This document shows, one piece after another, positions 1 through 64,000 of a stretch of DNA of 64,000 bases. Numbering within the stretch: the first letter of the stretch is position 1; every line of letters begins with the position of its first letter. A program made the position numbers and the translations under genes. The DNA comes from Methylobacterium organophilum (GTDB lineage Bacteria > Pseudomonadota > Alphaproteobacteria > Rhizobiales > Beijerinckiaceae). The notes under the pieces were generated by a model. That model ran no database searches. It was given only the letters and a program-made list of their open reading frames with translations, and was not told where the DNA came from. The stretch is taken from assembly GCF_022179465.1 (NCBI RefSeq), contig NZ_BPQV01000001.1:496001-560000 (forward strand). Direction: 5' to 3'.

Positions 1-289
1 TGAGCACGATCGTCAGGATCTCGGCCTCGTCCGCCGCCTTGCGGGAGAGGGCGAAGCCCAGCAGGGTCCCGGCCCGCCACAGGCCATGGGCCTCGGTGGA
101 GCGCTCGCACAGCATCCGCTCGAATTCGTGCGGGTCCCAGGGCCGGGCGAAGGCGGTGGCGTGGATCCGGGCCATGGCGCCGGCCTGGGCGGAGTCGCGC
201 AGCGGCGCCACGTAGGGGGTCGAGCCCCAGGAATCCCAGAGGGCGGTCCAGTATTCGAGGGCCCAGAACGGGGAGAGCGGGCGGGTCAT
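1..289 (-). CDS. rimI: Ribosomal protein S18 alanine N-acetyltransferase RimI, N-terminal part (runs off the window)
   Basis: GNAT acetyltransferase that acetylates the N-terminus of ribosomal protein S18. Only the first 96 or so residues are in the window. The reading contains the family blocks IHATAF, RPWDPHEFE, LLGFALSRKA and DEAEILTIV, which match the substrate-facing and acetyl-CoA-binding start of RimI. The ATG at 289 overlaps the stop of tsaB, giving the common alphaproteobacterial tsaB-rimI pair with translational coupling. There is an unusually long lead of about 35 residues before the GNAT fold. The C-terminal half lies beyond position 1. Confidence 0.85.
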   Translation of the reverse strand, partial: MTRPLSPFWALEYWTALWDSWGSTPYVAPLRDSAQAGAMARIHATAFARPWDPHEFERMLCERSTEAHGLWRAGTLLGFALSRKAADEAEILTIVL

Positions 290-966
290 TGCCGGGCGAG
301 CCTCGCATGGTCCTGGGGCTGCGCGTCCGGCCCGCGCAGGTAGAGGGGCCGGGGCAGGGCGTGGGCGGGGTCGGCGACGAGCCCGAGGGAGGCGACCCAG
401 GCGATCGGCGGCGGCCCGGTCTCGCCGAGGGTGGCCGCGCCGCCCGCCGCCTCGATCGCCGCGGCGAGGGCCGGGGCGCCGGAGCCGACCACGGTGACCG
501 GCCGCCCTTCGAGCAGGCGCACCGCCTCCTCGACCCGGACGTGGCGCGGCGAGACCGTGACGCCGCCGGCGATGCTCATCGCCTGGAGGTAGATCGCCCC
601 GTGCCGGGCATCGATGGCGGCGGCCACCAGGCCGTCGCCGTTGAGGGCGAGCTGGGGGGCGAGCAGCGCCGAGAGGGTGGTCACGCCGACCACCGGGAGC
701 CCGGTGGCGAGCCCGATCGCCCGGGCGGCGGAGAGGCCGACGCGCAGGCCGGTATAGCTGCCGGGCCCCACGGTCACGGCGACGCGGGCGAGGCCGTCGA
801 AGCCCCCCTCGATCCGGGCCATCACCCGCTCGACCATCGGCAGCAGCGCCTCCGCATGGCCGCGGGCGAGGGTCATCGTCTCCTCGGCATCGAGGTCGTC
901 GCTGTCGTCGCGGGCGACGCAGACGGAGCAGGCGTCGAGCGCCGTATCGATGGCGAGGATGCGCAA
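286..966 (-). CDS. tsaB: tRNA threonylcarbamoyladenosine biosynthesis protein TsaB
   Basis: 226-residue ASKHA-fold protein, the partner of TsaD and TsaE in making the t6A37 modification of ANN-decoding tRNAs in the cytoplasm. The N-terminus ILAIDTALDACSV is the first ATPase-fold strand, and the block GPGSYTGLRVGLSAARAIG (about residues 66-84) is the TsaB signature. Length is normal. It is followed by rimI with a 4-base overlap. The 150 bp upstream (967-1116) hold no gene; its promoter should lie there. Confidence 0.95.
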   Translation of the reverse strand: MRILAIDTALDACSVCVARDDSDDLDAEETMTLARGHAEALLPMVERVMARIEGGFDGLARVAVTVGPGSYTGLRVGLSAARAIGLATGLPVVGVTTLSALLAPQLALNGDGLVAAAIDARHGAIYLQAMSIAGGVTVSPRHVRVEEAVRLLEGRPVTVVGSGAPALAAAIEAAGGAATLGETGPPPIAWVASLGLVADPAHALPRPLYLRGPDAQPQDHARLARQ

Positions 967-1116
967 GGTCGCTCCGGTTCGCGGTGGGGCGCCGGGAAAG
1001 GTGCCCGATCCGCGCCTTTCTAAGCCGAAAAAGGCCGTCCCGTCAGCGCGGCGCGGCCATTCCCGTCCGCAATTGCCGGGGAAGTGTTGCGGAGCTGCGT
1101 CCTTCCCCGGCCGAGG

Positions 1117-2622
1117 TCAGAAGGCGTTCCGGTAGGCCCGGGGCGAGATCACCGTCTGGAGGATGATCTTGAGGTCGAGCCAGATCGACCAGTTGTCGAT
1201 GTAGTGCAGGTCGGCCTGGACGCGCTTCTCCATGTCGGCGTCGGTCAGGGTCTCGCCGCGGAAGCCGTTCACCTGGGCCCAGCCGGTGATGCCGGGCTTC
1301 ACGTTGTGACGCCGGGCGTAGAGGGCGATGCGCCGCTCGAAGCTGCGGTCGTGGGCGAGGGCGTGGGGGCGCGGCCCGACCAGGGACATGTCGCCGATGA
1401 GCACGTTCAGGAGCTGGGGCAGCTCGTCGAGATTCGTCCGGCGCAGCATGGCGCCGATGCGGGTGATGCGGTCGTCGTTGCGGGTCGCCTGCCGGAATCC
1501 CGCCTCCGCATGCACCTTCATGCTGCGGAACTTGAAGACGCCGAAGGCCTGCTGGTTGAAGCCGTAGCGGCGCTGCCGGAAGAAGACCGGGCCGGGGCTG
1601 TCGATCTTGATCAGCACGGCGATGGCGATGAGCATCGGGGCGAGCAGGACGAGGGCGGTCGTCGCCAGGACGAGGTCGAAGGCCCGCTTCAGCAGGATCT
1701 CGCCGAGATTGAGCGGGCGCCGGCCGATATTGATGCCGGAGAGCCGGCCGACGCGGGCGACCTGGAGGTCGGGGAAGCGGTCGAGCATGGTGCCCGGGCG
1801 CAGGTGCAGGGCGGCGGGCACCCGCAGGAAGGCGTCGATGCAGCGCTCCACATCCGCCGTCTCGGTCCAGGGCACCAGCACGAAGACGTCGTCCGGCCGC
1901 AGGAAGCGCACCACCGAGACGGCGAGGTCGAGATCCTCCGAGAGGAGCGCCTCGCGGCTCGGCCGGTCGCTGCCCGGCTCGGGGCGGCGCAGGTAGCTCG
2001 TGCCGATCACCCGCAGGCCGAGCTCGGAGACCGCGTTGTTCTCGTAGAAATCGGTGATGTCCTCCTCGTAGCCGACGAGATGGACCCGGCTCGCGGAAGC
2101 GGAGGCCGGGGTGACGCCGTAGCGCACGAGGGCGACCATGCCGGCGCGCACGACCAGCAGGCTCAGCAGGCCGGCCCCGAAGAAGGTCGCGGTCGCGAGG
2201 CGGGAGAAGTCGCTCGTGGTCTTGGTCGCGAAACCGATCACCAGCGCCCCGGCCCAGGCCAGCAGCCACAGGGTGGCGAGGCGGCGCAGGTGGGGCGCCC
2301 GCGAGAGGTAGTTCTCGATGCTGTATTCCTCGCGCACGAGGTTGGTGACGAGCACGATCCCGGCGAGCAGCCCGGACAGGCGCAGGGCTAGGCTCGTCGA
2401 GAGCGGCGGCATCTCCCCGGCATAGGCGAAGAAGTAGAAGAACTCGATGAGAAGGCCCGAGGCGACGATCGCGGCGGCGTCGGCCCCGGCCAGGGCGGAG
2501 GCGATGCCGAGCCGGACCAGGGTGCGGCCGCGGCTCGGCAGCAGCGCCGCCCAGACCGAGCGTCGGCGCGGCGCCTGAGGATCGACGTTCCGGTAGGCTT
2601 CCGGGACAGGGTCCTGAAACAT
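1117..2622 (-). CDS. Undecaprenyl-phosphate glucose phosphotransferase (WcaJ-type exopolysaccharide initiating enzyme)
   Basis: Membrane enzyme that transfers a sugar-1-phosphate (usually glucose) to undecaprenyl phosphate as the first step of exopolysaccharide repeat-unit synthesis. The roughly 500-residue protein has an N-terminal block of hydrophobic helices, a central CoA-binding-like domain, a further helix, and the C-terminal bacterial sugar transferase domain with [31 protein letters not shown] and [15 protein letters not shown]. The ATG at 2622 starts [12 protein letters not shown]; a TTG-type extension to 2688 is possible but less likely. It stands alone, divergent from the MFS gene; no other exopolysaccharide genes are adjacent. 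Sugar specificity cannot be read from sequence. Confidence 0.9.
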
Positions 2623-2884
2623 CGTGATCACGCCATACCGCCATGGGTCAAGCTTGGTCCCGATTTGGCACAGACGCACCTGTCCCATCGAGATCCGCCC
2701 GCCTCAGCGCAAACCGTGGACCCGTGTCTCGGTCACGGCGATTTCGGTTCCGGCAGGGGGCCATGACGCGGACGGCATGGCTGTTCCTGTGGACGGGCCG
2801 TCCCTTGCGGGGTCTTCGGGGGAATGCCACAGCCGGAGCCCGGCCCGCGGCGGCACGGGATCGAGACGGGACATCGGACACGCC

Positions 2885-4135
2885 ATGGATCGCAGCGCGG
2901 ACAACCCCGCCCTCGAGGCCGACGTCCTCGACCAGGCTCCCGTGACGGCGCCACCCCCCGTCAAGGCCGGCGCGGCGCCGGCCTATGCGGTGCTGTTCGG
3001 GTTGAGCCTGTCGCATCTGCTCAACGACCTGCTCCAGTCGCTGCTGCCGGCGATCTACCCGGTGCTCAAGACCGCCTTCCGGCTCGATTTCGGACAGATC
3101 GGCCTGATCACCTTCTGCTTCCAGGTGACGGCCTCGGTGCTCCAGCCCCTGATCGGGCTCGCCACCGACCGCAAGCCGATGCCCTATTCCCTGGCGATCG
3201 GCATGGCGGTGTCGCTCGCCGGCCTCGCCCTGCTCTCGATCGCCCCCTCCTACGGCGCCCTGCTCGGCGCGGCCTGCCTGATCGGGCTCGGCTCGGCGGT
3301 GTTCCATCCGGAGGCGACCCGGGTGGCCCGCCTCGCCTCCGGCGGCCGATACGGGCTCGCCCAGTCGGTGTTCCAGGTCGGGGGGAATGCCGGCACCGCC
3401 CTGGGGCCGCTGCTCGCGGCCTTCGTGGTGGTGCCGCACGGCCAGGGCAGCGTCGCCTGGTTCTGCTTCGCGGCGCTCGCGGGCATCCTCGTGCTCGCGG
3501 GGGTCGGGCGCTGGTATGCGGGGAGCCTGCGCCCCGGCCGGCGGACGCCCGGGCGCGCCGCCGCCGCCCTGGGCCCGCGCCCGAGCCGGGCCCGCATCGG
3601 CGCGACCATCGCCATCCTGCTGGCGCTGATCTTCTCGAAGTACTTCTACATGGCGAGCTTCTCGTCGTACTTCACCTTCTACCTGATCCACCGCTTCGGC
3701 GTGCCGGTCGCGCTCTCGCAGGTCTACCTGTTCGTGTTCCTGGGGGCGGTCGCCGCCGGCACGCTCCTGGGCGGCCCGGTCGGCGACCGCTTCGGCCGCA
3801 AGGTGGTGATCTGGGGTTCGATCGTCGGCGTGCTGCCCTTCACCCTGGCTTTGCCCTACGCCAACCTGTTCTGGACCGTGGTGCTCACCGTGCCGATCGG
3901 GCTGATCCTGGCCTCGGCGATGCCGGCGATCCTGGTCTACGCCCAGGAGTTGCTGCCGGGCCGGATCGGCCTCGTGGGCGGGCTGTTCTTCGGCTTCGCC
4001 TTCGGCATGGGCGGCCTCGGGGCGGCGGTGCTGGGGGAGCTCGCCGACCACACCAGCATCGAGACCGTCTACGCCCTCTGCGCCTGGCTGCCCGCCCTGG
4101 GGCTGCTCGCCGCCTTCCTGCCGCGCCTGCGCTGA
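2885..4135 (+). CDS. MFS transporter, fosmidomycin-resistance (Fsr) family
   Basis: Inner-membrane major facilitator protein of 416 residues, about 12 predicted helices. The start LSHLLNDLLQSLLPAIYP, followed by FGQIGLITF and the loop ATDRKPMPY, is typical of the Fsr family, which exports fosmidomycin in E. coli; the native substrate is unknown. The second half carries the MFS signature GDRFGRK. The chosen ATG at 2885 follows a 262 bp gap shared with the divergent glycosyltransferase; longer upstream starts would add a low-complexity Arg/Pro lead and were rejected. Adjacent to, and convergent with, the heme monooxygenase gene. Confidence 0.85.
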   Translation: MDRSADNPALEADVLDQAPVTAPPPVKAGAAPAYAVLFGLSLSHLLNDLLQSLLPAIYPVLKTAFRLDFGQIGLITFCFQVTASVLQPLIGLATDRKPMPYSLAIGMAVSLAGLALLSIAPSYGALLGAACLIGLGSAVFHPEATRVARLASGGRYGLAQSVFQVGGNAGTALGPLLAAFVVVPHGQGSVAWFCFAALAGILVLAGVGRWYAGSLRPGRRTPGRAAAALGPRPSRARIGATIAILLALIFSKYFYMASFSSYFTFYLIHRFGVPVALSQVYLFVFLGAVAAGTLLGGPVGDRFGRKVVIWGSIVGVLPFTLALPYANLFWTVVLTVPIGLILASAMPAILVYAQELLPGRIGLVGGLFFGFAFGMGGLGAAVLGELADHTSIETVYALCAWLPALGLLAAFLPRLR

Positions 4136-4145
4136 GCGGCGGGTC

Positions 4146-4478
4146 TCAGGGCCCCTCCGTCCCGGGGGCGGCGACGGTCTGGATCGCCTCGAAGCCCTCG
4201 AATTGCGGGTGGCCGAGATAGAGCGGCTTGGTGCCCGGCACGCGGCCATGGGCCTGCCGAAACTGCTCGGAGCGCGTCCACGCCTCGAAGGCGCTCCGCG
4301 ACCGCCAGACCGTATGCGAGGCATACAGGACGTGGTCCTCCGCCTCGGGACCGCGCAGGAGGTGGAACGCGACGAAGCCGTCCATCTCCCCGAGCCGGCT
4401 GTCGCGGCCGAGCCAGACTTTCTCGAAGTCCGCCGCCGACTCTTTGACGACCTTGAAGCGGTTCATAGCGATGAACAT
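4146..4478 (-). CDS. IsdG/HmoA-type heme-degrading monooxygenase (ABM domain)
   Basis: Small cytoplasmic enzyme, 110 residues, of the antibiotic biosynthesis monooxygenase fold. Counting from the ATG at 4478, Asn6, Trp67 and His77 fall at the positions of the catalytic triad known from IsdG/IsdI, which opens heme to release iron. This is the main reason for preferring heme oxygenase over a generic ABM protein. The start is decided by a Shine-Dalgarno sequence (GGAGG) seven bases upstream. It is convergent with the MFS gene and divergent from the XRE regulator, with 357 bp between them. No heme uptake genes are adjacent. Confidence 0.8.
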   Translation of the reverse strand: MFIAMNRFKVVKESAADFEKVWLGRDSRLGEMDGFVAFHLLRGPEAEDHVLYASHTVWRSRSAFEAWTRSEQFRQAHGRVPGTKPLYLGHPQFEGFEAIQTVAAPGTEGP

Positions 4479-4835
4479 GCGGTTCCTCCGATGCCAGGGT
4501 ACGCCCCCCGCCGGGGCGGAGCCTAAACCACGAGGCCGCCGCGCCCGAAACCGCGCGCAACGCCGCACGGATGCCGGCTGGCCTGTTCGCAACACACAAC
4601 GAAAACTTTATCCTGGCAGGCGCTCTGTCACCTGCACTTGGTCCTTAAGCAATGTAAACCCGTTGACAACGCAACCTTAGACGAGGATGCAAAGGCATCG
4701 TTCGGTCGAAACGACTCGCGCCACGCTGGCAAAACCGGCGCGACCCGGGATGTCAATGTTGGGGGGATGCATACATGCCGGCCAAGGTCCTTGGGTCGGC
4801 ATGCATCGGCATGGAAGGACCGGATCGTCGGTATA
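4479..4835. other. Divergent intergenic region between heme monooxygenase and XRE regulator
   Basis: 357 bp without a convincing gene. It is less GC-rich than its surroundings around 4590-4700 and contains a TTGACA box near 4653 with no clear -10 partner. A long imperfect palindrome lies at 4766-4807 in front of the XRE start. I see no Irr or RirA iron box that I would defend. Confidence 0.6.
4766..4807. promoter_or_regulatory. Long imperfect palindrome, candidate operator upstream of the XRE gene
   Basis: The left arm reads GATGCATACATGCCGGCC-AAGG and the right arm CCTTGGG-TCGGCATGCATC. The right arm's reverse complement matches the left arm except for a three-base insertion and one or two small differences. 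The dyad ends 28 bp before the ATG at 4836, a good place for autoregulation by an HTH protein. It could also be a leader hairpin. Confidence 0.5.
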
Positions 4836-5264
4836 ATGCCCAAACAAACTACGGATGTTGATCGTCTCGTCGGCCTGCGCATCACCGCTTTGCGCAAGGC
4901 CCGGGGTTTAAGTCAGACAGCGCTCGGCGCGGCTGTCGGCGTGACTTTCCAGCAGGTCCAGAAATACGAGAAGGGCCAGAACCGTGTCGGCGCCGGTCGC
5001 CTGCGCGAGATTGCCCGCCTTCTGGAGGTCCCCGTCTCCGCCTTCTTCGAGGAGAACGGCCGCGCGGACAGCAGCGAGCAGGAGGACGTGTTCGGCTTCC
5101 TGCGCGCCCATGGCGCGGTGGATCTCCTGCGGGCCTTCGCCTCGATCGAGGACGACCAGCTGCGGCGGGACGTCCTCGCGATCGTGCGCACCGCGGCCCG
5201 GCTCGACCGCAGCCGCGCCGGCGTCACGGCCATCGCCGAGGAAGAGGTTCCGGCCGGGGCCTGA
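4836..5264 (+). CDS. XRE-family helix-turn-helix transcriptional regulator
   Basis: 142-residue DNA-binding protein. Residues 8-65 form a classic Cro/C1 HTH: GLRITALRKARGLSQTALG, then VTFQQVQKYEKGQNRVGAGRL, then IARLLEVPVSAFFE. The C-terminal 75 residues are acidic and helical with no recognised ligand domain. The family (short XRE proteins with QVQKYEKG) is widespread in alphaproteobacteria, usually with several paralogues and few known targets. The ATG at 4836 begins MPKQTTDVDRLVG; upstream starts run through the palindrome and were rejected. A strong hairpin follows at 5304. Confidence 0.85.
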   Translation: MPKQTTDVDRLVGLRITALRKARGLSQTALGAAVGVTFQQVQKYEKGQNRVGAGRLREIARLLEVPVSAFFEENGRADSSEQEDVFGFLRAHGAVDLLRAFASIEDDQLRRDVLAIVRTAARLDRSRAGVTAIAEEEVPAGA

Positions 5265-5303
5265 GCGTCCCTGCCGGAACCGGCGGAAGCCGGGACCAAG
5301 CCT

Positions 5304-5338
5304 CGGCCCGGACGCGTGCGAACCACGCGTCCGGGCCG
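5304..5338. terminator. Bidirectional hairpin between XRE gene and cobB
   Basis: Perfect 15-bp inverted repeat (arms CGGCCCGGACGCGTG and its complement) with a 5-base loop, sitting between two convergent genes. There is no U-tract, so it may work as a Rho-assisted or mRNA-stabilising structure. The position suits a shared terminator. Confidence 0.6.
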
Positions 5339-5374
5339 ATGCCGTTCAGGGTCCCGGGCGGGGCAGGCGCGGCC

Positions 5375-6694
5375 TCAGGGCCGGCCGTCCGCGATCAGGT
5401 GGAAGAAGCTTCCGGTGACGAGGCCCCGGCGGTGCCCGGCATGGCCGAGGGGCGTGCCCTCCGCATCCGCGACCGCGGCGAGGCCGCTGCGCGCGTCGGG
5501 GGCGGGGCTCGTCTCCGCGGCGTAGTGGAATTCGTGGCCGACGAGCCGGGCGCCGGCCGGGCCGAGCACGCCGTCCTCGAGAAGCCGCGCCACGCGGTAG
5601 CCGAGATGCAGGCGGCGCTTGGCATAGGAGGTCGCCACCGGGAGCAGCCCGGCCATGGGGTGCAGGGTGCCCTCGGCATCCTCCAGGCTCTCGCCCAGCA
5701 CCATGTAGCCGCCGCATTCCCCATGGACGGGCCTGGAGCGGGCGAAGGCGCGCAGGCCGTCGAGGAAGCGCGTCGCGGCGGCGAGGCGCCCGGCATGGAG
5801 CTCCGGATAGCCGCCGGGCAGCCAGCACAGGTCGCAGCCCGGGTCCGGCCCCTCGTCGGCGAGCGGCGAGAACGGCACCAGCTCCGCCCCGGCGGCGCGC
5901 CAGCCGGCGACCAGATGCGGATAGAGGAAGGAGAAGGCGGCGTCCTGCGCCACGGCGATGCGCTGGGCCGGCGGGGCGGGCAGTCGCCCCGCGCCCGGCG
6001 TCACCTGGCCGGCGGCGGCGGCCACCACCGCGTCGAGATCGATCGAGGCCTCCGCCAGATCGGCCAGGCGGTCGAGGCGGGCGACGAGATCCTGCGTCTC
6101 CCCGGCCTGGACGAGGCCGAGATGCCGCTCCGGCAGGACGAGGCCGGCATCGCGCAGCAGCACGCCGAGCACGGGCAGGCCGATGCGGGCGAGCCCCGCC
6201 TCGACGAGGCGGCGGTGGCGCGGGCTCGCGACCTTGTTGAGGATCACCCCCGCCACCCGGATCCGGGGATCGTAGCGGGCGCAGCCCAAAGCCACGGCGG
6301 CGGCCGATTGCGCGGCGCCGGACACGTCGAGGACGAGGATCACCGGCCAGCCGAAGCGGGCGGCGATGTCGGCATTGGCCCCCGACCGGCCCTCGCCGGC
6401 GACGACGCCGTCATGCAGCCCCATGGAGCCTTCCGCCAGGACGAGGTCGGCCCCGGCGCAGGCGAGGCCGGCGGTGGCGTCGAGCAGGGCGTCGGGCATG
6501 GCGAAGCTGTCGAGATTGACGCTCGGCCGGCCGGTCGCCGCCGCGTGGAAGGCGGGGTCGATATAGTCCGGCCCGCATTTCGCCGCCCCCACCGCGAGGC
6601 CGCGGCGGCTGAGCGCCCGCATCAAGGCGAGGCTGACCGTGGTCTTGCCGGAGCTCGAACGCGGCGCGGCGACGAGCAGGCCGGGCGGCCTCAT
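5375..6694 (-). CDS. cobB: Cobyrinate / hydrogenobyrinate a,c-diamide synthase CobB
   Basis: ATP- and glutamine-dependent amidase that amidates the a and c side chains of (hydrogeno)byrinic acid in the aerobic B12 pathway. The 439 residues show the N-terminal P-loop-like [12 protein letters not shown] (about residues 9-20), the [10 protein letters not shown] substrate block, and a C-terminal class I glutamine amidotransferase with the nucleophile Cys in [10 protein letters not shown] and a terminal GSFFHLI. The ATG at 6694 overlaps the end of cobM. Last gene of the cobL-cobE-cobM-cobB run. Confidence 0.95.
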
Positions 6695-7479
6695 GCCTCC
6701 GCGCTCCCCGCGGCGGCGGCCCCCGCGCCGGGGCGGAAGCGCCGGTCGTAATCGGGGGCGTAGAGGGCGCTCTCGCGGAAGTCCCGGGGCGCGAGCGCCG
6801 GCCCGACCAGGATCAGCGCCGTGCGTTCGAGCCGGGCCGCCCGCACGGCTTCGGCGATGGTGGCGAGGCGGCCGTTCAGCACCCGCTCGTCGGGCCAGGT
6901 GGCGCGGAACACCACGGCGACGGGACAATCGGCGCCGTAGAAGGGTGTCAGCTCCTCGGCCACCCGCTCGATCACGTGGATCGAGAGATGGATCGCCAGG
7001 GTCGCCCCGCTCGCGGCGAAGGCGGCGAGGGTCTCGCGCTCCGGCATCGGGCTCGCCCGGCCGGAGGTGCGGGTGAGGACGACGGATTGGGCGAGGCCCG
7101 GCACGGTCAGTTCCCGCCCGAGCACGGCCGCCGCCGCGGCGAAGGAGGGCACGCCCGGCGTCACCGTATAGGGGATGCCGAGGGCGTCGAGCCGCCGGGT
7201 CTGCTCGGCGAGCGCGCTCCAGACCGAGAGGTCGCCGGAATGCAGGCGCACCACGTCGAGCCCGGCCTCGTGCGCGGCGACCATCTCCGCGACGATCGCG
7301 TCGAGGTCGAGGGGCGCCGTGTCGACGATGCGCGCGCCCGCCGGGCACCAGGACAGGATCTCCGGCGCGACCAGGGAGCCCGCATGCAGGCAGACGGGAC
7401 AGCGGGCGATGAGGTCGCGGCCCCGCACGGTGACGAGGTCCGCGGCGCCGGGGCCGGCGCCGACGAAATGAACGGTCAT
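6691..7479 (-). CDS. cobM: Precorrin-4 C11-methyltransferase CobM
   Basis: SAM-dependent tetrapyrrole methyltransferase of 262 residues that methylates C11 of precorrin-4. N-terminal [18 protein letters not shown] and the motif [11 protein letters not shown] (about residues 87-97), then [15 protein letters not shown], are diagnostic for CobM/CbiF. It overlaps cobB by 4 bases and lies close behind cobE, so the genes are probably translated from one message. Confidence 0.95.
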
Positions 7480-7488
7480 GGCCGTCGC

Positions 7489-7911
7489 TTACGGTGTTTC
7501 ACGGGAAACCGCGAGGGCGCAGGTGACCCGCGGCCCCGCGATCCGCGGCAGCAGCAGGCGGCTCGTCGGGCCGCAGGCGGCGAGCGCCGCCGCCTCCGCC
7601 AGGGAGCCGATGCCGCGCTCCGCCGCCATCCGGGCCGAGCGGGTGACCACCCGCGCATCGGCCGCCCGCAGGGCCTCGGGGGCGATTCCCCGCAGGGGCA
7701 GGGCGAGCCGGGCGGCGGCCTCGCGGATGGGGCTCTCGCCGGCCCGGTCCACGGCGGTGGCGAGGGCGGCGAGCGCCGCGACCGGGTGCCCGACCGCGTC
7801 GAGGGCCGCCTGGACCAGGGCCAGGATCTCGTCCGGCTCCGCCGCGTGGCGGAAGCCGAACCCGGCGACGAGGCGGCCCGGCCCCGCGGTCACGGCTTCG
7901 TCCAGGCCCAT
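7489..7911 (-). CDS. cobE: Cobalamin biosynthesis protein CobE (CbiG C-terminal domain family)
   Basis: Small protein (134-140 residues) of the CobE/GbiG C-terminal fold, found in aerobic B12 clusters; its exact catalytic role is not settled. The start RLVAGFGFRHAAEPDEIL and the block SPIREAAARLALPLRGI are typical. Two starts are possible: ATG at 7911, or GTG at 7893, where the GTG overlaps the TGA of cobL as GTGA and would give tight coupling. The GTG gives the more usual family N-terminus; the ATG is listed as the longer form. Neither has a strong ribosome binding site. Confidence 0.85.
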   Translation of the reverse strand: MGLDEAVTAGPGRLVAGFGFRHAAEPDEILALVQAALDAVGHPVAALAALATAVDRAGESPIREAAARLALPLRGIAPEALRAADARVVTRSARMAAERGIGSLAEAAALAACGPTSRLLLPRIAGPRVTCALAVSRETP

Positions 7912-9140
7912 TGCGTCACCGGCATCGCCGCGCGCCAGGCCTGCAGCCCGCCGACCGGGGCGGCGCGGGCGACGGAGAGGCGGCGCAGGTCGCCGCCCCT
8001 CTCGGCGAAAGCGGCGAGCAGGGCGGCCTCGCCCTCTAGGGTCACGGCATTGGCCACGAAGCGGCCCCCCATCGGGAGCGCCGCGGCGCAGGCGTCGAGC
8101 AATCCGGGCACCGAGACGCCGCCGCCGACGAAGACGGCCTCCGGCGCGGGCAGACCGATGAGCGCGTCCGGCGCCGGGCCTTCGACAATCCGCACCCGTT
8201 CGCCCACGCCGAGGGCGTCGGCGTTGCGCGCGATCCGCGCGGCACGCTCCGGCCGCGCCTCGATGGCGAGGGCCGTGTTGGCGGGATGGCGCAGGCACCA
8301 TTCGATCGAGACCGAGCCCGCCCCCGCGCCCACGTCCCAGAGCCGCTGCCCGGCACGGGGGCGCAGGGCGGCCAGGGTCACGGCGCGGATCTCGGCCTTG
8401 GTGAGCTGGCCGTCATTCTCGAACCAGTCGTCGTCGAGGCCGGGGCTCAGGCTCAGGATCCGGGCCCCGGCCCCCGCCACCACCTCGACGGCGAGGGTGT
8501 TGAGGGCGGCCACCTCCGGCTGTCCGAAGCCCTCGGCAGGGGCGGACAACACGCGCTCGGCCGGCCCGTTCATGGCTTCGAGCACGGTGAGGCGCGAGGC
8601 GCCCAATCCCCGGGCGACGAGGAGGGCGGCGACGGCGGCCGGCGTGCTCCCGTCCCAGGAGAGCACCAGCAGGCGGGCGCCCGGCTGGAGATGGGGCACG
8701 ATCCGCCTCAGCGCCCGGCCGTGCAGGGTCAGGCAGGCGGTCTCGGCGAGCGGCCAGCCGAGGCGGGCGGCGGCGAGGCTGAAGGCGGAGGGCTGCGGAA
8801 AGGCCCGGATCTCGGCCGCCGGCACCAGCCGGGCGATCTCGGCGCCGATGCCGTAATGGAAGGGGTCGCCGGTGGCGAGCAGGCAGGTCGGCCGGCCGCG
8901 CCGGGCCAGGATCTCGGGATAGGCCTGGGCGATCGGGCTCGGCCAGGCCCGCGCCTCGGCGGAAAAGGGCGCGGCGAGGGCGAGATGGCGCCGCCCGCCC
9001 CAGACGATCTCCGCCGCGTCGAGGGCGGCGGCGGCCGCCGGCGACAGACCGGCCCGGCCGTCCTCGCCGATGCCGACGATGGTGAGCCAGGGCGCGTTCG
9101 GCGTGGCGAAGGTCCGGGCCTCGCCCGTGTCATGAGGCAT
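7890..9140 (-). CDS. cobL: Precorrin-6Y C5,15-methyltransferase (decarboxylating) CobL
   Basis: 416-residue bifunctional enzyme: the N-terminal CbiE-like methyltransferase (WLTIVGIGEDGRAGLS, then LATGDPFHYGIG) and the C-terminal CbiT-like Rossmann methyltransferase (LWDVGAGAGSVSIEW). It methylates C5 and C15 of precorrin-6Y and removes the acetate carboxyl. The ATG at 9140 gives MPHDTGEART; longer starts run into the terminator hairpin of oxlT. First gene of this cob run; cobG/H/I/J/K are not in the window, so the pathway is split over loci. Confidence 0.95.
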   Translation of the reverse strand: MPHDTGEARTFATPNAPWLTIVGIGEDGRAGLSPAAAAALDAAEIVWGGRRHLALAAPFSAEARAWPSPIAQAYPEILARRGRPTCLLATGDPFHYGIGAEIARLVPAAEIRAFPQPSAFSLAAARLGWPLAETACLTLHGRALRRIVPHLQPGARLLVLSWDGSTPAAVAALLVARGLGASRLTVLEAMNGPAERVLSAPAEGFGQPEVAALNTLAVEVVAGAGARILSLSPGLDDDWFENDGQLTKAEIRAVTLAALRPRAGQRLWDVGAGAGSVSIEWCLRHPANTALAIEARPERAARIARNADALGVGERVRIVEGPAPDALIGLPAPEAVFVGGGVSVPGLLDACAAALPMGGRFVANAVTLEGEAALLAAFAERGGDLRRLSVARAAPVGGLQAWRAAMPVTQWAWTKP

Positions 9141-9144
9141 CGCG

Positions 9145-9180
9145 AAAAAAGGTGCTGGAACGCATCGGGATGCGTTCCAG
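9145..9180 (-). terminator. Rho-independent terminator of oxlT
   Basis: Read on the minus strand: a perfect 11-bp stem (CTGGAACGCAT and complement, loop of 4) followed four bases later by six T residues. It lies just after oxlT and immediately before the cobL start, separating the two transcription units. Confidence 0.8.
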
Positions 9181-9231
9181 CTACGCGCAGGATCCCCGCT
9201 TGGCCAGCGGCAATCCCGGTCGGGACGTGCC

Positions 9232-10518
9232 TCAGGCGGCCTTGGTCGCGAGGGCATTCAGGCCGGCGGGCACCGCCGGGCCGGAGCGGCCGAGATAGGC
9301 GCGGCGGGCCGGGCGCAGCACGAACCAGGCGAGCGCCGCCGTCACCAGGTCGAGGCCGATGGCGATGGAGAAGACCGGGATCCAGCTGCCGGCCGCATCG
9401 TGGATCAGAGCCGCCACCGGGCCACCGAGGAGCGAGCCCACGCCCTGGGCCATGTAGAGGAAGCCGTAATTGGTGGTGGCGTGCTTCGTGCCGAAGGTGT
9501 CGGTGAGCGTCGAGGGGAACAGGGAGAAGATCTCGCCCCAGGCGAAGAACACCACGCCGGAGAGCAGGGCGAAGGCGTAGGCGTTCTCGCGGAAGGCGAG
9601 CAGCAGGCAGATCGCGCCCGCCTCCAGGGCGAAGGCCACCGCCATGGTGGTCTCGCGGCCGACATGGTCGGAGACCCAGCCGAAGAAGGGCCGGGTCAGG
9701 CCGTTGGTGATCCGGTCGAAGGTCAGGGCGAAGGGCAGCGCCGCGAAGCCGAAGACCAGGGCATCGGCCACGCCGAATTCCTTGGCGAAGGCGGCGAACT
9801 GGGCCACGACCATCAAGCCGCCGGTCGACATCATCGCCATCATCGCGAACATCAGCCAGAACAGCGGCGTGCGCAGCATCGGGCCGGGGGCCACGTCGCG
9901 GGCAGCGCTCGCCACCTTGTCCGCCGGGATCTCCGGGGTCTCGCCCGGCTTCGGGGCGCGCAGGCCGAGGGCGGCGACCACGCCGATGGCGCCGAGGATC
10001 AGGCCGAACACGAGCAGCGTGTCCCGGTAGCCCGAGGCGGCGATCATGTCGGAGATCGGGAAGGTGGTGGCGATGGCGCCCATGCCGTAGCCGGCGGCGA
10101 CGATGCCCGCGGCGAAGCCCCGGCGGTCGGGGAACCAGCGCACCATCAGGCCGACGATGCCGACATAGACGATGCCGGTGCCGAGGCCGCAGAGCAGGCC
10201 GTAGCTCGCATAGAGGCCGGTGAGGCTGGTGACCTGCGAGGCCGCGACCCAGCCGAGCCCGCTCAGGGCGGCGCCCAGCGCGATCATGCCCTTGGCGCTG
10301 AAGCGCTCGATCAGCCAGCCCTGGACCGGGGAGAAGAAGGTCTGGAGCACGATCAGGATCGTGAAGGTGACCTGCACCTGGGCGAGCGTACCGCCGGTGC
10401 TGCCCTGGAGCGGCTTCACGAACAGCGTCCAGACATATTGCGGGCTGGAGATCGTCATCATGACGATCAATCCGAGCAGGAGCTGCACCCAGCGGGTGCG
10501 CGCGGAACCTGAATACAT
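9232..10518 (-). CDS. oxlT: Oxalate/formate MFS antiporter (OxlT family)
   Basis: 428-residue inner-membrane MFS protein with about 12 helices. The N-terminal MYSGSARTRWVQLLLGL, the helix SPQYVWTLFVKPL, GLGTGIVYVGIVGLMVRWFPDRRG and the Asn-rich C-terminal ATTNYGFLYMAQG follow the oxalate:formate antiporter family (TIGR04259-like). It would exchange oxalate for formate in oxalate use, common in methylotrophs. The ATG at 10518 has a GAGGAG ribosome binding site. No oxalyl-CoA genes are adjacent, so substrate assignment rests on family similarity. Confidence 0.8.
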   Translation of the reverse strand: MYSGSARTRWVQLLLGLIVMMTISSPQYVWTLFVKPLQGSTGGTLAQVQVTFTILIVLQTFFSPVQGWLIERFSAKGMIALGAALSGLGWVAASQVTSLTGLYASYGLLCGLGTGIVYVGIVGLMVRWFPDRRGFAAGIVAAGYGMGAIATTFPISDMIAASGYRDTLLVFGLILGAIGVVAALGLRAPKPGETPEIPADKVASAARDVAPGPMLRTPLFWLMFAMMAMMSTGGLMVVAQFAAFAKEFGVADALVFGFAALPFALTFDRITNGLTRPFFGWVSDHVGRETTMAVAFALEAGAICLLLAFRENAYAFALLSGVVFFAWGEIFSLFPSTLTDTFGTKHATTNYGFLYMAQGVGSLLGGPVAALIHDAAGSWIPVFSIAIGLDLVTAALAWFVLRPARRAYLGRSGPAVPAGLNALATKAA

Positions 10519-10586
10519 GATGCACTCCTCGTGGCCCCTTCGCATACGCAAAGGTGGTGCCACCGGGGGAATGCACGCAATGATCG

Positions 10587-11459
10587 TCAGCGCGTCGCCG
10601 TCACCAACCAGCACCCGGCACCGAGGCCGGCCTCGCCCCCCACCGCATGCGGATGCAGGGCCTCGGCGATGGCCGCCCGGGCCTCTGCCCGCATTTCAGG
10701 CACATGCGCGCGCAGATGTCCGGCCACCGGGCCGAGTTCGAGGAGGAAGTCCGTCGCCGCGGCGACGGCCACCGCCGTGTCGCCGTCCGCGGCCCGCCCG
10801 AGGGGCAGGCGCCGGTCGAGGGGCCGCTCGGCGATGTCCCGGAAGCCGGCCTCCGCCAGGAGCGCGGGCAGGGTCCCGCTCGCCGCGAAGCGGAAGGGTC
10901 CCGGCTCGTCCCCTCCGGAGGACAGGGTCCGTGCCTCCGGCGGCAGCAGGGCGCGCACCGCCGCCCAGGGCACGGAGACCCAGGGATTCTCCGGCAGGCC
11001 GCGCCAGCACAGGAAGGCGAGACGCCCCTTCTCCGCCAGGGCGCCGCGCAGATGGGCGAAGGCGGGCCGGGATTCCTCGAAGAACATCACGCCGAAGCGC
11101 GACAGGGCGCAGTCGAAGGCCCCCGCGCCGAAGGGATGGCGCGCGGCATCCGCCTCGATCCAGGCGATGGGCGCGCCGCCGGCGGGCCGCGCCCGCGCGG
11201 CCGCCACCGCGAGCAGCGGCGCCGACACGTCGACCGCCGTGACCCGCCCCGACACGCCGATGCGGGCCGCGGCCTGCAGGGCGCTCTCGCCGGCCCCGCA
11301 GCCGATATCGAGGACGCGTTCCCCCGGCCGGGGAGACGCGGCCTCGATCAGGGCCGCGGTGAGCGGGGCGAAGGCGGCGTCGAGGATGGCCTGGTGGCGC
11401 GCCCAGCGCGCCCCGGCCTCGCCGTTCCAGTAGGCCGCCTGGTCGCTCGCCACGCCCAT
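10587..11459 (-). CDS. Class I SAM-dependent methyltransferase, substrate unknown
   Basis: 290-residue cytoplasmic methyltransferase. SAM-binding motif I is VLDIGCGAGESALQAA (about residues 48-63), followed by VTAVDVSAPLLAVA and FDCALSRFGVMFFEES. The N-terminal DQAAYWNGEAGARWARHQ is a frequent opening of the UbiE-like/methyltransferase-25 group in alphaproteobacteria. It sits 7 bp behind the gamma-glutamyltransferase gene in the same direction and is probably cotranscribed. No substrate can be named. Confidence 0.8.
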   Translation of the reverse strand: MGVASDQAAYWNGEAGARWARHQAILDAAFAPLTAALIEAASPRPGERVLDIGCGAGESALQAAARIGVSGRVTAVDVSAPLLAVAAARARPAGGAPIAWIEADAARHPFGAGAFDCALSRFGVMFFEESRPAFAHLRGALAEKGRLAFLCWRGLPENPWVSVPWAAVRALLPPEARTLSSGGDEPGPFRFAASGTLPALLAEAGFRDIAERPLDRRLPLGRAADGDTAVAVAAATDFLLELGPVAGHLRAHVPEMRAEARAAIAEALHPHAVGGEAGLGAGCWLVTATR

Positions 11460-11466
11460 CCCCGCC

Positions 11467-13065
11467 TCAGAGCCCTTCCGAGCCGCCATCCGAGCGCGGA
11501 TCGTGCACCGCCTCGATGCGGCCGTTCTGCGCGTGCCGCACCAGCATGCCGGCATGGCCGAGGCTGTCGATATAGGCCCCGCCGAGCTCCTCGATCGCGT
11601 GGCCCATGCCGCGCAGGGCCGCGATGCAGGCCGGATCGAAGCGGTCCTCGACCTTCACCGTGAGCGATTCCGCGCCCCAGGTCCGGCCGTAGAGCAGGCG
11701 CGGCGCATCGACCGCATCGGCCACGGACATCCCGTAATCGGCGTAGCGGGAAAAGATCTGCGCCTGGAATTGCGGCTGCCCGTCCCCGCCCATGGAGCCG
11801 TAGGCCATGATCCGCCCGTCGTCGAAGGCGGCGAGCGCCGGGATCAGGGTGTGGAACGGCCGGCGCCCCGGCTCCAGCGGGTTCACCGCGTTCGGGTCCA
11901 GGGAGAAGGACATGCCCCGGTTCTGCCAGCAGATGCCGGTCTGCGGCAGCACCGTGCCCGAGCCGTATTCCCAATAGACCGACTGGATGAAGGAGACGGC
12001 GAGGCCGTCCTTGTCGATGGCGCCCATCCAGACGGTGTCGCCGTGGCCGGGATCGCGCAGGGGCACCGGGGCGGCCCGGTCCATGCGGATCGCCGCCGCC
12101 TCGCGGGCGAGGCGGTCCGGGGTGAGGAAGCTCGCGGGGTCCACGCGCAGCCGGTCGAAATCGGTCACGACCCGGTCGCGGATGGCGAAGGCGCGCTTCG
12201 TCGCCTCGATCAGGCCGTGGTAATGCGCGGCGCTCTCGGCCCGGGCCACGTTCAGCCGGTCGAACAGGCCGAGGATCAGGAGCGCGGCGAGCCCCTGGGT
12301 CGGGGGCGGGAAGTTGTAGAGGGTGGCGTCGCGCCGCCTCAGGGACAGGGGCGCCCGCTCCCGCGGACGGTAGGCCTCGAGATCGGCCCGGGTGACCGGC
12401 GCGCCGAGGCGCTGAAGGTCGGCGGCGATCTCGCGGCCGAGATCGCCGCGGTAGAAATCCTCGAAGCCGGCATGGGCGAGCTGCTCCAGGGTCGCGGCGA
12501 GGAGCGGCTGGCGCCGGAGCGTCCCCTCGGGGCAGGGCTTCCCGTCCCGGAGATAGGTGGCGCCGAAGTTCGGCGCGTCGTGGAGGGCATCAAGTGCCTG
12601 GGGCACATAGCGCGCCTCGGAGGGCGACACGGCGCAGCCCTCCCGCGCAAACCGCACCGCATCCGCCAGCAGCAGGTCGCGGGGCAGCCGGCCGCCCAAA
12701 GCCCGGGCGAGGTCCAGGGCCAGCTGCCAGCCCCCGACGGTGCCCGCCACGGTGAGCGCCGCATCCGGCCCGCGGGAGGGGATCGCGTCGTAACCCTTCT
12801 CCCGGTAGCGGGCGATGCTGGCTTCGGACCCCGCCGGCCCGCAAGCCTCGATGCCCCGGACCCGGCCGTTCGGGGCGCGGATCAGCCAGAAGCCGTCGCC
12901 GCCGATGCCGTTCATGTGCGGGTAGACCACCGCGATGGCGGCGGCCATGGCGATCATCGCCTCGATGGCGTTGCCGCCCTGGGCGAGGACGCTCTGGCCG
13001 GTCTGGGCGGCGAGGCGGTGGGGCGCGGCGACGGCCGCGGCGGCATAGACGGGGATCTCGGGCAT
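11467..13065 (-). CDS. Gamma-glutamyltransferase family protein
   Basis: 532-residue Ntn-hydrolase of the gamma-glutamyltransferase family, which self-cleaves before a catalytic Thr. That Thr is in GHGDTVWMGAIDKDG (about residues 360-375), and the small-subunit glycine block appears as AYGSMGGDGQPQ. The large-subunit opening AAAVAAPHRLAAQTGQSVLAQGG-NAIEA is typical. No convincing signal peptide is seen from the ATG at 13065, so it may be a cytoplasmic family member acting on other gamma-glutamyl amides or as a cephalosporin-acylase-like enzyme. Followed by the methyltransferase gene. Confidence 0.85.
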   Translation of the reverse strand: MPEIPVYAAAAVAAPHRLAAQTGQSVLAQGGNAIEAMIAMAAAIAVVYPHMNGIGGDGFWLIRAPNGRVRGIEACGPAGSEASIARYREKGYDAIPSRGPDAALTVAGTVGGWQLALDLARALGGRLPRDLLLADAVRFAREGCAVSPSEARYVPQALDALHDAPNFGATYLRDGKPCPEGTLRRQPLLAATLEQLAHAGFEDFYRGDLGREIAADLQRLGAPVTRADLEAYRPRERAPLSLRRRDATLYNFPPPTQGLAALLILGLFDRLNVARAESAAHYHGLIEATKRAFAIRDRVVTDFDRLRVDPASFLTPDRLAREAAAIRMDRAAPVPLRDPGHGDTVWMGAIDKDGLAVSFIQSVYWEYGSGTVLPQTGICWQNRGMSFSLDPNAVNPLEPGRRPFHTLIPALAAFDDGRIMAYGSMGGDGQPQFQAQIFSRYADYGMSVADAVDAPRLLYGRTWGAESLTVKVEDRFDPACIAALRGMGHAIEELGGAYIDSLGHAGMLVRHAQNGRIEAVHDPRSDGGSEGL

Positions 13066-13229
13066 GCGCCTTTCGCTTCTCTCATCGCGCCGGGCTGGGT
13101 CCGCCGGGCCGATCTCGCAGGCAGGATCAGGACCATGCGGGGCGCGAGGCGGCAAGGCCGGCTCTTTCCCCACGGCGGAGTCCGCGGCAACGCCCTATAT
13201 CCTGCCGCGACGGGATGCGCCCACGCGTC

Positions 13230-13257
13230 GGTTGCATGGGCTAGGTTCCATGGGCTT
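13230..13257. repeat. Two tandem 14-bp near-identical repeats upstream of a small gene
   Basis: GGTTGCATGGGCTA is followed directly by GGTTCCATGGGCTT (two mismatches). They lie about 70 bp before the small gene at 13329 and in the divergent gap to the gamma-glutamyltransferase gene, where regulator-binding repeats would be expected. Confidence 0.5.
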
Positions 13258-13328
13258 GGCACACGCGCTTGGCGTAGGGGTCCGGCGACGGCCCCCGGCG
13301 GGAGGAGCGGGCAGGGGATGAGCTTCGG

Positions 13329-13559
13329 ATGAGCTTCGTGGTCCAGGCGTTCGAGCATGTATCGGGGCGTCTCGTCGCCACGCTGCGGCGCGACGCGACG
13401 AGCCAGGCCGATGCCCTGCGCCAGGCGGAGGCCCTGGCCGGTCGGCTATCCGGCGCGGTCGCCCTCGAAGTCGCGCCGGAGGACGGCAGCATCGCCGCGA
13501 TCCTCGGTGCCTTCGGCGACGTGCCCGACGATTTCGCGGACGGGCTCGCCGGCGGCTAG
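13329..13559 (+). CDS. Small hypothetical protein, 76 residues
   Basis: Not recognised. The protein is short, Ala-rich and acidic at its end (GDVPDDFADGLAGG), without signal peptide or membrane segment. It looks real because of its codon pattern and a purine-rich GGAGGAGCGGGCAGGGG stretch upstream. The start region is duplicated: ATGAGCTTCGG at 13318 is repeated as ATGAGCTTCGT at 13329, and the first ATG hits a TGA after four codons that overlaps the second ATG. Translation probably begins at 13329, possibly by restart from the upstream minicistron. Confidence 0.55.
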   Translation: MSFVVQAFEHVSGRLVATLRRDATSQADALRQAEALAGRLSGAVALEVAPEDGSIAAILGAFGDVPDDFADGLAGG

Positions 13560-13644
13560 GCCGCAGCGTTCCCTCGTTTCCAAGAGCGCGATCCGGTTCG
13601 GGAGCCGATGTTCCCGTGGCGGTTGGGGCGCGAGAAGCGCTCGT

Positions 13645-13989
13645 TCAGCCTCCCGACGCCCCGCCCGGCGCCAACCGGGCCAAGAAGGGGGAGGCGGCCT
13701 TCCCAGCGGCACGCTCGATCGCCCGGTAATGGGCGACGACATCGGCCCCGAAGGGGGAGAGCCGCGCCCCGCCCCCGGCCTTGCCGCCGATCTGCGCTTC
13801 GACCACCGGCTCGGCGAAGCCCTTATTCATCTCCTCGATCAGCAGCCAGGCCCGGCGATAGGACATGCCGAGGGCCCGGCCGGCCGCCGAGATCGAGCCG
13901 TGCTCGGCCACCGCCTCGAGGAGCTGCACCTTGCCCGGCCCCAGGCGAAGGCCCGGCGCGAGATCGATGCGGATGCTCAGATGCGCCAA
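13645..13989 (-). CDS. ModE-like winged-helix regulator (LysR-type N-terminal HTH only)
   Basis: 114-residue protein matching the N-terminal DNA-binding half of ModE, the molybdate regulator: KVQLLEAVAEHGSISAAGRALGMSYRRAWLLIEEMN, then GGKAGGGARLSPFG. It lacks the C-terminal molybdate-binding MOP domains, as do many alphaproteobacterial stand-alone homologues. The ligand and targets are unknown; no mod genes are adjacent. Confidence 0.8.
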   Translation of the reverse strand: MAHLSIRIDLAPGLRLGPGKVQLLEAVAEHGSISAAGRALGMSYRRAWLLIEEMNKGFAEPVVEAQIGGKAGGGARLSPFGADVVAHYRAIERAAGKAASPFLARLAPGGASGG

Positions 13990-14231
13990 CCGTCCGTCCT
14001 CCCCTCGCGGGTCCCGGCCCGCTCCCGCTCGCCGCTGACTCTACACGATCCGGGCCGCCCGCCGCAGGGCCGGAGGCGAAAAGCCCGGCTCCGCTTCCCC
14101 CCTCGCCTCGAGCCATCGCCATGTCTGGACGCACATAACGGCGCCGGGGAGATCCTGGTGCGACCCGCGGCGGGCACGGCGTCATCATGGCCTTGCCGCC
14201 GAAGGCCGCCTGACCGCCTCGACGCCGGCCC

Positions 14232-16424
<2,193 letters not shown>

Positions 16425-16606
16425 GAACCGCCGCGCCTCCTGCGCTTCGGGAGGCCGTCGACCGAAGGCCGGCTTCGGCGCGCGAACACGACTCCCGCCC
16501 GCCTGACTGCCCTCGGACGCGCCGCGTCGCAAGCCGGCGGAAAGCGCCCCTATCTCATTGGGCGCGCGTGTGGATCCGGGAGCACAGGCGGCGGCCGGCG
16601 CCGGGC

Positions 16607-17167
16607 TCAGCCCTCCAGCGTCTCCAAGACGAGATTGCCGTTGGTGTAGACGCAGATATCGGCGGCGATCTTCATGGCCCGGCGCACGATCGCCTCGGCG
16701 TCGAGGTCCTGGTCCTCCAAGGCGCGGGCGGCGGCGAGCGCGTAGTTCCCGCCCGAGCCGATCGCCATCACCCCGCTCTCGGGTTCGAGCACGTCGCCCG
16801 AGCCGGAAAGGAGCAGGCTGACGTCCTTGTCGGCCACCAGCATCATCGCCTCCAGGCGGCGCAGGTAGCGGTCGGTGCGCCAGTCTTTGGTCAGTTCCAC
16901 GCAGGCGCGGGTGAGCTGGCCGGGATATTGTTCGAGCTTGCCCTCCAGCCGCTCGAACAGGGTGAAGGCATCGGCCGTGGCGCCGGCGAAGCCGCCGATC
17001 ACGCTGCCCTTGGCGAGGCGGCGCACCTTGCGGGCATTGCCCTTCACGATGGTCTGCCCGAGGCTGACCTGCCCGTCGCCCCCGATCACCACCCGGCCGC
17101 CCTTGCGGACCATCAGGATCGTGGTGGCGTGCATCTGCGGCGGGCCGCTGGCGGCAGGATCGGACAA
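16607..17167 (-). CDS. hslV: ATP-dependent protease proteolytic subunit HslV (ClpQ)
   Basis: Threonine peptidase of the HslUV complex. The mature enzyme should begin at the Thr-Thr of TTILMVRK after removal of a short propeptide; [21 protein letters not shown] and [18 protein letters not shown] are family blocks. The listed TTG start at 17167 has GGAG upstream; an ATG at 17134 (MHATTI) is the alternative and would leave only a three-residue propeptide. The unfoldase gene hslU is not adjacent. A sigma-32-like promoter lies just upstream. Confidence 0.93.
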
Positions 17168-17204
17168 GGGGGGCTCCAGTCGGTCGGGTCAGAGGGCTCG
17201 GCGG

Positions 17205-17236
17205 CACAGGTAAGCGCTTCGCCCGCCCCGTCCAAG
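17205..17236 (-). promoter_or_regulatory. Candidate heat-shock (sigma-32) promoter of hslV
   Basis: On the minus strand CTTG (17236-17233) is followed after exactly 18 bp by CTTACCTGTG (17214-17205). The alphaproteobacterial sigma-32 consensus is CTTG-N17/18-CYTATNTNNG; one defined base differs. It ends about 38 bp before the hslV start, and hslV is a known heat-shock gene. Confidence 0.55.
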
Positions 17237-17427
17237 GTTCAGGGCGCTTCGTTCGGGATGGTGCGGGGGTATGACCAGGCTTCGGCAGGCGTCTTTTCCC
17301 CACTCCACGAGCGCTGGTCGGCTGTCGACCGAATTGCAACCACAGCACCTCAACCGCGCGAATTGCCCGCTTGACGGCGCCCGCCTTGCGGGTTCGAAGG
17401 CGGCCCGAGAATCAACGAGGATCCGTG

Positions 17428-18705
17428 ATGCCCGCCCTGTCCCAGCTTTCGCCCGAGGCGCTGTCCGAGCTGCGCGCCGGCCTGCGCCAGGAATACGAGG
17501 CGCTCAAAGGCCAGGGCCTCAAGCTCGACATGACCCGGGGCAAGCCCGCGCCCGAGCAGCTCGACCTCGCCACGGAGATGCTGGCCCTGCCCGGCAACCG
17601 CGACACCACCGCCGATGACGGCACCGACGCGCGCAACTACGGCAACCTCCAGGGCCTGACCGAGACGCGGGCGCTGTTCGCGCCGGTCCTGGGCGCGCCG
17701 CCCGAGCAGATCGTGGTCGCCAACAATTCGAGCCTCGCCCTGATGCACGACGTGCTCGTCTACGCCCTGCTCAAGGGCGTGCCCGGGGGCGACAAGCCCT
17801 GGAGCAAGCAGGAGCCGATCGCGATCCTCTGCCCCGTGCCCGGCTACGACCGGCACTTCGCCCTGTGCGAGGGCTACGGCATCCGCATGATCCCGGTGCC
17901 GATGACCGGCGCCGGCCCGGACATGGACGTCGTCGAGAAGGCGGTGGCCGACCCGGCGGTGAAGGGCATCTGGTGCGTGCCGCAATATTCCAACCCGAGC
18001 GGCGAGACCTATTCCGACGAGACCGTGCGGCGCCTGGCCGCGATGAAGGCCGCGGCGCCGGATTTCCGCATCCTGTGGGACAACGCCTACGCGGTGCATC
18101 ACCTGAGCGACGAGCGGCCGTCGCTGGCCAACGTCATCGAGGCCTGTGCCGAGGCCGGCAATCCGGACCGGCCGATCGTGTTCGCCTCGACCTCGAAGGT
18201 GACGATCGCCGGCGCGGGCCTCGCCATGCTCGCCTCTTCCGCGGCCAATATCCGCTGGTACCTCGCCCAGGCCGGCCGCCGCAGCATCGGGCCGGACAAG
18301 CTCAACCAGCTCCGCCACGTCCGCTTCCTCAAGGACGCCGCTGGCATCGCCGCCCATATGGAGAAGCACCGGGCGCTGATCGGCCCGAAATTCGACGCGG
18401 TCGAGACGGCCTTCGCCGCCCGCCTCGAAGGCTACGAGGTCGCCCGCTGGAGCCGGCCGCTCGGCGGCTACTTCATCACCCTCGACGTGGCGGACGGCAC
18501 GGCGACGAAGGTGGTGGCGCTCGCCGCCGAGGCGGGCATCGCGCTGACGCCGGCGGGGGCGACCCATCCCTACGGCAAGGATCCCGACGACCGGACGCTG
18601 CGCATCGCCCCGACCTTCCCCAAGCTCGAAGCGGTGCGCAAGGCGGCCGAGGCGGTCGCCCTCTGCACCTTGCTCGCCGCCGTCGAGGCGAAGCTCGACG
18701 CCTGA
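17428..18705 (+). CDS. PLP-dependent aminotransferase, type Ib aspartate aminotransferase family
   Basis: 425-residue cytoplasmic enzyme of the AspT-like aminotransferase family (PF12897 type): the family opening LKLDMTRGKPAPEQLDLA, the cofactor lysine in FASTSKVTIAGAG, and PQYSNPSGETYS with the substrate-binding region. It most likely interconverts aspartate/oxaloacetate and glutamate/2-oxoglutarate, though older annotations call it a MocR-like aminotransferase. The ATG at 17428 follows AACGAGGATCC, a good ribosome binding site. Confidence 0.88.
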   Translation: MPALSQLSPEALSELRAGLRQEYEALKGQGLKLDMTRGKPAPEQLDLATEMLALPGNRDTTADDGTDARNYGNLQGLTETRALFAPVLGAPPEQIVVANNSSLALMHDVLVYALLKGVPGGDKPWSKQEPIAILCPVPGYDRHFALCEGYGIRMIPVPMTGAGPDMDVVEKAVADPAVKGIWCVPQYSNPSGETYSDETVRRLAAMKAAAPDFRILWDNAYAVHHLSDERPSLANVIEACAEAGNPDRPIVFASTSKVTIAGAGLAMLASSAANIRWYLAQAGRRSIGPDKLNQLRHVRFLKDAAGIAAHMEKHRALIGPKFDAVETAFAARLEGYEVARWSRPLGGYFITLDVADGTATKVVALAAEAGIALTPAGATHPYGKDPDDRTLRIAPTFPKLEAVRKAAEAVALCTLLAAVEAKLDA

Positions 18706-18732
18706 GACCCGCCGCCGGGGCGTGGGCGGGTC
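18706..18732. terminator. Hairpin between convergent aminotransferase and small gene
   Basis: Arms GACCCGCC and GGCGGGTC separated by 11 bases, beginning directly after the aminotransferase stop. Two genes converge here. No T-run, so this is a structural call. Confidence 0.45.
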
Positions 18733-18734
18733 GC

Positions 18735-18974
18735 CTAAGCCTCCGGAGGCCGGGACGCCGCCTCGACCTCCGGCCAGTGCGGGAAGGGCTGCCAGTCGGT
18801 GAAGGCATCCTCCGCATAGCCGTGGTCGCAGGAGGCGACGTGCCAGGGCGTGTCGTCGCCGTGCCGGGCCGGATCCCAGCGGACCACGGCGCGCCGGTCG
18901 GGCTCGTAGCGGTTGATCGCGATGATCCAGCGGCCGTCATGGGGTGCCGCACCGATCGGTATCCAGCTTCGCAT
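18735..18974 (-). CDS. Small conserved hypothetical protein, DUF551-like, 79 residues
   Basis: Begins MRSWIPIGAAPHDGRWIIAI, which resembles the short DUF551-type proteins of phages and alphaproteobacteria, and is rich in Trp and His (WHVASCDHGYAEDAF, WQPFPHWPE). No signal peptide or membrane helix. Function unknown. A GTG/TTG-type start up to 18995 would add seven residues. Confidence 0.55.
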   Translation of the reverse strand: MRSWIPIGAAPHDGRWIIAINRYEPDRRAVVRWDPARHGDDTPWHVASCDHGYAEDAFTDWQPFPHWPEVEAASRPPEA

Positions 18975-19076
18975 CGCCCCTCGCGACGATCCCACCCTGG
19001 GGCGTCCGCGCCCCCCGTCCGGGAAACGCCCAAGGCGCCGAAACCGTTCGCCCCGCTCTCGGCCGGCGGGGCCGGT

Positions 19077-20180
19077 CTAGATCACGACCGTGATCGCCCG
19101 CGCGGCCCGGGTCAGGCCCGTATAGAGCCAGCGGGCGCGGTGCTCGCGGAAGGCGTAGGATTCGTCGAAGAGGACGACCTTGTCCCATTGCGAGCCCTGG
19201 GCCTTGTGCACGGTGAGCGCGTAGCCGTAGGTGAACTCGTCGGTCTCCCGGCGCAGGTAGAGCGGGATCTCCTCCTCCGAGCCCTCGATCACCTGGCGCA
19301 GGACCTTGATGTCGACGGCGCGCTTGCGCAGGGCCGGGTCGTCGTCCGGCACCACGTCGAGGCGGATCGTGTCGGGCCGCGGCGGCGCGCGCAGGGCCTG
19401 CACCGTCCAGGTCGAGCCGTTGAGCAGGCCCTTGGTGCGGTCGTTCCTCAGGCAGACCAGCTTCTCGCCGATGGAGGGCATCGGGTCAGTATGGCCGGCG
19501 AGCTCCCGCAGGCGGTTGTTGTAGAGCCGGCGGGTGCGGTTGAGGCCCACCAGCACCTGGTCGCAATCGAGCACCTGGGCCGGGTCGATGTCCCGGCGGC
19601 GGATCACCCGGCTCTCGCCGTACGCGCCCACCTCCAGCCGGCCGCCCTCGCGGATGGTCATGGCCATGCGCACGATCGGATCGTCCTTGGCCTGCCGGTG
19701 CACGTCGGTGAGCATCACGTCCGGCTCGGCCTCGGTGAAGAAGCCCCCGCCGCGCACGGGGGGCAGCTGGGCCGGGTCGCCGAGCACCAGCACCGGCTTC
19801 TCGAAGGAGAGAAGGTCGTTGCCGAGATCGGCATCGACCATCGAGCATTCGTCGATGACGATGAGGTCGGCCTTGGCCGCCGGGCCGGAGCGGTTGAGGG
19901 TGAAGGTCGGGCCGCCCTCGTCCGCCTCCCGCGTGCGGTAGATCAGGCTGTGGATCGTGGCCGCGTCCGGGCAGCCGCGGGCGCGCATCACCGAGGCGGC
20001 CTTGCCGGTGAAGGCGCCGAACACCGTCGCGCCCTCGAAATCCTCGGCGATGCGGCGGGCCAACGTGGTCTTGCCGGTGCCGGCATAGCCGAACAGGCGG
20101 AAGACCTGCTCGCCGCCGCCCTTCATCCAGGCGGCGATGGCCTTCAGCGCCGCCTCCTGCTGGGGGGCGAAGCCGTCCAT
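19077..20180 (-). CDS. RecD-like ATP-dependent DNA helicase (SF1)
   Basis: 367-residue superfamily 1 helicase lacking RecD's accessory domains. Walker A is GYAGTGKTTLARR (about residues 31-43), motif Ia AFTGKAASVM, motif II VIDECSMVD, motif III GDPAQLPPV, and the C-terminal UvrD-C2 block YGYALTVHKAQGSQW then LYTGLTRA. Stand-alone proteins of this type are common in alphaproteobacteria and probably act in repair or recombination. Its ATG overlaps the TGA of hemF (TGATG), indicating coupled translation. Confidence 0.88.
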   Translation of the reverse strand: MDGFAPQQEAALKAIAAWMKGGGEQVFRLFGYAGTGKTTLARRIAEDFEGATVFGAFTGKAASVMRARGCPDAATIHSLIYRTREADEGGPTFTLNRSGPAAKADLIVIDECSMVDADLGNDLLSFEKPVLVLGDPAQLPPVRGGGFFTEAEPDVMLTDVHRQAKDDPIVRMAMTIREGGRLEVGAYGESRVIRRRDIDPAQVLDCDQVLVGLNRTRRLYNNRLRELAGHTDPMPSIGEKLVCLRNDRTKGLLNGSTWTVQALRAPPRPDTIRLDVVPDDDPALRKRAVDIKVLRQVIEGSEEEIPLYLRRETDEFTYGYALTVHKAQGSQWDKVVLFDESYAFREHRARWLYTGLTRAARAITVVI

Positions 20181-21133
20181 CACGGCCAGCGGACGGTCGG
20201 GGGCAGGGAGGACAGGATCGAGGCGACGTTGCCGCCGGTCTTCAGGCCGAAGATGGTGCCGCGGTCGTAGAGCAGATTGAACTCCACGTAGCGCCCGCGC
20301 CGCACCTGCTGCTCCAGCCGGTCGGCCTCCGTCCAGGCGGTGGCGAGGTTGCGCCAGACGATCTCGGGATAGGCCTTGAGGAAGGCCTCGCCCACGTCGC
20401 GGGTGAAGGCGAGGTCGGCATTCGGGTCGCCGGTCCAGTGATAGTCGTAGAAGATGCCGCCGATTCCCCGGGGCTCCTTGCGGTGCGGCAGGTAGAAGTA
20501 CTCGTCGCACCAAGCCTTGTAGAGCCCGTAATCGGCAGCCGGGGCATGGGCCTCGCAGGCCGCACGCATCGCCGCGTGGAAGATCTGCGTGTCCGCATCC
20601 TCCTGGTTGCGCCGGCGGTCGAGCACGGGGGTGAGGTCTGCCCCGCCGCCGAACCAGGTCTTGGTGGTGACGACGAAGCGGGTGTTCATGTGCACGGTGG
20701 GCACATGCGGGTTCCAGGGGTGGACGATCAGCGAGATGCCGGTGGCGAAGAAGCGCGGATCCTCCGCCGCGCCCGGCATCTGCGCCCGGAATTCGGGGGC
20801 GAACTCGCCGTGCACGGTGGAGATGTGCACCCCCGCCTTCTCGAAGACCCGGCCCTTCAGCATGGACATGACGCCGCCGCCCCCGGGTGCGCCGCTATGG
20901 TCGGTGCGCTCCCAGGGCGTCCTCACGAAGCTGCCCGCCTCCTTCGGCGCGTCCGGGTGGAACGGCCCGGCAGCCTGGTCCTCCAGGGTCTCCAGGGCGG
21001 TCACGATCCGGTCGCGCAGGGTCGCGAACCAGGAGGCAGCCTCGCTCTTCAGGGCCGCGAGATCATCCGCGGCGAGCGGCGCGACGTCGCCGAAGCGGGT
21101 CGCGTTGGGATGCGTCTTGGAAGGCTGCGTCAT
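20180..21133 (-). CDS. hemF: Oxygen-dependent coproporphyrinogen III oxidase HemF
   Basis: 317-residue cytoplasmic enzyme that decarboxylates coproporphyrinogen III to protoporphyrinogen IX using O2. Family motifs seen: [51 protein letters not shown], and [16 protein letters not shown] with [17 protein letters not shown] at the end. The ATG at 21133 begins [10 protein letters not shown]. First gene before the helicase. The AT-rich ParA island begins about 65 bp upstream of this start, so its native promoter may have been affected by the insertion. Confidence 0.95.
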
Positions 21134-21198
21134 GGCCCAGGCTTTCCCATCAAGGGGGGAGGCCGTCAATTCGAGATTGCCTCGAACGAGATCGGTCT

Positions 21199-22415
21199 AG
21201 GTGCTATATGATAATAGTCCTATTTTAACAATTTTGGCTTGAGATATATTCCTTCCGCCCTAAGATATTGCCCTAAAATTATGTAATGACACATTTTCTC
21301 AAAAACACAGCATCTGCAAACATATCTTATTCATTCACCAAAGGAGGAAAATAATGGCAAAATTTATCAGCATATTCAATAATAAAGGCGGAGTTGGAAA
21401 GACTACACTTACTTGGAATATAGCAGATACACTTGCTGAAAAAGGAAAGAGAGTTCTTTTAGTAGACTTCGATCCGCAATGCAATCTATCGATTGCGATG
21501 CTCGGCAGTGAAGCATTCAAGAATCTAGTTTCTGTTACAGCATCCACAAAAACTATTAGATCATTTCTACAAGGATATCTCCAAAATACTGGACCAGGTC
21601 CGATTACAGCACATACCGGCCCCCATACAAATTCAAATGTTAAACTTATAGCCGGAGATTTTTGGCTAAATGTTTATTCAGATGCACTAAGTGTTGGTAA
21701 TGACCTCTTAACAGGAAATGGAATTGCAAAATTCACCGCCCTAAGAACATTGGAGTCTAAACTCTCTGAAAAAGGCGAGAAATTTGATTACGTTATGATT
21801 GACCTTCCGCCATCGTTTGGCGGCTTGGTTAGATCTTCGCTATATTCCTCCGACTACTTATTAATACCTTGCACCTCTGACACTTTCAGTGAGTATTGCA
21901 TCGGATTAATATCTCAAATGCTTCCGCAATTCATCTCAGATTGGAATAATGGCCTGTCTCGATTCAGACAAAATAATTATGGATCTAAAGAGTATGATAA
22001 ATTTGGAAAGCTGAAATATGCGGGATGGATATTCAATGGGTATGATACAAGATCTGAAAAAATGCTCCGCGCAGATCAAGCGCACTATGAGCACATTAAA
22101 GCTGCAAATGAGCGCTTGGCCAAGGACCTCACTGAAAATATCAAAGAATATAATCCAGTGCTAAAAACAGACAATAATGATCTTAATATGGGCAAAGTTG
22201 AAGATATGAATGTATTAATACAGAACAGTCTCTGGCTAAATGTACCAGCATCAAAACTAGATCAACATTTACAAGTAAAGAATTTAAGTGGTGATAAGCA
22301 AAAATGGTCCGAAGCACAAATAACCCTCATTAAAAAGATCAGAAAACAAACAAATTCACTTGCAGTTAACATAATAAATAATCTATAAATATTTTTGATG
22401 GGCAATTTCCTTTAT
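21199..22415. other. AT-rich one-gene island
   Basis: Base composition changes abruptly from the roughly 70% GC of hemF to visibly AT-rich DNA (roughly 35-40% GC by eye) near 21199, and back at about 22416 at the trmL stop. The only gene inside is the ParA-type ATPase. No integrase, tRNA, transposase or obvious terminal inverted repeat marks the ends. Upstream of the gene there is a GCCCTAA direct repeat and AT-rich boxes that could serve as promoter, none decisive. Confidence 0.8.
21354..22388 (+). CDS. Orphan ParA/MinD-type AAA ATPase in a transferred AT-rich island
   Basis: 344-residue P-loop protein. The deviant Walker A FNNKGGVGKTTLTWNIADTL (from residue 8), the A' strand VLLVDFDPQCNLS and Walker B VMIDLPPSFG are those of ParA/Soj proteins. 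The C-terminal half (AGWIFNGYDTRSEKML onwards) is Lys/Asn-rich and unlike chromosomal ParA. It uses AT-rich codons (TTA, ATA, AGA) rare in all neighbours. Strong ribosome binding site AAAGGAGG before the ATG. There is no ParB or parS, so plasmid-type partition alone is unlikely; a cargo-positioning, regulatory or defence role is possible but unproven. Convergent with trmL. Confidence 0.85.
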   Translation: MAKFISIFNNKGGVGKTTLTWNIADTLAEKGKRVLLVDFDPQCNLSIAMLGSEAFKNLVSVTASTKTIRSFLQGYLQNTGPGPITAHTGPHTNSNVKLIAGDFWLNVYSDALSVGNDLLTGNGIAKFTALRTLESKLSEKGEKFDYVMIDLPPSFGGLVRSSLYSSDYLLIPCTSDTFSEYCIGLISQMLPQFISDWNNGLSRFRQNNYGSKEYDKFGKLKYAGWIFNGYDTRSEKMLRADQAHYEHIKAANERLAKDLTENIKEYNPVLKTDNNDLNMGKVEDMNVLIQNSLWLNVPASKLDQHLQVKNLSGDKQKWSEAQITLIKKIRKQTNSLAVNIINNL

Positions 22416-22417
22416 GC

Positions 22418-22870
22418 CTATCTCTGCTGCTGCCGCAGGGCCTCGCCCAGGATCATCGCCGCGCAGACCGCGACGTTGAGCGAGCGCATCCCTTCGCGGA
22501 TCGGCACGACCACGCGCGCGTCGGCCGCCGCATGCACCGCCTCGGGCACCCCGGCCGATTCGCGCCCGACCATCAGGCAATCCCCGTCCCGGAAGCCGAA
22601 GCCCGTATAGGACGACGAACCCTTGGTCGTGGCGAGCACCAGGCGGAGCCCGGCCCCGCGCCGCCACTCCTCGAAGGCCGCCCAGGAGCGGTGCCGGGTG
22701 ATGGCGACATGGTCGAGATAATCGAGCCCCGAGCGGCGCAGGTGCCGGTCGGACACATCGAAGCCCGCGGGCTCGATGATCTCGACGGCGATGCCTAGGC
22801 AGGCGGCCATGCGCAGCATGGTGCCGGTGTTCTGGGGAATGTCGGGCTGGTAGAGGGCGAGGCGCAGCAT
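22418..22870 (-). CDS. trmL: tRNA (cytidine(34)-2'-O)-methyltransferase TrmL
   Basis: SPOUT-class methyltransferase, 150 residues, that 2'-O-methylates the wobble base of certain tRNA-Leu. MLRLALYQPDIPQNTGTMLR, the knot region GDCLMVGRESAGVPE and VPIREGMRSLNVAVCAAMIL are diagnostic. The start is the ATG at 22870 (upstream codons do not match the family). The stop lies exactly at the edge of the AT-rich island, and the tail ALRQQQR is short, so the last residues may have been replaced at the junction. The fold core is intact. Confidence 0.92.
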   Translation of the reverse strand: MLRLALYQPDIPQNTGTMLRMAACLGIAVEIIEPAGFDVSDRHLRRSGLDYLDHVAITRHRSWAAFEEWRRGAGLRLVLATTKGSSSYTGFGFRDGDCLMVGRESAGVPEAVHAAADARVVVPIREGMRSLNVAVCAAMILGEALRQQQR

Positions 22871-23261
22871 CGCCTGGGGAATAGCGCGATCGGCGGCGCC
22901 GGAGGAGGGCTTCCTCCATCGGCCTCCGCCCGATCCGTCCCCGCTCCACGGCGCGGCGCAACCTTCACGCGGCTTGTGTTCGTGGCTCATGCCCAGCGCC
23001 GCCCGGATGCGCGCGAAGGCGTCGTCGGTCACCCTAAGTACCGAACAGCGATCGTGACTGTTTGACAGGGCGGGTCCCCGGGAGGCCTTGCTCTGGCGGC
23101 CAGGTCCATCGGGAGCGGGCAGCGGGACCAAAGCGCCTCTCGTCCCCATGCGCCGGGCGGGAGGCTCCGCGGCATCGTCCCCGGTTGGTCGGGGCGCGGA
23201 TCGACTTATGTGAAGGCGGGTCGCCCCCTGAGTCGCTCCCCCCGAGACACGTGTGGTCCCC
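22871..23261. other. Divergent intergenic region, trmL to ABC exporter
   Basis: 391 bp of GC-rich DNA with no gene I would support. A less GC-rich patch near 23035-23070 (CGTGACTGTTTGACAGGG) holds a possible TTGACA box. No repeat or hairpin stood out. Confidence 0.5.
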
Positions 23262-25145
23262 ATGTTCCTCGACTGGCTCGAGCGCCGCATCGACCCGTTC
23301 GCGCCCTTCGACGACCGGGCGATGCCACCCCGGACGGTGCTGGGCTTCGCCGCCTTCTACCTGCGGCCGATCCGCGGCGCCCTGCTGTTCCTGTTCCTGG
23401 TCGCGGTGGCCGCGGGTTCAGTGGAGGCCTCGCTCTACCTGCTGATGCGCTGGTTCATCGACCTGATGAACACCACCGACCGGACGCGCCTGCTCGCCGA
23501 GCACGGCACGGCCCTGGCGCTCGCCGCCGGCCTGCTGATCGTGGTGCGCCCCCTCACGATCTGGCTGCACGAGGTCGCCTCGAACCAGCTCGTGGTGCCG
23601 CAATCCACCAACCAGATCCGCTGGCGCACCCATCTCTACACGCTCGGCCACGCCCTCTCGTATTTCCAGGCGGATTTCGCCGGGCGGCTCGCCAACCGCG
23701 TGGTGCAGGTGGGCCCGGCGGTGCGCGAACTCGCGGTCGTGTTCATCGACACGCTGCTCTATGTGGCGATCTACGCCGTCACCGCGATCGGGCTGTTCTC
23801 CTTGATCTCGGGCTGGCTCGCCCTGCCGGTGCTGGTCTGGGTCGGGGCCTATGCGGCGCTCACGGCCTGGTTCGTGCCCCGCGCCCGCACGCGCTCGCAC
23901 AAGACCGCCGAGACCCGCTCGACCCTGATCGGCCGGGTGGTCGACACCTACACCAACATCCTCACCGTGAAGCTCTTCGCCCGCGACCGCGAGGAGCGCG
24001 CCGCCCTGCGCGACGCCCTGGAGACGCACAACCGGGCCTATCTCCACCAGTTCCGGCTGGTGACGCTGACCACGAGCCTGCTCGGCCTGCTCAACAGCCT
24101 GCTGATCCTCTCCACCGCCGCGGCCTGCCTGACGCTCTGGCAGCGGGAAGCCATGACCACGGGGGAGGCGGCGGCCGGCCTCGCCCTGATCCTGCGCCTG
24201 ATGGCGATGTCGGGCTGGGTGATGCAGACGATCCGCGGCGTGTTCGAGAATGTCGGCGTGATCCAGGAGAGCATGCAGACCATTGCCCGGCCGCACGCCC
24301 TGGTCGATGCGGAAGGGGCCGCCACGCTCCGGGTGAGCGGCGGCGAGATCCGCTTCGACAAGGTCGATTTCCATTACGGCCGAGGCGACGCCAGCATCAT
24401 CGAGAACCTCTCGTTCCGCATCCGGGCCGGCGAGAAGGTCGGGCTCGTGGGCGTCAGCGGCGCCGGCAAGACCACGATCACCGCCCTGCTCCTGCGCCTG
24501 CACGACCTCGAGGGCGGGCGCATCACCATCGACGGGCAGGACATCGCCGGCGTCAGTCAGGAATCCCTGCGCGGCGCCATCGCCATGGTCACGCAGGACA
24601 CCTCGCTGCTGCACCGCTCGATCCGCGACAACATCGCCTATGGCCGCCCCGACGCGACCGATGCCGAGATCGAGCGCGCGGCCCGGCTCGCCGAGGCCGA
24701 CGGCTTCATCCGCAGCCTCGTCGACCACCAGGGGCGGCGGGGCTACGAGGCGCATGTCGGCGAGCGCGGGGTGAAGCTCTCCGGCGGCCAGCGTCAGCGC
24801 ATCGCCATCGCCCGCGTGATCCTCAAGGACGCGCCGATCCTGATCCTGGACGAGGCCACCTCCGCCCTCGACAGCCAGGTGGAGGCGGCGATCCAGGACA
24901 GCCTCGACACGCTGATGCAGGGCAAGACCGTGCTCGCCATCGCCCACCGCCTCTCGACCATCGCGGCCCTCGACCGGCTGATCGTGATCGACCGTGGGCG
25001 GATCGTGGAGGAGGGCAGCCATGCCGAGCTGATCCGCCGGGGCGGGCTTTACGCCGCCCTGTGGCACCGGCAATCGGGGGGCTTTCTCGGCTCCGAAACC
25101 CCGGGCGAAGGCTTCGAGGCCGGCTCCGAGGCCGCCCCCTCGTAG
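23262..25145 (+). CDS. ABC exporter, fused membrane and ATP-binding domains (ABCB type)
   Basis: 627-residue half-transporter with a six-helix membrane domain (about residues 30-330) and a nucleotide-binding domain: Walker A GVSGAGKTT, Q-loop VTQDTSLLHRSI, signature LSGGQRQRIAIAR, Walker B ILILDEATSALD, H-loop IAHRLST. Such proteins export lipids, peptides or drugs as dimers; the substrate is unknown. The ATG at 23262 (MFLDWLERRIDPF) is preferred to the GTG nine bases earlier. The MATE gene follows after 32 bp, suggesting an export operon. Confidence 0.88.
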   Translation: MFLDWLERRIDPFAPFDDRAMPPRTVLGFAAFYLRPIRGALLFLFLVAVAAGSVEASLYLLMRWFIDLMNTTDRTRLLAEHGTALALAAGLLIVVRPLTIWLHEVASNQLVVPQSTNQIRWRTHLYTLGHALSYFQADFAGRLANRVVQVGPAVRELAVVFIDTLLYVAIYAVTAIGLFSLISGWLALPVLVWVGAYAALTAWFVPRARTRSHKTAETRSTLIGRVVDTYTNILTVKLFARDREERAALRDALETHNRAYLHQFRLVTLTTSLLGLLNSLLILSTAAACLTLWQREAMTTGEAAAGLALILRLMAMSGWVMQTIRGVFENVGVIQESMQTIARPHALVDAEGAATLRVSGGEIRFDKVDFHYGRGDASIIENLSFRIRAGEKVGLVGVSGAGKTTITALLLRLHDLEGGRITIDGQDIAGVSQESLRGAIAMVTQDTSLLHRSIRDNIAYGRPDATDAEIERAARLAEADGFIRSLVDHQGRRGYEAHVGERGVKLSGGQRQRIAIARVILKDAPILILDEATSALDSQVEAAIQDSLDTLMQGKTVLAIAHRLSTIAALDRLIVIDRGRIVEEGSHAELIRRGGLYAALWHRQSGGFLGSETPGEGFEAGSEAAPS

Positions 25146-25177
25146 CCTCGGAGCGGCCGGCAACCAGGAACCTTCCC

Positions 25178-26584
25178 ATGACGACCCCGTGCCTCGCGGA
25201 GCCGGCCGGCCTGCGCCCCGGCCGCCGGACACCCTGGCGCGCCGAGTTGCGCGCGACCCTGGCCCTCGCCGCGCCGCTGGTGCTGACCAACCTGGCCCAG
25301 CTCGGGCTCACCGCCTCCAACACGGTGCTGCTCGGGCGGCTCGGCGCCGAGCCCCTGGCCGCGGGGGCGCTCGCCACGGGCCTGTTCACCCTGCTCCTGA
25401 TCGGCGGGATCGGGCTCACCTCCGCGGTGCTGCCTTTGGTCGCGGAGGCCGCGGGCGGTGACGGCGACGCGGCCGGGATCCGGCGGACGGTCCGGGCCGG
25501 CTTCTGGGCGGCGGCCCTGTTCACGGCCCCGCTGATGCCGGTGCTGTGGCAGGCCGAGCCGATCCTCCTGCGGCTCGGCCAGGACCCGGCCGTGGCGCGG
25601 GATGCGGGCGCTTACTTGCGCGTCCTGCAATGGTGGATGGCGCCGGCCCTGCTGTTCATGGTGCTGCGCGGCTTCCTCTCCGCCCTGCAGCGGCCGGCCT
25701 GGCCGATGGCGGTGAGCTTCGCCGCCCTGCCGGTCAATCTCGGCCTCGGGCTGTTCCTGGCCTTCGGGCCGCCGCAGCTCGGCATCGTCGGCGTCGGGCT
25801 CGCCACCACGCTCACGGAATGCGGCTCCTTCGCGGCCCTGGCCCTCGTGGTCTCCCTCGATCCGCAGCTCGCCCGCTACCGCCTGTTCGCCGGCCTGTGG
25901 CGGCCGGATCGCGCGCGCCTGCGCCACCTCCTCGGGCTCGGCCTGCCCATGGCGGCCACGGGGCTCGCCGAGGCGGGCCTGTTCGAATCGGCGGCGATCA
26001 TGGTCGGCGTGTTCGGCGCGACGCAGCTCGCCGCCCATGCCGTCACCATCCAGATCGCCGCCTGCTGCTTCATGGTGCCGAACGGGGTGGGGCAGGCCGC
26101 CTCCGTCCGGGTCGGCCGCGCCCTGGGGGCCGGCGACCGCGCCGCCCTGCGCCGGGCCGGCGCCGTGGCGCTGGCCCTCGGGCTCGCCTTCATGGCCCTG
26201 TGCGCCCTGGCGCAGGTGACGATCCCCGAGAGGCTGATCGGCCTGTTCCTCGATGCGGACGCGCCGGGCGCGGCGGCGGTGCTGCCGGTCGCGGTCTCCT
26301 TCCTGGCGATCTCCGCGGTGTTCGCCATGGCCGACGGCACCCAGACCGTGGCGCTCGGGGCGCTGCGCGGCCTGCAGGACACCCGGGTGCCGATGCTGAT
26401 CGCGCTGGCCGGCTACTGGGGCGTCGGCGTGCCCGCCGGCGCCCTCCTGGCCTGGGGCGCGGGCTTCGAGGGCCGGGGCATCTGGATGGGCTTCTGCGCC
26501 GGCCTCCTCGTGGTCTCGGTGCTGCTCGTCGCCCGCTGGCGGCGGCTCAGCCGGTCGGAAGCGGGGCTACGCGCGGACGCCTGA
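25178..26584 (+). CDS. MATE-family multidrug/toxin efflux protein
   Basis: 468-residue inner-membrane antiporter with 12 predicted helices in two similar halves (MatE domains about residues 25-185 and 245-405). NLAQLGLTASNTVLLGRLG and GVGQAASVRVGRALGAG are family blocks. It resembles the NorM group and would export cationic compounds in exchange for Na+ or H+. Lies directly behind the ABC exporter. The upstream ATG choice at 25178 has AACCAGGAACC before it. Confidence 0.88.
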   Translation: MTTPCLAEPAGLRPGRRTPWRAELRATLALAAPLVLTNLAQLGLTASNTVLLGRLGAEPLAAGALATGLFTLLLIGGIGLTSAVLPLVAEAAGGDGDAAGIRRTVRAGFWAAALFTAPLMPVLWQAEPILLRLGQDPAVARDAGAYLRVLQWWMAPALLFMVLRGFLSALQRPAWPMAVSFAALPVNLGLGLFLAFGPPQLGIVGVGLATTLTECGSFAALALVVSLDPQLARYRLFAGLWRPDRARLRHLLGLGLPMAATGLAEAGLFESAAIMVGVFGATQLAAHAVTIQIAACCFMVPNGVGQAASVRVGRALGAGDRAALRRAGAVALALGLAFMALCALAQVTIPERLIGLFLDADAPGAAAVLPVAVSFLAISAVFAMADGTQTVALGALRGLQDTRVPMLIALAGYWGVGVPAGALLAWGAGFEGRGIWMGFCAGLLVVSVLLVARWRRLSRSEAGLRADA

Positions 26585-26849
26585 CAACCCGGAACAATCC
26601 TGCCGGTTTTGCTGTCGCACCGCACCCTCTCAGTCTGGACATATTCGTATCTGGCATGGCAGACACGCCACACAAACAGACAAGCAGGCGGGTTCACCCC
26701 CCGCTTCGCAGTGCGAAAGGGTGCTCGGCGGCATCCGCCGTCGTGAAAGGCCGATCGTCACGGACGTGACGCGCACGATCCTGCCCGTTCGATTCGGCAG
26801 GACAATGCAGGTGCGTCCGGGCGGTCCGAAGCGACTGGGGAGTCGAAAC

Positions 26850-27419
26850 TTGGCGAACAGCTCGGCCACCGCCACGCCCGAAGCCGTCGACGGCGGCAAA
26901 CGCGACTTCCTGTTCCTGGCGACCGGCGCCGGCCTCGCCGTGGGCGCGGGCGCCGTCGCCTGGCCGCTCGTCGCCTCCATGTCCCCCGATGCCGCGACCA
27001 TCGCGGCCGGCGCCCCGATCGAGGTCGATCTCGCGCCGATCAGCGACGGCCAGATCGTCAACGTGTTCTGGCGCGGCAAGCTGATCTTCGTGCGCAAGCT
27101 GACGGAGAAGGAGATCACGGACATGAAGGCCGTGCCCCTCTCCGAGATGATCGACCCCGCCCCCTTCGACAAGCGGGTGAAGGCCGGCCACGACCAGTGG
27201 CTCGTGGCCTACGGCAACTGCACCCATCTCGGCTGCGTGCCGATCGGCCATTCCGGCAATTACGAGGGCTGGGCCTGCCCCTGCCACGGCTCGCAGTTTG
27301 ATGCGGTCGGCCGCGTGCGCCGCGGCCCGGCACCGATCAACCTGCCGATCCCGCCCTATGCCTTCGAAACCGACACCAAGCTGAAGATCGGCGAAGAGGG
27401 CGGCAAGGCGGCCGCCTGA
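26850..27419 (+). CDS. petA: Ubiquinol-cytochrome c reductase, Rieske iron-sulfur subunit
   Basis: 189-residue Rieske protein of the bc1 complex, anchored in the inner membrane by an uncleaved Tat-type signal (KRDFLFLATGAG, helix to about residue 44). The 2Fe-2S ligands are Cys124/His126 in CTHLGC and Cys143/His146 in CPCHGS, with the disulphide pair Cys129-Cys145. It starts with TTG at 26850 preceded by GGGGAG; an ATG at 26805 would add a 15-residue Arg-rich lead not typical of the family. First gene of petABC. Confidence 0.95.
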   Translation: MANSSATATPEAVDGGKRDFLFLATGAGLAVGAGAVAWPLVASMSPDAATIAAGAPIEVDLAPISDGQIVNVFWRGKLIFVRKLTEKEITDMKAVPLSEMIDPAPFDKRVKAGHDQWLVAYGNCTHLGCVPIGHSGNYEGWACPCHGSQFDAVGRVRRGPAPINLPIPPYAFETDTKLKIGEEGGKAAA

Positions 27420-27473
27420 GGACCCCGAACGACGCGACAGACAGAGGCGGGTAGCCCAGGAGCAGCGCACCCC

Positions 27474-28766
27474 ATGAGCAGCGCACACGCGACCTCGACC
27501 TACATCCCGAAGAGCCGTCTCGCGAAATGGTTCGAGTCGCGCCTGCCCCTGGTCGGGCTGGTGCACTCGTCCTTCATCGCCTACCCGGTGCCGCGCAACC
27601 TCAACTATTTCTGGACCTTCGGCGCCATCCTCTCGGCCTTCCTCGGGATCCAGATCGTCACCGGCGTCTGGCTGGCGATGCATTACGATCCGAGCGCCGC
27701 CAACGCCTTCGAGAGCGTCGAGCACATCATGCGCGACGTGAATTACGGCTGGCTGCTGCGCTACGCCCACGCCAACGGCGCGTCGATGTTCTTCGTCGCC
27801 GTCTACGTGCACATCTTCCGGGCGCTCTATTACGGGTCCTACAAGGCCCCGCGCGAGGTGCTCTATCTGCTCGGCGTCATCATCTACCTGCTGATGATGG
27901 CCACCGCCTTCCTCGGCTACACCCTGCCCTGGGGCCAGATGAGCTTCTGGGGCGCCACCGTCATCACCAACATCCTGGCGGCGATCCCGGTGGTGGGCGA
28001 CACCATCCAGAGCCTGCTCTGGGGCGGCTATTCGGTCGGCAACCCGACCATCAACCGCTTCTTCTCGCTGCACTACCTGCTGCCCTGGATGATCGCCGGC
28101 GTCGTCGTGCTCCACATCTGGGCGCTGCACGTCACCGGCCAGAACAACCCGGCGGGCATCCCGATCAAGTCGAGCAAGGACGCGGTGCCCTTCACCCCCT
28201 ACGCGACCATCAAGGACGTGTTCGCGACGGTGGCGTTCTTCATCCTGTTCGCCTGGTTCATCTTCTTCCAGCCGAACTATCTCGGTCACGCCGACAACTA
28301 CGTCCCGGCCAACCCGGCCGTCACCCCCGCCCATATCGTGCCGGAATGGTACTTCCTGCCCTTCTACGCGATCCTGCGCGCGGTGCCGGACAAGCTCGGC
28401 GGCGTGGTGCTGATGTTCGGCGCGGTGATCATCCTCGCCTTCGCCCCCTGGCTCGACACCTCGCGGGTGCGCTCGACGAATTACCGCCCGGTCTACAAGG
28501 TGTTCTTCTGGGTGTTCGTCTTCAACGCCATCCTGCTCGGCTGGCTCGGCGCCAAGCCGCCGGAGGGCGCCTACGTGCTCGTCTCGCGCATCTGCACCGT
28601 CTACTACTTCGCCCACTTCCTGATCGTGATGCCGCTGGTCGGCCTGTTCGAGACGCCGGATCCGGTGCCGGGCTCGATCCTCGAGAGCGTGACCGGACCG
28701 GGCAAGCAGGTGAGCGGGTCGGGCCTTCCAGCGGGCGCGGCCGCCGAGCCGGCAAAGAAGGGCTGA
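27474..28766 (+). CDS. petB: Cytochrome b of the bc1 complex
   Basis: 430-residue membrane subunit holding hemes bL and bH and the quinone sites. Paired heme histidines occur in [23 protein letters not shown]-type helix B and in the [10 protein letters not shown] and [13 protein letters not shown] helices; the Qo-site PEWY motif is in [15 protein letters not shown]. Length matches alphaproteobacterial homologues. It lies 54 bp behind petA and 8 bp before petC. Confidence 0.97.
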
Positions 28767-28774
28767 GGGTGAGG

Positions 28775-29683
28775 ATGATGCGTATCGGACATCTCGCCGC
28801 CGCCGCCCTGCTCGCCGCAGGCCTCGGTCTCTCCTTCGGCCTCGCCCCGGCGCGGGCCGAGGAGGGCCACGGCGCCAACCCGCCCCGGGAGCACTGGAGC
28901 TTCGCCGGCGTGTTCGGCCGCTTCGACCAGGCCCAGCTCCAGCGCGGCTTCCAGATCTACAAGGAAGTCTGCTCCAACTGCCACGCGATGAAGCTCGTCG
29001 CCTTCCGCAACCTCGCGGAGGAGGGAGGCCCGGGCTTCTCCGAGGGCCAGGTCAAGGCGCTGGCCGAGACCTACAAGCTCAAGGAGCTGAACGACAACGG
29101 CGAGGAGGTCGAGCGCCCGGCCCGTCCGGCGGACCGCTTCCCGCCGCCCTTCCCGAACGACAAGGCGGCGGCCGCCGCCAATGGCGGCAAGACCCCGCCG
29201 GACTTCTCGGTGCTGGCCAAGGCCCGCACCTTCGAGCGCGGCTTCCCCTGGTTCCTGGTCGATGTGCTGCCCTTCGTCGGCTATTCGGAGCAGGGGGTCG
29301 ACTACATCCACGCCCTGCTCACCGGCTACGAGGAGCCCCCGAAGGGCTTCGAGATGCCGGCCAGCGGCCACTACAACAAGTGGTACCCGGGCCACATCAT
29401 CGCCATGCCCCCGCCGATCTCGGACGGGCAGGTGGAATACCCGAAGAACGACAAGGGCCAGCCGGTGGTGCCGGAGACCGTCGAGCAGTACTCGCACGAC
29501 GTCGCCGCCTTCATGGCCTGGGCGGCCGAGCCGCACATGATGGCCCGCAAGGCCCTCGGCTTCCGGGTGATCCTGTTCCTGATCCTCCTGGCGGGCCTGC
29601 TCTATTACGTGAAGAAGCAGATCTGGAAGAAGGTCGGCGGCGAGGTGCACGGGCTCCAGCCGGAGCTGCACAAGGCCTATTGA
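28775..29683 (+). CDS. petC: Cytochrome c1 of the bc1 complex
   Basis: 302-residue periplasm-facing c-type cytochrome. A signal peptide ends at APARA (about residue 28), the heme motif is CSNCH (Cys66, Cys69, His70), the axial Met is in the HIIAMPPPISDGQ block, and the C-terminal anchor helix VILFLILLAGLLYYV is followed by a basic tail. It receives electrons from the Rieske centre. ATGATG at 28775/28778 leaves one residue of start ambiguity. The operon ends here and a hairpin follows. Confidence 0.95.
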   Translation: MMRIGHLAAAALLAAGLGLSFGLAPARAEEGHGANPPREHWSFAGVFGRFDQAQLQRGFQIYKEVCSNCHAMKLVAFRNLAEEGGPGFSEGQVKALAETYKLKELNDNGEEVERPARPADRFPPPFPNDKAAAAANGGKTPPDFSVLAKARTFERGFPWFLVDVLPFVGYSEQGVDYIHALLTGYEEPPKGFEMPASGHYNKWYPGHIIAMPPPISDGQVEYPKNDKGQPVVPETVEQYSHDVAAFMAWAAEPHMMARKALGFRVILFLILLAGLLYYVKKQIWKKVGGEVHGLQPELHKAY

Positions 29684-29725
29684 GGCCCGCGCCGCCCCGC
29701 CCCCGAACATCGACGATCGATCGGC

Positions 29726-29748
29726 AACGGGCCCCGCGCGGGCCCGTT
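29726..29748. terminator. Hairpin after petC
   Basis: Perfect 9-bp inverted repeat AACGGGCCC / GGGCCCGTT with a 5-base loop, 43 bp after the petC stop and followed by a mixed sequence without a T-run. Probable end of the petABC transcript. Confidence 0.55.
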
Positions 29749-29897
29749 CGCTTGCGCGGCGGCGCGTCCGGCGCCAGAAGGTCCCCACCCGATCCGGGCC
29801 TTCCCCTCGGGAGGGCGGATCCGGGCTTCGCTCCGGCGCCGCGCGGGCCGGGCAGATGCGGGACCGAGAGGTCCCCGATGACGCGGAAGGATCAGGC

Positions 29898-30773
<876 letters not shown>

Positions 30774-30789
30774 GCCGGCCCGCCGGGCG

Positions 30790-31707
30790 CTACCCGGCCT
30801 TCAGCGCCAGCGTCCGGTCGGGCTCCCGGCCGAAGCCCCGGATCGCCATGCGTGCCCCCTCCACCGTGACGAAGGCATAGGCGGAGGTGGTCGGCGTATC
30901 GACCATGCCGTGCAGATTCACGAAATGGACGCCGCCGGCCTCGCCGTAATTGCCGGCATGGTTGTGCCCGCAGAAATAGGCCAGCACGTGGGGCTGGGCG
31001 GTCAACAGGCTCACGACCCGCTCCGAATCCCACAGATTGTGGGGATTGGCCGGATAGACCGGGTAATGGCCCATCACGATCACCCGCTCGCCGCGTCTGG
31101 CCGCGGCCGCGAGCGTCTCGCCGAGCCAGGCGAATTGCCGGTCGCTCAAGGAGCCGTTCCAGGGCTTGGCGTTCTCCGCCCCCGCCTCGGCGAGCTTGCG
31201 CAGGCGCTCGGCGGCGAGCTCCCGGCGCGGATCGCCCGGGGGCGGGGCGAAGAGCGAGACCTCGTTGCCGTCGAGGACGACGAAGCGGAGGCCGCCGACC
31301 GCGAAGTCGTAGTAGCTGCGTTCGAGCCCGAGCAGGGTCATCGCCGCGTTCAGCTCCTCGGCGGCGACGGAGAAATCGTGGTTGCCGAGGAGGAAGACCT
31401 TGTCGTGGCGCAGGCGGCCATAGACCTGCAGGATCGGATCGAAGCTCGCCCGGTCGCGGTCGATCACGTCGCCGAGGGTCGCCACGAAGCGCAGGTCCTG
31501 CCCGTTGAAGGCGTCGACCGCCTCGCGCAGCTTCCACAGGCTCTCGGAATAGTAGCGGTTCAGGGGCAGGTTGGGCGGCGCGGGGGCGTATTGCGGATCG
31601 GCGACGAGGCCGAAGCGCACCGGCCCCTCCGCCGCCGCGGCCCGGCCGGGATAGGGCGCCGCCAGCATCGCCGCGCCCGCGGACAGGATGGACCTGCGCG
31701 ACACCAT
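30790..31707 (-). CDS. Tat-exported metallophosphoesterase
   Basis: 305-residue calcineurin-like phosphoesterase. The N-terminus MVSRRSILSAGAAMLAAP is a twin-arginine signal, so it should act in the periplasm. Metal-binding motifs appear in order: GLVADPQY, TLGDVIDRD, LGNHDFS, VIVMGHYPV and YFCGHNHAG. The layout resembles the Mn-dependent ADP-ribose/CDP-alcohol diphosphatase group, but the substrate cannot be fixed. The ATG at 31707 is followed within six codons by the RR pair. It diverges from hisB. Confidence 0.82.
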   Translation of the reverse strand: MVSRRSILSAGAAMLAAPYPGRAAAAEGPVRFGLVADPQYAPAPPNLPLNRYYSESLWKLREAVDAFNGQDLRFVATLGDVIDRDRASFDPILQVYGRLRHDKVFLLGNHDFSVAAEELNAAMTLLGLERSYYDFAVGGLRFVVLDGNEVSLFAPPPGDPRRELAAERLRKLAEAGAENAKPWNGSLSDRQFAWLGETLAAAARRGERVIVMGHYPVYPANPHNLWDSERVVSLLTAQPHVLAYFCGHNHAGNYGEAGGVHFVNLHGMVDTPTTSAYAFVTVEGARMAIRGFGREPDRTLALKAG

Positions 31708-31887
31708 TCCGCTCCTCCGGTTTTCCGCGGCGCGCCGCGCCCGGAACGGGCGACACTCGCCGCCCGCCGTGACCGCCCTGTGACGATCCCGGCGCGGACA
31801 CCCTTCCCCCCGCCCGGGAAAGCGCTCTAAAAGGCGGACCCGGCCGAAAAGGCCGCCCGTTGGTCCCGAAGGCTCCGAGTTCATCCG

Positions 31888-32475
31888 ATGCGTGCCGCCA
31901 GCATCAGCCGCAAGACGGCGGAAACCGACGTCGCCGTCTCGATCGCCCTCGACGGCACGGGCAAGGCCAGCATCGACACGGGCGTCGGCTTCCTCGACCA
32001 CATGCTGGAGCTGCTCGCCCGGCACGCCCTGTTCGATCTCGACGTGAAGGTCGAGGGCGACCTGCATGTCGACCAGCACCACACCACGGAGGATGCGGGC
32101 ATCGCCCTGGGCCAGGCCTTCGCCAAGGCGCTCGGGGACAAGCGCGGCATCGCCCGCTACGCCGACCTCCACCTGCCCATGGACGAGACGCTCTCCCGCG
32201 TCGCCATCGACATCTCGGGCCGGCCCTTCCTGGTGTTCCGCACCCAGTTCCGCGTCGAGAAGATCGGCCAGTTCGACACCGAGCTCGTGCGCGAGTGGTT
32301 CCAGGCCTTCGCCATGAATGCCGGCATCACCCTCCACGTGGAGACGCTCTACGGCGAGAACGCCCACCACATCGCCGAGAGCTGCTTCAAGGGCCTCGCC
32401 CGGGCCCTGCGCGCGGCGGTGGCCGTCGACCCCCGCGAGGAAGGCCGCGTGCCCTCGACCAAGGGATCGCTCTGA
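31888..32475 (+). CDS. hisB: Imidazoleglycerol-phosphate dehydratase HisB
   Basis: 195-residue Mn-dependent enzyme of histidine synthesis, monofunctional (no phosphatase domain). Metal-binding His clusters appear in [34 protein letters not shown] and [12 protein letters not shown]. First gene of a tight operon hisB-DUF2628-hisH-hisA-hisF-hisE-coaA. Its TGA overlaps the next ATG. Confidence 0.96.
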
Positions 32476-32966
32476 TGGGCCTCCGGATGCGCACCTACAC
32501 CCTGCACCTGCCCGAGGGGGCCTTGCGCGGCGATGCCCGGGCCCTGGACCGCGCCCACATGGTGCCGGACGGCTTCTCCTGGCCGGCCTTCGCCTTCACG
32601 GCCCTGTGGTTCTTCTTCCACCGGCTCTGGCTCGCCGGCGCCCTCGTCCTCGCCTTCCTGGTGGCCCTGGCGGTCGGCGGGCGCCTGCTCGGCCTCACCC
32701 CCTGGGCGGGTATCCTGGTCAGCCTGCTCGCCGCGATCCTGATCGGGCTCGAGGCCGCGAGCCTGCGCCGCTGGACCTATGCCCGGAACGGCCGCCCGGC
32801 CCGGGACGCGGTGATCGCGGCCTCGTCCGAGGAGGCCGAAGCCAAGGCCGTCGCCCGCTGGCTCGATCCCGCCGGCACCGGCATCCCGGTCACCGTGCGC
32901 CCCGCCGCCCGGCGGCGCGACGAGGAGGTGATCGGCCTGTTTCCCGCCAGCGAGGGTTCGCGGTGA
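32475..32966 (+). CDS. DUF2628 membrane protein within the his operon
   Basis: 163 residues. Two or three hydrophobic helices follow the family block [20 protein letters not shown]; the C-terminal half ([16 protein letters not shown]) is soluble and likely cytoplasmic. Function unknown. It is wedged between hisB and hisH with overlaps on both sides (TGATG and GTGA), so it is cotranslated with histidine enzymes although membrane-bound. Confidence 0.85.
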
Positions 32967-33625
32967 GCACGCAGACCGTCGCGATCATCGATTACGGCTC
33001 GGGCAACCTGCATTCGGCCACCAAGGCCTTCGAGCGGGCGGCCCGGGAGGCGGGGCTCGACGGCACCCGCATCCGCGTCACCGACGAGCCCGAGGTCGTG
33101 GCCGCGGCCGACCGCATCGTCCTGCCCGGCGTCGGCGCCTATGCCGATTGCCGGCGCGGCCTCGACGCGGTCTCCGGCATGGTCGAGGCGATGACGGAGG
33201 CCGTGCAGCGCCGCGGCCGCCCCTTCCTCGGCATCTGCGTCGGCATGCAGCTGATGGCGAGCCGCGGCCTCGAATACGAGACCACGGAGGGCCTCGGCTG
33301 GATCCCCGGCGACGTGGCCCCGATCACCCCCGCCGACCCCGCCCTCAAGATCCCGCATATGGGCTGGAACACCCTGCGCCTCGACCGGGAGCAGGCCCTG
33401 TTCGAGGGGATCCCGACCGGCGAGGACGGCCTGCATGCCTATTTCGTGCACAGCTTCGCCCTCGTGCCGCAGAACCCGCAGGACGTGGTGGCCCATGCCG
33501 ATTACGGCGGCCCCGTCACGGCGGCGGTGGCCCGCGACAACCTGGCGGGCATGCAGTTCCACCCGGAGAAGAGCCAGCGCCTCGGCCTTGCGCTCATCGC
33601 CAACTTTTTGCGCTGGCGGCCCTGA
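32963..33625 (+). CDS. hisH: Imidazole glycerol phosphate synthase, glutaminase subunit HisH
   Basis: 220-residue class I glutamine amidotransferase that supplies ammonia to HisF. Opening [13 protein letters not shown], nucleophile Cys92 in [10 protein letters not shown], and the His-Glu pair in [15 protein letters not shown] start at 32963 overlapping the DUF2628 stop. Confidence 0.96.
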
Positions 33626-33682
33626 GGCGAGGGAGCCGACACTGGCTCCGATTCGGTCCGCAACCTGAAGGTATCTCGACCC

Positions 33683-34429
33683 GTGATCCTGTTTCCGGCG
33701 ATCGACCTCAAGGAGGGGCGCTGCGTCCGCCTCGTCCAGGGCGACATGGCCCAGGCCAAGGTGTTCAACGACGATCCGGCCGCGCAAGGCGAGGCGTTCG
33801 AGCGGCAGGGGTTTTCCTGGCTGCACGTGGTGGATCTCGACGGCGCCTTCGCCGGCGCCCCGCGCAACGCCGCCGCGGTAGACGCGATCCTCGCCCGGGT
33901 GCGCCTGCCGGTGCAGCTCGGCGGCGGCATCCGCGAGATGCGCACGCTGGAAGCCTGGCTGGAGAAGGGCGTGAGCCGCGTCATCATCGGCACCGCCGCC
34001 GTGCGCGACCCCGCCTTCGTGCACGAGGCGGCCCGGCGCCATCCCGGCCGCATCGCGGTCGGCATCGACGCCAAGGACGGGCTCGTAGCGGTGGAGGGCT
34101 GGGCCCAGACCTCCAGCATGACGGCGGAGGATCTCGGCCGCCGCTTCGAGGATGCGGGCGTGGCCGCCATCATCTACACCGACATCGCCCGGGACGGCAT
34201 CCTGAAGGGGCTCAACATCGAGATGACCCTGGCCCTCGCCGAGGCGGTCTCGATCCCCGTGATCGCCTCGGGGGGCCTCGCCTCGATCGACGACGTGCAC
34301 CGGCTGCTCGAACCCGATTGCGCCAAGCTCGCCGGCGCCATCACGGGCCGCGCCCTCTATGACGGGCGCATCGACCCGAAGGAGGCCCTCGATGCCATCG
34401 CTCAGGCGGCCAAGCGCCTCGCTTCGTGA
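33683..34429 (+). CDS. hisA: Phosphoribosylformimino-5-aminoimidazole carboxamide ribotide isomerase HisA
   Basis: 248-residue TIM barrel. The catalytic Asp8 is in [15 protein letters not shown], phosphate loops in LGGGIRE and [10 protein letters not shown], and the second catalytic Asp in [15 protein letters not shown] start at 33683, 57 bp after hisH, the widest gap in the first half of the operon. Confidence 0.96.
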
Positions 34430-34453
34430 TCGCCGACGCCCGAGGGACCTCCG

Positions 34454-35230
34454 TTGCTCAAGACCCGCATCATCCCCTGCCTCGACGTCAAGGACGGCCG
34501 CGTGGTCAAGGGCGTGCAGTTCCTGGAACTGCGCGACGCCGGCGATCCGGTGGAATCGGCCAAGGCCTATGACGCGGCCGGGGCCGACGAGCTCTGCTTC
34601 CTCGACATCACCGCGAGCCACGAGGACCGCGGCACCCTGCTCGACGTGGTGAGCCGCACGGCGGAGGCCTGCTTCATGCCGCTCACGGTCGGGGGCGGGG
34701 TGCGCACCGTCGCCGACGTGCGCACGCTCCTGCTCGCGGGCGCCGACAAGGTCGGCATCAACACCGCCGCGGTGAACAACCCGGACGTGGTCGCGGCGGC
34801 GGCGGAAAAGTTCGGCGACCAGTGCATCGTCGTCGCCATCGACGCCAAGCGCGTCTCGGGGCCGGGCGAGACGCCGCGCTGGGAGATCTTCACCCATGGC
34901 GGCCGCAAGCCGACGGGGATCGACGCGGTCGCCTTCGCCCGGATGATCACCGAGCGCGGGGCGGGCGAACTGCTCGTGACCTCCATGGACAAGGACGGCA
35001 CGCGCTCGGGCTACGACATCGCGCTCACCCGGGCGATCGCCGACGCGGTGCGGGTGCCGGTGATCGCCTCCGGCGGCGTCGGCGGCCTCGACGACCTCGT
35101 GGCCGGGGTGCGCGACGGGGGGGCCAGCGCCGTGCTCGCCGCCTCGATCTTCCATTTCGGGCAGCACAGCATCGGCGAGGCCAAGGCCCACATGGCCGCG
35201 GCCGGGCTGGCCATGCGGCTCGACCCGTAA
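34454..35230 (+). CDS. hisF: Imidazole glycerol phosphate synthase, cyclase subunit HisF
   Basis: 258-residue TIM barrel that forms IGP and AICAR with ammonia from HisH. Catalytic Asp11 in [15 protein letters not shown] and the second in [11 protein letters not shown]; phosphate loop [10 protein letters not shown]. The start is a TTG at 34454 preceded by GAGGGACC; the reading from there matches the family exactly ([11 protein letters not shown]), and no ATG fits. Confidence 0.96.
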
Positions 35231-35367
35231 CCCACGGACCGCAACGCTCAGGCCCGAGGCGATAGGATGGACCGTCGTCGTCAATTCGGCCCCTTGACCC
35301 GGGCCACGGGCCTCATCAGGGTCCTGAGCCGGCAGCACGCCTCCGCGTGCCCATCTGCGCGGATGGC

Positions 35368-35691
35368 ATGACTCGCTACACCCTGAACGACCTCGCCGCC
35401 CTGATCGATCGCCGGGCCCAGTCACCGGCGGACGAATCCTATACGGCCAAGCTCCTCGCCGCCGCCCCGGTTAAGCCCGCCAAGAAGCTCGGCGAGGAGG
35501 CGGTGGAGGCTGCCATCGCCGCGGTGCAGGGCGACCGCAAGAACCTCGTTCTGGAGGCGGCGGACGTGCTCTACCACCTCCTCGTGGTGCTCAAGGCGGG
35601 CGGCGTCACCCTCGATGAGGTGATGGCGGAGCTGGAGCGGCGCACGGCCCAGAGCGGTCTCGCCGAGAAAGCCGCGCGGAGGGGCACATGA
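35368..35691 (+). CDS. hisE: Phosphoribosyl-ATP pyrophosphatase HisE
   Basis: 107-residue all-helical MazG-fold pyrophosphatase, second step of histidine synthesis. [19 protein letters not shown] and [13 protein letters not shown] are the metal-binding helices. The ATG at 35368 ([17 protein letters not shown]) fits the family; a GTG at 35347 would add seven residues. Overlaps coaA by 4 bases. Confidence 0.95.
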
Positions 35692-36701
35692 TCGGGGCCC
35701 CGATCCCGGAGACGGGCGTCGCGCCGGGCGATGCCCAGAATCCGGTGACGGGGGAAGGCCCGAGCGGCCTCTCGCCCTACCGCATCTTCGCCCGGGAGGA
35801 ATGGGCGCAGCTGCGCGCCGACACGCCCCTGACCCTCACCGTCGACGACATCACCCGGCTGCAATCGATCAACGACCCGATCTCCATCGAGGAGGTCGTG
35901 GCGATCTACCTGCCGCTCTCGCGCCTGCTCTCCCTCTACGTCGCGGCGACGCAGGGCCTGTTCAAGGCGACCCAGCGCTTCCTCCTGGCCGAGCGCGAGG
36001 CCAAGGTCCCCTACATCATCGGTCTGGCCGGCTCGGTCGCGGTGGGCAAATCGACCACCGCCCGCGTGCTCAAGGCCCTGCTCGCCCGCTGGCCGAACAC
36101 GCCGAAGGTCGACCTCATCACCACCGACGGTTTCCTCTACCCCAATGCCGAGCTCCAGCGCATGGGCGCGATGGAGCGCAAGGGCTTCCCCGAGAGCTAC
36201 GACAGCACGGCGCTCCTGCGCTTCCTCTCCGATATCAAGGCCGGCCATCGCCGGGTCTCGGCGCCGGTCTATTCCCACCTCGTCTACGACGTGGTGCCGG
36301 GCGAGGAGCAGGTGATCGAATCGCCCGACATCCTGATCGTCGAGGGGCTGAACGTGCTGCAGCCCGCCCGCCTGCCCCGGGACGGCACGGCGATCCCCTT
36401 CGTCTCCGACTTCTTCGATTTCTCGATCTATCTCGATGGGCACGAGGACGACCTGCACCGCTGGTACGTCACGCGCTTCCTGAAGCTGCGCCAGACCGCC
36501 TTCCGCGACCCGCTCTCCTATTTCCGCAAATACGCGGAGATCGGCGAGGAGGAGGCCCTGGACACCGCCGACCACCTCTGGACCACGATCAACCTGCCCA
36601 ACCTGCGCGACAACATCCTGCCGACCCGCCAGCGGGCCAGCCTGATCCTCGCCAAGGGCGCGAGCCACCGCATCGAGAGCGTGGCCCTGCGGCGGTTGTA
36701 A
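35688..36701 (+). CDS. coaA: Type I pantothenate kinase CoaA
   Basis: 337-residue kinase for the first step of coenzyme A synthesis. Walker [18 protein letters not shown] (from about residue 112), [21 protein letters not shown], and [13 protein letters not shown] are the CoaA blocks. ATG overlaps the hisE stop (ATGA), making it the last gene of the his operon, an arrangement common in alphaproteobacteria. Confidence 0.95.
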
Positions 36702-36744
36702 GGAGGGGCCGCCAGGCCATCGTCATCGCGACCGTCGCATCGCC

Positions 36745-37314
36745 CTACGGGGTTTCCATCGGCACGGCCTTCTCGCTGGATCGGCGAATGGATGTCAGGG
36801 TTCGTCGCCGGATCAGGCCGCTGACCGGACGGATGAGATACCAGTAGGGCGTGAAACGAGCCCGGGCACCGGCATCGACACAGACGACCCGTGTCTCGGT
36901 CGAGAGCCGGCAGAGGCCTTGCCCTTTCGGCTCCACGGCGAAATTGAGCACGAGCTTGGCAATCCCCGGCTGATCGAGCGCCCGGAACGCGCTTCCACTT
37001 GCGATGGGCGTGAGGTCGAAATCGGACCGCCAGAAACGCCCGGCCAGTCCGTAGACGATCTCCTCGTCGTTGCTGTCCAGCAGGGTAAAGGTGTCGAGCC
37101 CGAAGGCGCGTCGATCCGCCAGGGGCCGCGGCGAGACACGCCGACCGATCCGCAGGGGCAATTCTCGCAGGCTCATCATGGCTTTGAAGAACGGATCGGT
37201 CTCAGTGCGATAGGAGCGCGCGGCCAGAAGGATGGTCCGGGGAGGGGCTTCGATCTCGAGACTGTGCCGTTCGCGAAATTGCGGATGGGGCAGGTAGGTG
37301 TCGATCAGCGCCAT
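36745..37314 (-). CDS. Conserved hypothetical protein, 189 residues
   Basis: Not firmly recognised. No signal peptide or membrane helix. The C-terminal block RFTPYWYLIRPVSGLIRRR with a basic tail, and TETRVVCVDAGARARF before it, recur in a family of bacterial lipid-binding-like (SRPBCC/DUF2867-like) proteins; I am not certain of the family. It is convergent with coaA and divergent from the transglycosylase gene. Confidence 0.65.
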   Translation of the reverse strand: MALIDTYLPHPQFRERHSLEIEAPPRTILLAARSYRTETDPFFKAMMSLRELPLRIGRRVSPRPLADRRAFGLDTFTLLDSNDEEIVYGLAGRFWRSDFDLTPIASGSAFRALDQPGIAKLVLNFAVEPKGQGLCRLSTETRVVCVDAGARARFTPYWYLIRPVSGLIRRRTLTSIRRSSEKAVPMETP

Positions 37315-37622
37315 CACGACTCTCGATGGGAGGGGAGCGGGATCCTTACGGGGGCATCCCCTCCTGCAGCCAGTGTTTCATGCCCCTGCGCAGATTGCTG
37401 TGTCAGGCGCGCGCCCTCCGACCGAAACCATCTTCTGCCGCCGCGGGCACGCCGGCCGCGCCATAGCAGACGTTTCTCTCGAACGGCTCGGCTTGCCCGC
37501 AAATCGCCGCGGCCTGCCCTGGGGATGCCACAAGCGCAGCCGTGTTTGCGCCACATCTGTCAACGAGCTTTCGCCCTGTGAAGACCGGGGGCAACGGTCA
37601 CAACAGGGTGAGTCGGGAGACG
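37315..37622. other. Divergent intergenic region before the transglycosylase gene
   Basis: 308 bp with no supported gene. The stretch 37560-37622 is somewhat less GC-rich and probably contains the promoter of the transglycosylase gene. No clear operator was seen. Confidence 0.45.
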
Positions 37623-38780
37623 ATGCAGGGCCGCGCGATCGGATCGACGCAGACCGCCTCCGCCATGAGCGGACGCACCAGGCCGCAGGCGCGGCGCGAC
37701 GTGATCGCGCTGGGTAGCGGCATCGGCAGGCTCCACGGCAACCGCGCCGCGCTCCTGCGCTCGATCCTGTCGATGACGCTCCTGGCCGGCGGCCTGAGCG
37801 CGGTCCTTCTCAATGCGGGCACCGATCTCGGCCGGGCCGAGGCCTCGACGACCCATCTGGCCGAGATCTCGATGCCCAGGCCCCGCCTCCAGGCGCTCGC
37901 GCCGGAGGCGCCCAAGCCCGTGGTCCTGAAGGCCTCGGCGAGCTTCGCCGCCGTGCACGACCTCGACACCGAGCTCGGCGCGGGCACCGTCGACCGGGTC
38001 TCCTACGACTTCCTCCTGTCGCAGACCTCCACCGGCGATCCGAACGACATCCTCGAATTCGGGCCGATGAAGATCCGCCGCCACCTCGTCCAGAAGATCG
38101 TTCGGGCGGCGCAGGCGGTGCAGACCGATCCGGTGCTGCTGATGGCGGTGGCCGACAAGGAATCGAGCTTCATCACCGCGGTCCAGGCCAAGACCTCCTC
38201 GGCCACGGGCCTCTACCAGTTCATCGAGCGGACCTGGCTGAGCGTGGTGCGGGATTTCGGCGCCCAGCACGGGCTCGCCGCCGAGGCCGCCCTCGTCACC
38301 AGCGACGCCAACGACAAGCCGGTGATCGCGGATCCGGCGGAGCGCGCCCGGGTGCTGGAGCTGCGCCGCGATCCCTATCTCTCCGCCGTGATGGCCGGCG
38401 AGATGCTCAAGCGCGACGCCGCCCGCATCGCGCTCACCATCGGCCGCGAGCTGACGCTCGGCGAGATCTACCTCGCCCACTTCCTCGGCCCGGACGATGC
38501 CGAGCAGTTCCTCGCCACCGTGGTCGACAAGCCGAAATCCGCCGCCGCGGCCCTGCTGCCGGGGCCGGCCAAGGCCAACCGCTCGATCTTCTTCGGGGCC
38601 GCCGTCGGCCGCGGCCGCCACCGCAAGCCGGTCAGCCTCTCCGTCGCCCAGGTCCACGAGAAATTCGAGGCGATGATGAGCGCCCGCGGCGACCGCTACC
38701 GCGACGTCACCACGGTGGCCGGCATCACCCCGAAGGACGTGCTCGCCTATGCCGATGCCGCCGCCGTGCGGGCGGAGTGA
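37623..38780 (+). CDS. SLT-type lytic transglycosylase domain protein
   Basis: 385 residues. A membrane helix (ILSMTLLAGGLSAVLLNAG, about residues 50-70) anchors or exports it. The lysozyme-like domain spans about residues 165-300 with the catalytic Glu in MAVADKESSF and the block SATGLYQFIERTW, then IYLAHFLGPDDAEQFL. It likely cleaves peptidoglycan glycan strands in the periplasm. Start at the ATG 37623 with GGGAG upstream; a longer GTG start at 37608 is possible. Confidence 0.82.
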   Translation: MQGRAIGSTQTASAMSGRTRPQARRDVIALGSGIGRLHGNRAALLRSILSMTLLAGGLSAVLLNAGTDLGRAEASTTHLAEISMPRPRLQALAPEAPKPVVLKASASFAAVHDLDTELGAGTVDRVSYDFLLSQTSTGDPNDILEFGPMKIRRHLVQKIVRAAQAVQTDPVLLMAVADKESSFITAVQAKTSSATGLYQFIERTWLSVVRDFGAQHGLAAEAALVTSDANDKPVIADPAERARVLELRRDPYLSAVMAGEMLKRDAARIALTIGRELTLGEIYLAHFLGPDDAEQFLATVVDKPKSAAAALLPGPAKANRSIFFGAAVGRGRHRKPVSLSVAQVHEKFEAMMSARGDRYRDVTTVAGITPKDVLAYADAAAVRAE

Positions 38781-38913
38781 GCCGGGCCTCGAACGCCCGA
38801 CTTGGCCGGTGAACAAGCCGTGAAACGGCCGCCGTCCCGCAACTGACGGCGCCCTGCCGACTTTTTAAGAGGCATCCCGCGTCCTGCGGAGCCTCGCATG
38901 TCGGAGGAACCCG

Positions 38914-39495
38914 GTGCTGAAAGCCAACGGCACGCCACCCGATCACCCCGTCCAGGCCGCCGGCGGCGACCCGCTGCTGCCGGGCCTGCGCCTCGACCAG
39001 ATCGGCCAGGCGCTGGCCTCCTTCTACGACGATCTCGTCGCCGAGGGCGTGCCCGAGCACCTCGCGGTGCTGGTGCGTCAGGTCAAGCAGGCGGGCGCGC
39101 GGGTGCCGGGGCAGGAGACGCGGCTCGCCATCGTCGTGGAGGATGAGCCGGAGGTCCGTGCGCTGGCCGAGGGCCTGCTGGCGGAGACCGAGCTCGGGGT
39201 GATCGGCTGCGACACCGCCGAGAAGGCCCTGGCCGTGCTGCAGGAGCGCGGCGCCCATGTCGCCCTCGTCTTCGCCGATATCCGCCTCGCCGGCGCCATG
39301 GACGGGATCCAGCTCGCCCGGGCGGTGGCGACCCTGTGGCCGCAGGCGCGTCTGGTGGTCACCTCGGGCGCGGCCCCCGAGCGCCGCGACGAGATCCCGG
39401 ACCAGGCCGTGTTCATCCCGAAGCCCTGGCGGGCGGCCGACCTCCTCGGCGAGGCCCAGCGCGCCGCCCGGAAGCCCGCGCCCCTCATCGCCTGA
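38914..39495 (+). CDS. Receiver-domain protein with NepR-like N-terminal segment
   Basis: 193 residues. Residues 70-185 are a response-regulator receiver: acidic pair at 76-77 (VVEDEP), phospho-acceptor Asp122 (VFADIRLAG), Thr150, Lys170 (FIPKPW). Residues 28-57, LDQIGQALASFYDDLVAEGV followed by PEHLAVLVRQV, resemble the NepR anti-sigma core (IG..LR..YD..V...VP..F..LL). NepR and the receiver PhyR are normally separate proteins in the alphaproteobacterial general stress response; here they appear fused. GTG start at 38914 with GGAGG eight bases upstream. No output domain. Confidence 0.75.
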   Translation: MLKANGTPPDHPVQAAGGDPLLPGLRLDQIGQALASFYDDLVAEGVPEHLAVLVRQVKQAGARVPGQETRLAIVVEDEPEVRALAEGLLAETELGVIGCDTAEKALAVLQERGAHVALVFADIRLAGAMDGIQLARAVATLWPQARLVVTSGAAPERRDEIPDQAVFIPKPWRAADLLGEAQRAARKPAPLIA

Positions 39496-39671
39496 CGCGG
39501 ACGATCGTATTCCCGCCGCGATCAGACTCGCTGCGAGCGTTCGCGGCGGGCATCGTCACGGCTCCGTGCGGCCTCACACGACGACGCGGTGACGAAACAG
39601 GCGATAGGCGTGGAACCGCGTGCCGACGGTCACGCTTGTATAGCAAAGATTATTGCACAGGTAGGCAGACC

Positions 39672-40334
39672 ATGAAGTCCCTGGCCTCTGTTCTCGCCGG
39701 CGCGATCGGCGCGTGTCTTCTTGCGACCACTGCGGCTCAGGCCGTCCCCTACGACCCCTTCGCCGGCAACGACGCCGACGATTACTACGCAGAGGATGGC
39801 GGCCAGGGCGGCTGGCCCGTCCAGGGCCCCTATGGCGGCCAGTCCGGCTATTACGGGCAGGGCCAGCAGGCCTCGCCCCAGGCCCAGGTCGCGCCGATCC
39901 CGCGGGAGGTCGTCGCCTTCGACGGCAACTACGCCCCGGGCACCATCGTGGTCTCCACCGCCGAGCGGCGCCTGTATTTCGTGATGCCGGGCGGTCGGGC
40001 GATGCGCTACGGCGTCGGCGTCGGCCGGCCGGGCTTCACCTGGTCGGGGGTGAACAAGATCACCGCCAAGAAGGAATGGCCGTCCTGGACGCCGCCCAAG
40101 GCCATGCTCGCCCGCCGCCCCGACCTGCCGCGCTACATGGCCGGGGGCATCGAGAACCCGCTCGGCGCCCGCGCCATGTATATCGGCAATTCCGAATACC
40201 GGATCCACGGCTCCAACGAGCCGGACACGATCGGCCAGGCCGTCTCCTCGGGCTGCATCCGCATGACCAACGACGACGTGACCGATCTCTACGAGCGCGT
40301 GAGGATCGGCGCCAAGGTCGTCGTGCTGAACTGA
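39672..40334 (+). CDS. L,D-transpeptidase (YkuD family), periplasmic
   Basis: 220 residues. Signal peptide to about residue 24, a Gly/Tyr/Gln-rich low-complexity linker (residues 25-75), then the YkuD domain with His179 in YRIHGSNEP and the nucleophile Cys195 in SSGCIRMTNDDV. It would form 3-3 peptidoglycan cross-links or attach proteins to the wall. Alphaproteobacteria usually carry many paralogues. Convergent with the small secreted protein gene. Confidence 0.9.
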   Translation: MKSLASVLAGAIGACLLATTAAQAVPYDPFAGNDADDYYAEDGGQGGWPVQGPYGGQSGYYGQGQQASPQAQVAPIPREVVAFDGNYAPGTIVVSTAERRLYFVMPGGRAMRYGVGVGRPGFTWSGVNKITAKKEWPSWTPPKAMLARRPDLPRYMAGGIENPLGARAMYIGNSEYRIHGSNEPDTIGQAVSSGCIRMTNDDVTDLYERVRIGAKVVVLN

Positions 40335-40349
40335 GGCCCTGAGATTCCT

Positions 40350-40391
40350 TTAGAAAAAGAGCCGCGCCGGGCGTATTGCCCGGCGCGGCTC
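40350..40391 (-). terminator. Rho-independent terminator of the 40406-40750 gene
   Basis: On the minus strand a perfect 14-bp stem (GAGCCGCGCCGGGC and complement, 5-base loop) runs directly into TTTTTCTA. It serves the minus-strand gene, and the stem alone may also stop the convergent L,D-transpeptidase transcript. Confidence 0.85.
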
Positions 40392-40405
40392 TGTCACGGG
40401 CCGGC

Positions 40406-40750
40406 TCAGGGCACCACGCGCCCGACCGCGGTCTGCGGGCCGCTCAGCGGCGCGACCGGCGTCTCGCAATAGCAGCGGGCACCGAGGGGGCGCGGGCCGG
40501 GGAGGGGGCAGGAGAAGGGCTGCAGCCCGGTCAGGCCGTTCTGCACCGCGTCGCAATTGAGCCCGGTCGCGCGGTAGCGCGGCGGGGGCGCGTAGCGGCG
40601 GGGCGGCGGCGCGTCGTAGGGATCGCGATACTCGCGGTAATAGCCGCGCGGGGGCGGCGGGTCGTCGTAGTACTGGGCTTGCGCGGCCTGGGAAGCGAAG
40701 ACGGCGGACAGGGCCGCGATCGCCAGGCCGAAGCGAGAGGCTGATCGCAT
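40406..40750 (-). CDS. Small secreted Pro/Tyr-rich hypothetical protein
   Basis: 114 residues with a signal peptide (MRSASRFGLAIAALSAVFAS, cleavage after AQA). The next 35 residues are dominated by Pro, Tyr and Arg (DDPPPPRGYY, RRYAPPPRY), followed by a Cys-containing tail with four cysteines. Family not known; similar envelope proteins are frequent in Methylobacterium. The start has AAGGAGATGGATCC upstream. Confidence 0.65.
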   Translation of the reverse strand: MRSASRFGLAIAALSAVFASQAAQAQYYDDPPPPRGYYREYRDPYDAPPPRRYAPPPRYRATGLNCDAVQNGLTGLQPFSCPLPGPRPLGARCYCETPVAPLSGPQTAVGRVVP

Positions 40751-40869
40751 CGGGATCCATCTCCTTCGTGTCGAGCCGCGCCTCGTAGCGCGGACAGGGG
40801 TGAACGGCTAGGCCGGGTCGATCCCGATCCCGTGCGCGACGCCGGATCGGTGCCGGCGGCACCGGATCA

Positions 40870-41112
40870 TCAGTCGTCGAAATCGTCGTGGTGAGGGTGG
40901 TGGTGACGGTGCCGCCGCTCGAAGTAGGCCGGGCGGTCGTCGTCGTGATGGTGGTGACGGCGGACCATCACGTGGTCGTGGTCGCCGTGGTGATCGCGCC
41001 GGATCTCCTCGTGATGGTGACGGCGCGGGCCGAATTCGAAGTCCTGGGCCGCGGCCGCCAGCGGGCTCAGCAGGCAGGCCGCGGCGGCGAGGGCGACGAG
41101 AGACCTTTTCAT
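40870..41112 (-). CDS. Small secreted histidine-rich protein, probable metal binder
   Basis: 80 residues. A clear signal peptide (MKRSLVALAAAACLLSPLAAAAQ) is followed by a mature part of about 57 residues with 17 His plus many Asp and Arg, in clusters such as RRHHHEE, RRHHHHDDD and RHHHPHHDD. Such composition binds Zn, Ni, Co or Cu. It is divergent from the czc locus, so a periplasmic metal buffer is a reasonable inference. Start at ATG 41112 with GGGGAG upstream. Confidence 0.7.
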   Translation of the reverse strand: MKRSLVALAAAACLLSPLAAAAQDFEFGPRRHHHEEIRRDHHGDHDHVMVRRHHHHDDDRPAYFERRHRHHHPHHDDFDD

Positions 41113-41234
41113 GCGGATTCTCCCCGGGATCGGATCGGGGAAGGCTGGGTCGGCGGCCGTGAACCCGCCCTGAAGGCGCCGTTCAGCGATCCCGCGGCTT
41201 GTGAGGCACCGCCCGAGTGCCCATAAGAGGCGCG

Positions 41235-41624
41235 ATGAGCAGGGCGCGACGCCAGCGGGCCTTCGGAGCCGGAACGGGATGGAGGGCCATGGCCCTCCGT
41301 GCCCTCGCGCTCGTCCTCGCCCTGGCCATCGCCGCGCCGATGACGGGGCTCGCCCAAGACATCGCCTTTCACCAGGACCTCGCCTTTCATGAGGGCCATG
41401 CCCACGGGCAGGGCCTGGTGACGACGGAAGCCGGCCCGGCCGAGAGTCCTTCCGTCGATCCCGGCATCGCCTCCCACGCCCATTGCGGCTGCCATCTCGT
41501 CGCGACCCTCGATTCCGGCGGCACGGTCCCGATGCCCGCGGCCACCCGCCGCTACGCGACCGCGGCGGCCCTGGAGCCGGCCTCGGCCGATCCGGTCTTG
41601 CCCGCCCGGCCACCCCGCGCCTGA
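41235..41624 (+). CDS. Small secreted His/Cys-containing protein ahead of czcBA
   Basis: About 129 residues; signal-like segment MALRALALVLALAIAAPMTG after a basic lead, then FHEGHAHGQG and SHAHCGCHL, which look like metal ligands. It occupies the place where small CzcI/CnrY-like or DUF2946-like proteins sit in heavy-metal loci, but no family is certain. Starts at 41217 (GTG), 41235 (ATG, AGAGG upstream) or 41289 (ATG, shortest signal peptide) are all possible. Followed by czcB after 130 bp. Confidence 0.55.
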   Translation: MSRARRQRAFGAGTGWRAMALRALALVLALAIAAPMTGLAQDIAFHQDLAFHEGHAHGQGLVTTEAGPAESPSVDPGIASHAHCGCHLVATLDSGGTVPMPAATRRYATAAALEPASADPVLPARPPRA

Positions 41625-41754
41625 CGCCGGCGCGCTTCGGCGCGCATCCGGTCCGCAGGCCGTCCCGGCGGCGGATCCGCCCATCCCTCCCGATCCCAGG
41701 GGCCGCCCGGCATCCTCCGTTCCGCCGCGGCCGGCCCCGTCGCGAGTGCGGCTC

Positions 41755-43074
41755 ATGCGCATCGTCAACACCCTGATCCTCTCCTTGTCCCTCCTCGCCG
41801 CCGGCCTTGCCCTCGGGAGCACGGTCCCGGCCGTGTCCGAACGCGTCCGCGCCAGCCTCGGCTTCGAGACAGGCAGGACGCCGCCGATGCCCGCCGCGTC
41901 CGGCCCGAACCCAGATGCCGCGCGGCACGAGGTTTCCGCGGACGGCCACAGCCAGGCCGGGCACGCCCACTCCGAAACCGAGGGCGAGGAGGGGCATGTC
42001 AGGATGACGCCCGAGCAGGTCGAGGCCCAGGATATCCGGGTGGCGAGGGCCGAGGGCGGGGTGCTCGCCCGGCACATCCTCGTGCCCGGCACGATCACGC
42101 CGGATGCCGACCGGATCGCCCGGGTGCCGGCCCGGGTCGTGGGCACCGTCGCCGAGATGCGCAAGCGCCTGGGCGACGCCGTGACCAAGAACGAGGTCGT
42201 CGCCGTCCTCGACAGCCGCGAGGTGGCCGATGCCAAGAGCGAATACCTGACCGCCTCCGTGAAGGCCGAGCTGGAGAAGACGAATTTCGAGCGGCAGCAG
42301 GCGCTCTGGGACAAGCGCATCTCGGCCGAATCCGTCTTCCTCAACGCCAAGGCCGTCTTTTCGGAAGCGACCCTGCGCCAGGACCTCGCCCGGCAGAAGC
42401 TCTCCGCCCTCGGCCTGAATGCGGCGGAGGTGGCCAAGCTCGCCAAACAGGACGAGACCACGCCGAACAGCTCGACCCTGCGCCAGTACGAGCTGCGCGC
42501 GCCGCTCACCGGCCGGATCGTCGAGCGCAAGGTCGATGTCGGCACCGCGGTCGGCAAGGAGGGCGACCCGGCCGATCTCTACACCGTGGCCGATCTCTCC
42601 ACCGTCTGGATCGAGCTCTCGGTGCCGACCGCCGACCTCGTCCACGTGAAGGAGGGGGCGAACGTCACCGTGACCCCGCGCCAGGAGGGATCGGGCCGCC
42701 ACGAGCAGGGAAAGGTGATCTTCGTGAGCCCCCTGCTTAACGCCGAGACCCGGGCCGCCCGGGTCGTGGTCGCCCTGCCCAACGGCGACATGGCCTGGCG
42801 CCCCGGCACCTACGTCACCGCCGAGGTCGAGATCGCGCAGGACAGGGTACCGGTGCGGGTGCCGAAATCCGCCCTGCAGAGCATCGAGGGGAAGCGGGTC
42901 GTCTTCGTGCGCACGCAGGAGGGCTTCGAGATGCGCACGATCGAACTCGGACGCTCGGACGACGACGCTTTCGAGGTCGCCGCCGGATTGAAGCCGGGCG
43001 AGGACATCGCCGTGGCCAACACCTTCCTCCTCAAGGCCGAGCTCGGAAAGAGCGAAGCCGGCCACGCCCATTGA
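41755..43074 (+). CDS. czcB: RND heavy-metal efflux, periplasmic adaptor (CzcB family)
   Basis: 439-residue membrane-fusion protein. N-terminal helix to about residue 30, a His-rich linker (GHSQAGHAHSETEGEEGH, about residues 65-82) that may bind metal, barrel-sandwich and hairpin domains, ARVVGTVAEMRKRLGDAVTK, and a C-terminal AGHAH tail. It links the CzcA pump to an outer-membrane channel. The stop overlaps the czcA leader. No czcC outer-membrane gene is present nearby. Confidence 0.88.
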   Translation: MRIVNTLILSLSLLAAGLALGSTVPAVSERVRASLGFETGRTPPMPAASGPNPDAARHEVSADGHSQAGHAHSETEGEEGHVRMTPEQVEAQDIRVARAEGGVLARHILVPGTITPDADRIARVPARVVGTVAEMRKRLGDAVTKNEVVAVLDSREVADAKSEYLTASVKAELEKTNFERQQALWDKRISAESVFLNAKAVFSEATLRQDLARQKLSALGLNAAEVAKLAKQDETTPNSSTLRQYELRAPLTGRIVERKVDVGTAVGKEGDPADLYTVADLSTVWIELSVPTADLVHVKEGANVTVTPRQEGSGRHEQGKVIFVSPLLNAETRAARVVVALPNGDMAWRPGTYVTAEVEIAQDRVPVRVPKSALQSIEGKRVVFVRTQEGFEMRTIELGRSDDDAFEVAAGLKPGEDIAVANTFLLKAELGKSEAGHAH

Positions 43075-43085
43075 GGAGAGGCGCC

Positions 43086-46000
43086 ATGATCGGCCGCATC
43101 CTCGACGTCTCGGTCCACCAGCGCTGGCTGGTGCTGCTGCTCTCCCTGCTCGCCGCGGCCTTTGGCGGCTACGCGGTGACGAAGCTCCCCATCGACGCGG
43201 TGCCGGACATCACCAACAACCAGGTGCAGATCAACACGGTCGCGCCCTCGCTCTCGCCGGTCGATATCGAGAAGCAGGTGACCTACCCGGTCGAAACCGC
43301 TTTGGCCGGCATCAAGGGGCTCGAATACACCCGCTCGCTCTCGCGCAACGGCTTCTCGCAGGTCACCGCCGTCTTCGCGGAGAAGCTCGACATCTATTTC
43401 GCCCGCCAGCAGGTCGCCGAGCGCCTCGCCCAGGTGAAGCAGGATCTGCCCCCCGGCGCCGAGCCCAGCATGGGCCCGATCTCGACGGGCCTCGGCGAGA
43501 TCTACATGTGGTCGATCCACTATGCGAAGCCCGCCGAGCGCCGGGTCTCGTCCGAGGGCCAGCCCGGCTGGCAGGCCAACGGCAGCTACCTGACGCCGGA
43601 GGGACAGCGCTTGAGGACGGCGCTGGAACAGACCGCCTATCTGCGCACGGTGCAGGACTGGATCATCCGGCCGCAGATCAGGACCGTGCCCGGCGTGGCC
43701 GGGGTCGACGGCATCGGCGGCTTCGAGAAGCAGTACCACGTCCAGCCCGACCCCAATAAGCTCGCTTCCCTCGACCTGTCCTTCAGCGACGTCGCCCGGG
43801 CGCTCGAAGCCAACAACGCCAACCAGGGCGCGCGCTACCTGGAGGATAACGGCGAGGGCTATGTCGTGCGCGCCGCCGGCCGCCTGGAGAGCATGGCGGC
43901 GATCGCCGACGTGGTCGTGGCGACTCGCGGCGGCGTGCCGGTGCGCATCCGCGACATCGCCGAGGTCCGGATCGGGCGCGACCTGCGCACGGGCTCGGGC
44001 AGCGAGGACGGCCAGGAGGTCGTGATCGGCACGGCCCTGATGCTGATCGGCGAGAACAGCCGCATTGTCGCCGCCGCGGTCGATGCGCGCATGGAGCAGA
44101 TCCGCAAAAGCCTGCCGCCCGGCATCGAGGTCCAGACCGTGCTCGACCGGACCCGCCTCGTCGAGGCGACCATCCGCACGGTGGTGAAGAACCTGTCCGA
44201 GGGCGCAGCCCTCGTCATCGTCATCCTGTTCCTGCTGCTCGGCAATGTCCGCGCGGCTCTCATCACCGCTCTGGTCATCCCCGTGGCCATGCTGATGACG
44301 CTGACCGGCATGGTCGAGGCGAGGATCTCAGCCAACCTGATGTCGCTCGGCGCCCTCGATTTCGGGCTCATCGTCGACGGCGCCGTCATCATCACCGAGA
44401 ACGCCCTGCGCCATCTCGCGGAGAAGCAACAGGAATACGGGCGCAGGCTCGCGACCGAGGAACGCCTCGCGACGGTGCGGGCTTCCGCCGAGGAGATGAT
44501 CAAGCCCTCCCTCTACGGGCAGGCGATCATCATCCTGGTCTACGTGCCGCTCCTCACCTTCACCGGGGTCGAGGGCAAGATGTTCCAGCCGATGGCGCTC
44601 ACCGTCATCATCGCGCTGGCCGCCGCCTTCGTGCTGTCCCTGACCTTCGTGCCGGCCTTGATCGCGATCGCCATCACCGGGCGGGTCACCGAGACCGACA
44701 ACCCGATCGTCCGGGGGCTGAAAGCTGCCTATCGGCCGGTGCTGGAAGCGGCCCTGCGGAGGCCCTTCGCCTTCATCGGCGGGGCGCTGTTCCTGCTCCT
44801 CGGCGCCGACCTGCTCTTCACGCGGCTCGGTACGGAGTTCATCCCCCAGCTCGACGAGAAGAGCATCGCCCTCAACGCAACCCGGATTCCCTCGACCTCC
44901 CTGACCCAGTCGCAGGCGATGCAGCTCAAGGTGGAGAAGGTGGTCTCGACCTTCCCGCAGGTGGCCTATGTCTTCTCGAAGACCGGTACTGCCGAGGTCG
45001 CGACCGACCCGATGCCGCCCAATTCCTCCGACACCTTCGTCATCCTGAAGCCGCAGAGTGAATGGCCGGACCCGAGACTGTCCAAGGCCAAGTTGCAGGA
45101 GCAGATCGAGGCGGCGGTCGAGAGGCTCGCGGGCAACACTTACGAGTTCTCCCAGCCGATCCAGCTGCGCTTCAACGAGCTGCTCGCCGGCACCCGGGGT
45201 GATCTCGCCGTGAAGGTGTTCGGCGAGGAATTCGCGCCGATGCTGAAGACGGCCAACCGGATCGCGGCCCTGCTCAAGGGCCTCCCCGGTGCCGAGGACG
45301 TGAAGGTCGAGCAGATCGCCGGCCTGCCCTTCCTGGAGATCGGGATCGGCCGGGCGGAAGCGGCCCGCTACGGGCTCAGCATTGGCGCCGTCCAGGAGGT
45401 GATCGGCGCGGCGATCGGTGGCCGGAATGCCGGTGTTGTCTTCGAAGGCGACCGGCGTTTCCCTATCGTCGTGCGACTGACCGACGAGGTCCGCGAGGAC
45501 CGGGAGGCGCTCGAGAACATCCCCGTCCCGCTTCCCCCCGGGCCGAACGGGCATGCGGCTTCCGTGCTGCTGAAGCAGGTGGCAAGCTTCTCGGTGACGG
45601 AGGGCCCGAACCAGATCAGCCGCGAGAACGGGAAACGCCGGGTGGTCGTCACCGCCAATGTGCGCGGACGCGACATCGGCTCCCTGGTGGCGGAGGCGCA
45701 AGCCAAGGTGGCCAATGAGATCGCACTGCCCCCCGGTTCCTACGTGACCTGGGGCGGGCAGTTCGAGAATCTTGCCTCGGCCAAGCAGCGCCTCATGATC
45801 GTGGTGCCGGTCTGCTTCTTCCTGATCTTCCTGCTGCTCATCTCGGCGCTGGGATCGGCCCGGGATGCCCTCCTCGTGTTCAGTGCCGTGCCCTTGGCAC
45901 TGACGGGGGGCATCCTCGCCCTGTGGCTGCGCGGCATGCCGGTCTCGGTGCCGGCCGCCGTCGGCTTCATCGCGCTCTCGGGCGTGGCCGTTCTGAACGG

Positions 46001-46331
46001 CCTGGTGATGCTGACCTTCATCAAGCAGCTGATCGCGGAGGGCCGACTGAAGCGGGAGGCGATTGTGGAAGGAGCCATGACCCGGCTGCGACCGGTGGCG
46101 ATGACCGCGCTGGTCGCCTCCCTCGGCTTCGTGCCCATGGCGCTCGCCACGGAGACCGGCGCCGAGATTCAGCGGCCGCTCGCCACCGTGGTGATCGGCG
46201 GCTTGATCAGCGCCACCCTGCTGACCTTGGTGGTGCTGCCCGCCCTCTATGTCCGGTTCGGCCGGGCGGAGACGGTGCCGACCGAGGGCTCCGCGGAGCG
46301 GATGCCAAGCTCCCTCGAACCTGCCGAATAG
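43086..46331 (+). CDS. czcA: RND heavy-metal efflux pump (CzcA family, HME1-like)
   Basis: 1081-residue inner-membrane pump with 12 helices and two large periplasmic loops. N-terminal LPIDAVPDITNNQVQINT is the heavy-metal RND signature. Helix 4 carries DFGLIVDGAVIITEN (Asp425, Asp431, Glu438), corresponding to the CzcA proton/metal residues D402/D408/E415, which favours Co/Zn/Cd over Cu/Ag. The ATG at 43086 has GAGGAGAGG upstream. Cotranscribed with czcB; the partner channel must be encoded elsewhere. Confidence 0.92.
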   Translation: MIGRILDVSVHQRWLVLLLSLLAAAFGGYAVTKLPIDAVPDITNNQVQINTVAPSLSPVDIEKQVTYPVETALAGIKGLEYTRSLSRNGFSQVTAVFAEKLDIYFARQQVAERLAQVKQDLPPGAEPSMGPISTGLGEIYMWSIHYAKPAERRVSSEGQPGWQANGSYLTPEGQRLRTALEQTAYLRTVQDWIIRPQIRTVPGVAGVDGIGGFEKQYHVQPDPNKLASLDLSFSDVARALEANNANQGARYLEDNGEGYVVRAAGRLESMAAIADVVVATRGGVPVRIRDIAEVRIGRDLRTGSGSEDGQEVVIGTALMLIGENSRIVAAAVDARMEQIRKSLPPGIEVQTVLDRTRLVEATIRTVVKNLSEGAALVIVILFLLLGNVRAALITALVIPVAMLMTLTGMVEARISANLMSLGALDFGLIVDGAVIITENALRHLAEKQQEYGRRLATEERLATVRASAEEMIKPSLYGQAIIILVYVPLLTFTGVEGKMFQPMALTVIIALAAAFVLSLTFVPALIAIAITGRVTETDNPIVRGLKAAYRPVLEAALRRPFAFIGGALFLLLGADLLFTRLGTEFIPQLDEKSIALNATRIPSTSLTQSQAMQLKVEKVVSTFPQVAYVFSKTGTAEVATDPMPPNSSDTFVILKPQSEWPDPRLSKAKLQEQIEAAVERLAGNTYEFSQPIQLRFNELLAGTRGDLAVKVFGEEFAPMLKTANRIAALLKGLPGAEDVKVEQIAGLPFLEIGIGRAEAARYGLSIGAVQEVIGAAIGGRNAGVVFEGDRRFPIVVRLTDEVREDREALENIPVPLPPGPNGHAASVLLKQVASFSVTEGPNQISRENGKRRVVVTANVRGRDIGSLVAEAQAKVANEIALPPGSYVTWGGQFENLASAKQRLMIVVPVCFFLIFLLLISALGSARDALLVFSAVPLALTGGILALWLRGMPVSVPAAVGFIALSGVAVLNGLVMLTFIKQLIAEGRLKREAIVEGAMTRLRPVAMTALVASLGFVPMALATETGAEIQRPLATVVIGGLISATLLTLVVLPALYVRFGRAETVPTEGSAERMPSSLEPAE

Positions 46332-46359
46332 GCCGAACGAAGCCCGGTCTGCGACCGGC

Positions 46360-46800
46360 TCAGCGGAATTCGGGCTTCACCACCACGAGGATCACGATCA
46401 GGATCATCAGCAGGGTCGGGACCTCGTTGACGATCCGGAAGAAGCGGCCGTCATGCCGGTTCGCATCCCGGGCGAAGTTCTTGCGCAGCCGGGCAAGCCA
46501 GCCATGCACGCCGCTGAGCACCAAGACCAGAGCGAATTTCCCCTGGAGCCAGCCCGTCTGATAATATCCGCTCCAGAACGCGATGGTCAGTCCCGACAGC
46601 CACGTGACGATCATGGCCGGCGTCATGATGAAGCGCAGGAGACGATATTCCATCGTCTTGAACAGTTCGGACTGTTTGGCGTCCGTTGCGCTCAGACCTG
46701 CGTGATAGACGAAGAGGCGCGGCAGATAGAGCATGCCGGCCATCCACGAAATCACGGCGATGACGTGGAGGGCTTTGATCCAGGGATAGAGATCGGGCAT
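46360..46800 (-). CDS. hemJ: Protoporphyrinogen oxidase HemJ
   Basis: 146-residue membrane protein with four helices, the HemJ (UPF0093) family that oxidises protoporphyrinogen IX in many alphaproteobacteria lacking HemG/HemY. LYPWIKALHVIAVISWMAGMLYLPRLFVYH and the basic loop RLRKNFARDAN are diagnostic; conserved His10-area and Lys residues are present. It starts 3 bp after hemE ends, so the two heme genes form one operon. Confidence 0.92.
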   Translation of the reverse strand: MPDLYPWIKALHVIAVISWMAGMLYLPRLFVYHAGLSATDAKQSELFKTMEYRLLRFIMTPAMIVTWLSGLTIAFWSGYYQTGWLQGKFALVLVLSGVHGWLARLRKNFARDANRHDGRFFRIVNEVPTLLMILIVILVVVKPEFR

Positions 46801-46803
46801 CGC

Positions 46804-47877
46804 TCAGCCGCGCCGGATCCGGGCGAGCATTCGCTCGACATGGGCCACCGGAGTCTGCGGCAGGATGCCGTGGCCGAGATTGAAGATGTGCGGCTTGCCC
46901 GCGACCGCCTCCAGGATTTCGTCCACCGCCCGGTCGAGGGCCTCGCCGCCGGCGATGAGGATGTCGGGATGGAGGTTGCCCTGGGTCACGGCACCGGCCG
47001 GCAGGGTCCGGCGAAGCTGGTCGAGGGCGATCGACCAGTCGACGCCGACGACATCCGCGCCGGTCTCGGCCAGGACGCGGGCATGGCCGTCGAGGCCGCT
47101 GCCGCGGGCAAAGACCACGATCTTGGCCTCGGGCCGTTCGGCCCGGATACCCTCGATCATCCGCCGGATCGGCGTGAAGGACCATTCGCTCAGGGCATCG
47201 CCCGCCATGCCGGTGGCGTCGGGCAGCATGCCGGCATGGGATTCGAAGATCTGGACGATGTCGGCACCGGCCTCGAACTGTTGAAGCAGATAGCGGGTCT
47301 GAACCGTGACCAGCCGATCGATCAGATCCTTGACGAGCGCCGGTTGCGTTGCCGCCAGGGTTCGCGCCGGCAGCTGGTCGGCGCTGCCGCCGCCATTGAT
47401 CATGTAGCTCGCCACGGTCCAGGGCGCGCCGCAGAAGCCGAACAGGGTGGTCTGCCGCGGCAGAGCAGCTCGGATCAGGCTCACCGCTTCGAAGACGGGT
47501 GCGAGATGTCCCAGCACGCCGGGATCCCCCGCATCGCGCAATTGTGCGAAGGCTTCACCGTCCCGGATCGGCTCGAGCTTCGGTCCTTCCCCTTCGACGA
47601 AGGTCACCGCCTGGCCAAGGGCATGAGGAACGACGAGAATGTCGGAGAACAGGATCGACGCATCGAAGCCGAAACGGCGGATCGGCTGCAGCGTCACTTC
47701 GGTGGCAAGCTTCGGAGTGTAGCAGAGATCGAGAAACGACCCGGCCTGGGCACGTGTCTGCCGATATTCTGGCAGGTAGCGACCAGCCTGACGCATGAGC
47801 CAGACCGGAGGTGCCACGAAGCTCTTTCCGGAGAGGACATCCAAGACGACTTTCTCGGATGAAGGGTTGCTCGTCAT
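46804..47877 (-). CDS. hemE: Uroporphyrinogen decarboxylase HemE
   Basis: 357-residue TIM-barrel enzyme that decarboxylates uroporphyrinogen III to coproporphyrinogen III. N-terminal VWLMRQAGRYLPEYR, FSDILVVPHALGQ, GFCGAPWTVASYMI and FNLGHGILPQTP are the expected blocks. First gene of hemE-hemJ. Its upstream region shows features of a replication origin; in Caulobacter the origin also lies beside hemE. Confidence 0.96.
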   Translation of the reverse strand: MTSNPSSEKVVLDVLSGKSFVAPPVWLMRQAGRYLPEYRQTRAQAGSFLDLCYTPKLATEVTLQPIRRFGFDASILFSDILVVPHALGQAVTFVEGEGPKLEPIRDGEAFAQLRDAGDPGVLGHLAPVFEAVSLIRAALPRQTTLFGFCGAPWTVASYMINGGGSADQLPARTLAATQPALVKDLIDRLVTVQTRYLLQQFEAGADIVQIFESHAGMLPDATGMAGDALSEWSFTPIRRMIEGIRAERPEAKIVVFARGSGLDGHARVLAETGADVVGVDWSIALDQLRRTLPAGAVTQGNLHPDILIAGGEALDRAVDEILEAVAGKPHIFNLGHGILPQTPVAHVERMLARIRRG

Positions 47878-48036
47878 CTTGAAAATAAAACCCTTCTTCC
47901 TGTCTTTACTTGGTTTTCTTCAGTTCAACTTGAAGGTGCTCGCCAACCGGATTCGAACACACCCCTATCTTACATAGAAAATGAGAGAATCGAGGTTTTT
48001 TTCTTTTTCTAGAGGCTGAGTCCTGCGGATCCAACG

Positions 48037-48045
48037 TTGTCCACA
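48037..48045 (+). promoter_or_regulatory. DnaA box
   Basis: TTGTCCACA, one mismatch to the consensus TTATCCACA, next to the AT-rich tract upstream of hemE. An inverted weaker copy (TGTGGACGA) is at 48211-48219. Confidence 0.6.
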
Positions 48046-48067
48046 GGATGCCCCCACTGCGTCGCGA

Positions 48068-48083
48068 TTAACCGGGCTTTAAC
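48068..48083. promoter_or_regulatory. CtrA-binding site TTAA-N7-TTAAC
   Basis: TTAACCGGGCTTTAAC is an exact TTAA-N7-TTAAC CtrA box, 23 bp from the DnaA box. In Caulobacter CtrA represses initiation by binding such sites in the origin and also controls the hemE-side promoter. TTAA is rare in this GC-rich sequence. Confidence 0.6.
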
Positions 48084-48588
48084 GGGTCCCGTCTAACTTT
48101 TCGATTCATGACGGGGTGACAGGTCCTTAGCGGGCCAAACACCACCGTGGCGCAGTCTCGTGCTGCGTTTTGCAAAGTGGCTCGTTCTCACGAAGCCGTC
48201 GGGACGCCGTTGTGGACGAATCGGTTTCCGATTCACAGCCCCGAGCCTGGTCTGCATCCGCTGTCCGAATCCATCCCCAAGCTGCCGATGCTTCCGAGAC
48301 CGTGATTCCGGTCGGGTCTCCGCCTTTCAAAGCGGCCATGAATCCCTCGCAGCCGATTGTTGCAAATGTCAAAATCGGCGAAAAAACGGATACGCTGTCA
48401 CCGTCGATGGTGGTTGGATCGTGATGAACGATCAAGTGATCTTCCGATCTCCGCGACATTTGACCGAATGCATTGTCGTCAGGCCGTAGGCGAGATGAGT
48501 AAGCGATGGGAAGGGCAAGGCCCAGAAATGAAAAAGACCACTCAGTCGAGCGGCCTTCTGAATTTTATCGTCGATATCTTAAAAACGG

Positions 48589-49569
48589 CTAGGAAATTTT
48601 CGACCTAATTCTTTGAAGGCCTGCCTCCGCCAGATTTAGATGTTCTTCTCTTGCCGTACAAAGGTAGTTGAGAACGCGCGCTCCGACGTTCTGAGCGAGC
48701 CAGTCCTGCGTCGAAGATCTGTCGTACGGCTTCAGCGAGATGCTCTCATCGTCGATCGCGTAGATCTTGTAGCCGTACTCATCAAGGATTGCATGGCAGG
48801 CAGCGAATTTTTCGGCACCTTGGATTTCGAGGAAGAGCGTCGGAAGCCCCCGGAGCGTATTTCTTGCTCCGGCGAGCACGATGTCCTCCAAGCCCTCCAC
48901 GTCGATCTTCAGCAAATCCGGATCAAGGATTCCTTGCTGTGTCAGGATCACGTCGAGAGGGGCCGCCGTCACCACTTCCGTCCTGACCGCGACATCGGCG
49001 GCGTTCTCGCTGTACCCTGCGAGAGAGGCGCCGGTATCAAGCACGTCCGGTCCCCAGGCGACCCGCAGCGTTAACGTACCCACTGCGTTCGACACTGCGA
49101 AAGGGCATACCTTGAGTTTCGGATAACAGCCATTGGCGACGAGGTTGGTGAACAGCCGCGCCCGCGTCGCCGGGTTAGGCTCTACCGCCAGAACGGTGGC
49201 TTTCGGAGCGGCGAGCTGGGCTAGGATCCCGTAGAGGCCGGTGAAGGCGCCGACATCCGCCACGGCTTTCGCGGTGCGCGCGATCTTGAGCCAAGCCGCC
49301 ACGCTCGCGGCCTCATAGCTGTCGGGGCCGTAGGCATGGTAGACCATGGCCACGCCATCATCATTGGTCGATAGCATCGTAAAATCGATGTGATCGACAG
49401 AGCAGGCTACCCAACCAAAGTATGGGCGCTCTGCTCTGAACCTATGACCATCGACATCGTGCTGGCTTGCTGGTCGATATTGATAGCCCGGCTGCCGCCA
49501 TGGTCTCGCAGCCAACGAGGCATCGTTCAGCGAATTGAGCCACCCGGCTCGCGTCCCATCGAGATGCAT
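48589..49569 (-). CDS. FkbM-family SAM-dependent methyltransferase
   Basis: About 326 residues. A 110-residue N-terminal region of unknown fold precedes the FkbM domain: VADVGAFTGLYGILAQLAAP (motif I), VLAVEPNPATRARLFTNLVANG, DLLKIDVEGLEDIVLAGA and LFLEIQG. Such enzymes O-methylate sugars or polyketides, often in glycan or accessory loci. GC content is visibly lower than in surrounding core genes. The start is uncertain: ATG at 49569 or TTG at 49626. It lies between the origin-like region and an integrase remnant, so it may be island cargo. Confidence 0.75.
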   Translation of the reverse strand: MHLDGTRAGWLNSLNDASLAARPWRQPGYQYRPASQHDVDGHRFRAERPYFGWVACSVDHIDFTMLSTNDDGVAMVYHAYGPDSYEAASVAAWLKIARTAKAVADVGAFTGLYGILAQLAAPKATVLAVEPNPATRARLFTNLVANGCYPKLKVCPFAVSNAVGTLTLRVAWGPDVLDTGASLAGYSENAADVAVRTEVVTAAPLDVILTQQGILDPDLLKIDVEGLEDIVLAGARNTLRGLPTLFLEIQGAEKFAACHAILDEYGYKIYAIDDESISLKPYDRSSTQDWLAQNVGARVLNYLCTAREEHLNLAEAGLQRIRSKIS

Positions 49570-49871
49570 CCCATGCCCCGCTCTTGCGTCGAGGCACCAA
49601 TAAATCAGAGGTAGTTGTCGTATCAAGACATCAATTTAAGATTGCATCCCGCTTACGAGACGCCCAAAGCACACATCGGATTGCCGGAGCGCTATCGCAA
49701 TCCGGGCCGCACCCGCCTCACCAGGTGCCGGTTCACGACCCGGGACTGGCTGTCGCTCGCCGGTATCCCGATCGTGATGCTCGGCGTGATCGCGCACACC
49801 ATTGACCAGCCGGTCGGGTAGCTGCCGTAACGATTTATGCCCAAGCGGTCGGCACCTCGGCGACCTCCATC

Positions 49872-50171
49872 GTGTCGCGGGGTGAGCGCATCTCGAACTT
49901 CGTCGACTACCTGCAGGCGCATTCCAGCTCGGCCCGGGCCGGCACGACAGTGCCACGGCCCCAGCGTGCGTTGCAGACGTCCAGCGCCGCCATCACCCCG
50001 CACACCCTGCGGGCACACCGCAGCGACATGGCTCATGCTCAACGGGACCGACCTGTGGGGAGCCGCCGGTTATCTCGGCACGACCACGAGACGCTCGAGC
50101 ATGTCTACGGCCATCACCACCCGGACCACCAGAAGCAGGCCGCGGCGAACATCGTGCGGAAGATCGGATGA
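49872..50171 (+). pseudogene. Frameshifted tyrosine recombinase (integrase) C-terminal remnant
   Basis: The C-terminal catalytic part of a phage-type integrase can be read only by changing frame twice: ITPHTLR, then HTAATWLMLNGTDLWGAAGY after one extra base at 50011-50013, then GAG ACG-coded ETLEHVYGHHHPDHQKQAAA after a missing base near 50087. The box II His/Arg and the Tyr of VYGHH are recognisable. The N-terminal part is absent or unrecognisable. It ends 72 bp before the 3' end of tRNA-Pro, a typical integration site. Confidence 0.75.
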
Positions 50172-50243
50172 AGCCCGGTCCACGCTTAGAGCAAGGGCGC
50201 TTGGCTTAAACGGCAAGTATCGAGAAGATCTCGGGAATCTTGG

Positions 50244-50317
50244 TCGGAGTGGCAGGATTTGAACCTGCGACCCCCACGTCCCGAACGTGGTGCGCTACCA
50301 GACTGCGCTACACTCCG
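50244..50317 (-). tRNA. tRNA-Pro (anticodon CGG)
   Basis: Full cloverleaf on the minus strand: acceptor stem CGGAGTG/CACTCCG, anticodon arm CCACG-TTCGGGA-CGTGG, T-arm GCAGG-TTCAAAT-CCTGC and discriminator A. The anticodon CGG reads CCG. No CCA is encoded. The neighbouring integrase remnant points to use as an integration site. Confidence 0.97.
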
Positions 50318-50347
50318 AAGCTGGGCCCCAGGGGGCCAGCGGGTCGG

Positions 50348-50376
50348 CTTATAGCGAGGGGGCCTTCCGGCTGCAA
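50348..50376 (-). promoter_or_regulatory. Promoter of tRNA-Pro
   Basis: On the minus strand TTGCAG and TATAAG are separated by exactly 17 bp, and the -10 box lies about 30 bp before the tRNA 5' end. The GC-rich stretch in between fits a stringently controlled stable-RNA promoter. Confidence 0.6.
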
Positions 50377-50404
50377 GTGAAACCGGCGATTCCTTTTCGC
50401 CTGC

Positions 50405-51169
50405 TCAGGAACGGCATTCCGGCAGAGCGCGGAACCAGCCGGCCGGCAGAGTGCGGTGCTGCAGGGAGGCACCGGAGGCCTCGATCGCGACCGCACCGGG
50501 ATGCCGCGCATCCGCATGGGCGTCGTGCAGGCTCCAGGCGGTGGCGTCCGTTCCCGGGCTCGCCAGGGCCAGGAGACGCGGCACGGCGGGCGGGAGGCTC
50601 ACGCTGATCCGCTCGAGCCCGAAGCCGATCCCGATTCCGAGGGCCTTCAGCACGGCTTCCTTGCGCGTCCAGGCCCCGTAGAAGGCATCTTCCTTCGCGG
50701 ATTCGGGAAGCCTTCGAAAGATCTCCCGTTCGCTTACCGACAGGATACGGCAGGCGAACTCGGCCAGATCCGGAATCGGGCGGATGCCTTCGACATCGAC
50801 GCCGATCCGATGGCTCGGGCTCACGGCGATCAGCGCATGGGATCCGGAATGGGTGAGGTTGAACTGCAACCGGCCCTGCCAGGGCGGCGCGAGATCCGGC
50901 TTACCATTCGCGTCCCGCGGAAAGGCGAGGACGTGGGGCGGACAGTCCAAGGCGGCGCCGAGGATCAGGCGCAGGGCCGCCCGGCTGCCGACGGAGCGAT
51001 CATGGTCCTCCCGCCGATGGAAGCGGTCCGCCTGCCCGCGCTCCGCCTCGTCCAGGAGGTCGCGGCAGGCGGCGCGACCCGCGGCGTCGAGATCGATCGG
51101 GACGCGCCAGACCACCGGTCCGGCAACGGGGCCGGGACGCGCCTCGATCCAGGGCGAGGGCGCGATCAC
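50405..51169 (-). CDS. Sfp-type 4'-phosphopantetheinyl transferase
   Basis: 254-residue pseudo-dimeric PPTase that loads phosphopantetheine onto carrier proteins of secondary-metabolite or fatty acid synthases. Motifs: LQFNLTHSGSHALIAVS, HRIGVDVEGIRPI (Mg-binding Asp/Glu) and FYGAWTRKEAVLKALG. GTG start at 51169 overlaps the TGA of the peptidase gene (GTGA). No PKS or NRPS gene is in the window, so its carrier is encoded elsewhere. Confidence 0.9.
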   Translation of the reverse strand: MIAPSPWIEARPGPVAGPVVWRVPIDLDAAGRAACRDLLDEAERGQADRFHRREDHDRSVGSRAALRLILGAALDCPPHVLAFPRDANGKPDLAPPWQGRLQFNLTHSGSHALIAVSPSHRIGVDVEGIRPIPDLAEFACRILSVSEREIFRRLPESAKEDAFYGAWTRKEAVLKALGIGIGFGLERISVSLPPAVPRLLALASPGTDATAWSLHDAHADARHPGAVAIEASGASLQHRTLPAGWFRALPECRS

Positions 51170-52461
51170 GCTGCGCGGAAGGCGTGCGTGATTTGCTCGA
51201 GGGACGGCAGCTTGCGGATCGGGCCGATCGCCGACAGGGTCGGCAGGCCCGCCAGCATCTGGCGGCCGGCCTCCCGCACCGCCTCGACACCGGCGGCATC
51301 GACCTTGGCGATGATCTCCTGCGCGGGGATGATGCGGCCCCAGGCGAGGAGATGGCGGGCATTGCGCTCGATCCGGCCGCCCGGCGTCTCCAGGGCGGAG
51401 AGCAGGGAGACCTTGAGCTGGGCCTTGGCCCGGGCGAGCTCTTCCGCGTCGAGCTGCTCCGTCGCCGCACGGGTCGCCGCGATCGTGACCTCGACGAGCT
51501 CCGGCAGGTCCTCGGCCGAGGTGCCTGCTCCGATGCCGAACAGGCCGCAATCGGAGAAGGGCCAGTGGAAGGCCTGGATCTCGTAGGCGAGGCCGCGGGT
51601 CTCGCGCACCTCGTGCCAGAGCCGCGAGGTCAGGCCACCGCCGAGCACCTGGCTGAACAGGTGCAGGGCGTAATAGCCCTCGTCCCGGAAGGAGAGGCCC
51701 GGCAGGCCGATGACGAGGTTGGCCTGTTCCAGCTTGCGGAGCAGACGCCGCTCGCCGCCGCGATAGAGGCCGGCCTCCATCTCCGGCGCCGCAGCGGGGG
51801 CGAGATGGCCGAAGGACTTTTCCGCCGCGGCGACGATGGCCTCGTGCTCCACGGCGCCGGCGGCGGCGAGCACCATCCGGCCCGGCACGTATTCGCGGGC
51901 GAGGTAGCCCTCGATCGCGGCCCGGTCGAAACCCGAGATCGTCTCCGGCGTGCCGAGGATCGGCCGACCCACGGCCTGGCCGGGGAAGGCGGCTTCCGTG
52001 AAGGCCTCGTAGACCACGTCGTCGGGGGTGTCCTCGATCGCGGCGTATTCCTGCAGGATCACGCTCTTCTCGCGGGCGAGCTCGCCGGCATCGAAGGTCG
52101 AGCGGGTCAGGATGTCGCCGATCACGTCGAGGGCGACCTCGACATCCTCGCCGAGCACCCGGGCGGTGTAGCTCGTGCTCTCGGTGCTCGTGGCGGCGTT
52201 GATCTCGCCGCCCACATTCTCGATGTCCTCCGCGATCCGCCGGGCGGAGCGGGTCTGCGTGCCCTTGAAGGCCATGTGCTCGATGAGATGGCTCAGGCCA
52301 TGCTCCTCGGGCCGCTCGTTGCGCGAACCGACGCCGACCCAGACGCCGAGGGTGGCGGTGGCCACCCCCGGGATCGCCTCGGTGGCGACGGTGAGCCCGT
52401 TGGCGAGGCGGCTGACGCGCAGGCCCGGCGAGGCGCCGAAGGTCGAGAAATGCTGGTTCAT
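51166..52461 (-). CDS. M16 family zinc peptidase (mitochondrial processing peptidase-like)
   Basis: 431 residues. The inverted zinc motif HLIEH is at residues 58-62, with the third ligand Glu138 in VILQEYAAIEDTP, so the active site is complete. GLAYEIQAFHWPFSDCGLFGIG belongs to the inactive-fold second half. This single-chain alphaproteobacterial type is the closest relative of mitochondrial processing peptidase beta. It overlaps thrC at its start and the PPTase gene at its end, giving the operon thrC-M16-PPTase. Confidence 0.92.
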   Translation of the reverse strand: MNQHFSTFGASPGLRVSRLANGLTVATEAIPGVATATLGVWVGVGSRNERPEEHGLSHLIEHMAFKGTQTRSARRIAEDIENVGGEINAATSTESTSYTARVLGEDVEVALDVIGDILTRSTFDAGELAREKSVILQEYAAIEDTPDDVVYEAFTEAAFPGQAVGRPILGTPETISGFDRAAIEGYLAREYVPGRMVLAAAGAVEHEAIVAAAEKSFGHLAPAAAPEMEAGLYRGGERRLLRKLEQANLVIGLPGLSFRDEGYYALHLFSQVLGGGLTSRLWHEVRETRGLAYEIQAFHWPFSDCGLFGIGAGTSAEDLPELVEVTIAATRAATEQLDAEELARAKAQLKVSLLSALETPGGRIERNARHLLAWGRIIPAQEIIAKVDAAGVEAVREAGRQMLAGLPTLSAIGPIRKLPSLEQITHAFRAA

Positions 52462-53876
52462 ACCGGGCTGCCCCGCGTGATCCGTGCGCGCTCGCGGATG
52501 AACCGCTCCACCGCCGACTGGTCGTTGGCGAGGTTCGCGACCGTCTCCGGCCGGTCCATCAGGTCGGCGAGATGCGGCGGCAGGACGGGACGGCCGCCGC
52601 CGGTGGCCTGCGAGACCGCGTCCGGGAACTTGGCCGGATGCGCGGTGGCCAGAGCCACCACGGGGGTCTTCGGGTCCTTCTGCAGGAGCTTGCGCCCGGC
52701 CCGCACGCCGATGGCGCTGTGGGGATCGAGCACCACCCCCGTCTTCCGGTAGGTGCCGGCGATCTCGTCGACCACGTCGGGCTCGTGCACGGCGGCGGCG
52801 TCGAACTCGCTGCGCACGCTGCGCAGGACCGCCGCGTCGAGGTGGAAGCCGCCCGACTGCTTCAGGCCCGCCATCAGCCGGCCGAGCGCGGCGGCGTCGC
52901 GGCCGAGGGCCTCGAACAGCAGCCGCTCGAAATTCGAGGAGATCTGGATGTCCATCGAGGGCGAGGTCGTCGCCTGCACGCCGCGGATCTCGTAGGCGCC
53001 GTGCTCCAGCGTCCGGGCCAGGATGTCGTTGGCGTTGGTGCCGATCATCAGCCGCTCGACCGGCAGGCCCATGCGCTTGGCGACCCAGCCGGCGAGGATG
53101 TCGCCGAAATTGCCCGTCGGCACCGCGAAGGAGACCGGGCGATGGGGCGCGCCGAGGCTGACGGCGCTCGTGAAGTAATAGACCGCCTGCGCCGCGACCC
53201 GGGCCCAGTTGATCGAGTTGACGCCGGAGAGCCGGACCGAATCGGCGAAATCCGCGTGCTGGAACATCGCCTTCACGAGGTTCTGGCAATCGTCGAAATT
53301 GCCGTCGATGGCGATGGCGTGCACGTTCGGCGAGACGATGGTGGTCATCTGCTTGCGCTGCACGTCCGAGACGCGGCCATGCGGGAACAGGATGAACACG
53401 TCGACCTGATCGAGGCCCTTGAAGGCCTCCACCGCGGCGCTGCCGGTATCGCCCGAGGTGGCGCCGACGATGGTGGCGCGGGCGCCGCGCTGGCGCAGGA
53501 CATGGTCCATCAGCCGCCCGAGCAGCTGCATCGCCACGTCCTTGAAGGCGAGCGTCGGGCCGTGGAAGAGCTCGAGCAGGAAGAGATTGTCGTCGAGCTG
53601 CGTCAGCGGGCAGATCGCCGGGTGCCGGAAGGTGCCGTAGGCGGCCTCGATCATCCCGTCGAGATCCGCATCCGCGATCTCGCCGTCGATCAGCGGGCGC
53701 AGGACACGCTTGGCGGCGTCGGCGTAGCGGATGCCGGCGAGATCGGCGATCTCCGCTTTCGACATCACCGGCCAGCTCTCGGGCACGTAGAGACCGCCGT
53801 CACGGGCGAGGCCGGCGAGAAGGGCGTCGGAAAAGCTCAAGGGCGCGGCGGCGCCGCGGGTCGAGACGTGCAGCAA
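52458..53876 (-). CDS. thrC: Threonine synthase ThrC
   Basis: 472-residue PLP enzyme converting O-phosphohomoserine to threonine. The opening YVSTRG-like HVSTRGAAAPLSFSDALLAGLARDGGLYVP (in two blocks), cofactor Lys112 in GPTLAFKDVAMQLL, ATSGDTGSAAVEAFKG and SVSLGAPHRPVSFAVPTGNFGDILAGW-type blocks are present. The start is TTG at 53876 with GGAGG at the right distance. First gene of a three-gene operon. Confidence 0.95.
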   Translation of the reverse strand: MLHVSTRGAAAPLSFSDALLAGLARDGGLYVPESWPVMSKAEIADLAGIRYADAAKRVLRPLIDGEIADADLDGMIEAAYGTFRHPAICPLTQLDDNLFLLELFHGPTLAFKDVAMQLLGRLMDHVLRQRGARATIVGATSGDTGSAAVEAFKGLDQVDVFILFPHGRVSDVQRKQMTTIVSPNVHAIAIDGNFDDCQNLVKAMFQHADFADSVRLSGVNSINWARVAAQAVYYFTSAVSLGAPHRPVSFAVPTGNFGDILAGWVAKRMGLPVERLMIGTNANDILARTLEHGAYEIRGVQATTSPSMDIQISSNFERLLFEALGRDAAALGRLMAGLKQSGGFHLDAAVLRSVRSEFDAAAVHEPDVVDEIAGTYRKTGVVLDPHSAIGVRAGRKLLQKDPKTPVVALATAHPAKFPDAVSQATGGGRPVLPPHLADLMDRPETVANLANDQSAVERFIRERARITRGSPV

Positions 53877-53958
53877 GGATGCCTCCGGGAAGGCGCTCCC
53901 TCTACACGATGACGAAACGCGTGTCGAAGCGGAGCCGAAGATGTCGTTCGCGCGAAGA

Positions 53959-54378
53959 TCAGGTGTTGCTGCCGGGCGCCTTGCGCAGCTGGCATCCGGT
54001 GATGCGCCATTGCCCGTCCGTCTGCTTCTGCAGGGAATAGACGGCGAGCCAGTCGATGCCGTTCTCGTCCTGCAGGCTCAGGCCCTGCGTGATTTCGTCC
54101 TCGCCCGTGTCCTCGCTGCCGGCAAAGCTGTAGCTGCGCGGGCGCAGCACCGCGGGATAGCCCTTCTCGACCATGGCGAGGAAGGTTTCGGGAGAGGGGA
54201 ACAGGGTGCGGATCTGGGGCGCGGCCTGATCATAGGCGGTGGCCGGGTCGTTCCGGCGGAAGGCCTCGATCTGCCGCGTGATGGTGCCCCGTGCCGCCTG
54301 CCGGTCGGCCTCGTCGGCCGCGAGGCCCGCGGCGGGCATCAGGAGCGTCAGGAGGACGCCCGAGAGGACGATGCGCAT
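53959..54378 (-). CDS. Secreted DUF4864 protein
   Basis: 139 residues: signal peptide MRIVLSGVLLTLLMPAAGLA, then a DUF4864 domain (ITRQIEAFRRNDPATAYDQA, FLAMVEKGYPAVLRPRSYSF, WRITGCQL). The fold is NTF2-like in appearance. Function unknown, periplasmic. It follows opgG in the same direction after 44 bp and may be cotranscribed with it. Confidence 0.8.
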   Translation of the reverse strand: MRIVLSGVLLTLLMPAAGLAADEADRQAARGTITRQIEAFRRNDPATAYDQAAPQIRTLFPSPETFLAMVEKGYPAVLRPRSYSFAGSEDTGEDEITQGLSLQDENGIDWLAVYSLQKQTDGQWRITGCQLRKAPGSNT

Positions 54379-54422
54379 GGTCCGCCGTCTCCTGCCGAAG
54401 GCCGACGATATCGCGGCAAATC

Positions 54423-56093
54423 TCACGCCACCGCATCCCACGTTTCGGTGATCGGCTTTCCCGCGTGCGACAGCCGCGCCCGCAGCACCACGTCCCCCGG
54501 CGGCAACGGATGGGGCGGACGGTACTCGGCATAGAGCCGCCAGCCCCCCGTCTGGGGCACCCGCTCGCAGAAGGGCTCGAGGAAGGCGCCGGCGCTCGCC
54601 CAGAGCGAAACCGCGATCGGGCTCATCGGATCCTGCGGCAGATCGGGCCCCTCGAAATCGATCGCGTAGAGCCGGCGCTCCGGGCTCGGCGGGTTGGTCG
54701 GGCGCAGGCGCTCGGCGGAGCCGACCCGCGTCGAGACCACCCGGGCGAGGGAGCGCGGCAGGTCCGCATCCGGCCCCTCGCCGACGGTGGCGAGCGTGTA
54801 GGCGAGGTCGATCGGGCGGCCCGCCGTCACCGGCGCCTCGGGGACGAAGGCGGCCACGATGTTGTCGATCGCCTCGTCCCGCGAAGGGATCTCGTAGAGC
54901 TGCACCGAGCCGGCGCCGAGGCTCTCTTTCTCCGGGGCGATCCAGATTCCCGGCCGGTCCTCGTGCCGGGCCTGCACGTCGAGATAGGCGGCGAAGTGCC
55001 GCTCCCGCTGCATCAGGCCGAAGCCCTGGCAGGGTGCGGCCCGGAAGGCGGAGATCTGCGGGGCGGCTCGGCCGTTGACGAGGGGCCGCCAGAGGCGATC
55101 GCCCGGACTCGCGACGCAGAGCCCGTCGGAATCGTGCACCTGGGGCCGGAAATCGTCGAAACCCTGGGCGCCCCGGGCGCCCGCACCATTCTGCCCGTGC
55201 AGGAACATGCTGGTCAGCGGGGCGAGGCCGAGCCGGGGAATGCTGCGGCGCGGGTGAAGCGAGGCAGTGACGGTGATCTGCGTCTCCTCGCCCGGGCTCA
55301 CCGTGAAGCGATAGGCGCCGGTCAGGCTCGGGCCGTCGAGGAGGGCCAGGATCGTGAGCCGCGTCTCCTCCGCCGCAGGCTCGAGGATGCGGAATTCGGT
55401 GAAGTCCGGAAACTCCTCCTCGCCCGGCCCGCCCGTGTTCACGGCGACCCCGCGGCAGGACAGACCGTAGACCTGCCTCCTGCCGCGCAGGCGGAAATAC
55501 GAGGCGCCGAGGAAGACCAGGAATTCCTCCCGCACCTGCGGCGCCCCGGCGTCGAAGCCGAAGCTCAGGCGGAAGCCGGCATAGCCGAGGGCGGCCGGGT
55601 AGGAGCGCCCCTTCAGCGAGGGGCCGAGATCGAACAGCTCGGACGCGTAGTCGAGCGCCTGCACCCCGCCCTCCCGCTTCTGCAGGAGAAGCGCGACGCG
55701 CTTCCTCTGGAGGAAGCCGCGATGGAACGGCTGCAATCCGAAGCGGCCGAGCAGGAGCGTCTTCTCCGGCCGGAAGCCGATCGCCTGATACTGGTCGTAG
55801 GTGAGCGCACCCAGCTCGGCGGGCAGGTCGTCGGCCGCCGGCCGGTAGGGTTGCGCCGCCAGCGCCTTCGCCCGCTCGACGAGGGCCGGGTAGTCGAGGA
55901 CGGCCTGATCCGGGCCCTGCGGTGACAGCCTGGCCGGATCCGGTGCCGATTCGGTGGCCTGCGCCATTGTTCTGGTCGCATTCAGATCTAGGCTAATAGG
56001 AACAATAACACCGGCCGACGTGCCGAACGCTGCCCGCATCACCGACCGCCGCGTCAGCGCGGTCGATTCGAACCCCTCGTCGCGCCTGCCCAT
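54423..56093 (-). CDS. opgG: Periplasmic glucan biosynthesis protein OpgG/MdoG-like
   Basis: 556-residue periplasmic protein needed for osmoregulated periplasmic glucans. The N-terminus has a Tat signal (LTRRSVMRAAFG), as in OpgD. Family blocks: LGALTYDQYQAIGFRP, YASELFDLG, LGYAGFRLSFGF, FLVFLGASYFR, RRSIPRLGLAPLTSMFLHG and ending in ARLSHAGKPITETW. The Tat signal makes OpgD an alternative name. ATG at 56093; it is divergent from opgH with only about 60 bp between the start codons, rather than in the usual opgGH operon. Confidence 0.88.
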   Translation of the reverse strand: MGRRDEGFESTALTRRSVMRAAFGTSAGVIVPISLDLNATRTMAQATESAPDPARLSPQGPDQAVLDYPALVERAKALAAQPYRPAADDLPAELGALTYDQYQAIGFRPEKTLLLGRFGLQPFHRGFLQRKRVALLLQKREGGVQALDYASELFDLGPSLKGRSYPAALGYAGFRLSFGFDAGAPQVREEFLVFLGASYFRLRGRRQVYGLSCRGVAVNTGGPGEEEFPDFTEFRILEPAAEETRLTILALLDGPSLTGAYRFTVSPGEETQITVTASLHPRRSIPRLGLAPLTSMFLHGQNGAGARGAQGFDDFRPQVHDSDGLCVASPGDRLWRPLVNGRAAPQISAFRAAPCQGFGLMQRERHFAAYLDVQARHEDRPGIWIAPEKESLGAGSVQLYEIPSRDEAIDNIVAAFVPEAPVTAGRPIDLAYTLATVGEGPDADLPRSLARVVSTRVGSAERLRPTNPPSPERRLYAIDFEGPDLPQDPMSPIAVSLWASAGAFLEPFCERVPQTGGWRLYAEYRPPHPLPPGDVVLRARLSHAGKPITETWDAVA

Positions 56094-56152
56094 CCGTCCC
56101 CCTGCCGCGGGGCCGGGCGACCCCGATTGGCCCCGTTCGAGTGCCCCGCCCC

Positions 56153-58087
56153 ATGTCCCTGCCAGACATGCCTCTTTCGAAAGTGTCGCACGAGACCCCC
56201 TCCGTCGAGGCCCCCCTTCGGGGCACGGCCGGCCTCGTCGCCTCTCCCATGCCCTCCCCCGGAACGCCACCGCGCCTGTCCCTGCGCCGGCTCGCTTTGG
56301 CCCTGCCGACCCTGGCGACGGCCGCCGCCATCCTGGCTCTCGCCCTCGCCGCCTACGGCCTGCCGGAGACCTGGCTCGGGCGAAGCGTGCTCGGCCTCTT
56401 CGCCCTGCTGATGGCGTGGCAATCCTTCACCGCCTGGCAGTATCTCTACGGGCTCATCGCCGCCCTGATGGGCGAGCGCCTGCTCTCCCCCCTGGAGATC
56501 CGCGCCCGCACCGTCCCCGCCACCGCGAGCGGACACAGCCGCACCGCGGCCGTGGTGGCGATCCATGCCGAGGATCCGGTTGCCGTCTTCGCCGCGATCC
56601 GGGTGATGGCCCGCTCCCTGCGGCATGCCGGCGGCGACGGCTCCGACATCGACCTCTTCGTCCTGTCCGACACCCGCGAGGGGGCCATCAGCGCCGTCGA
56701 GGAGCACGAATATGCCCGGGCCAAAGCCTGGGCGGAGCGCGAGGGCTACGGCCTGCCGCGCATCCGCTATCGCCGCCGCGCCCAGAACACCGGCCGCAAG
56801 GCGGGCAACGTCGCCGAATTCTGCGCGACCTACGGGCACGACTACGATTTCATGATCGTGCTCGACGCCGACAGCCTGATGACCGGAGCCGCCATGCGCC
56901 GCCTCGCCCGGCTGATGGAGGAGAACCCGAAGGTCGGCCTGATCCAGACCGTGTCCTACGCGGCCGGCCGCGACACCCTGTTCGCCCGCATCCAGCAATT
57001 CGCCGTGCGGCTCTACGCGCCGCTCTCGCTGCGCTGCCTGGAGACCTGGCAGGGGCCGGACGGCTCCTATTGGGGCCACAACGCGATCCTGCGCATCGCC
57101 GCCTTCGCGCAGAACGCCGAATTGCCGGTGCTGCCGGGCAAGGCGCCGCTCGGCGGCGAGATCCTCTGCCACGACATCGTGGAAGGCGCCCTGCTGCGCC
57201 GGGCCGGCTGGGAGGTGCGCCTGCTGCCGGAGATGGGCGGCACCTGGGAGGAGATGCCCACGAACCTCGTCGACCTGCTCGGGCGCGAGCGGCGCTGGTG
57301 CCAGGGCAACCTGCAGCACCTGCGCGTCCTCTCCTTGCGCGGGCTGAGGGCGGCGAGCCGCTGGCATCTCGGCGTCGGCATCCTGGGCTACCTGATCTAT
57401 CCGCTCTGGGCCGCCTTCCTGGCGCTCGGCACCCTGCAGGCGGCGCGCAGCGGCGATCTCGGCCTGCTCGGCTACGGCCTCACCGGGGTCACGCCGGCCT
57501 CGCTCGCGCTTGCCGCCCTGGTGATCGCGGTGATGGCCCTGCCGAAGCTCCTCAGCCTCGGCTGGGTGCTCGCTTCGCCCGAACGCCGGCAGGCCTTCGG
57601 CGGCACGGGCTCGCTCCTGGCGAGCGCGGCCCTGGAGCAGGCGGCCTGGGTGATCCTCTGGCCGGTGATGACGCTGTTCGCCGCCGGCGCGGTGGTCTCG
57701 ACCTTCCTCGGCCGGGTGGTGCGCTGGGATGCCCAGACCCGGGACGACCGCCGGGTGCCCTGGGCTGAAGCCTTCCGCCTGCAATCGGACGCGGTCGCCG
57801 CCGGCATCGTGCTGGCGCTCGTCCTCGCCTTCGCGCGGGACAGCCTCCTCGCCCTCTGGATGGCGCCCATCGTCTTCGCGCTGATCACCAGCCCGGCCCA
57901 GAGCGTGCTCACCAGCAGCCCGCAGCTCGGGCGCCTGTCCAAGGCCTGGCGGCTCTTCCTCACCGAGGACGACACGGCCCAGGCCCCCGAGCTCGCCGCC
58001 CTCCACCGCAGCCGGCTGCCCGCCCCGGGCCCGGTCCAGGCGGGCTGGAGGCCGGGCGGCATCGAGGCCGGCAGCCGCTCGAGCTGA
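56153..58087 (+). CDS. opgH: Glucan biosynthesis glucosyltransferase OpgH/MdoH
   Basis: 644-residue inner-membrane GT2 glucosyltransferase that elongates periplasmic glucan from UDP-glucose. Cytosolic catalytic domain with VLDADSLMTG (DxD), HDIVEGALLRRAGWEV and the product-binding RERRWCQGNLQHL (QxxRW-like), flanked by about seven helices. The protein is shorter at the N-terminus than E. coli OpgH (about 850), as is usual in alphaproteobacteria. A GTG at 56141 is an alternative start. A hairpin follows the stop. Confidence 0.92.
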   Translation: MSLPDMPLSKVSHETPSVEAPLRGTAGLVASPMPSPGTPPRLSLRRLALALPTLATAAAILALALAAYGLPETWLGRSVLGLFALLMAWQSFTAWQYLYGLIAALMGERLLSPLEIRARTVPATASGHSRTAAVVAIHAEDPVAVFAAIRVMARSLRHAGGDGSDIDLFVLSDTREGAISAVEEHEYARAKAWAEREGYGLPRIRYRRRAQNTGRKAGNVAEFCATYGHDYDFMIVLDADSLMTGAAMRRLARLMEENPKVGLIQTVSYAAGRDTLFARIQQFAVRLYAPLSLRCLETWQGPDGSYWGHNAILRIAAFAQNAELPVLPGKAPLGGEILCHDIVEGALLRRAGWEVRLLPEMGGTWEEMPTNLVDLLGRERRWCQGNLQHLRVLSLRGLRAASRWHLGVGILGYLIYPLWAAFLALGTLQAARSGDLGLLGYGLTGVTPASLALAALVIAVMALPKLLSLGWVLASPERRQAFGGTGSLLASAALEQAAWVILWPVMTLFAAGAVVSTFLGRVVRWDAQTRDDRRVPWAEAFRLQSDAVAAGIVLALVLAFARDSLLALWMAPIVFALITSPAQSVLTSSPQLGRLSKAWRLFLTEDDTAQAPELAALHRSRLPAPGPVQAGWRPGGIEAGSRSS

Positions 58088-58102
58088 CGAGGCGGCGCCT
58101 TC

Positions 58103-58130
58103 GAACCGGCCGCCCGTCCAGGGCCGGTTC
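58103..58130. terminator. Hairpin after opgH
   Basis: GAACCGGCC and its exact complement GGCCGGTTC enclose a 10-base loop, 15 bp after the opgH stop and before the convergent secreted-protein gene. No T-run follows. Confidence 0.55.
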
Positions 58131-58187
58131 GGTCAGCCCGAGCGGGCCGCGGCGACCCTCCCGCGCAGGCAGCGCGAGGGAGACGGC

Positions 58188-58679
58188 CTATTTCTGATCG
58201 AGCACCTTGAGCGGGTCGGTGCGCTGGCGCGGGGAGGGCTCGGCGGTGAGCTTGCTGTCGCTGCTCCGGCCGGTCGCCGCGCCCTTCCGGGCGGCGTCGC
58301 CCGCGGTGGCGGGGGAATCCCCGGCCGGCTGCGTGGGCACGGTGCCGCTGGCGAGCTCCAGGCAGGTCACCGTCTCGACATAGGAGGGGAAGCCGCCGGC
58401 CTGGGACTGCTTCGAGCATTGCAGCTTGGCCGCGGGGGTATAGTCGTTCCAGCGCCTCTTCAGCTCGTCATGGGCCGCCCGCTCCGAGCGCAGGCAGCCA
58501 TCGACGCTGGCATTGTCGCTGAGGCTGACCTCCGCCTTGCTGGCCGATTTGCAGGTCGCCTCGATGTCGAGCTTCGGCGGCCCGTCCTCGGCGAGGGCCG
58601 GCAGGGCGCCCCCGATCAGCCCGAGGGCGAGGGGGAGCGCGAGGGTGAGGCGGGCGAGGGGTCGGGCGGTCGGCGTCAT
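58188..58679 (-). CDS. Secreted hypothetical protein, Cys-containing, 163 residues
   Basis: Signal peptide (LARLTLALPLALGLIGGALP, cleaved near ALA). The mature part has four Cys in a helical region (IEATCKSASKAEVSL, DGCLRSERAAHDELKRRW, KLQCSKQS, VTCLELA), a pattern recurring in uncharacterised Methylobacterium/Bradyrhizobium periplasmic proteins, followed by a Ser/Thr/Pro-rich tail. Function unknown. Confidence 0.72.
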   Translation of the reverse strand: MTPTARPLARLTLALPLALGLIGGALPALAEDGPPKLDIEATCKSASKAEVSLSDNASVDGCLRSERAAHDELKRRWNDYTPAAKLQCSKQSQAGGFPSYVETVTCLELASGTVPTQPAGDSPATAGDAARKGAATGRSSDSKLTAEPSPRQRTDPLKVLDQK

Positions 58680-58792
58680 CGGCGGGCTCCGTCTCCGGGC
58701 GATCGAAACCCGGCCTGTCTTCCCGACAACGCCGGAACGGCCCGACCGGAGCCGGAGGCCCCGAAATTTCCCGTGAGGCTCCCCGCGGCGTC

Positions 58793-59989
58793 TCAGGAAC
58801 CGTGGGCCTGGCGCAGGGCCGCATCCAGATCGGCATGGAGGTCGTCCACCGACTCGATGCCGGCCGAGAGGCGCAGCAGGTCCGGCGGGCAGGGCGTGCC
58901 CGCTCCCTCCACCGAGGCCCGGTGCTCGATCAGGCTCTCGACGCCGCCCAGCGAGGTCGCCCGCTTCCACAGCCGCACCCCCGCCGCCGTGGCGATGGCC
59001 GCCGCCTCGCCCCCCGCGACGCGGATCGAGAGCATGAAGCCGAAGCCGCCCTCCATCTGGCGCGCGGCGACCGCATGGCCGGGATGGCCGGGCAGCCCGG
59101 GATAGAGCACGGCGGCGACATGGGGGTGCCGGCTGAAACGTTCGGCAAGATCGGCGGCGTTGCGCGCCTGGGCCTGCGCCCGCAGGTGCAGGGTGCGGAG
59201 CGAGCGCGTGAGCAGATAGGCCTCGAACGGTCCGAGGATCGCGCCCCATTGCGAGCGGATATTGGCGAGCCGCTCCCAGAAGGCATCGGGCTTGGCGGCG
59301 GCGAGCACGCCGGCCACCACGTCGGAATGCCCGTTCAGGATCTTGGTGGCCGAATGCATCACGAGGTCGGCCCCGTGCTCCAGGGGCCGGGTATGGACCG
59401 GCGAGGCCGCCGTCGAATCGACCGCGAGGCGGGCGCCGGCCGCATGCGCGATCGCCGCGGCCGCGGCGATGTCGGTCACCGTCCAGAGCGGGTTGCCTGG
59501 TGTCTCGATCCAGACGAGCTTGGTCCGGCCCGGCCGGATCGCCGCGCGGATCGCCTCCGGATCGGTGGCGTCGACGAGGTCGAGGTCGAAGGTCAGGCGC
59601 GGGGCCTCCCGCAGCAGCCAGCGCCGCAGGCCCCAATACATCACCTTCGGCGCGATCACGTGGTCGCCCGGCTCCAGGGCGGAGAACACTGCCGTCGCCG
59701 CGGCCATGCCGGAGCCGAACAGCATCGCCCCGGCGCGGGCGCCCTCCAGCATCGCGATCACGGCCTCCGCCTCGCGCACCGTGGCGTTGTCGGGCCGGGC
59801 ATAGGTGTAGCCGGAGGAATAGGCGTTGTCGGGGTCGCGCAGGAAGGTCGTGGCGAGGTGGAGCGGCGGCACCACGCCCCGGGTCGTCGGATCGATCCGC
59901 CCGAGGGCCTGCACCGCCTGCGAGCGCGCGGAGAAGGCCGGCGGGGTCGGCGATGCATCCCGATCGGTGGGCGGCGAGTTGGAGGTCAT
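58793..59989 (-). CDS. Cystathionine gamma-synthase/beta-lyase family PLP enzyme
   Basis: 398-residue Cys/Met-metabolism PLP enzyme. Blocks: PLHLATTFLRDPDNAYSSGY, LFGSGMAAATAVF, WIETPGNPLW, cofactor lysine in VMHSATKILNGHSDVV, and KRATSLGGVESLIEHRAS. Whether it makes cystathionine or cleaves it cannot be settled from sequence alone; the HSDVV after Lys and SLGGVESL fit both gamma-synthase and lyase. Divergent from tspO. Confidence 0.85.
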   Translation of the reverse strand: MTSNSPPTDRDASPTPPAFSARSQAVQALGRIDPTTRGVVPPLHLATTFLRDPDNAYSSGYTYARPDNATVREAEAVIAMLEGARAGAMLFGSGMAAATAVFSALEPGDHVIAPKVMYWGLRRWLLREAPRLTFDLDLVDATDPEAIRAAIRPGRTKLVWIETPGNPLWTVTDIAAAAAIAHAAGARLAVDSTAASPVHTRPLEHGADLVMHSATKILNGHSDVVAGVLAAAKPDAFWERLANIRSQWGAILGPFEAYLLTRSLRTLHLRAQAQARNAADLAERFSRHPHVAAVLYPGLPGHPGHAVAARQMEGGFGFMLSIRVAGGEAAAIATAAGVRLWKRATSLGGVESLIEHRASVEGAGTPCPPDLLRLSAGIESVDDLHADLDAALRQAHGS

Positions 59990-60075
59990 GGCGGTCCCGT
60001 CCTGGCCTGAGGGCGGCTTGCCCCTTGCGGGAAGCGCCGGGCGCGCGCAAGGCGGAGCTGGTCCCGGCAGGGTGC

Positions 60076-60606
60076 ATGACGAGCGGCATGAGCGACGCGA
60101 CGGCGATTCCCGAGAAACCGGCCCTGCCGCCATGGCCGCGGCTCCTCGCGGCGATCCTGCCCGTGGCGCTGACGGCGCTGCTGGGCAGCCTCGCCACGGG
60201 CTCGAACATCGAGGGCTGGTACGCCACCCTGAACAAGCCCGCCTTCACCCCGCCGAACGGGGTGTTCCCCGTGGCCTGGACGATCCTCTACGCGATGATC
60301 GCCGTGGCGCTCTGGCGGCTGCTCGGGGCGCGGCCGGCGACGGGACCGGCGCGGCGGGGCTGGCAGCTGGCGCTGGCGGCCTTCCTGGCCCAGCTCGCCC
60401 TCAATGCCGCCTGGACGCCGGTCTTCTTCGCCGCCCACGCCCTCGGGACGGGGCTGGTGGTCGCCCTCGCCATGCTGGTGATGGCGCTCTGGACGATCCG
60501 CCTGTCCTGGCGCTTCGACCGACTGGCGGCCGGGCTGCTCGTGCCCTACGCCGCCTGGGTCGCCTTCGCGAGCTTGCTGAACGGCGTCATCTGGCGGATG
60601 AACTGA
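60076..60606 (+). CDS. tspO: TspO/MBR family tryptophan-rich sensory protein
   Basis: 176-residue membrane protein with five helices that binds porphyrins. Family blocks: WYATLNKPAFTPPNGVFPVAWTILYAMIAVALW, AWTPVFFA, and the C-terminal PYAAWVAFASLLNGVIWRMN. In Rhodobacter TspO modulates tetrapyrrole gene expression, which is of interest given the several heme and B12 genes in the window. A start at 60088 (MSDATAIPEKP) is equally possible. Confidence 0.92.
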   Translation: MTSGMSDATAIPEKPALPPWPRLLAAILPVALTALLGSLATGSNIEGWYATLNKPAFTPPNGVFPVAWTILYAMIAVALWRLLGARPATGPARRGWQLALAAFLAQLALNAAWTPVFFAAHALGTGLVVALAMLVMALWTIRLSWRFDRLAAGLLVPYAAWVAFASLLNGVIWRMN

Positions 60607-60613
60607 GGCGCCT

Positions 60614-61360
60614 TCAGGATTCCATCACCCGGTCGGAGCCGCCCAGGGCGGAGAGGGTCATGCTGTCCGCGCCGATCTCAGCGGCGTCGTAGCCGAGGAT
60701 CAGGGCGAGCTGCTCGCGGGCGCGCCAGACGCGGCTCTTCACCGTGCCGACCCGGCACTGCATCACCTCCGCCGCCTCCTCGTAGCTGAGGTTCTCGATG
60801 GCGACGAGGATCAGCGCCTGCTGCATCGAGGGCGACAGGCGCTCCAGGGCGAGCCGGGCATCCTTGAGATCGACGTAGCCGGATTGCTCCGGCACCGTGG
60901 CGATGCGCTCGGCGAGGTCGCCGTCGCTGTCGGAGAGCTCCCGGTTGTCCTTGCGGTGATGCGAGTAGAACGCGTTCCGCATGATCGTGAACAGCCAGGC
61001 GCCGAGATTGGTCCCCGTCGCGAAGCGCGTCCGCGAGCGCCAAGCGCGCAGCAGCGTGTCCTGGACGAGGTCGTCGGCCAGCGTCGGGTTCTTGGCCAGG
61101 GACATGGCGAAGTTGTGCAGCCGCGGCACCATCTCCAGGAACTCGGCGCGGAAGGCCGCCTCGTCATGCGCGCCCTGCGCGTCGAGCGCCTTCGCGAGCC
61201 GCTCCATCAGCTCGGCGAAACGCTCGCCGGTCTCCGCGGAGGCGTCGCGCCGGTAGGTCTCCGCCAGGAGCTGGCCGAGATGCAGACGGACGCCGTGGGG
61301 AAGGACGGGAGCCGCGTCGTCGTCGGCGACGGGTTCGACGAGGGAAGCGTTGCCGGACAT
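60614..61360 (-). CDS. ECF sigma factor, EcfG-like
   Basis: 248 residues. Sigma-2 region (FAMSLAKNPTLADDLVQDTLLRAWRSR, GTNLGAWLFTIMRNAFYS) and sigma-4 region (LSYEEAAEVMQCRVGTVKSRVWRAREQL) match the EcfG group that runs the alphaproteobacterial general stress response under NepR-PhyR. An additional N-terminal stretch of about 70 residues precedes sigma-2, longer than usual. No nepR or phyR gene is adjacent, so it may be a secondary paralogue. ATG at 61360. Confidence 0.8.
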   Translation of the reverse strand: MSGNASLVEPVADDDAAPVLPHGVRLHLGQLLAETYRRDASAETGERFAELMERLAKALDAQGAHDEAAFRAEFLEMVPRLHNFAMSLAKNPTLADDLVQDTLLRAWRSRTRFATGTNLGAWLFTIMRNAFYSHHRKDNRELSDSDGDLAERIATVPEQSGYVDLKDARLALERLSPSMQQALILVAIENLSYEEAAEVMQCRVGTVKSRVWRAREQLALILGYDAAEIGADSMTLSALGGSDRVMES

Positions 61361-61377
61361 GTATCCCGTAACGTGTC

Positions 61378-61396
61378 GACGGCCGGAGAGGCCGTC
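61378..61396. promoter_or_regulatory. Small hairpin in the leader of the ECF sigma gene
   Basis: GACGGCC-GGAGA-GGCCGTC, a perfect 7-bp dyad 18 bp upstream of the sigma factor start. It could affect translation or be an operator; no further evidence. Confidence 0.3.
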
Positions 61397-61455
61397 AGTC
61401 ACGGGGAAGTGTGAACCCCCGGCACCGGAGATGCTCCAACATGGATTAGAGGGAC

Positions 61456-61489
61456 CCGGAATCCCGCAGGGCGCCTGCGGGATTTCCGG
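61456..61489. terminator. Hairpin after hisG
   Basis: CCGGAATCCCGCAGG and CCTGCGGGATTTCCGG pair almost perfectly around a 3-base loop, about 50 bp after hisG on its strand and upstream of the ECF sigma gene. Likely end of the hisZ-hisG transcript, without a U-tract. Confidence 0.6.
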
Positions 61490-61539
61490 GGTAATCCCAT
61501 GCCCCGGGGCGTCGATCGGACGCGCCCCGGCGGGGCGGC

Positions 61540-62532
61540 TCAGCCGAGCTTGGCCAGGAGGCCCTCGGCCAGCTCGTTGCCCTGGGTGAAGACGTAATCG
61601 ACCTTGCGCACGGTCACGGAATGCGCGCCCGCCCGGGCCAGCTCTTCGGAGAGGGCGAAGGCGGCATCGGCCTGGCAGTGCAGGATCAGCTCCCGGGCCC
61701 CGGCCTCCGGCGCCCCGTAGGGCGGCGCGGCCCCGTGCCGGGCGGCGATTCCGGAGAGATCGATGGCCTCCCCCTCGGGCAGCCCCGCCCGGATCTCCCG
61801 GGTGGTGCGGGCCCGTTCCTCGGCGGCGATGCGGCCGAGGACGCGGCGCAGGGCCTCCCGCGCGGTCGGGCTCCAGGGCGCCTTCAGGGAGGCGACGAGA
61901 TTGGCCTCGGAGCGCAGGATCACGCCGTCGTCGAGGATCTTGAGGGCGTTGGCGGCCAGCGTCGCCCCGGTCGTGGTGATGTCGACGATGATCTCGGCCG
62001 AGCCCGCCGCCGGCGCGCCCTCGGTGGCGCCCAGGCTCTCGACGATGCGGTAATCGACGATGCCCGCCTCGGCGAAGAAGCGCCGGGTCAGGTTCACGTA
62101 TTTCGTGGCGATGCGCAGGCGGCGGCCCTGGCGCAGGCGCATCTCGCTGGCGACCTCGTCGAGATCGGCCATGGCCCGCACGTCGATCCAGGCCTGCGGC
62201 ACGGCGACCACCACCGTCGCCTGGCCGAAGCCCAGGGGCGTCAGCAGTTCGACGGCCTCGGCGCTCTCCGGCAGGGTCTCGCGGATCAGGTCCTCGCCGG
62301 TCACGCCGAGATGGGCGGCGCCGCTGGCGAGCTGCGCCGCGATCTCGGAGGCCGAGAGGAAGCGCACCTCGACATTGTCCACGCCGACGAGCTTGCCGCG
62401 GTAGTCGCGGGCGCCGCCGCTCTGGGCGAGCTTCAGCCCGGCGCGGCCGAAGAAGGCGGTGGCGTTCTCCTGCAGCCGGCCCTTCGAGGGCACGGCGAGG
62501 ACGAGGGGGCTGTCGTCTTGCGGCATCGTCAT
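61540..62532 (-). CDS. hisG: ATP phosphoribosyltransferase catalytic subunit HisG
   Basis: 330-residue periplasmic-binding-fold enzyme for the first step of histidine synthesis. VLAVPSKGRLQENATAFF, HLGVTGEDLIRE, IATKYVNLTRRFF and EIIVDITTTGATLAANAL are family blocks. It belongs to the group working with HisZ, whose gene precedes it by 16 bp. ATG at 62532 (MTMPQDD); the second ATG at 62526 is also possible. The rest of the his genes are at 31.9-35.7 kb. Confidence 0.95.
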   Translation of the reverse strand: MTMPQDDSPLVLAVPSKGRLQENATAFFGRAGLKLAQSGGARDYRGKLVGVDNVEVRFLSASEIAAQLASGAAHLGVTGEDLIRETLPESAEAVELLTPLGFGQATVVVAVPQAWIDVRAMADLDEVASEMRLRQGRRLRIATKYVNLTRRFFAEAGIVDYRIVESLGATEGAPAAGSAEIIVDITTTGATLAANALKILDDGVILRSEANLVASLKAPWSPTAREALRRVLGRIAAEERARTTREIRAGLPEGEAIDLSGIAARHGAAPPYGAPEAGARELILHCQADAAFALSEELARAGAHSVTVRKVDYVFTQGNELAEGLLAKLG

Positions 62533-62548
62533 GCTCACGCGCTCGGCC

Positions 62549-63685
62549 TCAGGCGCTCTGGACGCAGCGGGTGAGCCAGAAGGCGCAGCCCACCGCCGGC
62601 AGGGGCTCGGCACTGCCGAGATGCTGGAGCAGGCCGTCGTAGCGGCCGCCGCCGACGAGGGGCGCGGAGCCCCCGGCCCGCGTCGCCTCGAAGATGAAGC
62701 CGGTATAGTAGTCGAGATTGCGGGCGAAGCCGCCGGCATAGCGGAAGCGCTCGATCGGCAGGCCGCGGGCGGCCATGAAGCCGGTGCGTTCCTCGAACAG
62801 GGCCAAGGCCGCCTCCAGCCCGGCATCGGCCAGCCCCGCCTCGCGGGTAAGGCCGCGCAGGTCGGCCAGGGCCCGGTCGGGATCGCCGGCGATGGCGCAG
62901 AAGCGCTCGATCAGCCCCCGGTTGTCCTCGTTCAGCCCGGCGCCGCCCTGGGCCTGCATCGCCGCCTTGGCGAGGAAGCGCTCCGCGATCTCGCCGGCGC
63001 TGCGGCCGCCGACCCGGGAGATGCCGGCGATGGAGAGCACGTCCTCCACGAAGGCGCGCACGCCCTTGGGGTCCTGCCCCTGGATCGCCGCGAGCAGGCC
63101 CGCATGCGGGTCCTCGGCCCCCGCCGCATTGGCGAGCCCGGCGATGGGCCGCCCGGCGGCGATCGCCCGCAGGGTCCGCCGCTTGGCGACGGGGGGCACC
63201 TTCAGCGCGTCGAGGAAGGCCTGGGTCAGGCCCATGTCGCCGAAGCGGATGGCGGCATCGCTCACCCCGAGGAGCTCCAGCCCCTCCAGGGCGAGGCCCA
63301 GCACTTCCGCATCGGCGGCGGGGGTGTCGGTGCGGCCGATCGATTCGATGCCCGCCTGCACGAACTCGTCGGATTCCCCCGCCGCGAGGCGGAAGACCGG
63401 GCCGAGATAGCTGTAATCGGCGGCCTGCCCGGGGCGGCTCGCCTGGTGGTGCCGACAGACGGGGATCGTGAATTCCGGCCGCAGGCACAGCTCGGCCCCG
63501 GCCGCGTCCTGGGTCACGAAGATGCGGCGGCGGATATCCTCGCCCGACAATTCCAGGAAGGGCTCGACCGGCTGCAGCACCGGCGGCGCGACGAGGGCAT
63601 AGCCGGACGCGACGAGATGCCGGGACAGATGCCCGTAGCGCTCCGTCTCGAGCCCGCCGGTCGCTATCGCCTCAGGTCGCGTCAT
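62549..63685 (-). CDS. hisZ: ATP phosphoribosyltransferase regulatory subunit HisZ
   Basis: 378-residue histidyl-tRNA-synthetase-like protein without aminoacylation, required by HisG for activity and feedback control. FVTQDAAGAELCLRPEFTIPV and YSYLGPVFRLA reflect the class II synthetase core; GGFARNLDYYTGFIFEA and GGRYDGLL are the histidine-binding-type motifs. First gene of hisZ-hisG. Lacks an anticodon-binding domain. Confidence 0.95.
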   Translation of the reverse strand: MTRPEAIATGGLETERYGHLSRHLVASGYALVAPPVLQPVEPFLELSGEDIRRRIFVTQDAAGAELCLRPEFTIPVCRHHQASRPGQAADYSYLGPVFRLAAGESDEFVQAGIESIGRTDTPAADAEVLGLALEGLELLGVSDAAIRFGDMGLTQAFLDALKVPPVAKRRTLRAIAAGRPIAGLANAAGAEDPHAGLLAAIQGQDPKGVRAFVEDVLSIAGISRVGGRSAGEIAERFLAKAAMQAQGGAGLNEDNRGLIERFCAIAGDPDRALADLRGLTREAGLADAGLEAALALFEERTGFMAARGLPIERFRYAGGFARNLDYYTGFIFEATRAGGSAPLVGGGRYDGLLQHLGSAEPLPAVGCAFWLTRCVQSA

Positions 63686-63812
63686 CGTCCTTTCCCGGGC
63701 GCGGGACGCGCCTCTCGTCTCGAATTCCGCCGGGTTCGCCGGCGGCCAGCTTTATCCGGGCCGGCGCGGTCTGGCGACGCCGGCCACGTGCCGGGGATTA
63801 CGCAGAAAATCC

Positions 63813-64000
63813 TTACCAGACCAGCCGCTCGGTCACCGCATCGGGATGCACCGGCTGCCGGGCCAGCCACTCGGCCACGTCGCCCAGGCTCTGATGGTCG
63901 AGGGAGACGCCGAGCTCCTCCGCATGGATGCCGCGGGCCACGAGCAGGGAGGGGATGCCGGCCCCCGCGGCCCCGGCGATGTCGGTGCGGATCGCGTCGC
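63813..64000 (-). CDS. HAD-IIA family hydrolase, C-terminal end (runs off the window)
   Basis: Only the last 62 codons are present, ending LVW-stop at 63813. The segment GDAIRTDIAGAAGAGIPSLL followed by VARGIHAEEL is motif IV of class IIA HAD hydrolases (TIGR01459-like in alphaproteobacteria), which act on phosphorylated sugars or similar small molecules. The catalytic N-terminus is beyond 64000. Confidence 0.75.
   Translation of the reverse strand, partial: DAIRTDIAGAAGAGIPSLLVARGIHAEELGVSLDHQSLGDVAEWLARQPVHPDAVTERLVW

Follow-up and report, generated by a model that had tools for sequence, protein, structure and literature searches.

A lone ParA-type ATPase gene on an AT-rich island of Methylobacterium organophilum belongs to a horizontally spread orphan family

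Introduction

ParA proteins are usually viewed as one half of a DNA-segregation machine. The locus described here raises the question of what such a protein might do when its gene stands alone on a short stretch of foreign-looking DNA in a bacterial chromosome. The gene was found in the window, i.e. the whole stretch of 64,000 nucleotides that was analysed, which belongs to the genome of M. organophilum (5.06 Mb in 113 contigs). Its family travels alone, keeps an invariant ATP site and is under purifying selection, which points to a self-contained job.

Composition and borders of the island

The island at 21199..22415 (1,217 bases, no strand) lies between hemF and trmL and showed a GC content of 0.360 in the composition profile of the 64-kb window, in comparison to a mean of 0.707 (sd 0.037, minimum 0.535) for the 1,204 other segments, which were overlapping segments of 1,217 bases taken at a step of 50. 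This AT-rich island with its lone gene is real and beyond chance. The first-pass annotation had described a sharp GC drop ending at the trmL stop, a single gene and the lack of ParB, integrase and tRNA genes. All of this was confirmed: the composition returns at 22418, the only open reading frame is located at 21354-22388 (+), neither a ParB nor an integrase gene is present in the island, and the sole tRNA that ARAGORN detected in the 64 kb is located at 50241-50317.

On the left, the island is flanked by hemF (20180..21133, - strand), encoding coproporphyrinogen III oxidase (Pfam PF01218, E 4.4e-87), and on the right by a gene on the - strand (22418..22870; PF00588, E 5.6e-30), which is probably trmL, judging from its SpoU methylase domain. 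A block upstream of hemF (GAATTGACGG...GGGAAAGCCT) is common to all eight relatives compared and is uninterrupted in the window; therefore, the foreign DNA begins beyond this block, at about 21175-21200, where the left edge of the GC drop is located. The right edge is the trmL stop at 22418. The terminal trmL residues are unlike those of 14 relatives, which also vary among themselves.

The 5' noncoding part of the island (21199..21353, +; 32% GC) presumably holds the ParA gene's own promoter, and an AT-rich 3' tail (22389..22417, +; 31% GC) reaches the trmL stop. Seven promoter-like sites were counted in comparison to 4.4 ± 2.0 in shuffled sequences, which is not clearly above the shuffles, and two terminator-like sites in comparison to 0.9 ± 0.8. 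A search of 20000-24000 against Rfam gave no match, and the repeat search revealed no strong repeats within the island.

A second, weaker GC dip was observed at 47500-50300, with a minimum of 52-53% in 500-base windows. It is flanked by a hemE-like ORF (46804-47877, -) and by tRNA-Pro (50241-50317) and contains an ORF for an FkbM-like methyltransferase (48589-49626, -); both ORFs were recognised by eye.

Sequence, fold and selection of the ParA-type protein

The gene on the island (21354..22388, +) encodes 344 amino acids plus stop and was assigned to an orphan ParA-type ATPase by means of its reading frame, Pfam, PHROG and an AlphaFold2 model. The protein matches Pfam AAA_31 (E 1.2e-31; 110.5 bits, cut-off 27) and, with residues 1-265, PHROG 164, the 'ParA-like partition protein' (E 1.8e-42). 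A ribosome binding site, AAAGGAGG (21340..21347, +), is located 6 nt before the ATG and is as strong as had been claimed previously. Foreign codon use, which had likewise been noticed, is evident from a GC3 value of 0.305 in comparison to 0.92 in hemF, 0.91 in trmL and 0.95 in the next gene.

The ATP site, the Walker motifs of which had been described as intact, is invariant across 30 aligned members of the family. This holds for the deviant Walker A motif FNNKGGVGK (residues 8-16; 21375..21401, +) with its signature lysines Lys11 and Lys16, for the A' motif DFDPQCNLS (residues 38-46; 21465..21491, +) with the aspartates D38 and D40, and in the Walker B region DLPPSF (residues 150-155; 21801..21818, +) for D150, P152, P153, S154 and F155. 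The AlphaFold2 model of the protein reached a pLDDT of 93.8, and according to this model the predicted structure is the whole Soj/ParA fold. With these motifs and the whole-chain ParA fold, the protein belongs to the ParA/Soj Walker-type ATPase superfamily. The cysteines C43, C173 and C182 are also invariant in the 30-row alignment.

The C-terminal half had been regarded as divergent and rich in lysine and asparagine. The richness was confirmed (20.9% Lys/Asn in comparison to 9-17% in 10 relatives), but the divergence was not: 27 columns of this half are invariant in the same alignment, among them W197, G200, R203, G224, W225, N228, D231, D241, E283, D284, N286, S292 and P298, and it is therefore conserved within the family rather than a foreign addition. 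Between the window copy and four alphaproteobacterial copies, dN amounted to 0.18-0.25 with saturated dS, and dN was lower than dS in all 17 pairs compared, so that the protein is under purifying selection. Judged by its sequence, it looks complete and active as an ATPase.

Among the 25 of 34 NCBIfam families listed, the best match was ParA_partition with 76 bits (cut-off 180), and the cut-offs of the MinD, BcsQ, SopA, RepA, VirC1 and PrgP equivalogs were not reached. The structural matches listed via the PDB comprised Soj, 3pg5, McdA, MinD, FleN, NifH and similar folds; matches of the model in a viral structure library were weak. In PADLOC-DB 2.0.0, the protein matched PDC-M28B (E 5.8e-8, residues 5-40; E 1.3e-5, residues 5-42) and mad8 (E 0.021, residues 13-73), and no match extended beyond the P-loop region. 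A known defence family is thereby ruled out at the sequence level.

Occurrence in the genus and at the hemF-trmL site

A close full-length copy of the gene was found in two of 112 genomes of the genus, the source genome included; the second one (G034, presumably M. phyllostachyos) shares 72% identity and is located at another site. At E <= 1e-20, six of the 112 genomes showed matches, four of them with only 30-32% identity. The copy of M. phyllostachyos adjoins a comM-like gene (assigned by reading, with one Mg_chelatase protein among 129 neighbours), and its site differs from hemF-trmL.

DNA of trmL itself is present in 110 of the 112 genomes, and none of the 19 relatives in which hemF and trmL could both be seen carries the ParA gene between them; hemF was in view in 7 of 29 relatives with flanks of 1.5 kb and in 12 of 20 with wider flanks, and the other 22 and 8 were not counted. 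In the former seven, 7-157 bases separate the matched ends of both genes, the distance being taken from the printed coordinates for three loci read in reverse. In the latter 12, the gap measures 1.2-8.2 kb and is mostly of native GC content (46-81% in 200-base bins). At the loci L092-L108, the interval holds up to three mostly native-GC blocks of about 2.3, 3.5 and 1.8 kb, and such blocks are present or absent in varying combinations. A genus-wide occurrence at hemF-trmL, which would have spoken against a mobile gene, was thus not observed.

Two other origins were rejected. An ancestral gene of the locus is ruled out, as the DNA between hemF and trmL varies within the genus but lacks the ParA gene in the relatives compared. 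A duplicate of the chromosomal soj is ruled out, as the six other matches in the source genome are much weaker (E 2e-11 or worse) and the window gene shares its clade with copies of other orders and phyla.

Broader sampling revealed a family member (E <= 1e-40) in one of 398 genomes of the phylum, which is the source genome, and in two of 397 genomes of the order, the source genome and G578, the copy of which has an internal stop. Only the best five candidates per genome were scored in both samples, and these low counts could therefore miss copies.

Breadth and phylogeny of the family

Matches closer than that of G034, with 75-76% identity, are from Azospirillum and Rhizobium. A scan of species genomes gave 43 related loci. 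At 20 of them (L013-L032), the match has 40-76% identity and extends over the protein largely or completely; the remaining 23 matches are weaker and cover only part of it. In two scans of viral contigs, 11 were found with a family match of 41-51% identity along almost the entire protein. Among plasmids, 171 records matched at E <= 1e-50, and 151 of these are from Escherichia, Salmonella or Klebsiella. In E. coli, a DNA relative of the copy on a 4.9 kb plasmid occurs in 116 of 5,426 genomes (36 placements on chromosomes, 92 on plasmids); 97 keep at least 80% of it, and some matches are fragments.

A tree computed from 51 rows places 37 of them, the family, in a single clade with an SH-aLRT support of 100, and its branch has a length of 3.07 changes per column. 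Members from Cyanobacteriota, Pseudomonadota and Myxococcota are intermingled within this clade, which also holds rows from draft bins named Bacillota, Actinomycetota and Melainabacteria, where short contigs may have been assigned wrongly. The window copy falls together with those of Rhizobium, Azospirillum, M. phyllostachyos and Belnapia; as the tree was obtained by a quick search with several long outgroup branches, the order inside this alphaproteobacterial group is unresolved. L109 (internal stop), L112 (identical to the L032 protein) and Soj were left out of the tree, and alignment A3 omits L126, the protein of which is identical to that of L125. L022 and L028 are near-duplicates and the proteins of L125 and L121 are identical; these copies are therefore not independent. 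These sequence comparisons show a distinct, coherent orphan ParA family that has spread horizontally among distant bacteria.

Several other long ParA families of about 326-372 amino acids were seen on the viral contigs L132-L190. They have signatures like FNNKGGVGKTT or FNHKGGVSKTT and share 22-28% identity with the window protein in alignment A3, and they may represent further orphan families.

Carriers and genomic context

The gene has a GC content of 0.37 in the window and of 0.40-0.51 at L013-L017 and L032, where the flanks have 0.57-0.71; in AT-rich hosts, the gene does not stand out from its flanks in this way. Its surroundings differ widely. The Rhizobium copy is located 291 bases after tRNA-Thr, the copies of Azospirillum and TGS_CYA1 lie near an integrase, and those of Belnapia and M. 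phyllostachyos each lie between two ordinary-looking genes. In E. coli, the gene is cargo of a tRNA-Arg element with an integrase and a replication gene (one such element is broken), and in P2-like prophages it lies between what we take to be ogr and a VgrG/D-type tail gene. One of these prophages (L121:18652-19927) also has an annotated ParM and a plasmid partitioning/stability protein, which sit between the portal and replication endonuclease genes.

Phage carriers comprise a P2-like phage contig (L125) and the tailed-phage contigs L032, L110 and L124. The contig L128 encodes a phage-type primase (E 3.6e-174) and is probably a P4-like satellite, and L130 has a Zot-like assembly gene and is probably a filamentous phage. 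Plasmid carriers are an IncX1 backbone, a 4.9 kb MOBP plasmid, Aeromonas plasmids and a plasmid of X. citri.

Among 239 neighbour proteins at 28 loci, taken from our own gene calls, no recurring partner gene was found beside the family copies. Recurrence was restricted to two integrases, two resolvases and two related pairs of loci, namely two related prophages and one near-duplicate pair. It is rather unlikely that the protein is a regulator or positioning ATPase that acts on a host process, comparable to FleN, MinD, PpfA, PldP or McdA, with a benefit unrelated to conflict. The scores for the MinD and BcsQ equivalogs stayed below their cut-offs, the family copies have no common neighbour or target operon, and they are spread across bacteria of very different cell biology.

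The search for flank motifs covered 28 copies by comparison and 34 by eye. The region upstream of the window gene showed no similarity to those of the other alphaproteobacterial copies. Similarities were found between the plasmid copies L056/L058 (25 nt) and L058/L118 (16 nt), and further ones were limited to the related prophages L032/L110 and to near-duplicates. In five gammaproteobacterial copies on plasmids, a satellite and a prophage (L056, L058, L118, L119 and L125), a block like TATAGGCTTGT...CTCA is located about 40-93 bases before the start, and it is possibly a shared promoter or operator. A regulatory or centromere motif shared across the family was not found in these flanks; only this block recurs, in these five copies.

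The gene on the island might also be all that is passively left of a larger integrated element, retained by chance and functionless in its present host. The bounds of the island, at which neither an integrase nor strong terminal repeats were found, would fit such an origin, and damaged-looking copies do occur: besides the internal stop of G578 and the E. coli fragments, the Belnapia copy has its start out of frame in the sequence used. Nevertheless, this explanation is very unlikely, because the window gene is undamaged and preceded by a strong ribosome binding site, and chance decay would rarely yield the same lone-gene layout at unrelated sites in several genera.

ParB, ParG and the question of partition

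The only ParB_N match in the source genome is located at C1:345676, 171 kb away from the gene and beside a soj-type match. In 14 of 17 carrier records (7 plasmid and 10 viral, the latter possibly fragments), no ParB_N match was found with this model, which does not detect ParG-type partners, and in the other three the nearest match lies about 21.6, 25.6 and 75 kb from the family gene. Homologues are thus not always accompanied by ParB on plasmids. As the gene is also absent from hemF-trmL in the congeners compared, neither of the two outcomes that would contradict a mobile orphan module occurred, and this part of the first-pass annotation is well supported.

Further searches agreed with this result. 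In 20 genomes of family members, 43 ParB_N matches were obtained, and none of the 30 listed overlaps the surroundings of the family gene. No ParB was detected among 20 neighbour proteins scanned with Pfam or among the 25 of 154 families listed for 129 neighbour ORFs. Our own ParB profile gave no match in 4,231 six-frame ORFs of 39 family loci; it was poor, since several training proteins were short or in the wrong frame and only 3 of 12 weaker ParB loci were recovered, and the absence of ParB therefore rests on the searches with the Pfam models. An adjacent ParB or ParG partner, as in ParABS or type Ia/Ib systems, was found solely on IncX1, where a ParF-like/ParG pair is located 423 bases upstream of the family gene. 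The IncX1 copy may work together with this pair.

The main alternative to a role in conflict is that the orphan ParA is a maintenance gene that stabilises its carrier with the help of a cryptic adaptor, a host ParB or partition proteins of another element, and that the chromosomal copies are stranded remnants. The position of the IncX1 copy behind the ParF-like/ParG pair would be consistent with a role in stability or partition. The same pair can also be held against it, as IncX1 already owns a partition system. Moreover, no recurring partner adjoins the gene, ParB_N is lacking or more than 20 kb distant in all 17 plasmid and viral records (ParG-type partners aside), it is not obvious which replicon would be partitioned in the case of integrated prophages, satellites and lone chromosomal copies, and the window copy is intact in a family under purifying selection. 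Taken together, maintenance of the carrier is unlikely. The earlier statement that the gene is not explained by plasmid partition is therefore likely to be correct, but in view of the IncX1 copy it is not proven.

Defence genes near family copies

Some copies have defence genes in their neighbourhood. Ten neighbour proteins, picked by eye beforehand and without a control set, were scanned with PADLOC, and six showed matches at 1e-5, one of them weak. Among these are a CBASS cyclase (E 2.5e-115) and a 2TM effector (E 3.4e-70) at L028, the defence ATPase PDC-S06 next to the family gene on the putative satellite L128 (E 3.1e-284), an AAA ATPase similar to AriA/PtuA at L020, another one similar to several defence AAA models at L023, and the weak match, to SduA, at L032. 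In addition, an HSDR_N protein (L025), a RelA_SpoT-domain protein (L029) and a patatin-domain protein (L017) were identified, and an Aeromonas plasmid has an annotated reverse transcriptase and AbiEii-type genes. Most family loci have no recognised defence gene adjoining. A PADLOC scan of the 129 neighbour ORFs, which are crude gene calls of our own without a control set, gave 232 families, and the 25 listed are mostly overlapping AAA models; no enrichment is claimed.

Possible function

The first-pass annotation had suggested a defence, cargo-positioning or regulatory module. The sequence cannot separate these three, but the mobile carriage favours a conflict between mobile elements: the presence of the gene on phages, satellites and plasmids fits a weapon against rival mobile DNA better than partition. 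The foreign composition, the lone gene, the horizontal spread, the mobile carriers without a recurring partner, the intact ATP site, the ParA fold and the purifying selection form the observed basis of the following proposal; DNA binding, the target and the effect on mobile elements are what we infer from it.

We tentatively propose, with somewhat less than even confidence, that the orphan ParA is self-sufficient and acts in trans against competing mobile DNA in a manner like that of ParI. The island would be an acquired single-gene cargo unit, and its product an ATPase that belongs to a distinct orphan family and needs no ParB of its own. As might be expected from the ParA family, ATP-bound dimers would coat DNA non-specifically. 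A dimer without a partner gene must have its target either in the host or in the invader, and it might occupy the DNA or capture a partner of an incoming replicon, namely the complex for its partition or replication. Rival plasmids or phages would thus be kept from becoming established, segregating or replicating, and the gene would spread because the carrier cell or the resident element is protected, as in the case of ParI, which destabilises IncP-7 plasmids.

A broader version, which we consider possible but doubtful, is that the family represents a phylum-crossing family of one-gene immune ATPases on the ParA fold, which would sense or coat incoming DNA, stop rivals without a partner and move singly to unrelated sites. 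Should the gene serve to block other mobile DNA, ParI would no longer be an isolated case, and the ParA fold would join the repertoire of bacterial immunity. Natural alleles are already present on E. coli prophages, satellites and the 4.9 kb plasmid, and the proposal is therefore directly testable in E. coli K-12.

Comparison with known systems

In the open-licence literature searched, no description of single-gene mobility of an orphan ParA family among distant bacteria was found, and a word search for 'ParA' gave no match in PMC9122126 and PMC9519451 (main texts). PHROG 164 is a broad phage family named by annotation, and the match to it omits the last 79 residues of the window protein. In comparison to Soj/ParA of chromosomal ParABS systems (8jmj, 2bek), the window protein is longer by 80-90 residues and has no ParB partner that was found adjacent to it.

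The best sequence match in the PDB is 3pg5 (E 1.1e-19, residues 4-341; profile E 6.2e-26), which is also the top Foldseek match. This entry is DIP2308 of Corynebacterium diphtheriae, an uncharacterised ParA-like protein from structural genomics, the title of which names no function; it shares 20-26% identity with the window protein.

Among known systems, the one proposed as a functional counterpart is ParI, an orphan ParA that is encoded on a genomic island of P. putida KT2440 without ParB or parS. It is reported to be induced by the IncP-7 plasmid pCAR1 and to disturb the partition of this plasmid, and this effect needs the Walker A motif (PMC9178275, PMC8544851). pCAR1 itself showed a single match to the window protein, which comprises only the P-loop (residues 5-46); therefore, a ParI-like mode of working is proposed in principle, and not identity with ParI. 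By these descriptions, ParI and the window gene are alike in being orphan ParA genes on horizontally acquired chromosomal DNA. Unlike ParI as described there, the family of the window gene spans phages, satellites, plasmids and several phyla.
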